Of a DNA stretch of 42,296 bases, positions 1 through 42,296 are shown piece after piece. Under the pieces are notes generated by a model that was given only the letters and a program-made list of their open reading frames with translations, ran no database searches and was not told the DNA's origin. Within the stretch, counting starts at the first letter, position 1. Each line of letters starts with the position of its first letter. The DNA is from Nitrospiraceae bacterium (GTDB lineage: Bacteria > Nitrospirota > Nitrospiria > Nitrospirales > Nitrospiraceae). The position numbers and the translations under genes are program-made. The stretch spans positions 1-42,296 of the forward strand of contig SYGV01000135.1 of assembly GCA_005799365.1 (NCBI GenBank). Direction: 5' to 3'.

Positions 1-531
1 CAGGTCCGCGCCGGCCCGCAGCACGAACGAAGCGGCGTCGAGATCGCGGGGAGTCGTGGACGCATAGGCCAGGGAGCCGGTTTCCTCGTAGAGCCCGATC
101 GCCAGCACCGTGGCCTCGAAGGGACTGAGGGGGAGCCCCTGGGCGTGCAGCCGCTCGATCAGGATCGTGGTGGTCGCCCCGACCGCCTCCACCACCGCTA
201 GGTCAGGGCGGAACGGCGGCGGCTCATCCGAGGAAGCAGCCGGGTGATGATCGTACACATGGATCGAGACACCCGGCCGGCCGCAGAGGTCTTTGAACGG
301 GCCGAGGCGCGACGGTTCGTGCGTATCCACGAGGATGAGTCTGGTGATTTGGGTGCAGTCCACGTCCTTCAGCCGGGCAAGCCCGAGGTCGTGGACGGCC
401 AGAAAGCTGCGGACCGTCTCCTGCATGCCGGCCGGCAGAGCCAGCGTCGCGCCAGGATAGAGCTTCCGCGCGGCCACCATGGAGGCTAGGCCGTCGAAAT
501 CCGCATTGATGTGAGTGGTGATCAGTTCCAT
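1..531 (-). CDS. DHH-family phosphoesterase, N-terminal part (cut by window edge)
   Basis: The reading frame is open from ATG at 531 down to base 1, giving the first 177 residues of a longer protein. It opens with the DHH motif I (THINADFDG, residues 6-14), then a motif II-like LVDTHEPSRLG, then the signature YDHH near residue 94. These Asp/His residues bind the Mn2+/Mg2+ pair in this superfamily. A DHH domain at the very N-terminus is typical of the bacterial DHH-DHHA1-CBS-poly(A) polymerase/CCA-adding fusion proteins, and also of stand-alone nanoRNase or exopolyphosphatase types. The C-terminal half that would decide between them lies outside the window. There is no Shine-Dalgarno; an extended -10 sits 6 nt before the ATG, suggesting a leaderless mRNA. 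The family call is secure, the exact substrate is not. Confidence 0.85.
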   Translation of the reverse strand, partial: MELITTHINADFDGLASMVAARKLYPGATLALPAGMQETVRSFLAVHDLGLARLKDVDCTQITRLILVDTHEPSRLGPFKDLCGRPGVSIHVYDHHPAASSDEPPPFRPDLAVVEAVGATTTILIERLHAQGLPLSPFEATVLAIGLYEETGSLAYASTTPRDLDAASFVLRAGADL

Positions 532-537
532 CGGGTC

Positions 538-546
538 ATTTTAGCA
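538..546 (-). promoter_or_regulatory. extended -10 promoter of the DHH gene, leaderless configuration
   Basis: On the minus strand TGC-TAAAAT (546 to 538) matches the extended -10 consensus with 5 of 6 bases in the hexamer. Six nucleotides (GACCCG) separate it from the ATG at 531, so transcription would start at or next to the start codon. The -35 is weak (TTAGCG at 17-18 bp). Confidence 0.5.
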
Positions 547-631
547 GGATTGCCGGGAACCGCTAAGAATGTGGGCTGGTCGGCGTTCATGGATGAACCG
601 ATCGGCCGCCTCCTTCCTCATTCATCGTTCA

Positions 632-1016
632 TCACTGTGCCTTGGCTTTCTGGGGCGGACCGTTCAATCGCCAATCGTATTCGAGGAATTCGACGGTATA
701 CAACGACGACTCCAAGTCGCGCGAGGTCTTGGTCCGTCACATACCGAGTCGCATAGCCGAGTACCGAGCCGCTTTGGGCGGCAAAGTCGGCCTCGAACCG
801 GCTGAGGATCGAGGATCATAGAGAGGGACGCGACTTTGCTCTCCCGATCGAATCGTTTCAGGCCGGGTCGTTGATGAAGGCGCGGGCGCGCTCGTCCAAC
901 TGCCCATCCAGCCGGCTCGCGTGATAGACTTCGGAGCGAAGCTTGGGGCAGGAGCGGGACGCGCAGACGATGGCAAAATGCACGCGCCGACGGCCATCCT
1001 GGCACTGCTCACGCAT
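632..1016 (-). pseudogene. DUF547 protein remnant, C-terminal part with frameshifts
   Basis: The stretch just after the DUF3047 stop reads as the core of a DUF547 protein: VHFAIVCASRSCPKL followed by a Leu/Arg-rich segment and FINDP, but it hits TGA at 858-860. In a second frame the text continues with FEADFAAQSG and GYATRYVTDQD, and in a third it ends with the DUF547-like C-terminus VEFLEYDWRLN and a stop at 632-634. The N-terminal half of a normal DUF547 protein (about 250 residues in all) is missing. An ATG at 1016-1014 overlaps the preceding TGA, so a 52-residue fragment could still be translated. The reading in three frames points to decay or to several sequencing indels. DUF547 function is unknown; members are usually exported. 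Confidence 0.7.
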
Positions 1017-1768
1017 CACTCGGCCTTCTTGAACAGGATATCGCCGTAGTAGGCGGTCGCCGTTTCTTTGGTGTTGTCGGTGTCGGTCATGATGGCGACG
1101 CCGGAGATCAGAGACGGCTCCTCGCCGAATGCGGCTTTGTAGTCCTCCAGCAGGTTCCGCTCTTCCGTGACCCAGGTGTTGAGCCGCTCCGCCCCGCTCT
1201 CCGTGACGACCATCTTGACCCGGTCCGTGTAGGGATTGGGCACAATCGTACCCTTGGGGGCCCTGCTTTCCCAAATATAGTTGATCGCGCCGAGCGGCGG
1301 ATACCGGCCGTAGAGCAACCGGACTGCTTCGTACTTGGCCTTCTCCAAGATCCCGACCTTGCCCGCGTCGTACTCGACGGTGATGTAAAGACGGGCCGGG
1401 TAATCGTCCCCTTCCTTTTTCGACACGTCGCCGTTCTTGTAGACGTTGGCCACTTTCCAGCGCCACTGGATGATCGGGTAGTCCTTCGGATTGATCCTGA
1501 TCTCCCTCGTCAGCCCGGAGGAGGCAGCCTCGCTCACCGCCTTGACGACCACCGATTCGCCGTCCTTCACCAGACTGTACCGAGTGTGCCGTTCGATCTT
1601 TTTGAAGGTCAGGGGCTGCCAGCCGGCCGGCGGGCCGTTGCCCTCCGCCTCCGCCGAGAACTTCCCGACCTCCAGCACTGAACCCGGTTCAGCCGACAGG
1701 CCAAGCGGGATAAGCAGCACCGCGATGCCCGCCGCCCAGGCCCCAGCAGATCGCATCGCTCGTTGCAT
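1016..1768 (-). CDS. exported DUF3047 family protein
   Basis: 250 residues from ATG at 1768; two in-frame GTGs lie just upstream (1774, 1771). The N-terminus has Arg residues, a hydrophobic stretch (about 11-25) and an Ala cleavage region (GLSAEPG), so it is probably secreted to the periplasm. The rest matches DUF3047: a beta-rich sequence with QWRWKV, DDYPARLYITVEYD, INYIWES and, near the end, SGVAIMTDTDNT. The fold suggests a carbohydrate-binding-like sandwich, but no function is established. The gene follows the flavoprotein gene with a 12-bp gap, so it is probably co-transcribed with it and with the TVP38 gene. The family is clear from these motifs; the role is unknown. Confidence 0.85.
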   Translation of the reverse strand: MQRAMRSAGAWAAGIAVLLIPLGLSAEPGSVLEVGKFSAEAEGNGPPAGWQPLTFKKIERHTRYSLVKDGESVVVKAVSEAASSGLTREIRINPKDYPIIQWRWKVANVYKNGDVSKKEGDDYPARLYITVEYDAGKVGILEKAKYEAVRLLYGRYPPLGAINYIWESRAPKGTIVPNPYTDRVKMVVTESGAERLNTWVTEERNLLEDYKAAFGEEPSLISGVAIMTDTDNTKETATAYYGDILFKKAE

Positions 1769-1780
1769 CACCACCGCTCG

Positions 1781-3322
1781 CTACCGACGCATCCAGGCGA
1801 AGAGTTTGGTCAGCAATGTCTTCTTGCCCTGGGTGAACGTCGTTTTGCGCCAGGCATTCGCCACCTTCTTGACCACGTCGCCCTGGGTCGGATAGGGGTG
1901 GATCGTCCCGCAGATCGTATTCAAGCCCTTGCCTGCCTTCATCACGACCGAGAACTCGTTGATCAGATCGCCCGCATGGGCCGCCACGATGGTCGCACCA
2001 AGGATCTTGTCGGTTCCCTTCCGGGCGTGGACCCGCGCAAAGCCTTCCTCCTCCCCGTCCAGGATCGCCCGGTCCACCTCGTCCAACTTGCAGGTGAAGG
2101 TCTCGACCGCAATCCCCTTGGCCTTCGCCTCTGCCTCGTACAGGCCGACGTGCGCCACTTCCGGTTCCGTAAAGGTGACCCAGGGCATGATCAGCGACTC
2201 GACGCCGGCATAGCCCAGCCCGCAGGGATGAGGAAACAGCGCGTTCTGAATCACGATCTGCGCCATGGCATCGGCGGCATGGGTGAACTTGTACCGGGAG
2301 CAGACGTCCCCCGCTGCGAAGATGTTCGGATTGCTTGTCTGCAAGCGATCGTTCACCGCCAGGCCTGTCTTGTCATATGCCACGCCGGCTGTTTCCAATC
2401 CGAGCCCTTCCACGTTCGGCGTACGGCCGGCGCCGACCAGGATGGCATCAACGGTCACGTCATAGTGTTGCCCATGGGAATCCACCGTCAGCCGCTTGCC
2501 GCCCTCGGTCGTGGCAACGCTGAGGTCCTTGCCGCAGCAGAGCAGCTTGACCCCGTCTCGGAGCATGGATTGGAGGACGATCTCGGCCGCGTCCCGGTCC
2601 TCGTTCGGCAGGATGCCGTGCATCGCCTCGACGATGCACACTCGGCTGCCGAACCGGGCGAAGGCCTGGGCCAGCTCGCACCCGATCGGTCCGGCCCCGA
2701 TGACCGCCAGGCGTGCCGGAAGATCGGTCAACGTAAAGACCGTTTCGTTCGTGAGATAGCCGGCCTCCTGCAGGCCGGGCACGGGTGGAATGGAGGCGCG
2801 CGCGCCGGTGCAGATCGCTGCTTTGACGAAGCGCAGCCTCTTCCCGCCGACTGCGACCGTCTCAGACCCGGTGAACCGGCCTTCGCCGATGAACACGTCC
2901 ACCCCTAGGTTCTTAAACCGCTGGGCGGAATCAACGGGACTGATCCGGGCGCGCAGCTTCCGCATTCTCGCCATCGCCGCCGAAAAGTTGTACTTCACGC
3001 CGGCCGGCATGTGCACGCCGAACTCGTCCGCGCGCGTGAGGTCGGCCCAGGCCCGCGCCGCCCGGATCACGCCCTTGGACGGCACGCAGCCGACGTTCAA
3101 ACAGTCCCCGCCCATCAAGTGCTTCTCGATCAAGGCCACCTTGGCTCCCAAGGCCGAAGCGACCGCCGCCGTCACCAGACCGGCCGTGCCGGCGCCGATC
3201 ACAACGAGGTTGTACCGATCGGCCGGCTCGGGGTTCACCCAATCGGGCGGATGGACGTTCTTGACCAGGGCCCGGTTGTGCTCGTCGTCCGGAAGCACCG
3301 TGACGGTTTCGTATGGGCTCAC
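1781..3322 (-). CDS. MerA/lipoamide-dehydrogenase-like FAD disulfide oxidoreductase
   Basis: 513 residues from a GTG preceded by GAGGAG about 9 nt upstream. It has an FAD-binding Rossmann motif (VIGAGTAGLV, about residue 40), the redox-active disulfide GGDCLNVGCVPSK (about 72-84), a second dinucleotide fold (AVIGAGPIGCE) and the C-terminal dimerisation domain. The C-terminal active-site motif is HPYPTQGD rather than the HxHPTxxE of lipoamide dehydrogenase. It lacks the vicinal C-terminal Cys pair and the N-terminal HMA domain of true mercuric reductases, so mercury reduction is doubtful. Proteins of this type often sit next to TVP38/TMEM64 genes, as here, and are frequently annotated as mercuric reductase. 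It probably reduces a low-molecular disulfide or quinone with NAD(P)H; the substrate cannot be read from sequence. Confidence 0.88.
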   Translation of the reverse strand: MSPYETVTVLPDDEHNRALVKNVHPPDWVNPEPADRYNLVVIGAGTAGLVTAAVASALGAKVALIEKHLMGGDCLNVGCVPSKGVIRAARAWADLTRADEFGVHMPAGVKYNFSAAMARMRKLRARISPVDSAQRFKNLGVDVFIGEGRFTGSETVAVGGKRLRFVKAAICTGARASIPPVPGLQEAGYLTNETVFTLTDLPARLAVIGAGPIGCELAQAFARFGSRVCIVEAMHGILPNEDRDAAEIVLQSMLRDGVKLLCCGKDLSVATTEGGKRLTVDSHGQHYDVTVDAILVGAGRTPNVEGLGLETAGVAYDKTGLAVNDRLQTSNPNIFAAGDVCSRYKFTHAADAMAQIVIQNALFPHPCGLGYAGVESLIMPWVTFTEPEVAHVGLYEAEAKAKGIAVETFTCKLDEVDRAILDGEEEGFARVHARKGTDKILGATIVAAHAGDLINEFSVVMKAGKGLNTICGTIHPYPTQGDVVKKVANAWRKTTFTQGKKTLLTKLFAWMRR

Positions 3323-3358
3323 GGAACAATTCTCCTCGTCAGGCGGGACCGGCGCCAG

Positions 3359-4084
3359 TCACCCTGACTTCTTGGTCGCATATTTCTGGTAGAGCGGCGG
3401 CACCAAGGCCAGCAAGCCCAGGAGCGTAAAGGCTATCAGCACGTTGGGCGAGGCGATCTCTTTGAGCGAATTAATCGTGCCCAACTGCCGACCCGCATAA
3501 GCATAGACGAAGGTGCCGGGGATGATGCCGATGGCCGTGGCCAGCACATAGGTGCCAAGGGGCATGCGTGTGAGTCCGCATAGCGGATTAATCAGAAAGA
3601 AAGGAGCCACCGGAATGAGGCGCAGCGTCATCAGATAGCTGAAGCCGTTTTTCGATACCCCGTCCTGGATGAGACGGAGATAGCCGCCGAACTTGCCCTC
3701 TATCCAGTCCCTGAACAGATAGCGCGCTGCGAGAAACGCCAGGGTCGCGCCGCTCGTGGCCCCCAGGTTGACGTACACCGTCCCCGCCACGCTGCCGAAG
3801 AGGAGGCCTCCGGCCAGGGTGAAAAACACGGCGCCCGGCAGGGAGGCGGAGACCAGCAGACAGTAGGAGCCGATGAAGATGACGACGGATGCAAGATAAT
3901 GCTCTTCCGTAAACAGCAGCAGGCGATCGCGGTTGGCTTTGAGCGACTCGATGGAGAGGTACCGGCCCAGGTCGAAATAGAAGAACCCGCCGATGGCCGC
4001 GGCAAGCAGCAGAGCGATCACGATCTTCCCCTTGCCGGAAGCGTTTTCCGCCTCATTCTGGTCCATGGATGCCGGCATCGTCAC
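3359..4084 (-). CDS. TVP38/TMEM64 (VTT domain) membrane protein
   Basis: 241 residues from a GTG whose bases overlap the debranching-enzyme stop (GTGA, 4084-4081); an ATG at 4078 is an alternative. A hydrophilic N-terminus is followed by a membrane segment (about 20-36) and then the VTT core: a LPGAVFFTLAGGLLFG segment, the F-x-x-x-R stretch FLAARYLFRDW, and the characteristic LRLIPVAPFFLINPLCG. Several further membrane segments follow and the tail is short and basic. The family (DedA superfamily) is linked to membrane lipid movement. It is encoded between the debranching enzyme and the flavoprotein with a tight junction, so the three are probably one transcript. No specific substrate can be assigned. 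Confidence 0.9.
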   Translation of the reverse strand: MTMPASMDQNEAENASGKGKIVIALLLAAAIGGFFYFDLGRYLSIESLKANRDRLLLFTEEHYLASVVIFIGSYCLLVSASLPGAVFFTLAGGLLFGSVAGTVYVNLGATSGATLAFLAARYLFRDWIEGKFGGYLRLIQDGVSKNGFSYLMTLRLIPVAPFFLINPLCGLTRMPLGTYVLATAIGIIPGTFVYAYAGRQLGTINSLKEIASPNVLIAFTLLGLLALVPPLYQKYATKKSG

Positions 4085-6168
4085 AAATCGGTTTTCCCTG
4101 TCCCGGTCTTTGGAAAAGGCTCGGACCGGCGCTTGGATGAGGCCGCACGGCTGTCCGGTGCAAGACTGTGGACGTCTTCGACGAGGGCGCGGAGCGGCTC
4201 GGCCACCGACCAGGCCTGCGCGAAACAGCCACGGGGCCGGTGCGGCGGATCGCCGTCGAAAATTTCCGAGACCTGGTCCAAGCCTGCCTCTCCCAGATGC
4301 CGCTCGATCCCCTCAAAAAAATCACGCGCTTTTTTTCGAGCACCCGGGCTCCCTTCGTGGGTTGTGATCCAGGCCGTCACGAAGGCGCCCAAGAGGTAGG
4401 CCCAGACCGTACCCTGGTGATAGGCCCCGTCCCGATCGACCGCGCCGCCCCCGTAGCAAGGCTGGTACTGGGGGTCGCTCGGCGACAGGGTCCGTAATCC
4501 GACCGGCGTCAACAACTCGCCCTCCACGGCTTGGACGACGCTCCAGGCCTGCTCCTCCTCCAAGAGCCGGTCGCCCAGCGCCACGGCATAGAGTTGATTG
4601 GGCCTGAGGCTCGGGTCGTCTCCCTGCTCCCCGTCGACCAGGTCATAGAGGTACCCGCCGTCCCCATACCAGAACCTGGCGCGGAACGACTCGATCGCGC
4701 GCGCGCGATCATCCGCGCAGCGTTTGGCATAGGCCCGGTCGCCGAACCGGACGGCCAATGCCTCGCCGACCGCCAGGGCATGGACCCAGAGGGCCTGGAT
4801 TTCCACCGCCTTGCCCCGACGGGGCGTCACCACCCAATCTCCCACCTTGGCGTCCATCCACGTCAGTTGCACGCCGGGCGCGCCGCCCGTCACCAGACCG
4901 TCGTCGTCCATCCGAATCCCGTAACGGGTCCCACGGCGATACCCGTCCAGCACGGCCCTCACGGCCGGCCAGCCGACTCGTTTGACCGAGGTCGCGTCTC
5001 CCGTATAGTCCAGGTACCTCCCGACAGCCCGGACAAACCAGAGCGACGCGTCGATCGTGTTGTATTCCGGGACCTCGCCCGCGTCCGGAAACCGATTCGG
5101 GACCATCCCCTCCGAGATGTGCGCGGCGAAGGCGGCGATGATTTGTCTGGCCTCGGCATACCGACCAGTGACCAGACAGAGGCCCGGCAGGCAGATGAAC
5201 GTATCCCGCCCCCAGTCGGTGAACCAGGGGTACCCGGCGATCACCGTCTTTTGACGGCCCCGTTCGACAATGTAGGCCTCGGAGGCCCGCCACAAGGCAC
5301 GGATGAGCGGGTCATCGGTGGGCGCCTGCTTCATAACGTCTTCGAGTCGGCGCGACGGCAACCGGCGACGCCGCTCCTCGCGGATCGCATCCTCCACATC
5401 GGCCTGGGTCGCGGCCTCGGTCGCGAAGACCACCTGCGCCGGCTGCCGGTCCGCCAGCGTAAACGTCAGGTCGCCGGGCCTCCACCAGTCTTCCTCGAAA
5501 TCCAAGCCCCGTTCCTGTTCGACCGGATACTGTACCCGGCGATACCAGTCCGGGTCATGCCGATAGCTGCCGTTGTGCAGGGCTTTGACGGCCGGGAGAT
5601 CATGGTACGGCTGCCACGTGACCGAACCCTTCTTGACCAGGGCCTCAGGCCGCACGGCTCCGTTCTCCCGGTGAAGGCCATGGTGGTCCCGTCCGGTGAG
5701 CATGGGCTTGACGCAGAGTTGGACCGGTTTCGTTCCCCGACCAAGCAACGTCCAGCGGACAACCACCAGATCTCGTCCCTGCGGACAGAAGATTTCCCTG
5801 GTCAGTCGGACCCAGCCGACCTCGTAGGTCCAGGTCGGCCAGGGATCGATCGAGAAGCCGACGCAAGTCTTATAGCCCTCCGGGTGGACCACGCCGGGAT
5901 ACAGATTACAGGACAGAGCCGAGGCCTGTCCCCCGACCTCCAGGCTCTCCTCCAGGTGGTTCACCAGGACCACTCGGTCGACCGGAGGACGCCTGGCAAT
6001 CAGCAGCAGCCCATGGTACCGGCGCGTATTCGGTCCGGCCACCGTGCCGGAGGCAAACCCACCGCGGCCGTTCGGTTCGAGCCATTCCAGGCTCAACGCG
6101 CGACCCAGATTTTGACAGTCCGAGGCGGGAATGTTCACGAGGCGTTGTTCATCCGGTTCAATGCACAC
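4081..6168 (-). CDS. glycogen debranching enzyme, archaeal type (amylo-alpha-1,6-glucosidase)
   Basis: About 695 residues from a GTG at 6168; there is no good ribosome site, so the start is uncertain by some codons. The N-terminal domain carries the family text EWLEPNGRGGFASGT and RRYHGLL. The C-terminal (alpha/alpha) barrel has WFTDWGRDTFICLPGL, NRFPDAGEVPEYNTIDASLWF and GTVWAYLLGAF, which contain the acidic residues and aromatic subsites of the GDE_C glycosidase domain. It should hydrolyse alpha-1,6 branches in cytoplasmic glycogen. Length is normal for the archaeal-type family (about 650-700). The first gene of a minus-strand unit with the TVP38 and flavoprotein genes. A7 and T7 runs near 4314-4336 lie inside the frame and do not disturb it. 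Confidence 0.92.
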   Translation of the reverse strand: MCIEPDEQRLVNIPASDCQNLGRALSLEWLEPNGRGGFASGTVAGPNTRRYHGLLLIARRPPVDRVVLVNHLEESLEVGGQASALSCNLYPGVVHPEGYKTCVGFSIDPWPTWTYEVGWVRLTREIFCPQGRDLVVVRWTLLGRGTKPVQLCVKPMLTGRDHHGLHRENGAVRPEALVKKGSVTWQPYHDLPAVKALHNGSYRHDPDWYRRVQYPVEQERGLDFEEDWWRPGDLTFTLADRQPAQVVFATEAATQADVEDAIREERRRRLPSRRLEDVMKQAPTDDPLIRALWRASEAYIVERGRQKTVIAGYPWFTDWGRDTFICLPGLCLVTGRYAEARQIIAAFAAHISEGMVPNRFPDAGEVPEYNTIDASLWFVRAVGRYLDYTGDATSVKRVGWPAVRAVLDGYRRGTRYGIRMDDDGLVTGGAPGVQLTWMDAKVGDWVVTPRRGKAVEIQALWVHALAVGEALAVRFGDRAYAKRCADDRARAIESFRARFWYGDGGYLYDLVDGEQGDDPSLRPNQLYAVALGDRLLEEEQAWSVVQAVEGELLTPVGLRTLSPSDPQYQPCYGGGAVDRDGAYHQGTVWAYLLGAFVTAWITTHEGSPGARKKARDFFEGIERHLGEAGLDQVSEIFDGDPPHRPRGCFAQAWSVAEPLRALVEDVHSLAPDSRAASSKRRSEPFPKTGTGKTDL

Positions 6169-6187
6169 GGACTAGACAGAGGTCGGT

Positions 6188-6193
6188 ATCCTA
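6188..6193 (-). promoter_or_regulatory. -10-like box upstream of the debranching enzyme gene
   Basis: Minus-strand TGG-TAGGAT (TAGGAT at 6193-6188) resembles an extended -10. It lies 19 nt before the GTG at 6168. No convincing -35 is present at the right distance. Confidence 0.3.
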
Positions 6194-6370
6194 CCACAAA
6201 GAGGACGGGCCGCAGCCACCAACACAGTAGTTTATCGTCTGGCCGAGGAAAAGACCGGCACCTGACAGGTAGAGCCGGGGGATAAGGGGCAGGGCAAAAA
6301 AGACGGCATCCGCCGAGCCCGCTCAAGTTCACCGGACGCCTAGCGATACTCATCCCAGGAGGGCTTGCAC

Positions 6371-6559
6371 GTGACCGGTATCATGTTCAACTTGTTCTCG
6401 TTGATGGCCGGCCTGGGCATCGTTGGAATGGCCGGCGGCTCCTGGTTCCTTGCCGGCCCCTTCGTCGTCTTCTGGGGTCTCGGCTTGGCGATCAGCATCG
6501 TCCAGTGGTGGCAGTGGGAACGACGCCTGGCGCCGACGCTCCGCTCCCATCGTTGCTGA
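6371..6559 (+). CDS. small two-helix membrane protein, unknown function
   Basis: 62 residues. A strong ribosome site, AGGAGGG (6357-6363), lies 7 nt before GTG at 6371, which I prefer over the in-frame TTG at 6365 (only 1 nt from that site). Nearly the whole protein is hydrophobic: one segment about residues 4-20 (FNLFSLMAGLGIVGMAG) and a second about 22-41 (FLAGPFVVFWGLGLAIS), followed by a short Trp/Arg-rich tail (QWWQWERR) that should face the cytoplasm. No family is recognised. It stands alone, convergent to msrA with a 24-bp gap. The good ribosome site and clean membrane topology support it; conservation is untested. Confidence 0.6.
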   Translation: MTGIMFNLFSLMAGLGIVGMAGGSWFLAGPFVVFWGLGLAISIVQWWQWERRLAPTLRSHRC

Positions 6560-6583
6560 ATCGTCGCGCCAGGCGGCGGAGCC

Positions 6584-7216
6584 CTATCCTTTACTGCTCC
6601 CCCAGAGCTGCGCCAGTCTCTGGGCGCGGCCGCAGTTGTGCTTGTAAAATTTGTACCGGATGGGGTTCTTTTTATAGAAGTCCTGGTGGTACTCCTCGGC
6701 CGCAAAGAAGGTCGAGGCCGGGACGATCTGGGTCACGACCGGCTCCTTGAAGGGCTTGGTCGCCTCCACTTTCTTTTTGGATTCCTCCGCCAGTCGCTTC
6801 TGCTCTTCGTTGTGATAAAAAATGGCCGAACGGTACTGGCTCCCCTGGTCGCAGAACTGCCGGTCCGGCGTCGTCGGATCGATGTTGCGCCAGAAGACCT
6901 CCAGCAGCTGGCTGTAGCTCACCTTCGCCGGGTCGTAGAGGATTTCCACCGACTCGGCATGGCCGGTTCCGCCTGCCGAGACCTCTTCATAGGTCGGGTT
7001 GGCTCTCTGGCCTCCCGTATAACCGGAGGTGGCGGAGACGACTCCGTCAATATCCTGGAACGCTTCCTCCACGCACCAGAAACAGCCGCCGGCGAAGGTG
7101 GCCTTCGCCGGTTGGCCGGCCCCTGTCCCCTGTTCAGCCCCTGTCGCAGTCGAACCCAGCGCTGCCAGCAAGACAGAGGCAAGCAGCAGGTTGATGCCCA
7201 TCCGACTCCTGTTCAT
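6584..7216 (-). CDS. msrA: periplasmic peptide methionine sulfoxide reductase A
   Basis: 210 residues from ATG at 7216, chosen because GAGGAAGGGG lies just upstream; the frame stays open further upstream but that part has no protein character. Residues 1-27 form a signal peptide (MNRSRMG, then a Leu/Ala core, ending ATGAEQG). The catalytic motif GGCFWC places the active Cys at 45 and a second Cys at 48. The domain continues with GYTGG, GHAE-VEI, FWRNIDPTTPDRQFCDQGSQYRS and the C-terminal resolving Cys at 195 in KHNCGRAQ. It reduces methionine-S-sulfoxide in proteins; the signal peptide places it outside the cytoplasm, where it needs an exported thiol donor. Single gene; no msrB domain is fused. 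Confidence 0.95.
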   Translation of the reverse strand: MNRSRMGINLLLASVLLAALGSTATGAEQGTGAGQPAKATFAGGCFWCVEEAFQDIDGVVSATSGYTGGQRANPTYEEVSAGGTGHAESVEILYDPAKVSYSQLLEVFWRNIDPTTPDRQFCDQGSQYRSAIFYHNEEQKRLAEESKKKVEATKPFKEPVVTQIVPASTFFAAEEYHQDFYKKNPIRYKFYKHNCGRAQRLAQLWGSSKG

Positions 7217-7676
7217 ATCCCCTTCCTCTCGTACATCCATCCTCCTGTACCCCTTCGAGCCTGACCGAGGTTTGGATTCCACCGCCTGCGCAACAGGCGC
7301 CCTGCCCCTAAGTCGGAAGGACCGGCGGTTTCTTACACCCAAGAGGGGCGAAACAGGGACAGGACAAGAGTGTCGGTTTATCCCTTCTCGCTTGCCGGCG
7401 CCGGCTCGGCCGGTTGGATTCCCGTTGCATTGGCCGGCAGGGCAAAACGGAAGGTCCTGGCGTCGCACGTTTTAGGACGAAGCTCGGAGAGGAGCTAGGG
7501 GGGGCGGGGGTTTCGTTTTGATGCGAACACCCGGCTATCCGGCCCCCTCGCGCACAGCGGAATACGGGGCTCAGCAGGCTGTTGAAAAACTATCGTGGCC
7601 CCACTCGGACACCAATGGCTCGATGGTCTGGGACAACATGAGAATCCCCCGCAGGATGGCCTTTTTCAACATCCCG
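7217..7676. other. gene-free spacer upstream of msrA
   Basis: About 460 bp without a convincing gene. It holds the msrA leader, a G-rich run (AGGGGGGGCGGGGG near 7497-7511) and the inverted-repeat element at 7581-7670. Open frames here (for example 7518-7847 plus) run across the repeat and have no family match or ribosome site. Confidence 0.6.
7581..7670. repeat. short inverted-repeat element (MITE-like)
   Basis: GTTGAAAAA at 7581-7589 is repeated in inverse orientation at 7662-7670 (TTTTTCAAC), enclosing 72 bp with no gene. The outer flanks are partly matched (GGCT and GGGAT before the 9-mer). The same ends, in diverged form, bound the larger element at 19433-19591. Confidence 0.5.
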
Positions 7677-7862
7677 TTAGTTCCAGGTCACGCTGTCCTG
7701 GTTAACCAGGAAGTCGATCAATTCGATGCTGTCCTGAAGCTCGGCTTGGGCATGCTCGGACATCGGCAGCACGGCCCCCACCGGACGCCCCACTTCGAGG
7801 TCTTCCAGGGAGGGAAGCCCCTGGGGGCTTGGCTTTTCATGTTCTGAACGGAAGGCGGCCAT
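7677..7862 (-). CDS. short hypothetical protein
   Basis: 61 residues from ATG at 7862 with AAGGAGA (7873-7867) 4 nt upstream. The protein is acidic and looks like a real soluble product: it starts MAAFRSEHEKPSPQG, has SLEDLEVGRPVGAVLP in the middle, and ends in a likely amphipathic helix (AELQDSIELIDFLVNQ). No family is recognised. It stops directly at the inverted-repeat element. The ribosome site and helix pattern argue for translation; the small size keeps confidence moderate. Confidence 0.5.
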   Translation of the reverse strand: MAAFRSEHEKPSPQGLPSLEDLEVGRPVGAVLPMSEHAQAELQDSIELIDFLVNQDSVTWN

Positions 7863-8024
7863 CGGCTCTCCTTACTTTCACCAGCCTATTCGACCGACGC
7901 CTTAAAAACATAAGCAAGGACTGCGCCAAGCCAAGGGAACGACTTCATCATACCACAAGAAGTCGGCAGCGAAGACAGGAGGCAACACTCGCCGGACAGA
8001 GAAACCATCAGCCGACCGTACGGT

Positions 8025-9053
8025 TCAGGGATGCCTAGTAATCGGCGGCAAAGCGCCGAGATAAGCAAACTCGCCTCTCCGCAACAAGGGCGTCTCCGGA
8101 CGCAGGCGAAAATCATCTTTCCCCGCATCGACAAACAGGGGATCGCCCACGATATCCGACTCCCCTTTCAGCTCCGCCTGGCCGTCGGCCGGCTCGGTCC
8201 GGCGATACTCGGACTCACTGTTGTAGAGCGCATTGACGGAGAGGGTGGCGAGGCTCGATGGGCCCATCACAAACCCCACTTTATTGAGCCCGACGATATT
8301 TCCGGAGGCCACCGTGCTGGACAGGCCGAGAAACGCCGCCCCGCCGCCGTTTTTGACGATCGTGTTGCTGACCAGCGTCAAGCGGGCCTTATCCGCGACC
8401 ACCACTCCTTCGAACAGGCTGCGGACGATCACGTTCCGCTCCAACCGCACGTCGGACTTGCCGGCGATCATGACGCCATGGTCGTTGTCGTGGATATAAT
8501 TGCCCAGCAGCGTGGCGTGCGAGTCCGCAAATTGGACCCCGGTCGTCTCACTGCCCCCGATGTCACATTGTTCGATCCGGACATCTTGAACCTGCTGCCC
8601 GAACACCATCCCGTTGATACGAATGTGGTGCAACCGAATATTGCGTCCGTTGAAGATGCCCATCGCATGTCCGCCGTGTTCGTAGATGGTCAGGCCACTG
8701 ATTTCGATGTCCGTCGCCCCATAGGGCCACTTGCCGATATGGAAGACCCCGATCCGTTCGCGGCCCAGGACTTTCACCCGGTCCGCCCCCTCCCCGATCA
8801 GCTTCAACCGTTCCTTGCTGTGGATCGTGACATCTTCCCGATAGTCCCCCGCCTTGACTTGCACCGTGTCCCCGTCGTGGGCCTCGTCGATCGCATCCTG
8901 GATGGACGTGAATTGGCCGGACCCGTCTCCCGCCACCACCAGCGTGCGCGGACCCTGGTTCGCGGGTTTGCCGTCGGGGATCGCCAGGGCCGTGCCGTGG
9001 CCCAGGCACAGAAGCGCGATCAGGAGGATGGTCGGTCGGATGGCCGCATGCAT
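8025..9053 (-). CDS. exported right-handed beta-helix (pectate-lyase-like) protein
   Basis: 342 residues from ATG at 9053. A signal peptide (MHAAIRPTILLIALLCLG, cleavage after ALA) is followed by a pectate-lyase-like fold: FTSIQDAIDEAHDGDTV is the usual first strand of the family, then repeated short beta-strands with the NosD/CASH-like pattern of G-x-x-I and N residues (NNYIHDND-like turns, SNTIVKNGGG, SGNIVG). No catalytic residues of a known lyase or sulfatase can be assigned. It is divergent from coaE. There is no ribosome site; a TTGACA/TATCAC promoter places the transcription start at the ATG. Probable role: periplasmic or surface carbohydrate binding or processing. Confidence 0.85.
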   Translation of the reverse strand: MHAAIRPTILLIALLCLGHGTALAIPDGKPANQGPRTLVVAGDGSGQFTSIQDAIDEAHDGDTVQVKAGDYREDVTIHSKERLKLIGEGADRVKVLGRERIGVFHIGKWPYGATDIEISGLTIYEHGGHAMGIFNGRNIRLHHIRINGMVFGQQVQDVRIEQCDIGGSETTGVQFADSHATLLGNYIHDNDHGVMIAGKSDVRLERNVIVRSLFEGVVVADKARLTLVSNTIVKNGGGAAFLGLSSTVASGNIVGLNKVGFVMGPSSLATLSVNALYNSESEYRRTEPADGQAELKGESDIVGDPLFVDAGKDDFRLRPETPLLRRGEFAYLGALPPITRHP

Positions 9054-9059
9054 GTGAGC

Positions 9060-9089
9060 GTGATACAGGGAACGGCCACAGTCTGTCAA
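9060..9089 (-). promoter_or_regulatory. promoter of the beta-helix gene, leaderless configuration
   Basis: A consensus -35 TTGACA (9089-9084), an 18-bp spacer and -10 TATCAC (9065-9060) lie on the minus strand. The ATG begins 6 nt after the -10, so the mRNA would begin at or next to the start codon. Confidence 0.55.
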
Positions 9090-9120
9090 CCAGGCTCCGA
9101 ACGAGATCCGAACGAGTTCC

Positions 9121-9149
9121 TTGTGAGGGCCGCAGGCCCGTGGTATCCT
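9121..9149 (+). promoter_or_regulatory. promoter of coaE, leaderless configuration
   Basis: TTGTGA (9121-9126), a 17-bp spacer and TATCCT (9144-9149). Six nucleotides (TCGCCC) then separate it from the coaE ATG at 9156, and no ribosome site is present. Confidence 0.5.
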
Positions 9150-9155
9150 TCGCCC

Positions 9156-9758
9156 ATGATCCTGGTGGGGCTGACAGGCGGACTGGCGACCGGCAAGAGC
9201 TCGGTCGCGCGCCTCTTTCAAGACAACGGAGCCTACGTCATCGACGCCGACGAACTGGCGCGGGAGGTCGTCCAGCCTGGCAAGCCGGCCTGGCGCGATA
9301 TCGTGCGCACCTTCGGCAAGCAGGTCGTGAATCCGGATCGCACGCTGAACCGCGCAGCCCTTGCCGAGGTGATCTTTCGGAACGAGGCCAAACGCCGGCG
9401 GCTGAATGCCATCGTCCATCCGCGCGTCGCACGGGCGCAAGCAAGGCTGACGGCGGCGATCGCCAAGAAAGACCCCACCGCCATCGTCCTCTACGATGTC
9501 CCCCTGCTCTTCGAAGCCGGCGTGGATAAACGAGTGGACAAGGTCCTCGTCGTGACCGCGGACCGGGCCACTCAAATCAAGCGCCTCATGACCCGCAACG
9601 GCTTCACACGCGCCGAAGCGCTCCGCCGTCTCCGAGCCCAGATGCCGCTGCGGGAAAAGATCGCCAGAGCCGACGAGGTGATCGACGGCACCTTGTCGTT
9701 CGCGCAGACCAAGGGCGAAGTGGAACGGATCGTTTCGGAGATCAAGCCGCTCGCCTGA
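9156..9758 (+). CDS. coaE: dephospho-CoA kinase
   Basis: 200 residues, normal for the family. The P-loop [12 protein letters not shown] spans residues 5-16. The substrate-binding [10 protein letters not shown], the HPRV (about residue 88) and the lid-region [11 protein letters not shown] are all canonical for CoaE, followed by VDKVLVV and the Arg-rich [17 protein letters not shown]. It phosphorylates dephospho-CoA to CoA, the last step of CoA synthesis, in the cytoplasm. The frame is open far upstream, but ATG at 9156 gives the correct family N-terminus. trxB follows 44 bp downstream on the same strand. Confidence 0.96.
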
Positions 9759-9789
9759 TTTCCGGTTTCCGCTCGCCCCTTCCCTATGT

Positions 9790-9795
9790 TACATT
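9790..9795 (+). promoter_or_regulatory. -10-like box just upstream of trxB
   Basis: TACATT at 9790-9795 ends 7 nt before the trxB ATG (9803). There is no Shine-Dalgarno and no clear -35, so this may be a leaderless start or chance. Confidence 0.25.
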
Positions 9796-9802
9796 TCCTT
9801 TC

Positions 9803-10783
9803 ATGCACCAGGTTGTCATCATCGGATCGGGGCCGGCCGGGCTGACCGCCGCCATCTATGCGGCGCGGGCCAATCTGTCGCCGCTGCTCATCGAAGGGCT
9901 CCAGGCCGGGGGCCAGTTAACCACCACCACCGAAGTGGAAAACTATCCGGGCTTCGAGCAGGGCATCCAGGGTCCGGAGTTGATGAAAGTCATGCGGGCC
10001 CAGGCGGAGCGGTTCGGCACGGACTTTCTCGCCGGCGACGTGTCGGCCGTGGACCTTCGACAACGGCCTTTCACGATCACGGTCGAGGACGACCGGACGA
10101 TCAAGGCCGGAGCCCTCATCATCGCCACCGGCGCCTCGGCGATCCACATCGGGCTGTCCAACGAATCGCGGCTGATGGGCCACGGCGTGTCCACCTGCGC
10201 GACCTGCGACGGCTTTTTCTTTCGCGGGAAGGAACTGGTTGTGGTCGGGGGCGGAGACAGCGCCATGGAAGAGGCGAATTTTCTCACGAAGTTCGCTACC
10301 AAGGTGTCCGTCGTCCATCGGCGGGACAAGCTGCGCGCCTCCAAGATCATGCAGGACCGGGCGATGAAAAACGAGAAGATCGCCTTCGTCTGGAATTCCC
10401 TCGTGGAAGACATCACAGGCGACCAGGTGGTGACCGGGGTCCGCCTGCACAACGTCGTCACCGGCAAGACTCAGGACCTGCCTTGCGCCGGCGTTTTTGT
10501 GGCCATCGGACACAGTCCCAACACCGGCCTGTTCAAGGGTCAGGTCGAGATGGATGCGAAGGGGTATCTCATGACCACACAGGGCACGGCCACCAACGTG
10601 CCCGGCGTCTTCGCCGCCGGCGATGTCCAGGACGCCCGCTATCGCCAGGCGATCACCGCCGCCGGCTCCGGCTGCATGGCCGGCATCGACGCCGAGCGAT
10701 TCCTGGAAGCCGAAGGCCACGGGCAAGAAGTCGTCCGTTATCAGTTTTCAGTGATCAGGCATGGGACTGAAACTGAATACTGA
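9803..10783 (+). CDS. trxB: thioredoxin-disulfide reductase
   Basis: 326 residues. FAD-binding [15 protein letters not shown] (8-22), [17 protein letters not shown], the redox disulfide CATC (132-135) followed by DG, an NADPH-binding [12 protein letters not shown] and the [10 protein letters not shown] phosphate-binding stretch, then [10 protein letters not shown] near the end identify bacterial TrxB. It passes electrons from NADPH to thioredoxin in the cytoplasm. The last 15 or so residues (from about [10 protein letters not shown] to the stop) are encoded by a degenerate spacer repeat, so the native end has probably been replaced or extended by repeat DNA. thiI follows 24 bp later on the same strand. 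Confidence 0.96.
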
Positions 10784-10802
10784 AAACTGCCCACTGAAAA
10801 CT
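10739..10802. repeat. degenerate AACTGAA-type spacer repeat
   Basis: Several imperfect copies of CAGTTTTCAGT / ACTGAAAACTG (both orientations) within about 64 bp, covering the trxB 3' end and the spacer to thiI. The same family recurs at 37551-37613, with relatives elsewhere in the window. Confidence 0.6.
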
Positions 10803-10807
10803 CTTCT

Positions 10808-11989
10808 ATGCGCTGCGCAATCATTCACTATCACGAACTCGCCCTCAAGGGACGCAACCGTCCCTACTTCGAACAACGGCTCGTCACGAACATCCGGCTC
10901 GTCCTGCGCGATCTTGGGATCAGGCAGGTGGATGCCTTGCCCGGCCGCATCCGCGTCGTCCTCAAAGATGAGACGTCCTGGAACGCCGTCAACGAACGGC
11001 TGAAGCGTGTCTTTGGGATCGCGCACTATGCCCTCGCCCACTCGGTGCCGCTGGACTTGGCGCGCCCGGACCTCGACGGGCTGAAGGAAGCCGTCGGCCG
11101 GGAAGTGGCACCCCTGTCGTTCGCCACCTTCCGCGTGTCGACGAAACGGGCCGACAAGCGCTTTCCCTTTACCTCGGTGGACGTGGACCGGGATGTCGGC
11201 GCCCACCTCTGCCGGCTCACCGGCAAGAAGGTCAGCCTGGGACGGCCCGATTTGACCGTCCAGATCGAACTGCTGACCAAAGCCGCCTACTATTCGACCA
11301 AGAAAGAAGCCGGGTCCGGCGGATTGCCGGTCGGTATCAGCGGGAAAGTGGCCTGCTGTATTTCTGGCGGCATCGACTCTCCGGTCGCCGCCCACCGCAT
11401 GATGAAGCGCGGCTGCCGGGCCGTCTTCGTCCATTTCCACGGTCGCCCCTATGTCAGCCGCGCCTCGGAAGAAAAGGTCCGGGAGATCGTCCGGCTCCTG
11501 ACGCAATACCAGGGCTACTCGCGCCTATATCTGGTGCCGTTCGGGGAGATTCAGCGGCAGATCGTGCTGGGCGCGCCGGCCGCCTTTCGCATCGTCCTGT
11601 ACCGCCGGATGATGTTGCGCATCGCCGAGGAGCTGGCCCGGAAAGAACGCTGCTGGGCCCTGGTCACCGGCGACAGTCTCGGGCAGGTGGCGTCACAGAC
11701 GCCGGAGAACCTGAGCGTGGTGCAGGAAGCGGCGCAGCTGCCGATTCTGCGTCCCTTGATCGGCATGGACAAGGTCGAGATCACCGAGCAGGCGGAACGG
11801 ATCGGCACGTTCGAGATCTCCATCGAACCGGACCAAGACTGTTGCTCGCTCTTCGTCCCGCCCCACCCCAGCACCAAGACCGGCCTGGGCACGATCCGGA
11901 AGATCGAGCGTGCGTTCGACCTCGTCGCCCTGGTCAAACAAGGGCTGGCACAGGCGGAGCTGGCCGAATTCTCGTTCCCGACTCAGTGA
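10808..11989 (+). CDS. thiI: tRNA 4-thiouridine sulfurtransferase ThiI (no rhodanese domain)
   Basis: 393 residues. The N-terminal ferredoxin-like and THUMP domains (ELALKGRNRPYFE at 10-22, RVSTKRADKRFPFTS about 109-123) are followed by the PP-loop adenylation domain with SGGIDS at 186-191. The conserved Cys of the family lies in DQDCCSLF (345/346). The protein ends after the AANH domain, so it lacks the C-terminal rhodanese domain seen in enterobacterial ThiI; sulfur must come from a separate carrier, as in many bacteria. It makes s4U at tRNA position 8. It overlaps the convergent SRPBCC gene by 7 bp. The ATG follows the repeat spacer with no clear ribosome site. Confidence 0.94.
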   Translation: MRCAIIHYHELALKGRNRPYFEQRLVTNIRLVLRDLGIRQVDALPGRIRVVLKDETSWNAVNERLKRVFGIAHYALAHSVPLDLARPDLDGLKEAVGREVAPLSFATFRVSTKRADKRFPFTSVDVDRDVGAHLCRLTGKKVSLGRPDLTVQIELLTKAAYYSTKKEAGSGGLPVGISGKVACCISGGIDSPVAAHRMMKRGCRAVFVHFHGRPYVSRASEEKVREIVRLLTQYQGYSRLYLVPFGEIQRQIVLGAPAAFRIVLYRRMMLRIAEELARKERCWALVTGDSLGQVASQTPENLSVVQEAAQLPILRPLIGMDKVEITEQAERIGTFEISIEPDQDCCSLFVPPHPSTKTGLGTIRKIERAFDLVALVKQGLAQAELAEFSFPTQ

Positions 11990-12582
11990 GCCCTGGCCAG
12001 CGCCTCCACCGTCTCGCGCAGAATGCGGAAGTGCCTCTCCAATTGCCGCTCCAGCGCCAACGCCATGAGCCAATCGGGAGCCAGGGTCTTCACCTCTACG
12101 AGAAGGTCGAGCTCCGCCTTCGTAGCCGCGTCGCTCCCATCCGGTCCGAGCTTCCAGGTGCGCTCATAGCGTTTGAAGTCCCCTTCCAGAAACGTCGTGA
12201 TCAACCCCCCGCCGGGGGGCACCCGGTTGTCGCACATGAGCCGGCTTTCACCCGGCAAGATGGGGTGCTGGATGTAGAACTCCGTGATCACCCTGTCCGG
12301 CTGGCGGTCCAAACGCGCGATACGCATGGTCACCCCGAAGAGGTGCGGCCAGTTGTCATAGTCGGTCAAGACTTGCTGCACCAGGGACGGAGGGACCGGC
12401 AGGCGGAGCGAGGCGGTGGCCCGGAGCCCACCGGCCGGATCGCTGGTGACGGTCAGCGTCGTCTGGTCCTGCGCTGACGCCGAGGTCGCGGCACAGGGGG
12501 CGAGACCCACGCCGGCACAGACCAGCAGGCCCCCAAACAGTGCGGCGGCCAGAACCATGGCAACCTTCGGGTAACGGCACAT
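11983..12582 (-). CDS. exported SRPBCC/START-like protein
   Basis: 199 residues from ATG at 12582, preceded by GGAGGAGGT 5 nt upstream, which decides this start over upstream in-frame codons. A signal peptide (MCRYPKVAMVLAAALFGG, cleavage near ATSASAQD) leads into a START/polyketide-cyclase-like fold: LTVTSDPAGGLRATASLRLPVPP, VLTDYDNWPHLF (typical of the SRPBCC helix-grip fold), TEFYIQHPILPGESRLMC and a long C-terminal helix ending ALARAH. Such proteins bind lipids or hydrophobic ligands; no ligand is indicated. It is convergent with thiI and shares its last 7 bp. Confidence 0.8.
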   Translation of the reverse strand: MCRYPKVAMVLAAALFGGLLVCAGVGLAPCAATSASAQDQTTLTVTSDPAGGLRATASLRLPVPPSLVQQVLTDYDNWPHLFGVTMRIARLDRQPDRVITEFYIQHPILPGESRLMCDNRVPPGGGLITTFLEGDFKRYERTWKLGPDGSDAATKAELDLLVEVKTLAPDWLMALALERQLERHFRILRETVEALARAH

Positions 12583-12652
12583 GCGCACCTCCTCCGGCAG
12601 AGCAACGAACCAGGGCCTTTTGCCCAGGAACAAGCCGGCTGGCGCCACGAAA

Positions 12653-12676
12653 CGGTACATCGGACGGTACATCGGA
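12653..12676. repeat. perfect 12-bp tandem direct repeat in a divergent intergenic region
   Basis: CGGTACATCGGA occurs twice back to back (12653-12664 and 12665-12676) between two divergently transcribed exported-protein genes. A direct repeat of this size upstream of the 12745 gene's -10 box could be an operator; function is inference. Confidence 0.5.
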
Positions 12677-12699
12677 CAAGAGGAAAAGTAAACAGATTG

Positions 12700-12708
12700 T
12701 GCTACGAT
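12700..12708 (+). promoter_or_regulatory. extended -10 upstream of the Cys-rich exported protein
   Basis: TGC-TACGAT (12700-12708) matches an extended -10. It lies 20 nt before a GAGGAGG ribosome site and 36 nt before the ATG at 12745. The -35 is not clear. Confidence 0.35.
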
Positions 12709-12744
12709 AGCCATCCCGTTGACGAACAGAGGAGGACCCGAAAT

Positions 12745-13167
12745 ATGCGCGATCGAGCCGACATGATTGTATACGCCCTCGTGCTAGGCGGGGCGCTACT
12801 GGGGTTATGGCTTCCAGACCAGGCTGCGGCGCAACCGCTGAGCGATGCGAGCGCCACAACGGAATCCTCCTGCAACTTTGGCATGGCCAAGAACCAGACT
12901 AAAGGCAGTTGCGAGGTGCCCATGCTGACCGGTTGCGTCGTCGCCCATTTCCCCGGCACCAATCGTCCCTGGTCGAATGTCTCCAAAGGCGGGGCCACCG
13001 CCTGCCGTTTCGACGAGAAGGTCACCGATTGGAAAACAAAAATCACCGGTGCCTGCGGCACATGCAAGACGCCGCAATGCTCCGCCCGCTTCGGCGTCAT
13101 GTTCGATTGTTCCGCCAGCATGCCCCCGCCCGTCTCCCAACAGCCGCCGCACCGACCCAAACCATGA
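12745..13167 (+). CDS. exported cysteine-rich protein, unknown function
   Basis: 140 residues from ATG at 12745 with GAGGAGG upstream (spacing about 9). The N-terminus is a signal peptide (MRDRADMIVYALVLGGALLG, cleavage after AAAQ). The mature part has eight Cys (SCNFGM, GSCEV, TGCVVAHF, ATACRF, GACGTCKTPQC, FDCSA), an even number that suits four disulfides in the periplasm or outside. The C-terminus is Pro-rich. No family is recognised. Its stop overlaps the queG start (ATGA), so the two are translationally coupled, though a functional link to tRNA modification is not obvious. Confidence 0.75.
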   Translation: MRDRADMIVYALVLGGALLGLWLPDQAAAQPLSDASATTESSCNFGMAKNQTKGSCEVPMLTGCVVAHFPGTNRPWSNVSKGGATACRFDEKVTDWKTKITGACGTCKTPQCSARFGVMFDCSASMPPPVSQQPPHRPKP

Positions 13168-14159
13168 CCCTGGCCGAGGCCATCAAACAGGAGGCCCGCC
13201 GTTTGGGCTTCGACGCGGTGGGCATCAGCCGCGTCGCCTCGGACCCAGCCGCGTCGCGGCCCGGTTCTTTATACGCCCGGCTTCGTGAATGGCTCGGCCG
13301 CGGCTACGAGGGCGCCATGGGCTGGATGGCCCGTCAGCCGGAACGGCGCGCCGATCCGCAGAGGGTTCTGCCAGGCTGCCGATCAATCGTGTCCGTCGGG
13401 ATGAATTACTTCACCGGCCACCGGGCCAACGAAAGTCCGGGCCACGGCCGCATCGCCCGCTACGCCTGGGGCAGGGACTATCACGGCGTCCTGCAAGCCA
13501 GGCTGGAGCAATTGGACGCGCACATTAAGACCCTCGCACCGGACGCCGGCACCCGCTGGTACGTAGACACGGGCCCGGTGATGGAAAAGGCCTGGGCCCA
13601 GCAGGCGGGCCTCGGCTGGATCGGCAAACATTCCAACCTCGTGTCGCCGCGCTACGGGTCCTGGCTCCTTCTGGGAGAAATCCTCACGACGCTCGAATTG
13701 GACGCGGACGAGCCGGGCGCCGATCTCTGCGGCACCTGCCAGCTCTGCATCCTGGCCTGCCCGACCGGAGCGATCACGGAGCCCTACCTGGTGGATGCGA
13801 GACGATGCCTTTCCTACCTGACGATCGAGCTGCACAGGCCTGGCGATGAGATCCCGTCCGAGCTGGCCCCGAAACTAGGTAACCGCATCTTCGGCTGCGA
13901 CGACTGCCTGGATGCCTGCCCCTACAACGTGACGGCCCAGCCCACACAGGAATCCGCCTTCCAGCCTTCCCCGCTCACCCTGGCTCCGCTGCTCTCCACG
14001 CTGGAAACCATGAGCGAGCGCACCTTTCAGGACATATTCCAACTGAGCGCCATCCGGCGAGCGCACCATTGGGGCTTTCTCAGAAACGTGAAAATCGCTC
14101 GTCGCAACGACCAGGCCTCTTCCCAGGGCTCTTCTGGCGGCCATTTTCAGCCAACGTGA
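13164..14159 (+). CDS. queG: epoxyqueuosine reductase QueG (short form)
   Basis: 331 residues, start ATG overlapping the upstream stop. The family text is clear: GFDAVGISRV, GYEGAMGWMA, YARGRDYH-type RYAWGRDYHGVL, the catalytic-Asp motif VDTGPV (D135), GWIGKHSNL, and two [4Fe-4S] sites CGTCQLCILACP (189-200) and CDDCLDACPYN (245-254). It reduces epoxyqueuosine to queuosine in tRNA with cobalamin. After GFLRNVKIA the expected LGN and HEAT-like tail is replaced by about 20 residues of unrelated Ser/Gln-rich sequence, so the C-terminus is shorter than usual; the core is complete and it should be functional. Confidence 0.93.
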   Translation: MTLAEAIKQEARRLGFDAVGISRVASDPAASRPGSLYARLREWLGRGYEGAMGWMARQPERRADPQRVLPGCRSIVSVGMNYFTGHRANESPGHGRIARYAWGRDYHGVLQARLEQLDAHIKTLAPDAGTRWYVDTGPVMEKAWAQQAGLGWIGKHSNLVSPRYGSWLLLGEILTTLELDADEPGADLCGTCQLCILACPTGAITEPYLVDARRCLSYLTIELHRPGDEIPSELAPKLGNRIFGCDDCLDACPYNVTAQPTQESAFQPSPLTLAPLLSTLETMSERTFQDIFQLSAIRRAHHWGFLRNVKIARRNDQASSQGSSGGHFQPT

Positions 14160-14297
14160 GTTGGTGAGTTGAGCCTCTGCACGGTGCGCTTTCACGAGCG
14201 GCGCGATGCCTGCCCCTTCGCGCTTCCGACTGGCTGTTCGATCACGACATCGGATTCGGAGACTCACTCGTCCTGCTGTTCACCCTGTCGGCAGGGC

Positions 14298-16721
14298 CTA
14301 CGTCAACGTCACGACCGTCACCCCATCGCCCCCTTCCGCCCGCTCCCCGGCCCTGAACGAAGCCACATAGGGCGAAGACTTCAAATAGTCTCGAAGAACT
14401 GTTTTCAACCGGCCGGTTCCATGTCCGTGGATGATCCGGAGGAAAGGGTCGCCGGCCAAGACCGCCCGGTCCAGCGCTGCGACGGTCAGATCCAACGCTT
14501 CATCGGCGGCTTGCCCGCGCAGATCCACCGTCGACGACGTCTCCATGCCGCCGGAAGAAGGTCCCTGCGATAGCCGCTGCTGGGGCCGGCTCTTGGCCTG
14601 CTGCGGCTCATGCCCTTCGCCGCGGATGACACCCACAAGCCCCGATGTCTCGACCGAGGCCTCCCGGTCGCCGATACGGACGCGCACCCGCTTTTTCCCC
14701 TTCGCCGATTCCAGTAGGGTCCCGACAACGCCCAAACCCACGACCTCGACCGGATCACCGGCCGTCAACCGATCGAGCGGAACCGTCTCAGCCCCTGCGC
14801 CCAGTTGTTCCCGAGCCTGCGTCGCAATGTCGGCCAGTTGCTGCTTGGCCTCCTTGGCCTTAACCAGCGTCTTCTCTTCCTTCTTCAGCCCCTCGATAAT
14901 CCCCTGCACCTGGGCCCTGGCCTGCAACAGATCCTGCGTGAGCTTTTTCTTCACGTTCTTCCGTTCATCCCGCTCGGAGGCGCGCAATCGCTCCGCGATC
15001 TCCGACGCCTCCTGCGCCGCCCGTTCCGCCTCTTCCCTGAGCGTCGCGGCCCTGGCCAGGTCGTCCGAGAGACGCCGTTGCTGCTCCTGGAGATCGCCGA
15101 GCATCTGTTCCAACACCCGGTCCTCACGACGCAGCAACTGCAACGCCTGCTCCAGAATGGCTTCATCCATCCCCAGTCGGCCGGCAATGTCGATCGCCGA
15201 CGAGCCGCCCGGCAGGTTCATGATCAGCCGGTACGTGGGCGCCAACCGGCTCACGTCGAACTCGACGCTGGCATTCACGAAGCCCGGAGTCGTGTGGGCC
15301 AAGGCTTTGAGCTGGTTATAGTGTGTCGTAGCGACCACCTTCATCCCCAGCCTGGCCAGGTGCAGCAGAAGCGCTTCCGCCAAGGCCGCCCCTTCGGCCG
15401 GATCGGTCGAGGTCGCCGGCTCATCCAGCAGCACAAGGGCCTGCCCCGTCACCGGCCCAGCGGGACCGATTTCCGTGGTGGAGGCCTGGGCCAGCAGGCG
15501 GATCATTTGCGTCATGTGGGCGGAAAAGCTGGACAGGTCTTTGGTCAGGTCCTGCGCATCCCCGATATCGGCATAGACCTCGGGAAAGAGGGCCATATCC
15601 GAGTCTGCATCGCAGGGCAGCGGCAAGCCGGCCCGGACCATGAGAGCGAATAGGCCGACGATTTTTAAGGTGACGGTCTTCCCGCCGGTATTCGGTCCGG
15701 AAATGATCAACACCCGCACCGTTTCGTCCAAGATGACGTCGTTGGGCACCACCTGCTCGCGCGCCAGCACCAGCAAGGGATGGCGCGCCTGCCTGAGCCG
15801 GATGCGGCCGCAATCGTTGATCGCCACCGGATGCGCGCGAATCAGGTGGCTGAAGGCCGCCTTCGCCGCAATGCAGTCCAGCGTCGCCAGGATCTCCAGA
15901 CCGCACAACAATGCCGGCGCCTGGGCCGCCACCTCCGCGGACAGTTCCTGGAGAATGCGCCGCACCTCGCGTTCGACTTCCAGTTCGGCCACTTTGATGG
16001 AGTTGTTCAATTCCACCAGCTCGCGGGGCTCCAGAAACACCGTGGCCCCGCTTCCCGATACATCGTGGACGATGCCGGGAATTTTCGCCCGCATTTCAGA
16101 CTTGACCGGGACCACATAGCGTCCCTGCCTTTGCGCAAAATATCGCTCCTGCAACACATCGGCATAACGGGTGGATGCCAGGATCACCTCCAGCCTGTGC
16201 CGCATCTGCTGTTTGAAGTCCTGCGTGTGGTGGGTCAACCGGCGCAGTTCGGAGGTGGCCGATTCGCGAATGTTGCCGTCCTGGTCCACGCACCGGTCAA
16301 TCGAGGCTTGGATGGCACGCAAGGCCTGGATCGCCTCCAGCCCGGAGGCCAGAGCCCAGAGGGCCGGCGCTTGCTCCCGGCGCGGATTCAAATACTGGAG
16401 AGCCTCCAGGCCAAGCCCCAACGCGACGGATAGGTCCCGGAACTCATGGGCCTCCAGGGCTGCGCCTTTCTCGGCCCGGCCAAGCACCTCCCGCAAATCG
16501 GCAAAGGACAACGAGGGGAAGGGCGCCTCGCTTTCCCGCAAGGCGGCCATCTCGACCGTCTCCTGTAGCCGCAACCTAGCCGCCTCGAGGTCTGCTTCCA
16601 GGGCAAGGGCGCGGCATCGCTCGGCCCCCATCGCCGAGCGCGCCTCTTTGGCTAACACCTCAAGCAGCCGATCCCATTCCAGGACCCGCTCAGCTTGTTG
16701 CAGCAACGATGGTTCGTCCAT
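14298..16721 (-). CDS. mutS2: endonuclease MutS2
   Basis: 807 residues from ATG at 16721. An upstream ATG (16748) overlaps the -10 box of a good promoter and cannot be used; GGGAGAG lies 13 nt before the chosen ATG. The MutS core/clamp region is followed by Walker A SGPNTGGKTVTLK (341-353), ST-rich DLSSFSAHM and Walker B LVLLDEPATSTDPAEGAALA, where DEPATS replaces the more common DELGAG. A Lys/Glu-rich coiled coil follows, then a C-terminal Smr nuclease domain with VDLRGQAADEALD and IIHGHGTGRLK. MutS2 acts on stalled ribosomes or branched DNA depending on species, and does not do mismatch repair. Single-gene unit. Confidence 0.95.
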   Translation of the reverse strand: MDEPSLLQQAERVLEWDRLLEVLAKEARSAMGAERCRALALEADLEAARLRLQETVEMAALRESEAPFPSLSFADLREVLGRAEKGAALEAHEFRDLSVALGLGLEALQYLNPRREQAPALWALASGLEAIQALRAIQASIDRCVDQDGNIRESATSELRRLTHHTQDFKQQMRHRLEVILASTRYADVLQERYFAQRQGRYVVPVKSEMRAKIPGIVHDVSGSGATVFLEPRELVELNNSIKVAELEVEREVRRILQELSAEVAAQAPALLCGLEILATLDCIAAKAAFSHLIRAHPVAINDCGRIRLRQARHPLLVLAREQVVPNDVILDETVRVLIISGPNTGGKTVTLKIVGLFALMVRAGLPLPCDADSDMALFPEVYADIGDAQDLTKDLSSFSAHMTQMIRLLAQASTTEIGPAGPVTGQALVLLDEPATSTDPAEGAALAEALLLHLARLGMKVVATTHYNQLKALAHTTPGFVNASVEFDVSRLAPTYRLIMNLPGGSSAIDIAGRLGMDEAILEQALQLLRREDRVLEQMLGDLQEQQRRLSDDLARAATLREEAERAAQEASEIAERLRASERDERKNVKKKLTQDLLQARAQVQGIIEGLKKEEKTLVKAKEAKQQLADIATQAREQLGAGAETVPLDRLTAGDPVEVVGLGVVGTLLESAKGKKRVRVRIGDREASVETSGLVGVIRGEGHEPQQAKSRPQQRLSQGPSSGGMETSSTVDLRGQAADEALDLTVAALDRAVLAGDPFLRIIHGHGTGRLKTVLRDYLKSSPYVASFRAGERAEGGDGVTVVTLT

Positions 16722-16746
16722 GCTTGTTCGGCTCTCCCGTCGCTGC

Positions 16747-16775
16747 ATGCTATCGACCGTGCGCGTCACCGTCAA
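16747..16775 (-). promoter_or_regulatory. sigma-70 promoter of mutS2
   Basis: TTGACG (16775-16770), a 17-bp spacer and TAGCAT (16752-16747) on the minus strand. Transcription would start about 16740, leaving a short leader with GGGAGAG before the ATG at 16721. Confidence 0.6.
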
Positions 16776-16869
16776 GCTCAGGGATAGCCAGCCGGCACCG
16801 TGGGCTTCTGGCCGAGGCACAGGTCGCGCGTGACACGGTATCGTGGGAGAGCGGGGGAGATAACGGGAG

Positions 16870-16899
16870 TTGAATCCTTGCCGCCACGACGGGTAGACT
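16870..16899 (+). promoter_or_regulatory. sigma-70 promoter of the HMA-like gene
   Basis: TTGAAT (16870-16875), an 18-bp spacer and TAGACT (16894-16899). The AAAGGAG ribosome site at 16926-16932 follows, so the damaged gene still has complete expression signals. Confidence 0.5.
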
Positions 16900-16939
16900 C
16901 ACCGAATCGTACCGAACCTGGTTACAAAGGAGCGACCAG

Positions 16940-17242
16940 ATGCCGAGGAAACATTGTCTTGCTCTCGCAGGGTTGATCACCTGCTTCGCCATGGCCAACT
17001 AGGCTTGGGCGGCGGATCAGAAGGTCATGCTCATGCTGGGCGGAAAGTTTTGCGAGATGTATCCGGATGCTGTTCAAATCGCCCTCAAGAAAGTTGCCGG
17101 CGTGAAGGCGGTGGACCTGAAGAGCATGAAAGGCCATGCGGTCATCACCGGGGACGGCACGATGAAGCCGGATCAACTCGCCGCCGCGGTCAACGGGGTG
17201 AAGAGAGGCGGCTGGCACTGCACAGCCGAGGTGATGAAGTAG
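16940..17242 (+). pseudogene. exported HMA-like small protein with in-frame TAG in its signal peptide
   Basis: AAAGGAG (16926-16932) lies 7 nt before ATG 16940. The frame reads MPRKHCLALAGLITCFAMAN, then TAG (17000-17002), then AWAADQK and a 70-residue domain. Without the TAG this is a standard signal peptide with an AWA-AD cleavage site and a 100-residue precursor. The mature part is a ferredoxin-like HMA-type fold: an initial beta-strand, a Cys in GGKFCEMYP instead of the usual CxxC, a helix AVQIALKKVAGV, VKAVDLKSMKGHAVIT, and a final Cys in GGWHCTAEVMK. One base (for example CAG to TAG) explains the damage. An ATG at 17027 could give a 71-residue cytoplasmic form. Either a recent null mutation or a sequencing error. 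Confidence 0.75.
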
Positions 17243-17254
17243 CAGCCGGATCTT

Positions 17255-17611
17255 TCAGGCTTCGCCCTGGTCCAGCAGATCCAGCACATACCGGGCGGGA
17301 ACACCGTCGTCGGCTGGCCTCAGGCGCATTTGACTGGGCGGCAGATCGGCCTGCAGCCGTTTGACCAACCGCGGCGCCGACATGGCCCCCACGATCTCGC
17401 AGAGCCACAGGTGGACGCCGGACTCCAAGTCATAGACCTTCCGGCAATAGCGAAACCGGGCATCCTCCATAAAATAGGCGGAGAGAAATCCCGTGATCGC
17501 CGTCGCCACCCACTCGTGCTGTTGGGCAAAGCGATAGGTCACGGCGATCTCGACCGGCTGGATACTGTCCGGGGAATCCGTGGTACCCAAGGCAGGGCCA
17601 CTGTAGGCCAA
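17255..17611 (-). CDS. hypothetical protein
   Basis: Up to 118 residues; the longest start is a TTG at 17611 with no good ribosome site, so the true start is unsure. The sequence is protein-like with alternating aliphatic and aromatic residues: EIAVTYRFAQQHEWVATAI, GFLSAYFMEDARFRYC, LESGVHLWLCEIVGAM, then a Leu/Arg-rich part and VPARYVLDLLDQGEA at the end. It looks like a small soluble alpha/beta protein. No family is recognised. It is convergent with the HMA-like gene (12 bp apart). Confidence 0.55.
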   Translation of the reverse strand: MAYSGPALGTTDSPDSIQPVEIAVTYRFAQQHEWVATAITGFLSAYFMEDARFRYCRKVYDLESGVHLWLCEIVGAMSAPRLVKRLQADLPPSQMRLRPADDGVPARYVLDLLDQGEA

Positions 17612-17731
17612 GCCAGGACTTCTGGCAAGGGCAAGGGAACGCAGGCTGTGGCGGAGACGGCTTTGTCGGTGCGCCGGGCTGCGGGGCTCGAGCGGCGCGG
17701 ACCTTGTCGCCGCCTGCCCTGTATGAGCGGT

Positions 17732-17875
17732 TCAGGCGCTGATGGCGACCACTTCTCTGGGCTTCTTGGCTTTCTTTTCTGCCGCCACCTTGGTCACGCG
17801 ATCACGAAGCGAGCTCTGGATGAGCCGGTGCCGATAGATCCGTGGATCCACGACTTCCCGGCAAGTGAGCGGCAT
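17732..17875 (-). CDS. very short basic hypothetical protein
   Basis: 47 residues from ATG at 17875 to TGA at 17732: begins MPLTCREVVDPRIYRHR, then SSLRDRVTKVAAEKKAKKP and ends EVVAISA. Lys/Arg-rich with a likely helical centre. There is no proper ribosome site (AGGG abuts the ATG), and no family is recognised. It fills the gap between the 17255-17611 gene and the oppositely oriented rqcH. Reported because the composition is protein-like; it may be chance. Confidence 0.35.
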   Translation of the reverse strand: MPLTCREVVDPRIYRHRLIQSSLRDRVTKVAAEKKAKKPREVVAISA

Positions 17876-17957
17876 CCCTAGCCAAGTGGATCGGACCGTG
17901 CTTGATTTTGAGCCGGTGGACCGTCAGACTCTGCCGCAACGAACGGTGGAGGAGCCC

Positions 17958-19415
17958 GTGGGCCTGACCGCGAAGGAATTGGCGTCCGTTGTCGAAGAGA
18001 TCGCGCCCGCATTAGCCGACGGCTGGGTCCAGAAGGTCTTTCAGCCGACCCCCCGCACCATTACCCTGGAGATCCGCGCCCACGGACGTACCCTGTTGCT
18101 GCTCTGCTCGGCCGATCCGGAGACCGCGCGGATCCACATGCTCGGCCGCAGGCCGGCAAACCCGGCAAGCCCACCGCCTTTTTGCCAGTTCCTGCGGGCG
18201 CACATCCACGGCGCCCACATTGACGGACTCGAACAGGTGCCAGGCGACCGGATCGTGCGCCTCCGGCTGACGTCGCGGGATGGTCCCTGCTCCTTGCTGG
18301 CCTTGTTGACCGGCCGCAGCGCCGACCTCCTGTTGCTGGATGCGGAGGACAAGATCCTGACGACCTTGGAGGAGGGCCAGAAGAAGGCCGGACAACCCTA
18401 TCGGGCGCCAACCAGAAGTCCCCAATCGCGCAATACCGTGACGGCGGGAGGCATTCCCCAGAACCAAAACCAACCTTTTCCCTGGTCCCATGCTTTGGAG
18501 CAACAGTACCAGGCGAAAGAAGAAGAACTGACCCTTGCGAGTCTCCGGCAGAGACGTGGCGCCGAACTCCGAAAAAGCATCAAGAAAATCGCCAGACGCA
18601 TCGAAGCCCTGCGCGCCGACATGGAGAAGACCGAACGGTACCGCGAGTATGCCCGCTACGGAGAGCTTCTGAAGGCGAATCTGAGGTTGATCAAAAAAGG
18701 CCAGGAACAGGCGGTGATGATAGACTATTTCGATCCGGCCATGCCGGAGCTGACCTTGCCGCTGGACTCGTCGAAAGGACCCCAAGCCAATATGGATGAC
18801 TATTTCAAGAAGCACCGCAAGCACCTGGCAGCCGATCGGGAGATCAAGCCCAGGCTGGCCGCTGCGGAAAAGGACCTGCAAGGCCTGCAGGCCGAACGGA
18901 AGGCGCTTGAGCTTGGCGCCTGGCAGCCGACGCCGGCAGAGTCCATGGCATCCAAGCAATCCCCGTCACCTTCCCCCATTCAGCCTTCAGCGTTCAGCGT
19001 TCCGCATTCAAAGCCTTCCGGTCCGTTCCGCCGCTTCACTTCGACGGACGGGCTCCCGATCTATGTGGGCCGCAATGCGCGCGAGAACGACGAACTGACC
19101 TTCAAGTTCGCCCACAGCGACGACCTGTGGCTCCATGCCCATGGCACGCCCGGCTCCCACGTGGTTGTGCGGCTGGAGAAGGGCGCCGATCCGCCCCATG
19201 AGACGATCCGGGACGCGGCCACGCTGGCCCTGCTTTATAGCGATCTCAAGAAGAGCGGAAGGGGAGAAGTGATCTACACGCGCCGGAAATGGGTCCGCAA
19301 AGCCAAGGGTCAGCCGCCCGGCACCGTCACCGTCACGCAGGAGAAAGCGCTGTTCGTCCAACTCGACAAGACCCGCCTGGACCAGATGAAGGAACGATCA
19401 GGAAAACCCCTCTAG
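17958..19415 (+). CDS. RqcH/NFACT family ribosome quality-control protein
   Basis: 485 residues from GTG at 17958, chosen because GGAGGAG lies about 5 nt upstream and the family N-terminus (LTAKELASVVEEI) starts right there. NFACT-N: ADGWVQKVFQPTPRTITLEIRA, ARIHM, PPPFCQFLRAHI and the DRIV (DR motif). A Lys/Arg/Glu coiled coil follows (LRKSIKKIARRIEALRADM), then NFACT-R with LPIYVGRNARENDELTFK and DDLWLHAHGTPGSHVVV. RqcH binds split 50S subunits and directs alanine tailing of stalled chains. Before NFACT-R a 13-residue Ser/Pro linker is encoded by a degenerate spacer repeat (18977-19015). The gene ends close to a MITE-like repeat. Confidence 0.9.
   Translation: MGLTAKELASVVEEIAPALADGWVQKVFQPTPRTITLEIRAHGRTLLLLCSADPETARIHMLGRRPANPASPPPFCQFLRAHIHGAHIDGLEQVPGDRIVRLRLTSRDGPCSLLALLTGRSADLLLLDAEDKILTTLEEGQKKAGQPYRAPTRSPQSRNTVTAGGIPQNQNQPFPWSHALEQQYQAKEEELTLASLRQRRGAELRKSIKKIARRIEALRADMEKTERYREYARYGELLKANLRLIKKGQEQAVMIDYFDPAMPELTLPLDSSKGPQANMDDYFKKHRKHLAADREIKPRLAAAEKDLQGLQAERKALELGAWQPTPAESMASKQSPSPSPIQPSAFSVPHSKPSGPFRRFTSTDGLPIYVGRNARENDELTFKFAHSDDLWLHAHGTPGSHVVVRLEKGADPPHETIRDAATLALLYSDLKKSGRGEVIYTRRKWVRKAKGQPPGTVTVTQEKALFVQLDKTRLDQMKERSGKPL
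18977..19015. repeat. in-frame copy of the degenerate spacer repeat inside rqcH
   Basis: CATTCAGCCTTCAGCG TTCAGCG-type units (imperfect period of about 8-10 bp) lie in the coding region and give the linker IQPSAFSVPHSKP. Similar text occupies intergenic spacers elsewhere in the window. Confidence 0.5.
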
Positions 19416-19432
19416 CGCTTAAAATAATCTCG

Positions 19433-19591
19433 CAGGGTGTTCAGAAAATCCCCGTCGCCACCCGCGTGCACGAAGGCACACGCCGCTCGCTGAGGCCCGG
19501 CCACAGCGAGAACTCCGAGGCATCTTGAGAAGTATGTCGCGAGGGAGGTAAGCGACCGAGAACAAAGTTGGAGGCCTTTTTCAAAACCCTG
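19433..19591. repeat. MITE-like element with imperfect terminal inverted repeats
   Basis: The left end CAGGGTGTTCAGAAAATCC (19433-19451) matches the inverse of the right end (19573-19591, reading CAGGGTTTTGAAAAAGGCC) at 14 of 19 positions. The interior (about 120 bp) has no gene. Its right end touches the stop of the TAXI receptor gene. The short element at 7581-7670 has related ends (GTTGAAAAA). No transposase is nearby. Confidence 0.6.
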
Positions 19592-21008
19592 TCAGGAGTG
19601 CCCCCTGATGTACGCGTCAATCCGCTTGTAGTCCTGCAACCCGATCTGCTCGTCCTTCAACAGGGTCAGGGCCAGGCGCTTGAGCCAGTAAATGTGATGA
19701 TGGTACCGCTTCGAAGCTGGCTGGTTGGGCATTACCTTGAAAGCTTTCACCGCCCGATCCACGGAATACAACACGCGGTGCACCAGATAGTCTCGGACAA
19801 ATTGTGACGAGAGGGTAAAAATGGCGAACAGCAACGACACGTACGTCCCGATGCCAGCCAAGGTGTTCGGATTCACGAAAAACGGCGGATTGTGCGTGTA
19901 GAACCGCGTCGCTCCTTCGTGAAGCGTGTAGCTGAGATCCTTCTGCGGATCCATGCCAGCCAGCTTGGCGTAGTTGAGCGGGATACCTTGCAGAATGTCC
20001 TGTGCGTTGCGGTCGACCTTCGTGGCGATTGTATAGGCTTCGAGATCACTCAGGTCGGTGGACGCCACCAGGATCGTGTTGGTCCCGATGGTCAAAATTT
20101 CATGGGATGCGTCCTGGAACGTGGCGCCGGGAATCATGATCTCCACCAAGAAGGGATGGAGCATCGTCAACCCCTTGGCATGCTGCACCCGCAACAGACG
20201 AAACTCCTCATCATGGCTCACCAGCATACTCACCGCACCAATTTTCAGACCCGAAAGGAAGAAGCCCACATCGATTTTTCCCTCTTTCATTTGCTGGGCG
20301 GCCTGCTCGTAATCCAGATCGTCCCCCACTCGCTCCACGGCAATCCCGTAATGGTCCAGCACCAGATGGGCAAGAAATGCCGTCGCGCTACCCTCCGGAC
20401 CAAGGTACGTCCTGGTCCTGGGTGGAATGTCGTCGACATCGACGATCTCGAGACTTTTCCTGGCCACAATGTGGAGCGGTGACTTGTAGAGCGGCATGAG
20501 GGCCCGCATGCGGACTTCCTTGTGCATGCCCTCCTCCGTTACCGGCTCGGACCCGATCGGCAGCTTGCACTCGCTGGTCCCGGTGAAGTGCAAGGGTAAG
20601 CCGTCTTCGGCAAAAGCCAGTTGCCCCAGCCCATGGTCGATGTAAAAGAGATTTTCAAGCGCCCCGCAGGTTTCACGAAACGTGACGTTCGGCACGATGT
20701 TGAAGTGCAGAAAGCGTTCCTTTGGGCCTGGCCGGTTCAAGGCCTCGACCAGGCGGTCCGCAACGACATCATAGCCCCCCCCCCTTGGGCTCGGTGAACA
20801 AATAGTAGTCCATCTTCGCGCGGTGGGTTAGCTCAATCCCGGCAACGACCATTGGCGCCATGAGTAGGACCAGAATCAACAGCCGACGATTGCCAAGAAG
20901 GAGGCCACCGAGGAATGACCGCCGCGCAAACCGCCGATAGGCCAAGGCCATGCGCCTGATCCAACGATAAATGACCAACCATCCGACTGAAGGTATCTGA
21001 AACACCAT
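19592..21008 (-). pseudogene. TAXI-family TRAP-type solute receptor, split by a frameshift at a G10 tract
   Basis: Two minus-strand frames join into one protein. The 5' frame (ATG 21008, GGAGAT upstream) has a basic N-terminus, a membrane segment (LLILVLLMAPMVVAGIEL) and MDYYLFTEPKGGG, then stops after ten G (plus-strand C10 at 20775-20784). With nine G it would continue YDVVADRLVEALNRPG into the long frame 20740-19592. That frame has TAXI-type binding-domain text (GQLAFAEDG, YLGPEGSATAFLAHLV, ALMPLYKSPLHIVARKS), then a C-terminal membrane segment (YVSLLFAIFTLSSQF) and a basic tail. Restored length is about 471 residues. The protein would be a membrane-anchored periplasmic ligand-binding subunit. 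No TRAP permease gene lies beside it. Phase variation, recent loss or a homopolymer miscall are all possible. Confidence 0.8.
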
Positions 21009-21044
21009 AGGCTATCTCCAGGCCCAGAAAACCGCTGACGCGGA

Positions 21045-21050
21045 ATTCTA
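21045..21050 (-). promoter_or_regulatory. -10 box of the TAXI receptor gene
   Basis: TAGAAT on the minus strand (21050-21045), 36 nt before the ATG at 21008. The -35 region (GTGCAA at 17 bp) is weak. Confidence 0.35.
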
Positions 21051-21254
21051 GTCGAAATGCGCAAGGATTGCACGGGATTCTGGGGGACAATAGCGCCGGC
21101 CACCGCTCAAAACGGTGCTCCTCCATCTTTTTTTTTATCTGCACTCTCATGTCGTTGGGAAAAGTGTCCGATAAGGGAATCTGCCAGCAATCTTAGGCCA
21201 GCATCGTAGACACCTACAGCGCAACCAGAGGGGGATATCGTGAAGGCTAGACCA

Positions 21255-21282
21255 TTGACATATTAGTGTGCATGGCAATAAT
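21255..21282 (+). promoter_or_regulatory. near-consensus sigma-70 promoter facing a gene-free segment
   Basis: TTGACA (21255-21260), a 16-bp spacer and AATAAT (21277-21282, 5 of 6 to TATAAT). It points rightward into about 660 bp with no convincing open frame. The -35 is a perfect consensus; only one other promoter in the window matches better overall. Confidence 0.6.
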
Positions 21283-21288
21283 AGGTGG

Positions 21289-21948
21289 CTTCGGGCTGCC
21301 TATGCCCGCAGGCGCCTGGGTTCCGGACGTCGATCCGCCCAAGAAGGTCTGGCAAAGAAAGGCGGCGCCAAGAAGGCCAAACCGGATTAGGTCTTGGCGA
21401 GCGACAGGGTGGCCTATCCAAGACGGACACTGTGCTGTCTGCACGATCCACTTAGCGCGTGGCGGAAGCCCTGCCTTCCATACCCCCCCTCCTGATGCGG
21501 ATGAAGGGCCGAGCATGCTGGAGCATGCATCAGGGCCGTTTCTGCTCAGCCGTTCCTTTGTTTTTCCGACACCATCCTTCCACCATTGGTGCGGGGCTTG
21601 GCAGGCGCCTGAGCCGCCCATCGCCGAAAGGCGTCAGACATCTTTGCGCGTAGCGCACAGCCCCTTCCCTTATTGAAGGTGCTGCGGGGTGGTGGCAAGG
21701 GCGAGCAAACCACGCTCCTGCTCTTCGCCCTCCCTTTTACCCACTGATGCGGGCCGGCATGAAGCCCGACTTTGACTATGCCGGGGCGGCGGGGACCCAC
21801 CCGGCATCCTGAGCGGGAACGCTGGAACTGACCAAAGCACCGCAGTCTGCGACCGCAGCTGCGGGAATTCCAGAAGGCTTCCACTCAGGACTGCCGTGGA
21901 AGGGGTGCCGCGAGAGGCACGGAAGCGGAGGGTCTCATGCCATCCCGC
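21289..21948 (+). ncRNA. candidate structured non-coding RNA (hairpin-rich gene-free segment)
   Basis: The interval 21009-21948 lacks a convincing gene on either strand. From the promoter at 21255 rightward there are many perfect inverted repeats. GTCTTGG 21391-21397 pairs with 21418-21424; CCTGATGC 21491-21498 with 21527-21534. GGGGCT 21593-21598 with AGCCCC 21659-21664 closes a domain holding a CGCC-GAAA-GGCG tetraloop hairpin (21622-21633) and TGCGC-GTA-GCGCA (21645-21657). AGGGCGA 21698-21704 pairs with 21725-21731; CGGGC 21750-21754 with 21764-21768; ATGCCGGG 21778-21785 with 21800-21807; CTTCCAC 21878-21884 with 21896-21902; GTGCC 21905-21909 with 21916-21920. I do not recognise RNase P RNA, tmRNA, SRP RNA, 6S RNA or a group II intron core. 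No clear terminator was found. Decayed genes are the main alternative. Confidence 0.35.
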
Positions 21949-22743
21949 TCACTCGCCGACCCGCACCAGCAACCCCTTTTCTTTGCAGATGTTGAACGTC
22001 CAGTGAAAGACGCCGATGATGGTCACGAGGTAGAGCAGGTTCAGACCAACCGCCCAGCCGAGATGCGCGACCGGGAGCGATCCCCCGCTCAGCACCCCGC
22101 GCATGCCCTCGAACACATGGGTCGCCGGATTGGCCCAGGCGACGGCTTGCAGCCACTTGGGAAGGATGTCGATCGGATAGAAGACGCAGGAGATCGGTTG
22201 GAAGAGAAACACCATGCCCCAGGCCAGCACTTCCGCCTCCTGGCCGAAGCGCATGATCAGCGACGTCGTCAGCACCCCGATGATCCAGCCGGTGACGATC
22301 AGGTTCACCACGAAGGGGATCAGCGAGAGCCCGATCATGAACACATTGTAGGAATAGAAGAAGTAAGCGGCGGCCACCATCACGCAGGAAACCATCGCCA
22401 CTTTAAACACACTGAGGGTCATGGTCGCCGCGAGAAACTCGCTGGGCTTCAAGGGACTGGCGAAGAGGTTCATCAGGTTTCGGGACCAGATTTCCTCCAG
22501 AAACGAGATCGTAATCCCCTGCTGGGCGCGAAACAGGACATCCCAGAGGATCAACGCCCCGAGGAAAAAGGTCACGACACCGGGCAACTGGCCCTGAAAC
22601 TTCATCAAATAGACGGTGATGAAGCCCCAGACAACGAGGTCCAGAAACGGCCAATAGAAAATTTCCATCAGCCGCGGCAGGCTGCGCTTGTAGAGGAACA
22701 GATGCCGCGTAATCAGGGCCTGGATGCGGTGAATTTTCATCAT
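21949..22743 (-). CDS. ABC-2 type transporter permease
   Basis: 264 residues from ATG at 22743 (two ATGs in a row). Six or so membrane segments with the ABC-2 layout: an N-terminal cytoplasmic helix (IQALITRHLFLYKRSL), FYWPFLDLVVWGF, VVTFFLGALILW, a conserved amphipathic loop with ISFLEEIWSRNLMNLFASPL and PSEFLAATM, then FLFQPISCVFYPIDILPKWLQAVAWANPATHVFEGMR, the classical ABC-2 motif before the last segment. It pairs with the ATPase encoded 77 bp upstream. Substrates of such pairs are lipids, polysaccharides or drugs; the class cannot be resolved from sequence. It shares a transcript with a hexaheme cytochrome. Confidence 0.9.
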   Translation of the reverse strand: MMKIHRIQALITRHLFLYKRSLPRLMEIFYWPFLDLVVWGFITVYLMKFQGQLPGVVTFFLGALILWDVLFRAQQGITISFLEEIWSRNLMNLFASPLKPSEFLAATMTLSVFKVAMVSCVMVAAAYFFYSYNVFMIGLSLIPFVVNLIVTGWIIGVLTTSLIMRFGQEAEVLAWGMVFLFQPISCVFYPIDILPKWLQAVAWANPATHVFEGMRGVLSGGSLPVAHLGWAVGLNLLYLVTIIGVFHWTFNICKEKGLLVRVGE

Positions 22744-22799
22744 GCGTCGAACAGTTTGAAAATCGTCACGTCTCCGCTCGGCGTTCGTCCAGGGCCGAC

Positions 22800-22828
22800 G
22801 ACTTTGTGACTTGATGGACTTTATGACT
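22800..22828. repeat. degenerate GACTT-type spacer repeat at the ABC ATPase 3' end
   Basis: GACTTTGTGACTTGATGG ACTTTATGACT: three to four imperfect ~10-bp copies of a GACTTnnTG unit. It covers the last codons and the TAA of the ATPase gene (22821-22823). Confidence 0.5.
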
Positions 22829-23546
22829 CCCTTGCCAATTTGAGAAACACCTCTTCGAGGTCCCGCTGGCCGAACCGCTCCGTAATCTCCTGGACCGTGC
22901 CCTGGGCCACAACCTTGCCTTTTTGGAGAAAGATGATGCGGTCGGACATCTCTTCCATCTCGCGCATGTTGTGCGACGTGTAGAGGATGCTCAGCCCGGC
23001 CGACCGGCGCACGTCCTTGAGCAGCGCGCGGATCTTGTGCGCGATGTCCGGGTCCAGGCTGGCCGTAGGCTCGTCCAAAAACAGGATTTTCGGCTCCGTC
23101 AGAATCGCCTTGGCCAGCGTCAGCCTGGTCATCTGCCCGGACGACAGCTTGCGCGTAAGCTTGTGACGAAACTCCTCCATCTCCAGCTTCTTCACCACCT
23201 CGTCGATGCGCCGCGCGATATCCGAGAGGCCGTAGAGCTTCGCCGTCACCCAGAGGTTCTCCTCCGCCGTCAGCGAATAGGGCATGGAAATATAGGTGGA
23301 GGAGAAGTTGACCTGGCTCAGGATCTCCTCCCGATGCTGCACCAGGTCCTTGCCGAACATGCGGATCGAGCCGGCCGTCGGCGTGACCAGCCCCAGCAAC
23401 ATCTGGAACGTGGTGGTCTTGCCGGCCCCGTTGGGGCCCAGCAGTCCGAGAATCTCTCCCGGTCGGATCTCGAACGAGACTCCGTCCACGGCGGTGAAGT
23501 CGCCGAATCTTTTCGTGAGGCCGCTGACTTCGACAATGGGGAGCAT
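22821..23546 (-). CDS. ABC transporter ATP-binding protein
   Basis: 241 residues from ATG at 23546; upstream in-frame codons lie within the cytochrome gene and are not needed. Walker A GPNGAGKTTT (about 38-47), Q-loop region VNFSSTYISMPYSLTAEEN, signature LSSGQMTRLTLAKAIL, Walker B ILFLDEPTASLDPD and H-loop LYTSHNMREMEEM are all present. It is the usual ABC-2 exporter ATPase type (NatA/CcmA-like, DUF4162 absent). It starts 7 bp after the cytochrome stop and precedes the permease, so all three are co-transcribed. The signature LSSGQ is the standard C-loop with S for G at the third position. Confidence 0.93.
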   Translation of the reverse strand: MLPIVEVSGLTKRFGDFTAVDGVSFEIRPGEILGLLGPNGAGKTTTFQMLLGLVTPTAGSIRMFGKDLVQHREEILSQVNFSSTYISMPYSLTAEENLWVTAKLYGLSDIARRIDEVVKKLEMEEFRHKLTRKLSSGQMTRLTLAKAILTEPKILFLDEPTASLDPDIAHKIRALLKDVRRSAGLSILYTSHNMREMEEMSDRIIFLQKGKVVAQGTVQEITERFGQRDLEEVFLKLARES

Positions 23547-23553
23547 AGAGCTA

Positions 23554-24258
23554 TCAGTTGAAGAGGAACTCGCTGATTTTATCCGGAATGTGGCACGTCT
23601 CGCACTTCTTGCTGAGCACCTTGCCTTCATGCTCCGTCTTGCCGTCATGGCAGCGGAAACAGTCGTTCATCGCCGAGGCGCGCAACTTGGTGCCCTCCGG
23701 ATGGTCCGGGTAGTAGGGTTTTTCGTCCACCGCCACGTGACCGCGCGGGACCACAACCGGGTAGCCCTTGATCGGCTGCTCATGCACGACGCGGGCATGG
23801 CAGGTCGTGCAGCCTTCTCCTTTCCCCCGTTTGGCGAAGGCCTCCATATGCTTCTTATGGCCCATGACCAAGCCCACGTCCTTCACCGGCGGCGGCAGGT
23901 CCCTGGTCGCTACTTCGGACACCCGCAGGATCGCCCGGTGACAGCCGATGCAGACCTCCGAGGATACGGCGGCTTGCAGGTTGTGGGCATCCGTTGGGGT
24001 CCCGAACAGGTAGATGGCCACGTCTTTGAGGCCCGCGTAGGCCTTGTCGTGGAGGAACCCTTCGACGCCGGGCCGCACATGGCAGGTGACGCATTCCACC
24101 TCCTTGTGTGAGGACTTCACCCAGGAGTCGTAGGACGGGCGGATGTTGTGGCAGCCGGCGCAGAACTGGGGATGGTTGGTCAGCGGCACGGCAGCCCCGC
24201 CCAGGGCCGCAGCCCCGAGGAAAATCGCCACCAGGACGATGGCTTTGGGCTTTTTCAT
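23554..24258 (-). CDS. hexaheme c-type cytochrome, NapC/NirT-like N-terminus
   Basis: 234 residues. An N-terminal membrane anchor or signal (AIVLVAIFLGAAALGGAAV) precedes six CxxCH heme sites: CAGCH 33-37, CVTCH 56-60, CIGCH 103-107, CTTCH 150-154, CFRCH 200-204 and CETCH 219-223. The first part (PQFCAGCHNIRPSYDSWVKSSHKEVECVTCH) follows the NapC/NirT/NrfH pattern of membrane-anchored quinol-linked cytochromes; the middle and end are less typical. It probably carries electrons from the quinone pool in the periplasm. Its ATG overlaps the mobB stop by 4 bp and its own stop is 7 bp from the ABC ATPase start, so it is firmly in one operon. Partner enzyme not visible. Confidence 0.9.
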   Translation of the reverse strand: MKKPKAIVLVAIFLGAAALGGAAVPLTNHPQFCAGCHNIRPSYDSWVKSSHKEVECVTCHVRPGVEGFLHDKAYAGLKDVAIYLFGTPTDAHNLQAAVSSEVCIGCHRAILRVSEVATRDLPPPVKDVGLVMGHKKHMEAFAKRGKGEGCTTCHARVVHEQPIKGYPVVVPRGHVAVDEKPYYPDHPEGTKLRASAMNDCFRCHDGKTEHEGKVLSKKCETCHIPDKISEFLFN

Positions 24259-24767
24259 ACCTCCGTGCGCCGCTTGGGAAAATGTTTGACGATGAGGTCG
24301 CTCAAACCCTTGATGTCATCGGGGTCGATACAGGGCACAGGGAGGGTCACCGGCTTGTTGGACACCACCGCCAGCAGCCCCTCCAGCGACAGGGGCACTT
24401 CCCCCAACTCGTCCCGCAAGACGACGACCTTGGGATAGCCTTCGTTCTTCCAGCCTTCCGCAATGATCAAATCGATGGACCGGTCCAGAAACCGATCTCG
24501 CAGCTCTTCCACCTTGATCTCATCCGACACGTCCGAGAACATGGCCAGACTGCCCTTGGAGAGCACCATCACCGTGCTGGCCCCGGCCCGTTTGTGTCTC
24601 CAACTGTCCTTGCCTTCCGTGTCCAGATCGAACCCATGGCCCGTGTGCTTGACGGTGGCGACTCGGTACCCGGCCAGCACCAGTTCGGGGATCAGCCGCT
24701 CGATCAGCGTCGTTTTCCCGCTGTTGGACCGTCCGACGAAACAGAGAATGGGGATGGGCATCGCCAT
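24255..24767 (-). CDS. mobB: molybdopterin-guanine dinucleotide biosynthesis adapter MobB
   Basis: 170 residues. P-loop GRSNSGKTTL (12-21), then LIPELVLAGYRVATVKHTGHGFDLDTEGKDSWRHKRAGA, which is the MobB core (VKHTxH, D-x-x-GKDSxRHxxAGA), SKGSLAMF, and the Walker-B-like DLIIAEGWK. MobB is a GTP-binding helper of MobA in making the guanine dinucleotide form of molybdenum cofactor. It lies 20 bp downstream of moeA and overlaps the cytochrome start. No mobA is in the window. There is only a weak ribosome site, consistent with coupling within the operon. Confidence 0.93.
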   Translation of the reverse strand: MAMPIPILCFVGRSNSGKTTLIERLIPELVLAGYRVATVKHTGHGFDLDTEGKDSWRHKRAGASTVMVLSKGSLAMFSDVSDEIKVEELRDRFLDRSIDLIIAEGWKNEGYPKVVVLRDELGEVPLSLEGLLAVVSNKPVTLPVPCIDPDDIKGLSDLIVKHFPKRRTEV

Positions 24768-24787
24768 GCAACAAAGCCTTTACCCGT

Positions 24788-26068
24788 TCAACAACAGGAT
24801 TGCCGATGGCCGATTGAGGGTAGCGCGCCCGCCTCGCGATCCCACTGGGGCTCGCCCAGGACCTGCACGGTCACCGGATCGCCCGGCTTCAGCCGTTCCG
24901 TTTCTTGCGGAATATCGATCAGGCAATTGGCCTTGACCATCGAGGTCAGGATGCCGGACCCCTGATCGCCCGTGGTCCGCACCGTAAAGCCCCCCGCCTC
25001 GCGCGTCAGGATGCCGCGCAGGAAATGACGCCGGTCGGTGCGCTTCGAAAACGTCTCCTGGAAGGCCGCCTGCACCACCGGCCGGCCATAGCTGCGCTGC
25101 CCGGACATCTTCAACATGGCCGGCCGCACGAGCTGCTCGAAGGTCACCATGGAAGACACGGGGTTGCCGGGCAGTCCGAAGGCCAGCTTACCCTGGATCT
25201 TCCCGAAGGCCAGGGGTTGGCCGGGGCGGATCGCCAGCTTCCAAAAGTTCATCGCCGCGCCCAGTTCCTTGAACACGGCCTTGGTGAAATCGTAGTCGCC
25301 CATCGAGACGCCGCCGGAGAGCACCAGAATATCGGCGTTCAGACCATGCGAAATTTTTTCCTTCAGCGCGGCCGGTTGGTCCTTGGCGATGCCCAGCAGG
25401 ATCGGAATGCCGCCCGCCTCTTGCACCGCCGCGGCGATCCCGTAGCTGTTGGAATTGATGATCTTGTCCTCGTCGAACCGTTCGTCCAAATCGGCCAGTT
25501 CGTCGCCGGTGGAGAGGATGGCGACCCGGGGCCGTTGATGCACGAACACGAAAGGCTTCGCCAGGATGGCCAGCATCCCCACTTCGCCGGGCCGGAGCTG
25601 CGTGCCCTTGGGGATGATGCAGTCGCCTTTGCGCACGTCCTCGCCCTGCGGGCGGATGTTGGAGCCGGCCGGCTCCGGCTTGAACACCTTGACAGAGTCC
25701 TGGGTATGCTCCGTGTCTTCGACCTTGATGACGACGTTGGCGCCCTTGGGAACCGGCGCGCCGGTCATGATCCGGATCGCCTCGCCCGGCCCCACCGATT
25801 TGGTCGCCACCTTGCCGGCCGGCACGTCTTCGACCACCTTCAGCACGACCGGCTTGGCGATGGCATGGTCCTGCTTGATGTCCTCATGGCGCACGGCGAA
25901 GCCGTCCATCGCCGAATTGTCCCAGGGCGGATTGTCCCGGAGCGCGACCAGGTCCTCGCCAATCACGCGGCCGAGGGATTCCACCAGCCCGACTTTCTCC
26001 AGCCCCAGCACCGGCGTGGCGTCCAGGACGATCTTCTGCGCCTCGTGAAGTGGCGTGAGTCCTTGCAT
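24788..26068 (-). CDS. moeA: molybdopterin molybdotransferase MoeA
   Basis: 426 residues, start ATG at 26068 with AAGGAA just upstream. MoeA text throughout: LVALRDNPPWDNSAMDGFAVR (domain I/II, residues that bind the adenylated cofactor), GPGEAIRIMTGAPVPKGA, a central MoCF-like fold with ILSTGDEL and NSYGIAAAVQEAGG, LSGGVSMGDYDF, and KLAIRPGQPLAFGK with the C-terminal domain IV. It inserts molybdate into adenylated molybdopterin. Encoded between the Mrp ATPase and mobB on one strand, 43 bp from the former. The 6 C-terminal residues contain a Cys pair just before the stop. Confidence 0.95.
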   Translation of the reverse strand: MQGLTPLHEAQKIVLDATPVLGLEKVGLVESLGRVIGEDLVALRDNPPWDNSAMDGFAVRHEDIKQDHAIAKPVVLKVVEDVPAGKVATKSVGPGEAIRIMTGAPVPKGANVVIKVEDTEHTQDSVKVFKPEPAGSNIRPQGEDVRKGDCIIPKGTQLRPGEVGMLAILAKPFVFVHQRPRVAILSTGDELADLDERFDEDKIINSNSYGIAAAVQEAGGIPILLGIAKDQPAALKEKISHGLNADILVLSGGVSMGDYDFTKAVFKELGAAMNFWKLAIRPGQPLAFGKIQGKLAFGLPGNPVSSMVTFEQLVRPAMLKMSGQRSYGRPVVQAAFQETFSKRTDRRHFLRGILTREAGGFTVRTTGDQGSGILTSMVKANCLIDIPQETERLKPGDPVTVQVLGEPQWDREAGALPSIGHRQSCC

Positions 26069-26111
26069 GATTCCTTCGTTTAGCTGAAAGCAGACAGCTT
26101 CCCGTTCCTCG

Positions 26112-27065
26112 TCAATGTCTCTTGGGTCCGATCTTCAACAAGGACCCGCTCTTCTTGCAGAACGCCTCCACCTTGTTGGCGATCTGGTGGTAGGCCTCCG
26201 CCGTGGGCGAATCCGAATAGAACATGGCGAAGGGCTCGCCCGCGTCGCATTGGGTGACCACGTCCGGGTCCAGCGGGATGCGTCCGAGGAAGGGCACGCC
26301 CATGTCGCCCGCGGAGGCTTCGCCGCCGCCCTTGCGGAAGACCTCGATGGACTGATGGCAGTGGGGACATTCCAGCCCGCTCATGTTCTCCACGATGCCG
26401 ATGATCGGAATCTCGCTGTCCTTGGCGAAGGTGACCGACTTGCGCGAGTCCAGCAAGGCCACCTCCTGCGGCGTCGTGATGATCACGCAGCCGCTCACGT
26501 TCCCGATCAGGTCGATCGTGGTCACCGACTCGTTGCCGGTCCCGGGAGGCAAATCCACGAGCAGGAAATTTAGGTCCGCCCACTCCACCCCACCCAATAG
26601 TTGGTTGATGAATTCGTATTTATAGGCATCGCGCCAGATGATCGGGTCATCCGGGTTCTGGAGCAGGAAGGACATGGAGGCGATCTTGAGATTGTAGGCC
26701 TGGAACGGGATGATGCCGCCGCCCGTGCTGATCTTGAGCTTCTGTCCCTCGGCCCCCACCATCTTGGGAATGTTGGGTCCGTGGATGTCCATGTCGCAGA
26801 TGCCGACCTCGTAGCCTTTCAAGGCCAGGCTGGCGGCCAGGTTCGTGGTGACGGTGCTCTTGCCCACCCCGCCCTTGTTGCTCATTACGAGGACCTTGTA
26901 CTCAATCCGCTCCATCCGCTTGGTGACCAGCCAGCGGCTGTGCCCTTCCTTGTCCTTCTGGCAAGTTTCGTTCTCGTCGCAGATCGCGCAAGCCCACATA
27001 TAGGTGCAGGCGTCCCCGCTTCCGGACCCGGACGGCTGCTGAATGATGTTCAGTTCTTTCGGCAT
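26112..27065 (-). CDS. Mrp/NBP35-type Fe-S cluster carrier ATPase
   Basis: 317 residues. The N-terminus carries four Cys (C20, C26, C29, C35; spacing CX5CX2CX5C), whose last three match the NBP35 ferredoxin-like motif. Then a deviant Walker A GGVGKSTV (65-72), Switch I DMDIHGPNIPKM, VDLPPGTGNESV, and the CxxC pair in ECPHCH (about 236-239) that bridges an Fe-S cluster in the dimer. It loads 4Fe-4S clusters onto apo-proteins. AAGGAG lies 11 nt before the ATG. Placed between moeA and moaB/mogA, it fits a role in maturing molybdenum or Fe-S enzymes, which is inference from position. Confidence 0.93.
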   Translation of the reverse strand: MPKELNIIQQPSGSGSGDACTYMWACAICDENETCQKDKEGHSRWLVTKRMERIEYKVLVMSNKGGVGKSTVTTNLAASLALKGYEVGICDMDIHGPNIPKMVGAEGQKLKISTGGGIIPFQAYNLKIASMSFLLQNPDDPIIWRDAYKYEFINQLLGGVEWADLNFLLVDLPPGTGNESVTTIDLIGNVSGCVIITTPQEVALLDSRKSVTFAKDSEIPIIGIVENMSGLECPHCHQSIEVFRKGGGEASAGDMGVPFLGRIPLDPDVVTQCDAGEPFAMFYSDSPTAEAYHQIANKVEAFCKKSGSLLKIGPKRH

Positions 27066-27083
27066 AACGGATATCGACTCCTT

Positions 27084-27563
27084 CTAGACCGGTTTCTGGC
27101 CCGGCCGTATTTTTTCCACCGCGTGCTCCAGGATCGGAGCCAACACCGCCAAGTTTTCCTTGGCCCCCTTCGGACTGCCGGGCAGGTTCACGATCAACGT
27201 GCCGCCCCGCAACCCAGCCGTTCCGCGCGACAGCATCGCGGTCCGGACTTTCTTGAGGCTTTCCAGCCGCATGGCCTCGCCAATGCCCGGCATTTCCTTT
27301 TCGATCACGTCGCGGGTGGCTTCGGGCGCCCAGTCCGTGGGCCGCACCCCCGTCCCGCCCAACGTCAGGATCACATCCGGCGACTCGATCCCGCACAGAA
27401 AGAGCAGCCGATCGCGGATGGCTTCGCGCTCGTCCGCGATCACCTCGTAGGCCACCAGGGCGCCGGGCAACTCGGCGACCATCTGCTCGACCGCCTTGCG
27501 TCCTTCGTCCGGCTCGCGCTCGGACAGGATCTTGCTGCTGATGACGACCACCGCCACGCGCAT
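27084..27563 (-). CDS. MoaB/MogA-family molybdenum cofactor protein
   Basis: 159 residues from ATG at 27563, 19 bp after tatC. The MoCF-BD fold is clear: VAVVVISSKILSEREPDEGRKAVEQM, VIADEREAIRDRLL, DVILTLGGTGVRPTDWAPEAT (the TGGTG motif and its usual D), EKEMPGIGEAMR, and the final GTLIVNLPGSPKGAKENL. It adenylates or binds molybdopterin ahead of MoeA. MoaB and MogA cannot be told apart from this alone. The longer in-frame start upstream (27614) would overlap tatC and lacks a ribosome site. It completes a moaB-mrp-moeA-mobB order. Confidence 0.93.
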   Translation of the reverse strand: MRVAVVVISSKILSEREPDEGRKAVEQMVAELPGALVAYEVIADEREAIRDRLLFLCGIESPDVILTLGGTGVRPTDWAPEATRDVIEKEMPGIGEAMRLESLKKVRTAMLSRGTAGLRGGTLIVNLPGSPKGAKENLAVLAPILEHAVEKIRPGQKPV

Positions 27564-27582
27564 GGAAGTCCCGGATGGATTG

Positions 27583-28521
27583 TCAGCGGGGACGGCCTTG
27601 CGGCACCCCCACATATTCGCTCTCGGCCGCCATGGCCGGCTTGGGCGCCATCGTCGGCACCATCCCCGTTTTGGTCGGCGCGGCAGCCTCGGCCTGGGCT
27701 TCGGCCGGCTTGCGCTTCTTCCCGAAAAAGCCCGCGCTTACGATCCCCACTTCGTAGAACACGTACATCGGCAGGGCCATCAAACACTGGTTGAAGGGAT
27801 CGGGCGTCGGCGTCAGCAAGGCGGCAAAGATGAACGCGCCCAGGAACGCCCACTTGCGATACTTCTTGAGAAACGGCGCGTCCACCCAGCCGATCTTGGC
27901 CATCAAGGTGATCGCCAGGGGCACCTCGAAGATCACCCCGAACACCAGCAGGAACCACAGGGCGAAGCCCACGTAGGCTTCGATGGAAATCTGGGGAATG
28001 AACCCCGCGTTGACTCCATAGGAGACCAGAAAGTTCAGGGCGAAGGGCAGGACGAAGAAGAAGGAGAACAGGATGCCGGCATAGAACGCGACGGTGCTGA
28101 TCAGCACGAAGGGGCCGACGAACCGCCGTTCATGGACGTGCAGCCCCGGCACCACGAACTGCCAGACTTCCCAGAGCACGTAGGGGGTGGACAGGACCAA
28201 CGCAAACAGTCCGGCCACCTTGACGTTCTGCCAGAGCGCCTCGGCCGGCGCCAGAAACACGAAGGGAATCGCGGGCAGATCCGTCGGCACCCATTCCAGC
28301 TTCCCCGGGATGAACGCATTCTGCAACGGGACCCTGAGCCACTGGACCAATTGATCGGCGAAGAAGAAGGTGCCGACGAACAGAATCCCGACGATGATGA
28401 CCGCCCGCGTCAGCCGGACCTGGAGCTCCACCAGGTGCTCCATGACCGGCATTTTCTTGTCTTCCAGCGGCGTGAAGATCGTGTCTTGCAGCCACTGTGT
28501 GAACTGGCCCCTGTCGGACAT
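27583..28521 (-). CDS. tatC: twin-arginine translocase subunit TatC
   Basis: 312 residues with six membrane segments. TatC signatures: MEHLVELQVRL (usually HLxELRxRL; Gln replaces the usual Arg), the periplasmic loop with LSTPYVLWEVWQFVVPGL and HERRFVGPF, then YVGFALWFLLVFGVIFEVPLAI, RKWAFLGAFIFAALLTPTPDPFNQCLMALPMYVFYEVGI. The tail is extended by about 60 residues of Ala/Pro/Lys-rich sequence. TatC recognises twin-Arg signal peptides and exports folded, cofactor-loaded proteins. Positioned at the head of the Moco set, which is biologically sensible because many Tat substrates carry Moco or Fe-S. TatA/B are not in the window. GAGGG lies 7 nt before the ATG. Confidence 0.95.
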   Translation of the reverse strand: MSDRGQFTQWLQDTIFTPLEDKKMPVMEHLVELQVRLTRAVIIVGILFVGTFFFADQLVQWLRVPLQNAFIPGKLEWVPTDLPAIPFVFLAPAEALWQNVKVAGLFALVLSTPYVLWEVWQFVVPGLHVHERRFVGPFVLISTVAFYAGILFSFFFVLPFALNFLVSYGVNAGFIPQISIEAYVGFALWFLLVFGVIFEVPLAITLMAKIGWVDAPFLKKYRKWAFLGAFIFAALLTPTPDPFNQCLMALPMYVFYEVGIVSAGFFGKKRKPAEAQAEAAAPTKTGMVPTMAPKPAMAAESEYVGVPQGRPR

Positions 28522-28529
28522 AAAAAGCC

Positions 28530-28600
28530 CTCAGCCGTTAGCGATCAGCTCTCGACCCGGAAATCCTGCTGACTGCTGACGGCTGACTGCCGACCGCTGC
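28530..28600. repeat. degenerate CTGACTGCTGAC-type spacer repeat
   Basis: Imperfect copies of CAGCCGTTAGCGATCAG and CTGACTGCTGACGGCTGACTG fill the spacer between htrA and tatC. It is one of several such spacers in the window. Confidence 0.55.
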
Positions 28601-30172
28601 TCACTTGGGATTCACCGCCACGAACAGGTTATTGCCCTGCCGGCTCAACAGCAGCACCGCCATCTCGTCCTTCTTAATCTTGGCAGCGGCTTTGTGATAA
28701 TCGTCCAGGCTCTTGATGACCTCGTGGTTGACCTCTTGGACGACGTCCCCGCGCTGAATGCCCGCGGATTCCGCCTGGCTCCCAGGCTCGACCTGGTTGA
28801 TGACCACGCCCGCCGTCTTGGCGGGAATGTTCAGCCGGTTCATCGTGTCCTGGTCTAACGGCTGCACCCGCAGAGACGCCAGCACATTGTCCGGCGGCTT
28901 GACGGATTCGCCCGGCGCGGTCGGCGCGGCTTCCTTCTTGGCCAACACTTCGTCCGACGGCCGCTCAGCCACCTTGACCGAAATGACCTGCTCTTTCCCG
29001 TCCCGCAGCACCTTCACCCTGGCGTTGCGCCCGACGCCCGTCCGCGCCACCATGTTGCGCAACTGGCTGACGTTCTGGATTTCCTTGTCGTCGTATCCGA
29101 CGATCACATCGCCCCGCTTGAGGCCGGCGGTGGCGGAGGGCCCGTTGTCATTGACATCGCTGATGAGCACGCCCTTGCGCGCTTCCGGCAGCTTGAAGGA
29201 CTTGGCCAGCGCCGGTGTGACTTCCTGGATGGCGATGCCCATCCACCCCCGCACGACCTTGCCAGACTTGCGCAGGCTGTCCACGATGTCCACCGCGATG
29301 CTGCTGGGGATCGCGAACCCGATCCCCTCCGATCCGCCGGTCCGGGAAAAGATGGCCGTGTTGATGCCGATCAGCTCGCCGTTCATGTTCACCAGCGCCC
29401 CGCCCGAGTTGCCGGGCGTGATCGCCGCGTCGGTCTGGATGAAGTCCTCGTAGTCCGCGATTCCCACGTTCCCGCGGCCCAGCGCGCTGATGATGCCGAG
29501 CGTCACGGTCGAGCTGAGCCCGAAGGGGCTGCCCACCGCCAGGACGAGATCGCCCACCTGCAGCCGGTCGTAATCGGCCCACTTGATCGCGGGCAGGTCC
29601 TTGGCTTCGATCTTGATCACGGCCAGATCGGTCTTGGGATCGGTTCCCACCACCTTCGCCTGGAATTCACGCTTGTCGCTCAACGTGACGGTGATCTGCG
29701 ACGCGTTCTCCACCACGTGATTGTTCGTCACGATGTGCCCGGAGGCGTCGATGATGACCCCGGAACCGGCGCTCTGGTCCGGCCGGCCTGGAGGTCCTGG
29801 CGGCGGCGGAATCGGCGGCTCCATCCCGGGCGGCTCCATACCGCCGGGCGGTTCCTCGCCGGGAGGTCCTCCGCCGGGCGGTCCGCCGAACGGACCGGGA
29901 GGCAGAGGCCGGCGGCGAGGGCCCCGCTCGCGGCCGCCCCCTTCTCCGCCAACCACCGCGATATTGACCACGGCCGGCGTGACCTTCTTGACGATGTCGG
30001 AGAAGCCCTGCGCCATCCCCACCGGGACCGCCGCCTCGCTGATCGCTTGGTGGGATGGCAACACCCCCCCGACCAGCCCAAGCATACCGGCGCCGAGAAT
30101 CACCGTGCTCAGGGCATAGCCGCCCACCAGCCGACTGCGATGGAATAGCCCGCCTTGCTCCCGAATCTGCAT
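28601..30172 (-). CDS. HtrA/DegP-type periplasmic serine protease with a Gly/Pro-rich linker
   Basis: 523 residues from ATG at 30172, with GAGGG and AAGGAG just upstream. An N-terminal signal-anchor ([22 protein letters not shown], about 15-36) is followed by the protease with catalytic His152 (TNNHVV), Asp182 (KTDLAVIKI) and Ser256 (TPGNSGGAL), then two PDZ domains ([11 protein letters not shown] onward and [16 protein letters not shown]). Between the anchor and the protease, residues 76-132 form an unusual Gly/Pro/Arg/Met-rich linker ([17 protein letters not shown] then [12 protein letters not shown]). DegP-like enzymes degrade misfolded envelope proteins. It is the first gene of the tatC-Moco group; a promoter lies about 80 bp upstream. 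Confidence 0.95.
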
Positions 30173-30253
30173 AATTGCCCTCAATTCTCCTTGCGGTTGC
30201 TGATTGGTCTGACCGCGGTGCCGTAACACCGAAGCCAAGCGCATGGTCTGCTC

Positions 30254-30283
30254 ATTCTACACTATCCACTGACGCTCCTTCAA
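30254..30283 (-). promoter_or_regulatory. sigma-70 promoter of htrA
   Basis: TTGAAG (30283-30278), an 18-bp spacer and TAGAAT (30259-30254) on the minus strand, giving a leader of about 75 nt to the ATG at 30172. No heat-shock sigma signature is evident. Confidence 0.5.
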
Positions 30284-30391
30284 AGACAAAAACGTCCCCA
30301 CAGAGCCAGTTTGGCGCGTTTGACGGGAAGGAAAGGAGGGACGGGATCGGCCGGGACAGAGCCGCCCCAAGAGCGGCGGGACATGCAAGAC

Positions 30392-31180
30392 TCACCCTCG
30401 GAGAGCCGCGAAATCCGCTTCCCGTTTCCTGAGCCAGGTATCCTGAAAATTGATTACCAGCCGCTTGACCGCCTCGTGCATCGCGATCACCCGCAAGGTA
30501 TGGGGCGCGCTTTCATAGGTCGGCGGCCACCAACGCCAGTTCGGCTCCAAGGGACGCTTCCAGATCACCGGGTACCATTGATTGACATCCGGTGTTGTCG
30601 CACGATCCAGCGTGGCCCAGCCCCGCCCCTCGGCATGGACCAAGACCTGGCTGCTACGCACATCCAGCAAGGCCACTTCGACCAAAGACCAGTTATCCCG
30701 CCGCAGACCCGGCACGACACCGGTCGTCCATCCCACCGCCACATAGATGGGGTATTCCACCTCGGTTGCGGAGGCGATCACCAGGACTAGGTAGTCCAGC
30801 CCATACTTGCGGCCGAGCTCCACGAACCGGGCTGCATCGCTTCCGGGACGAATCCCCTCGGCCGGGATGATCTTCTCGATGGACAGGGGCAGGAACTGGG
30901 AAAACTGCTGCTGCAACTGTTCGGACATCTGGATCAGGGCTTGGTCCGGCAGGGTCGGTGACGCATCCGGCGCCATCGTGTCGCCGACCAACAACAGCCC
31001 GGCCTTCAGAGGCCGCCGGTCCGGCAGGGTCACATCAGGCTGGGTCTCACGCATCGCCTGATGCCCGACATAGTCGGCCAACCGATTGGGAGGAACGACC
31101 GTGGCGCAGGCGGAGAGACCGGCGCCGGCCAGGGCAAAGGCTGCGCACAAAAGCCAAGCCATCGCGCGACGATTCCGCAT
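30392..31180 (-). CDS. lipoprotein, unknown function
   Basis: 262 residues from ATG at 31180 with GGGAGG 7 nt upstream. The signal peptide ends in a lipobox LSAC, so the protein is anchored by lipid, probably at the outer membrane or periplasmic face. The mature part has a Gln-rich amphipathic segment (ALIQMSEQLQQQFSQF), a conserved-looking ELGRKYGLDYLVLVI, then EVALLDVRSSQVLVHAEGRGWATLD, a pattern seen in lipoproteins with a peptidoglycan-binding or TolB-like fold. No family is firmly recognised. TTGACA at 31257-31252 could be the -35, but no convincing -10 follows it. Divergent from the GT2 gene. Confidence 0.8.
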   Translation of the reverse strand: MRNRRAMAWLLCAAFALAGAGLSACATVVPPNRLADYVGHQAMRETQPDVTLPDRRPLKAGLLLVGDTMAPDASPTLPDQALIQMSEQLQQQFSQFLPLSIEKIIPAEGIRPGSDAARFVELGRKYGLDYLVLVIASATEVEYPIYVAVGWTTGVVPGLRRDNWSLVEVALLDVRSSQVLVHAEGRGWATLDRATTPDVNQWYPVIWKRPLEPNWRWWPPTYESAPHTLRVIAMHEAVKRLVINFQDTWLRKREADFAALRG

Positions 31181-31329
31181 GCCCAACCTCCCGGTCAACA
31201 GGGTTCGCCCCTCGCCTAACAACTTGTACGATCGCTCCAAAAGGCAAGGTTTGTCAAGTCTCGCTCCTTCTGCAAATCGTCTTGCAATCCACCCGGTTGC
31301 CGGGTAGGCTGGCGCCGATCGGAGTCCGC

Positions 31330-32109
31330 GTGACGGCATCCCCCAAAAACCAGGCTATCACCCTCTCCATCGTCATTCCTGCCTATAACGAGGCCAAGCG
31401 GATACTGCCCTACTTGCAGCACATCACTGTCTATCTGGGGCAAAGGGGCCGGCCCTACGAAATCCTGGTTGTGGATGATGGGAGCCAGGATGACACCGCC
31501 GTGATTGTGGAGCGGCTCCAGTCTCAGCGCCAAGTGATCCGGCTCATCCGACTCCCGACGAACAGAGGCAAGGGCCACGCAGTGAGGACCGGCATGCAGC
31601 AGGCCCAGGGCGAACTTCGCCTCATGGCCGACGCGGACGGAGCCACGCCGATCCAAGAACTGGAACGGCTGGAGACAGCCATTCACAATGGCGCCGATCT
31701 GGCGATCGGCTCTCGCCCCCTGGCCTACCGTGATGCCCGCTACAAGGTCCGAGTCCGTTGGCACAGGTCTGTCTCGGGAAACCTCTTCAACCGGCTAGTG
31801 CAACGTCTCGGCATTCCCGGCATCAGAGACACCCAATGCGGCTTCAAGCTCTTCCGTGCTTCCGTGGCCCAAGACTTATTTGCCGTTTCCTGCATCGACG
31901 GGTACGGGTTCGACCTGGAACTGCTCTACATCGCCCAGCGGCGCGGCTACAAGATCGCCGAAGTGCCGCTCAATTGGTCCGACCAGCCTGGCTCCAAGGT
32001 GCTGGTGCTACGCGATGGACTGCGGATGTTCCGCGAACTGCTGACGGTGAGACAGAACAACAAGGCTGGACGGTATCACAAGATTTCCAGGTTTGATTGC
32101 AAGACCTGA
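31330..32109 (+). CDS. glycosyltransferase family 2 (dolichyl-phosphate-sugar synthase-like)
   Basis: 259 residues from GTG at 31330 with CGGAG 6 nt upstream. GT-A fold of the DPM1/ALG5 type: SIVIPAYNEAKRI, EILVVDDGSQDDTA, LPTNRGKGHAVRTGM and the DxD-like ADADGAT, then DLAIGSRP and the characteristic GIRDTQCGFKLFR and GYGFDLELL, which together with EVPLNWSDQPGSK define polyprenyl-phosphate glucosyl/mannosyl transferases. No C-terminal membrane segments, so it is soluble or peripherally bound on the cytoplasmic face. It would load a sugar onto a lipid carrier for surface glycan or protein glycosylation, and the neighbouring multi-pass protein could use the product. Specificity is unknown. Confidence 0.9.
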   Translation: MTASPKNQAITLSIVIPAYNEAKRILPYLQHITVYLGQRGRPYEILVVDDGSQDDTAVIVERLQSQRQVIRLIRLPTNRGKGHAVRTGMQQAQGELRLMADADGATPIQELERLETAIHNGADLAIGSRPLAYRDARYKVRVRWHRSVSGNLFNRLVQRLGIPGIRDTQCGFKLFRASVAQDLFAVSCIDGYGFDLELLYIAQRRGYKIAEVPLNWSDQPGSKVLVLRDGLRMFRELLTVRQNNKAGRYHKISRFDCKT

Positions 32110-32165
32110 CCCTAATCCACGAGCAAGGGGATTAACCAGGCCGCCTTCCTTCAGCCGGGCCCCCT

Positions 32166-33731
32166 TCACTCCTGTCGCTTCATGAAAATCACCACTTTTG
32201 CGTCCAGGTAGACCTCGCGCCACTCAACCTTTTTCGCCAGCGTCTGGCTCAGCGGCGTGCCGACCGAGACGATGGCCCAATCCACTCGATATTTCTCCAG
32301 TACCGACAGATCAGGCTGGTTCCCGTTCGCCAGTTCGATATAGTCCTTGAATATCCACCGGTCGCCGATCCGGAAGGCCGGCATGCGCCCGTCGATGAAA
32401 ATTTTCTCCCCCGGCAGCCACCAGAGCAGAAATCCTCCGAATCCATAGTCGTTATACAGCCGCTGGCCGAGTTGTACCCGATGTCCCTTGATCCATTCGA
32501 CCGCTTCGATCGGATATTCGGTCTGCAGAAAATACGTCTGCGGCGACAAGCCTGACTGGGCGACGTGCCGGAGATGGTCGGCTCCGAGCGACCCGACCCA
32601 TAACGCCACGACCAGGGTCGCCGCGAACAGCCACCGCTTCTGCCAAGCCAGGCTCAACCGGAACCGCGCACAGATTTTCTGCCAGGCCCCATCCAACAGT
32701 TCGGCCCACAGCGGCGCGCTCAGCAGGAGAAAGAACAGGACGTTGCGCCAATGGCGTAACGACAGGACCAGAAAGACGAACAGGACGGTCCAGCGGACCG
32801 GCTCGACGCGGCGATAGCCGGCCAGGACCGCCAACCCCAACAGGACCAAGTAGGCCACATAAGTCAGGCCTGCCGGCTTTTCCAGCGAGACCGGACGCCA
32901 CTCATCCAAGGTCTGAATCATGAAGGTATCGTTCAGCGAGGCGACGATCTCCCCATAGAGATGCCAGCCATAGGGATTCAGGAACGTGGCGCAGACGGCC
33001 AGCAGCAGCACCAGCCCCACATGGCCGATCTGTCGCCGGGTCAGGACCGGCTCCTCCAGGCGGTCGGTGAACAGCAGCCAGCGGTCCATCGCTAGGCGCA
33101 CCACAGTAGAGGCAGCCAATATCAGCCCCAGGACAAAGAGCCCGGCGGTGAATCCTCCATGCAGGTTGGCCCAGAGGAGGAACAGCACCAGCACCATCCA
33201 AAGATGGGACAGGCATCCCCTTCGATAAAGGTCAAACCACCGGAGCAGCAGGGCTAGGCCCAGCAACGTCACCAATTGGGTTCTCGCGCCCAGGAACGGC
33301 AACGCCACCCAGAGGGAAATGGAGAGGGCCAGCAGCTTGCATGTCCGGCCTGCGCGCGACAGTCCGGCGACGATCCAGAAGGCGCCCAGGGTCACGGCCG
33401 CAAACAGGCCGATCACAGCCAGGGGGCCGACTGGCCCCAGCCCTTGATAGAGCAATCCCAGGATGCCGTCGGTCAGCCAGGCATGGTCCACCCAGGGCCA
33501 GTCCGGCATTGTGTGGGAGTAGGGATCGGTGGCCGGCACCCGCCAGCCGTCCTGCAAGAGATCGAGGCCGGTCCGCAGGTGCCAGCCGAAATCCGGTTCG
33601 ACCAAAGGTTGCAGCGCCAGGTTCAGAAGAAAGAACAACAGCAGCGCGTCGAAGGCAGAAGAGGTGACGTGAGGGGCAAGGCCTGAGGGGTGACGCACCT
33701 CGCGAGCCTCGTTCCGCGCTTCACGCTTCAC
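32166..33731 (-). CDS. polytopic membrane protein, possible GT-C-like glycosyltransferase
   Basis: 521 residues from a GTG whose bases overlap the carbamoyltransferase stop (GTGA), typical of translational coupling. About ten membrane segments. The first outer loop has acidic residues and a His (PDFGWHLRTGLDLLQDG, TDPYSHTMPDWPWVDHAWL), the arrangement of GT-C enzymes, and a C-terminal soluble domain starts near YNDYGFGGFLLWWLPGEK with FIDGRMPAFR. The first 15 residues (KREARNEAREVRHP) derive from a degenerate spacer repeat. The glycosyltransferase idea is inference from topology and its neighbours; it could also be a flippase-like or O-antigen-type protein. No strict family match is claimed. 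Confidence 0.7.
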   Translation of the reverse strand: MKREARNEAREVRHPSGLAPHVTSSAFDALLLFFLLNLALQPLVEPDFGWHLRTGLDLLQDGWRVPATDPYSHTMPDWPWVDHAWLTDGILGLLYQGLGPVGPLAVIGLFAAVTLGAFWIVAGLSRAGRTCKLLALSISLWVALPFLGARTQLVTLLGLALLLRWFDLYRRGCLSHLWMVLVLFLLWANLHGGFTAGLFVLGLILAASTVVRLAMDRWLLFTDRLEEPVLTRRQIGHVGLVLLLAVCATFLNPYGWHLYGEIVASLNDTFMIQTLDEWRPVSLEKPAGLTYVAYLVLLGLAVLAGYRRVEPVRWTVLFVFLVLSLRHWRNVLFFLLLSAPLWAELLDGAWQKICARFRLSLAWQKRWLFAATLVVALWVGSLGADHLRHVAQSGLSPQTYFLQTEYPIEAVEWIKGHRVQLGQRLYNDYGFGGFLLWWLPGEKIFIDGRMPAFRIGDRWIFKDYIELANGNQPDLSVLEKYRVDWAIVSVGTPLSQTLAKKVEWREVYLDAKVVIFMKRQE

Positions 33732-33747
33732 GCGTCACGCTTCACGA
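33716..33747. repeat. degenerate CGCTTCA-type spacer repeat at a coupled gene junction
   Basis: CGCTTCACGCTTCACGCG plus TCACGCTTCACG: four imperfect copies of a 7-bp unit across the stop and GTG start at 33728-33731. It encodes the ends of both proteins. Confidence 0.6.
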
Positions 33748-35434
33748 GAAGGTTCCCCATTACCAGCCAGTCCACCTCGGTTCGGAGGAAGCACTGCACC
33801 GCCTCGTCCGGGGTGCAGACGATGGGTTCGTTCACATTGAAGGAGGTGTTGAGAAGCACCGGCACGCCGGTTTTCTGTCCGAACGCCTCAATCAGTTTTC
33901 GGTAGCGGGGGTTGGCCTCGCGATCCACGGTCTGGACACGCGCCGTGCCGTCCACGTGGATCACGGCTGGGATCACGCCCTTGGCGGCAGGGCGGGCCTT
34001 GTGCGTGAACAACATGAACGGCGATGGTTCGGTCAATTCGAAATACTCTGCCGCCCGCTCTGCCAGCACCGAAGGGGCGAAGGGACGGAACGGCTGCCGC
34101 AACTTCACCTTGCTGTTGATCAGTTCGCGCATATCTTCCCGGCGGGGGTCGGCCAGGAGGCTGCGGTTGCCGAGGGCCCTGGGCCCCCACTCCATCCGGC
34201 CCTGGAACCAGAAGACCAGCCGGCCATGGGCCAGTTCCGCCGCCACCTTCTCGCAGAGGGCATCCTCAGCTAAGGGCTGAACGGACAAGCCGGCCCGTTC
34301 CGCCACCTGCCGACATTCGGCTTCGCTGAACTGAGGCCCGAGATAGGCGCTGTGCATCACCTCCCGCTGCCGCAGACAGCCGTGGCGGCTGGCAAGCCAG
34401 AGGGCGGCGCCAAGCGCCGCGCCTGCATCGCCGGCCGCCGGCTGCACATAGACCTGCCGGAAGCCCGCTTCCTGCCTCAGGCGGCTGTTCGCCACACAGT
34501 TGAAGGCCACGCCTCCGGCCAGACACAAGTTCTCCGCGCCGGTCGCCTGCTTGAGATGCCGGGCCAGGTGCAGCAGGATGTCTTCCAGCACTAGTTGGGC
34601 GCTGGCGGCGATGTCACGATGGCGCTGGGTGATCTCTTCGTCGGCCTTCCGGTTCGGCCCCAGGAGACGGAGCAGCTCGGGCACGAAGATCCCCGCCCGC
34701 GCCAGGTGAAAATCCAGCAGTCGGGTATTGAGGCGAAATTCCCCCTCCGGCTCCGGCCTGAGCATCTGCCGGCGCAGCTGCTCGGCGTAGCGAGGCTCTC
34801 CGTACGCCGCCAGGCCCATGACGATGTACTCGTCCTGATCCGGCGTGAAGCCGAGGTAGGCCGTGACCGAGGCATAGAACTGGCCGAGCGAATGGGGCAG
34901 GTTGGTCCGCTTCAGGACGGTGATTTGCCGGCCCTCGCCCAACCCCAGCATCGAGGTGTGGGCTTCGGACGCCCCGTCCACGACCAGGATCGCCGCCCGC
35001 TCGAAGGGCGAGACGAGGAACGTGCTGGCGGCGTGGCAGAGATGGTGGTCGAGGAACTGCGGCTTCGTCCGGCTGGGTCCGAATGCCCCGGCCAGTTTGG
35101 AAGAGAGGCGCAACTGCTCGGCCCATTCGTGACTCAGCCGTTCGGCGCTCCGTTGTGCTTTGACCCGCAACAACGCGGGCGAGCGGACCATGGCCCCGAG
35201 GGCCAGCGCAGCGCGGCGCCCCACGACCCAGTATTTCCAGGGCACGGCGATCGCGTCGATATCCTTCAGATCGGCGCCGGCTTCCTGCAAACAGTAGCGG
35301 ATGGCCCGGAGGGGCAGCGCCGTCACATGCTTGGCGCGGACAAACCGTTCTTCTTCGGCCGCCGCCAGAATGTGTCCATCCTGGAGCAGCGCCGCCGCCG
35401 CATCCCGCAAATTCAACAGGCCCAGGACCAACAT
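33728..35434 (-). CDS. NodU/CmcH-family carbamoyltransferase
   Basis: 568 residues from ATG at 35434 with AGGG 7 nt upstream. The N-terminal actin-like domain has DAAAALLQDGHILAAAEEERF, FLDHHLCHAASTF (metal and carbamoyl-phosphate binding) and VVDGASEAHTSM. TPDQDEYIVMGLAAYG and NLCLAGGVAFNCVAN follow. The YrdC-like C-terminal part has GRMEWGPRALGNRSLLADPR and PVLLNTSFNVNEPIVCTP. These are diagnostic for O-carbamoyltransferases that decorate antibiotics, Nod factors or surface glycans. With the coupled membrane protein and a GT2 gene beyond, a glycan modification role is most likely. The acceptor is unknown. Confidence 0.94.
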   Translation of the reverse strand: MLVLGLLNLRDAAAALLQDGHILAAAEEERFVRAKHVTALPLRAIRYCLQEAGADLKDIDAIAVPWKYWVVGRRAALALGAMVRSPALLRVKAQRSAERLSHEWAEQLRLSSKLAGAFGPSRTKPQFLDHHLCHAASTFLVSPFERAAILVVDGASEAHTSMLGLGEGRQITVLKRTNLPHSLGQFYASVTAYLGFTPDQDEYIVMGLAAYGEPRYAEQLRRQMLRPEPEGEFRLNTRLLDFHLARAGIFVPELLRLLGPNRKADEEITQRHRDIAASAQLVLEDILLHLARHLKQATGAENLCLAGGVAFNCVANSRLRQEAGFRQVYVQPAAGDAGAALGAALWLASRHGCLRQREVMHSAYLGPQFSEAECRQVAERAGLSVQPLAEDALCEKVAAELAHGRLVFWFQGRMEWGPRALGNRSLLADPRREDMRELINSKVKLRQPFRPFAPSVLAERAAEYFELTEPSPFMLFTHKARPAAKGVIPAVIHVDGTARVQTVDREANPRYRKLIEAFGQKTGVPVLLNTSFNVNEPIVCTPDEAVQCFLRTEVDWLVMGNLLVKRDA

Positions 35435-35514
35435 AACAAACCCTGCCTGAGCGCCCGCTTCGATCAGATGCGGGCGGATAAGTACCTTCCCGCCAGTACG
35501 CCTAGCTGAGTCGC

Positions 35515-35523
35515 TGCTAGAAT
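35515..35523 (+). promoter_or_regulatory. extended -10 upstream of the pseudo-caspase lipoprotein gene
   Basis: TGC-TAGAAT (35515-35523). It lies 84 nt before the ATG at 35608. An alternative leaderless promoter is closer (35573-35601). Confidence 0.35.
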
Positions 35524-35572
35524 AGACGAGACGGAGGGGACAGGCAAGCGCCTCCGCCTTCATGATCGCCTG

Positions 35573-35601
35573 TTGCATTTCGGCCTGGATTTCGGTACGG
35601 T
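35573..35601 (+). promoter_or_regulatory. possible leaderless promoter of the pseudo-caspase lipoprotein gene
   Basis: TTGCAT (35573-35578), a 17-bp spacer and TACGGT (35596-35601). Six nucleotides (GCCCCG) precede the ATG at 35608, the same geometry as for coaE. The hexamers are weak. Confidence 0.35.
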
Positions 35602-35607
35602 GCCCCG

Positions 35608-37530
35608 ATGCCTACGTCCCAGCAGTCCGCCCGACTTCGCCCTATAGCCTCGTGGGTTGTGTTGGCCCTGCTCCCCTGCCTGGCCCTGGCCTCAGCCGGC
35701 TGCGAAAAAGTTTCCAAAGCCTTCACCCGCTCCACCATTCCTAGCCTGGGCCCCCCCCTGCCCTATACGGTCAAGTTTGAGTTCGACCCGGCCTTGGCGA
35801 AAAGCCGGCTGCAATACACCAATGCCTGCAACTCGCCCCAGGAATTGAAGGTAGGAGAAGATTTGGAATCCACCTTCCTCCAGGCCGCCCATCAGACCTT
35901 CAAAGCGGTCTACTTCGACGCCAAAACCGCGCCGGCCGGAACCAAGCCGGATTTGGAGGTACGCATCGGACTGCTGCAGTCCGGCTTGGAAATTCAAACC
36001 GATGGGGTGTATGACCGGTTGCCGGCCGATTTGACCTTGGAATTGGGCACGGTCTTCCGCGATGCGACCGGCAAGGTTGTGTCGGAGAAGAACTTCCCGA
36101 TCCGCCGGCAGGAAAAACTCTTCCTGGAGCCGACCCAGCACCGCTGCCTCTACGTCAACTCCGATTCCCTAGTCCACGACGCCTCCGTATCCCTCGCGAT
36201 CCAGTTCATCAAGCATGCCCGGGCCATTCTGGACCCGGACGGTCAGTACTCCGTCGCAGCTGCGTCGAGCGCGCAACCGGTAGCCGCGCCGCAGGCGATG
36301 CCGACTCCTGCTCCGGTTGCGCCTGTCGCGCCTCCGGCGGCAGCCCCTGGCCTTTCGTTCAAAGCCACGGTCCTGGACGAGAACAGCAACGCCGTCCTGG
36401 AAGGCGGAGAGCGGGTGAAGGTGCGGGTGGACTTGGTTAATGCGGGACGGGCGCCGACGCGGGACGTGGCGGTCACCTTGACCGGAACGCCGGTCTTGCT
36501 CGGACAGTTTCCGGCCACGACCCTGCCGGTCGGCCCCCTCCAGCCGGGCGAGTCCCGCTCGATCGAATTCATGGCGACGATTCCTCCCTCGCTGCCGGCG
36601 CAGCAGGCCCAGTTGCAGGTTTCAGTCGTGGACGCAACCGGCGTCGGCCCCCCGCCCCAGTCCTTCACAACCGCCTTGCGCTCGGGAGGCGCGGGAGTCG
36701 CAGCAGGAGCCGCCGCGGCAGCTGGCGCCGGCATAATCTTTACGAATGTGGACCAGGTGCCCGGCACCGTGGCCGGCTTTCAACGGCCCCAGACCCACCT
36801 GCTCGCGGTGGGAATCAGCGACTACCGGGATCCGGCGGTCCCGACCAGGAAATTCGCCGCGCAGGACGCCGAGCTGGTCGCCTCGTACTTCAAGACGATC
36901 GGCGGGGTCCCGGCCGCCAACGTTCGGGTCTTGCAAGACCGCAAGGCCCTGCGGCCGGATATCGAGGAAGCCATCCTGGATTGGCTGCCGCCTCGGCTGA
37001 CGCCGGATTCCGTCGTACTCGTCTACTTTGCCGGCCAGGCGCTCGTGGCCCCCACCGGCGAGACCTTCCTGCTCCCCTATGAGGGCAGCACGACATCCCG
37101 AGCCCGGCTCTATCCGCTCAAGGATCTGCAGGCCGCACTGGCAAAGCTGAGCGCCCAGCAGGTGGTGCTGATCTTCGACGGAGCTGTGTTGCGGCTCGGC
37201 AGGGACGCCAAGGCGCCGCAATGGGATGTCGGAGGCGGGACGCTCGTACGCCTGATCGGCACCACCGGCCTGCAGTCCGGCCTCGAGCCGGACCAGATCA
37301 AGCACGGTCTGTTCACCTATTACCTCCTGCGCGGACTCAGGGGCGATGCGGATGCGAACCATGACGGCGAGGTCACGCTGGGCGAGCTGACAACCTTTGT
37401 GCGCCAGACGGTTCCGTCCACGGCCAAGTCCCAGTTCAAGCAGGAGCAACGTCCGTCCGTCTCCCCCCCCATGACCCAGACCAGCAAGGCCGCCGCGCTG
37501 CCATTGGCCAGAACCGCCGCTCGCCCCTGA
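35608..37530 (+). CDS. lipoprotein with a caspase-fold domain lacking catalytic His and Cys (pseudo-caspase)
   Basis: 640 residues. Signal peptide with a lipobox-like SAGC (Cys32). Residues 50-215 form an unknown beta-rich domain; 220-247 is an Ala/Pro-rich linker; about 248-356 is a CARDB-like beta domain (GERVKVRVDLVNAG, PLQPGESRSIEF); a Gly/Ala linker follows. Residues 397-575 are a peptidase C14 fold: HLLAVGISDYRDP, FAAQDAELVASYF, VVLVYFAGQ and VVLIFDGA. In active members the third strand ends SGHG and the fourth DACxSG; here Gln477 replaces His and Ala526 replaces Cys. HGLFTYYLLRGLRG is followed by a canonical EF-hand loop at 582-593 (D, N, D, G, V, E at 1, 3, 5, 6, 8, 12). It is probably a non-enzymatic binding or scaffold protein at the envelope. 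Confidence 0.85.
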   Translation: MPTSQQSARLRPIASWVVLALLPCLALASAGCEKVSKAFTRSTIPSLGPPLPYTVKFEFDPALAKSRLQYTNACNSPQELKVGEDLESTFLQAAHQTFKAVYFDAKTAPAGTKPDLEVRIGLLQSGLEIQTDGVYDRLPADLTLELGTVFRDATGKVVSEKNFPIRRQEKLFLEPTQHRCLYVNSDSLVHDASVSLAIQFIKHARAILDPDGQYSVAAASSAQPVAAPQAMPTPAPVAPVAPPAAAPGLSFKATVLDENSNAVLEGGERVKVRVDLVNAGRAPTRDVAVTLTGTPVLLGQFPATTLPVGPLQPGESRSIEFMATIPPSLPAQQAQLQVSVVDATGVGPPPQSFTTALRSGGAGVAAGAAAAAGAGIIFTNVDQVPGTVAGFQRPQTHLLAVGISDYRDPAVPTRKFAAQDAELVASYFKTIGGVPAANVRVLQDRKALRPDIEEAILDWLPPRLTPDSVVLVYFAGQALVAPTGETFLLPYEGSTTSRARLYPLKDLQAALAKLSAQQVVLIFDGAVLRLGRDAKAPQWDVGGGTLVRLIGTTGLQSGLEPDQIKHGLFTYYLLRGLRGDADANHDGEVTLGELTTFVRQTVPSTAKSQFKQEQRPSVSPPMTQTSKAAALPLARTAARP

Positions 37531-37550
37531 ACGGAAACGGCCCTTCAGGA

Positions 37551-37613
37551 GTTAACAGTTCCCAGTCTTCAGTGCTCAGTTTCCGGAACGGTTCACTGAA
37601 AACTGACTACTGC
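37551..37613. repeat. degenerate CAGTTTTCAGT-type spacer repeat
   Basis: Imperfect copies of CAGTCTTCAGTGCTCAGTTT and CACTGAAAACTGACTACTG just after the pseudo-caspase stop. Same family as at 10739-10802. Confidence 0.6.
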
Positions 37614-37633
37614 ACACCCTTCTCTCCCGCTGG

Positions 37634-37668
37634 AAATAAAAAAGGGCGGAGGTGACCCCTCCGCCCTT
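37634..37668 (-). terminator. intrinsic terminator of the cytochrome c gene
   Basis: An 11-bp perfect stem (37642-37652 with 37658-37668, AAGGGCGGAGG) with a 5-nt loop is followed on the minus strand by a T-rich tract (TTTTTTATTT). It lies 24 bp past the cytochrome stop codon. Confidence 0.85.
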
Positions 37669-37691
37669 CGACTCACGCCCGGCTGAAAAAC

Positions 37692-38144
37692 TTATTCAGC
37701 GTCTTTCTTGCAGAAGCTCCGCTCGTAATTGATGATCGTCCAGGCTTCTTCTTCGTTGATCGCGGCCGGGATCAGAGGCACCATGCCGGTTCCCGCGCTG
37801 CCGTTCTTGATCACCCAGAAGAGCTCCCCGTCTTTCCGTTTCTTGTGGAACTTGCAGTTCGTGAAGTTCCGCGGGCTCGGGTTCAGGATCGCGCCGGCCG
37901 GGCCATCGCCCTTACCTTCCTTGCCATGGCAGTTGAAGCAGGTGCCCTTGCCCTCGAACAGCGCCTTCCCCTTGGCGATGTTCTCCGGCGTGTTCGCAAC
38001 CGGATTCTTCAACCCCTTGGCTTCGGAGATCTGATCCGCCGGCACCCGGGGCTTCAGCGGGTCCCGCTCCTCGGCCACAGCCGCCGTAGCGGCGACGAAC
38101 ATCAGGGCAGTCAACAGACCCAAAGACTTCGACACATACCGCAT
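37692..38144 (-). CDS. secreted monoheme c-type cytochrome
   Basis: 150 residues from ATG at 38144 with a very strong AAAGGAGGAG ribosome site. Signal peptide (MRYVSKSLGLLTALMFVAAT, cleavage near AVAEE). One heme site CFNCH (69-73) in a class-I fold with GKALFEGKGTCFNCHG at its start and a probable axial Met121 in GTGMVPL. Two extra Cys (97, 145) could form a disulfide. The mature protein is about 125 residues and periplasmic, an electron carrier of the type abundant in nitrite oxidisers. It has its own near-consensus promoter (TTGACA, 17 bp, TATATT) and an intrinsic terminator, so it is a monocistronic, highly expressed gene. The redox partner is not visible. Confidence 0.93.
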   Translation of the reverse strand: MRYVSKSLGLLTALMFVAATAAVAEERDPLKPRVPADQISEAKGLKNPVANTPENIAKGKALFEGKGTCFNCHGKEGKGDGPAGAILNPSPRNFTNCKFHKKRKDGELFWVIKNGSAGTGMVPLIPAAINEEEAWTIINYERSFCKKDAE

Positions 38145-38214
38145 CTCGACTCCTCCTTTTGTTGAATCACCCACAAGTCCGAATGAAGACCGTGGCCCCC
38201 GGCAAAACGGGCGA

Positions 38215-38243
38215 AATATAGCAATGCGTCCCTTGGTTGTCAA
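38215..38243 (-). promoter_or_regulatory. near-consensus sigma-70 promoter of the cytochrome c gene
   Basis: TTGACA (38243-38238), a 17-bp spacer and TATATT (38220-38215). It is the strongest predicted promoter in the window. Confidence 0.8.
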
Positions 38244-38268
38244 GCGACCGCTGCCGGATGAGGGCCGC

Positions 38269-39099
38269 CTACAGCCCGTCCAACACCCCATCCAACAAGG
38301 CCCCGACGGATGCCGCCTTGCTGGCCGCCATCGCTACCACCTGCCAGTGCCCGACCTGCCGATCCAAGGGAGCCCCGGCCCGGTTGGTGATCAGTGCCAC
38401 CCCCAACACCCGCAGGCCCAGCGCACGCGCCACGATCACTTCGGGCACCGTGGACATGCTGACCGCCAGGGCCCCCAGCCGTCCGAGCATCGCCGCCTCG
38501 GCCGCCGTCTCGTAGGTCGGGCCGGTCACCGCCACCAGGACGCCCCGCCTGATCGGCAGACCGGCCGCCCGGGCCACCCGCTCGGCCAGGGCCAGCAGGG
38601 CCGGATCATAGGCTTCGGCCATTTCGACAAATCCGCCGCCCCCACCCCCTCCGAGAGCCGGCCCCATCAGAGGGTTATCGCCCATGAGGTTGAGATGGTC
38701 CTCGATCAGCATGACGGTGCCGGGCGGCGCCTCGTCCAACGCCACGGCGGCGCAGGTCACGATCAGCGTCTGCACACCCAATGCAGCCAGTACCCGCACG
38801 GGACGGGTGACCATATCGAGCGCATACCCCTCGTACCGATGCGCCCGGCCTTGCAGAATGGCCACGCAGACCCCGCCGCGCTGCGTGAGGACCAAGCGCC
38901 CCGCATGGCCTTCGACCGAGCAAGGGGGCCAGCCGGGGATGTCCTGATAAGGAATCGCAGCCAAGGCCTGTGCCCGATCGGCGTAGCTTCCCAACCCGGA
39001 CCCGAGGATGATGCCGACGGAGGGCCGGCTGAGAAGGCGAGAACGGAGGCATTCGACCGCCGCCTGCACGAGAGAGGAAACAGAATCGTCAACCGCCAT
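38269..39099 (-). CDS. purine nucleoside phosphorylase (PNP/MTAP family)
   Basis: 276 residues from ATG at 39099. Family text: IILGSGLGSYAD, the phosphate-binding GHAGRLV, ILQGRAHRYEGY, LIEDHLNLMGDNPLMGP, ITGPTYET-like VTGPTYETAAEAAML, and VSMSTVPEVIVARALGLRVLGVALITN with the conserved Asn. It splits purine nucleosides with phosphate. Two oddities: the usual TNAAGG segment reads TCAAVALDEAPPG, and a run of seven Gly follows GPAL, lengthening a loop near the active site. Last gene of the salvage/envelope unit, 53 bp after the RodZ gene. The inosine/guanosine type is likely but unproven. Confidence 0.9.
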   Translation of the reverse strand: MAVDDSVSSLVQAAVECLRSRLLSRPSVGIILGSGLGSYADRAQALAAIPYQDIPGWPPCSVEGHAGRLVLTQRGGVCVAILQGRAHRYEGYALDMVTRPVRVLAALGVQTLIVTCAAVALDEAPPGTVMLIEDHLNLMGDNPLMGPALGGGGGGGFVEMAEAYDPALLALAERVARAAGLPIRRGVLVAVTGPTYETAAEAAMLGRLGALAVSMSTVPEVIVARALGLRVLGVALITNRAGAPLDRQVGHWQVVAMAASKAASVGALLDGVLDGL

Positions 39100-39152
39100 G
39101 AGAACCGTTGAGCATGCGGCGTCGCATCATCCTGCGCGTCACGAATGACGCA

Positions 39153-40049
39153 TCACGGCCGTTTGAGCACGATATCCCGGGCCACCTGGCCGCGCGGACC
39201 GAAGGACTCCAACTGTTTGCCGTTGAGTGAGCCGCGAATACCGCCGGCATTGCCCAGGGTCAGGGTAAACCGGTTGGACGCCTTCCATTGCACCCGGTCG
39301 CCGGAGCGCATCAACGTTTCATGGGGGCTGGCCCCGTCTATTTGCACCACGACCCAACTGAGTTCCAGCGCCTCCAAATCCAGGACCAGCGCCCCCGATT
39401 GCGCCGGCTCAGTCTGGCCCGGCAATCCGGCCAGGGGCGCGGCGAACACCGTCGGCAGGGACAACGAGGCCTCCCGGGACACGGTCGGCGCGCCGAGCAT
39501 AGGCGCCGCCTCCTGGGGCTTCGGCTCGGTCGCGGCAGGGGACCCGGCCTCGGTCCGCTCCGGCCCACGGCGAACCGGCACGCTGTCGGATGGCTTGCGC
39601 TCGGACTGGACGTGCGGCACGTCCGTCATCGGCCCCGCATCGACAGCTGGCCGGTGCCTGGTCATCGTGGACTGCTCTCGGCCGAGCAGCAGGATCAGCG
39701 CCAGTACCGCCATGGCGGCGGCGGCAAAGATGACCTTGCGGTTCGCCTGCCGCTGACGTTCATCCGCCACCTGCCGCACCCGCAGCAGTTCCAGCTCCGA
39801 CTGCTTGTTGTAAAAACTCCCCGCGCATTCGGCGAACCGCCGCATGGCGTCCTCCTCGTCCAGTCCCATGGAACGGGCATAGGATCGGACGAACCCCTTG
39901 GCGAACACCTGATCCGGCAATCGGGCATAATTGCCCTCCTCGAGCGCCATCAGGAATTCCGAATGAATGCGGGTCTTCGAGGCGACATCGTCGAGCGTCA
40001 GCCCCTTGGTTTCGCGGACATGCCTGAAAAAATCCCCGATCGATTCCAT
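39153..40049 (-). CDS. RodZ-like HTH and DUF4115 membrane protein
   Basis: 298 residues; GGAG lies 5 nt before ATG 40049. An N-terminal HTH_25 domain (IGDFFRHVRETKGLTLDDVASKTRI, EFLMALEEGNYARLPDQVFAKGFVRSYA) is typical of RodZ. One membrane segment (VIFAAAAMAVLALILLLG, about residue 104-122) separates it from a long Pro/Arg/Glu-rich periplasmic linker and a C-terminal DUF4115 beta domain (LSWVVVQIDG, ETLMRSGDRVQWKA, FTLTLGNAGGIRGSLNGK). RodZ links MreB to cell-wall synthesis and shape. It is 16 bp after the TPR lipoprotein gene in a minus-strand unit. Family assignment is firm from this domain order. Confidence 0.92.
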   Translation of the reverse strand: MESIGDFFRHVRETKGLTLDDVASKTRIHSEFLMALEEGNYARLPDQVFAKGFVRSYARSMGLDEEDAMRRFAECAGSFYNKQSELELLRVRQVADERQRQANRKVIFAAAAMAVLALILLLGREQSTMTRHRPAVDAGPMTDVPHVQSERKPSDSVPVRRGPERTEAGSPAATEPKPQEAAPMLGAPTVSREASLSLPTVFAAPLAGLPGQTEPAQSGALVLDLEALELSWVVVQIDGASPHETLMRSGDRVQWKASNRFTLTLGNAGGIRGSLNGKQLESFGPRGQVARDIVLKRP

Positions 40050-40065
40050 ATTACTCCATCACCCG

Positions 40066-40734
40066 CTATGGCCTGAGCCGCTCCAGTAATTGGTTCGCCT
40101 CGGCGGCGAACCGTCCGCTTTTATCCGACGTGGCCACGCGCAGCAACGACTCGCGCGCCTTGACGTCATAGCCGAGACGGTAGTACGCCCGCCCCAACTC
40201 CAGATGCACCTGCGCCGAAGGGACGTTCGGAGGCGTCACCAACAGGGCGTCTTCGAAGGCCTGCACCACCCCCGGCATATCGCCTTCATGGGCCAGGCCC
40301 AGATTGTACCAAGCCACGTCCGGCGTCGCGTACAAGGGATTGCCCAACGCCCGGCGATAGGCGCTGATCGCCTCCTGCCAGCGGTCCTGGCTGACCAACA
40401 CCGTCCCCAGGTAGGTATAGGCCTCCGAATTATCCGGCGTGATCCGCAGCACCGCCCGAAACTCCTCCTCGGCCTGCGCATACTTCCGCTGTTCGGCGTA
40501 GATATGCCCGATGGAGTAGTGCGCGTCCCGGTGCATAGGATTTTCCTGGATCGCCTTCTGGAAGGAGACAAACGCCTTCTGGCGATCGCTCTCCAGATTG
40601 GCCATCCCCTCCTTGTAATAGCCGTCGGCCCGCTTGACCGATTCCTCCGAGCCGCAGCCCAGCCACCAGCCCGACCAGCACAGGAGGCAGGCGAAGAGGG
40701 TCCCGAGCGCGCGCCGGAGCGATGGCCTGTTCAC
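40066..40734 (-). CDS. TPR-repeat lipoprotein
   Basis: 222 residues. Start ATG overlaps the PfkB stop (ATGA). The signal peptide has a Trp-rich hydrophobic core and a C-terminal lipobox-like WWLGC, so the mature chain is lipid-anchored. Four to five TPR units follow: GYYKEGMANLESDRQKAFVSFQKAI, HYSIGHIYAEQRKYAQAEEEF, AYTYLGTVLVSQDRWQEAISAYRRAL, WYNLGLAHEGDMPGVVQAFEDAL and ELGRAYYRLGYDVKARESLLR. This is the PilF/PilW or Tol-associated type, which assemble envelope machines as protein-binding adapters. Neighbouring RodZ suggests a cell-envelope role. Confidence 0.9.
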   Translation of the reverse strand: MNRPSLRRALGTLFACLLCWSGWWLGCGSEESVKRADGYYKEGMANLESDRQKAFVSFQKAIQENPMHRDAHYSIGHIYAEQRKYAQAEEEFRAVLRITPDNSEAYTYLGTVLVSQDRWQEAISAYRRALGNPLYATPDVAWYNLGLAHEGDMPGVVQAFEDALLVTPPNVPSAQVHLELGRAYYRLGYDVKARESLLRVATSDKSGRFAAEANQLLERLRP

Positions 40735-41645
40735 GGCAGATCTTCAAAATGGGTGAGCCGCTTGAATTCCCTGAACCGGGCCTCGATCTCTTTGTAATCC
40801 AGCGCGCGCAATCGGTCAAGGCTGAAGGCCTCGACCGTAAAGGAGGCCATGACGCTGCCGAAGATGATCGCCTGCCGGATGGCTTCCTCCGACAAATTGC
40901 CGGTCGCCGCCAGATAACCCATGAAGCCTCCCGCAAACGTGTCCCCGGCCCCGGTCGGATCGCGGACCTGTTCGAGCGGATAGGCGGGGGCCCCGAACAT
41001 CTGTTTCCGGTTGAAGAACAAGACCCCGTACTCCCCCCGCTTGATGATCAAGTGCTTGGGCCCTTTGGCGAGAATCTTTTGCGCCACTTGCACCAGGTTC
41101 GGCGACTCGCCCAGCGCCCTGGCCTCCCCGTCGTTGATCACCAGCACGTCCACCTGGGCTAACGTCCGCCAGAGCGCGTCCCGCTTGCCGTTGATCCAAA
41201 AGTTCATCGTGTCGCAGGCCACCAGCTTGGGCCGGTTGACCTGCTGCAGGACGTCCAACTGAAGCTCCGGATCGATATTGCCGAGAAACAGCAGGTCCGG
41301 AGACCGGTACGCCTCGGGAATCTTGGGCCGGAAGGTTTCGAAGACGTTCAGCTTGGTGTCCAGCGTATGGGCTTCGTTCAGCTGGTGCGTGTACTCGCCT
41401 TTCCAGCGAAAGGTCTGGCCCGGCCGCCGTTCCAGTCCCGCCAGGTCGATGCCGCGGCTCTTGAGAAACTTCAGATGGGCTTCCGGAAAATCCTCCCCGA
41501 CCACGGCGATCAGGTCCACGCCGGTGAAATAACTGGCTGCAGTGGCAAAATAGGTCGCCGACCCGCCCAGCACCTCGGCGCCTTCGCCGAACGGAGTCCG
41601 GACCGTGTCCAGCGCGACCGAACCGACGACCAACAGCTTGCCCAT
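40731..41645 (-). CDS. PfkB-family carbohydrate/nucleoside kinase
   Basis: 304 residues from ATG at 41645, one base after the MTA phosphorylase stop, with AAAGGAGG about 10 nt upstream. PfkB signatures: VLGGSATYFATAASYF near the N-terminus and DPTGAGDTFAGGFMGYL near 245, which contains the catalytic Asp and the anion hole. The GRDAVL-type sugar-binding segment is replaced by a longer insert (FWINGKRDALWRTL). The product could be a ribokinase, an adenosine kinase-like or a sugar kinase; neighbours that release ribose-1-phosphate or methylthioribose-1-phosphate make a nucleoside-salvage role plausible but not shown. It is tightly co-transcribed with its neighbours on both sides. Confidence 0.92.
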   Translation of the reverse strand: MGKLLVVGSVALDTVRTPFGEGAEVLGGSATYFATAASYFTGVDLIAVVGEDFPEAHLKFLKSRGIDLAGLERRPGQTFRWKGEYTHQLNEAHTLDTKLNVFETFRPKIPEAYRSPDLLFLGNIDPELQLDVLQQVNRPKLVACDTMNFWINGKRDALWRTLAQVDVLVINDGEARALGESPNLVQVAQKILAKGPKHLIIKRGEYGVLFFNRKQMFGAPAYPLEQVRDPTGAGDTFAGGFMGYLAATGNLSEEAIRQAIIFGSVMASFTVEAFSLDRLRALDYKEIEARFREFKRLTHFEDLP

Positions 41646-41646
41646 C

Positions 41647-42296
41647 TCAGCGGCCTCCTTTCGCCGGCGCATAGCGCCGGGCCAACAATAAGCCGAGACG
41701 CTTGCGCGCCTCCTTGGTGATCTTGTCCGGCGCCGTCAGCACGGCATACTCCAAGGCTGTCCCGCAGGCGCAGGCACGCGGCTCCTCGGCAACCGGCAAC
41801 GTGGCTCGCAGGATGCGCTTGGCCATCGCCACGTTCTTGTGGAGGGTCGCTAGAATCGCCTCGACCGTCACGGATTCCTCGCTGGAATGCCAGCAATCAT
41901 AGTCGGTCGGCAGCGCCAGCGTGGCATAGCAGATCTCGGCTTCCCGGGCCAGCTTGGCTTCGGGCAGGTTGGTCATCCCAATCACGTCCACGCCCCACTG
42001 CCGGTAGAGGAAGGACTCGCTCCGCGCGGAGAACTGCGGCCCTTCGATGCAGAGGTAGGTCCCTCCCCGATGCACGGCGGCGCCAACCCCCTGGGCTGCC
42101 TCGGCCAGCGCGCCCGAGAGGTGCAGGCAGATCGGATCGGCGAACGCCACGTGGGCCACGATGCCCCGATCGAAGAAAGTGCCGATCCGGCGTTTCGTGA
42201 AGTCGATGAACTGATCCGGCAACAACACGTCGCCCGGCCGCACCGATTCCTTCATGCTGCCCACCGCGCTGACGGCGATCACCCGGGTGACCCCCA
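41647..42296 (-). CDS. mtnP: S-methyl-5'-thioadenosine phosphorylase, C-terminal part (cut by window edge)
   Basis: The frame runs through the right edge of the window; about 215 residues are visible. It reads TRVIAVSAVGSMKE (the active-site region of MTAP), PGDVLLPDQFIDFT, RGGTYLCIEGPQFSARSES, GVDVIGMTNLPEAKLAREAEICYATLALPTDYDCWH, which match the MTAP/MTIP trimeric class. It cleaves 5'-methylthioadenosine to adenine and MTR-1-phosphate in methionine salvage; the methylthioinosine-preferring variant cannot be excluded. It is the first visible gene of a unit with pfkB, TPR, rodZ and PNP, and two phosphorylases in one unit suggest purine salvage. Confidence 0.93.
   Translation of the reverse strand, partial: GVTRVIAVSAVGSMKESVRPGDVLLPDQFIDFTKRRIGTFFDRGIVAHVAFADPICLHLSGALAEAAQGVGAAVHRGGTYLCIEGPQFSARSESFLYRQWGVDVIGMTNLPEAKLAREAEICYATLALPTDYDCWHSSEESVTVEAILATLHKNVAMAKRILRATLPVAEEPRACACGTALEYAVLTAPDKITKEARKRLGLLLARRYAPAKGGR

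Follow-up and report, generated by a model that had tools for sequence, protein, structure and literature searches.

The window, that is, the whole stretch of 42,296 nucleotides that was analyzed, belongs to a 1.63-Mb draft genome of a Nitrospiraceae bacterium that is 77% complete, and the relatives of this genome within the searched set are Nitrospira-type MAGs. The segment of interest (21255-21948) is bordered by an NMT1-like gene on the left and by an ABC-2 type permease gene, which is accompanied by an ATPase gene, on the right. The initial annotation had proposed the segment as a candidate structured RNA driven by a near-consensus promoter. The features identified at the locus were the following:

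19592-20740, minus strand: NMT1-like gene, the left neighbour of the segment; a short upstream ORF reaches 21008
21240-21414, plus strand: remains of a small gene for a lysine-rich secreted protein (~88 aa), recognized by alignment with intact genes of the same genus
21255-21282, plus strand: sigma-70-like match TTGACA-16-AATAAT, fortuitous and inside the pseudogene
21483-21632, no strand assigned: conserved intergenic stretch, common in part to genomes G001, G003, and G022, its right end touching a second dispersed repeat family
21698-21731, no strand assigned: local hairpin seen in the sequence, outside the element and on the side away from the host gene
21753-21944, plus strand: the dispersed mobile hairpin, matched by the covariance model over 21751-21946 (173.9 bits, E 2.2e-34)
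21816-21882, plus strand: conserved apical core of the element, GGAA..CTGGAA-CTGAC..hairpin..GGAAT-TCCAG-AAGG..TTCC, identified by alignment and common to Patescibacteria copies
21949-22743, minus strand: ABC-2 type permease, the host gene (Pfam PF01061, E 3.4e-13), with its stop codon 4 bp from the end of the element

The segment is a mosaic rather than a single RNA gene. Outside the hairpin element it is composed of a decayed small protein gene and ordinary intergenic remnants. The initial annotation was accurate in that the segment holds no convincing ORF and that its inverted repeats exist as described. It did not prove to be one structured unit: the stretch 21285-21750 folded like dinucleotide shuffles (-186.6 versus -187.8 kcal/mol, z 0.20), and only 21751-21946 was far more stable, with z values of -4.45 and -5.51 on the two strands. 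In the middle stretch, a second dispersed repeat family (about 180 bp, 77-84% identity, containing ACTGTTTGAGGCCG) was encountered, with copies in G001, G003, G005, and G011 (L035:2173-2360, L287, L288, L289, and L294); its edge adjoins the 21516-21632 block of the window.

The proposed promoter hexamers at 21255-21282 are real and rare by chance, as they match 11 of 12 consensus bases where 0.1 such matches were expected in shuffles, but they lie within decayed signal-peptide codons. The stretch 21240-21414 could be aligned to the beginning of a small gene that is found in three genomes of the same genus (76-82% identity in G001 and G002) and that encodes MKRTIGMLVCMAVLGGFGLS..., a short, lysine-rich protein of secreted appearance. 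In the alignment, TTGACATATTAGTGTGCATGGCAATAATAGG of the window pairs with TTGGTATGTTGGTGTGCATGGCAGTGTTGGG, and the hexamers correspond to the codons of IGMLVCMAVLGG. The window copy is frameshifted, with two bases inserted after the start and one base missing further on. Additionally, the methyltransferase gene found downstream of the small gene in G001 and G002 (Pfam Methyltransf_25 in G001) is missing from the window, where 110 bp correspond to about 1.4 kb of G001. On account of the frameshifts, the lost methyltransferase, and this shortening, the left part was identified as a deletion-scarred pseudogene; decayed protein genes, initially named as the alternative, were thus the right reading for 21240-21414. 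The pseudogene sequence is not included in the dispersed repeat.

The element is an imperfect palindrome of about 190 bp (192 bp in the window, 197 positions in the model), G+C-rich at about 65%, with no convincing ORF and no coding capacity. A consensus derived from 26 copies formed an end-to-end hairpin of 54 pairs. Among 105 copies aligned by fitting to the covariance model, 93.8% of the cells were paired and double-sided changes occurred in 44 of the 54 pairs, and double-change cells numbered 922, compared to 271.5 in shuffles and no more than 154 in controls with slid partners. The 26-copy alignment, which was blind to structure, gave the same verdict for the end-to-end hairpin (172 double-change cells versus 52.6). 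Terminal inverted repeats were present, as the terminal helix was 91.4% paired in the 105 copies and showed double changes in 10 of 10 pairs. G-U exceeded A-C combinations, an imbalance that would mark the active strand, by 174 to 78 on the model-fitted alignment, but the excess was weak in the structure-blind counts (68 versus 54, and 39 versus 20). In contrast to the end-to-end hairpin, the separate stems initially listed at 21751-21767, 21778-21807, 21878-21902, and 21905-21920 gained no support, with 24 double-change cells compared to 19.8 in shuffles among the 26 copies. Accordingly, the structured RNA candidate stands as to a covariation-conserved structure without an Rfam family, but only for the last ~190 bp, with a different fold, and as a multi-copy mobile element.

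Two size classes were distinguished, of about 197 and 179 nt, the short class lacking the central second hairpin. The outer stems differ in sequence among copies and yet stay complementary. An origin of these stems as pre-existing host hairpins was rejected, since one and the same outer stem (GGCGGAGGCATG..CATGCCTCCTTGTGG) recurs at different loci within a genus. The boundary is sharp: complementarity between the ends is 97% at a conserved G-C pair, drops to about 50% over the next three bases, and is at chance level farther out. Direct repeats of 3-8 bp, which would indicate a target-site duplication, were not in excess in the flanks relative to shuffled flanks. The element was also considered as an intrinsic terminator, which was discarded as no terminator-like site was found. 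Like Rfam families, it has a conserved secondary structure supported by covariation, but the Rfam check suggested at the outset matched no family at either gathering or relaxed thresholds, apart from a chance mir-9191 hit at E 3.7. No tRNA or tmRNA was found.

Five copies were identified in the window genome with the covariance model. Copies were present in 30 of 61 searched genomes, all within the window's own family of Nitrospira-type MAGs, and none was detected in the 24 genomes that represented three other families of the same order. The counts per genome reached at least 26 and may be underestimates, since 41 candidates per genome were scored. The exact apical-core pattern occurred in more than 114 stretches of GTDB genomes, almost all of them Nitrospira or Nitrospirota, with a few in Patescibacteria (Chisholmbacteria, Kerfeldbacteria, and Yanofskybacteria) and one labelled Pyrinomonadaceae. 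In Patescibacteria, the core is located near the apex of long hairpins that have no sequence relationship in their outer stems, and the core model detected one to six copies in such genomes. The Patescibacterial distribution was sporadic, as only 5 of 287 genomes of one phylum were positive with the core model, and single cases may reflect binning errors. Plasmid and phage collections contained no match to the element. Pattern matches in viral contigs were dismissed as a chance match to phage coding sequence, as they were near-identical copies of one sequence and lacked the flanking palindrome.

The position of the copies relative to genes was determined from codon-scored gene calls; these replaced greedy ORF calls, which had placed false genes on the antisense strand, among other places across the host permease. 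An opposite-strand gene lay on the 3' side of 68 copies; its stop codon was no more than 50 bp away in 49 of these and no more than 10 bp away in 25, compared to 3 of 34 copies within 50 bp in the mirror arrangement (two-sided sign test of 49 versus 3, about 1e-11, some of the sites being related). The host genes, which by eye from sequence we take to be gatB, trpS, truA, lipA, secA, ilvD, ychF, rtcB, sucC, purQ, gcvP, and others, are diverse housekeeping genes with no common function. On the side of the element that faces away from the gene, 29 of 98 copies had a strong hairpin, compared to 5 on the gene side, and about 21 of the 29 had the terminator-like form GGCGACAGGC-CGCTTnnAA-GCCTGTCGCC-TTT. 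This arrangement puts the element after the stop codon and before the terminator, a position that should belong to the transcribed 3'UTR, and the 21698-21731 hairpin of the window is possibly a degenerate form of this terminator-like hairpin. The hairpin family has variable stems and a conserved CGCTTnnAA-type loop (L031, L009, L080, L093, L074, L095, and about 15 others), and similar hairpins were observed behind genes without the main element (L242 and L243).

Orthologous sites in congeners, located via the 3' ends of five host genes, revealed a variable occupancy. The element was present in G002 only at the gatB site, in G002 and G003 at the site of a beta-lactamase-like gene, in G001 and G002 at the lipA site, and in G000 only at the site of a TPR gene. 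At the ftsX-like gene, G000 had the long class and G002 the short class. The presence and absence at these sites, in five genes and four congeners, indicate that the element moves, while no clean filled and empty pair with both flanks intact was obtained among them. Similarly, G001, G003, and G022 have the permease gene but no element at this site. The copies of G002 and G003 at the beta-lactamase-like gene share the same outer stem and differ by seven double-compensated inner pairs, while in G000 the outer stem alone remains (GGAGGC-CTAT-GCCTCC), which looks like the loss of the palindrome's centre.

Several further observations concern individual copies. A short end piece in inverted orientation at L238 and an outer-stem-only scar at L244 are probable remnants of the element, and they suggest deletion of the palindrome's centre and inversion. 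The orthologous copy L298/L299, in G001 and G003, was 93% identical compared to 80-81% in neighbouring aligned stretches, hinting at constraint or conversion. Two near-identical copies lie 1.1 kb apart near a repetitive-protein gene (SANPFDPDSTSNQFG repeats) at L018:380-1674, and two copies at the same distance, one of them adjoined by a RelE-like gene, were found at L008:1502-2828. A short hairpin (CCGGGTACCCATTGCT..GCAATGGGTGATGAG) was found nested in the element at L071, L083, and L154, from at least two genomes, in each case at the same position of the 3' arm. At L084 and L183, a different hairpin repeat of about 65 bp (GGCGCACG..GAATAA..GTGCGCGCCGCC..GGCGGC) was inserted directly after GAAGG, with an inverted copy upstream in L183. 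A group II intron had been suspected at these two loci from a GTGCGAC-like sequence, but Rfam found none, and the insert is this short hairpin repeat.

With good confidence, 21753-21944 is interpreted as belonging to a family of non-coding, mobile palindromes that are dispersed in the genomes of Nitrospira-type bacteria. The element probably spreads through folded single-stranded DNA and lies in mRNA 3'UTRs. One strand forms a long, imperfect hairpin whose apical core is conserved and whose outer stems are complementary, and a trans-acting recombinase or transposase recognizing this folded strand could spread the element passively, which would fit the lack of a target duplication. Insertions would survive between stop codon and terminator, where the 3'UTR presumably tolerates them. 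An inserted copy would then be transcribed with its host gene as a 3'UTR hairpin, and this hairpin may alter mRNA decay or translation termination, effects that have been reported for ERIC and REP.

Alternatively, the hairpin may be a functional 3'UTR module that is kept for mRNA stability, termination, or translation, so that the orientation bias would reflect selection. The fixed orientation and the spacing of 0-50 bp behind stop codons are consistent with such a role, as are the terminator-like hairpin that often comes next and the orthologous pair that is 93% identical compared to about 80% in nearby aligned DNA. Ribosome stalling by REPs within 15 nt of stop codons has been reported (PMC12306157), and the orientation of ERIC affects mRNA stability (PMC2229807). 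However, the element varies in presence at the same gene even among congeners, the strand asymmetry favours, if anything, the strand opposite to the mRNA, and the host genes share no function; this explanation was considered possible but less likely than not.

The mobile element was also compared with known repeat classes. Bacterial MITE-like repeats include ERIC/IRU, Correia/NEMIS, RUP, and YPAL (reviewed in PMC2229807). Like them, the element is under about 200 bp, non-coding, dispersed, and mobile, with ends that pair into a long stem-loop, and it would likewise be transcribed with neighbouring genes, as MITEs often are (PMC2229807). Unlike the A+T-rich MITEs with TA ends, it is G+C-rich and lacks TA ends, shows no detectable target duplication, occurs in one orientation behind stop codons, and has outer stems that are replaced by compensatory change between subfamilies. 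Similarly to REP, BIME, and REPIN sequences (PMC3733652, PMC12306157), it is palindromic, intergenic, and mostly downstream of coding regions, often near stop codons. In contrast to their units of 20-40 bp, it forms a single hairpin of about 190 bp, and no GTAG or CGTC tag was seen by eye at its ends and flanks.

A REP-type element mobilized by RAYT, a Y1 HUH transposase, would account for the palindrome, the location behind coding regions, and the missing target duplication, and Y1 proteins were encoded in all five tested Patescibacterial or unassigned genomes with a core copy. However, the flanks retrieved for the Y1 loci, which extended to about 1.5 kb at most, contained no core motif, occurrence did not correlate with Y1 in the window's family, and the Y1 search in the copy-rich genomes G001, G003, G007, and G013 gave no match at all. 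The association with RAYT was rejected as unsupported, and together with the differences in size and tags this leaves mobilization by RAYT unlikely. The element thus works like the MITE and REP class yet fails tested features of both. No description of it was found in the literature searched, which was covered incompletely, and its novelty is provisional; as a best reading, it is a previously uncatalogued, new REP/MITE-like mobile hairpin.

In integron attC sites, the end of a gene is followed by an oriented imperfect palindrome whose structure is conserved more than its sequence. The element shares this geometry directly behind the stop codon, as well as the stronger conservation of structure, and an attC-like recombination site that acts as a folded single strand would match it. 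Its outer stems vary freely, however, the GTTRRRY/RYYYAAC core sites were not recognized by eye in the alignment, and the copies are dispersed behind housekeeping genes rather than in cassette arrays, which makes an attC-like site very unlikely. Finally, a dedicated regulatory RNA gene transcribed from the 21255 promoter, in keeping with the near-consensus hexamers and the strong conserved fold at the far end, is highly improbable, as the promoter aligns with signal-peptide codons, the 470 bases from promoter to hairpin fold like shuffles, the repeat excludes the pseudogene, and the hairpin recurs beside unrelated genes, five times in the window genome and at least 26 times in a relative.

Beyond the mobile element itself, a broader proposal is that the copies belong to a new class of 3'UTR hairpins that are mobile and fold as single strands, with a core common to Nitrospira-type bacteria and scattered Patescibacteria (GGAA-AGC-stem-CTGAC..GGAAT-stem-AAGG-TTCC), inserted in one orientation behind stop codons by a non-Y1 machinery, with compensating outer stems, and acting on host mRNA. 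This proposal is tentative and, as a whole, rather doubtful. The locus also demonstrates that reading intergenic DNA as a promoter plus hairpins can make a pseudogene and a repeat look like a single RNA gene. The element represents a large family of structured mobile elements that had gone unannotated in nitrifying and related bacteria, with very clear covariation, and its strict orientation behind stop codons would have to be explained by targeted insertion or by selection acting on mRNA 3' ends.
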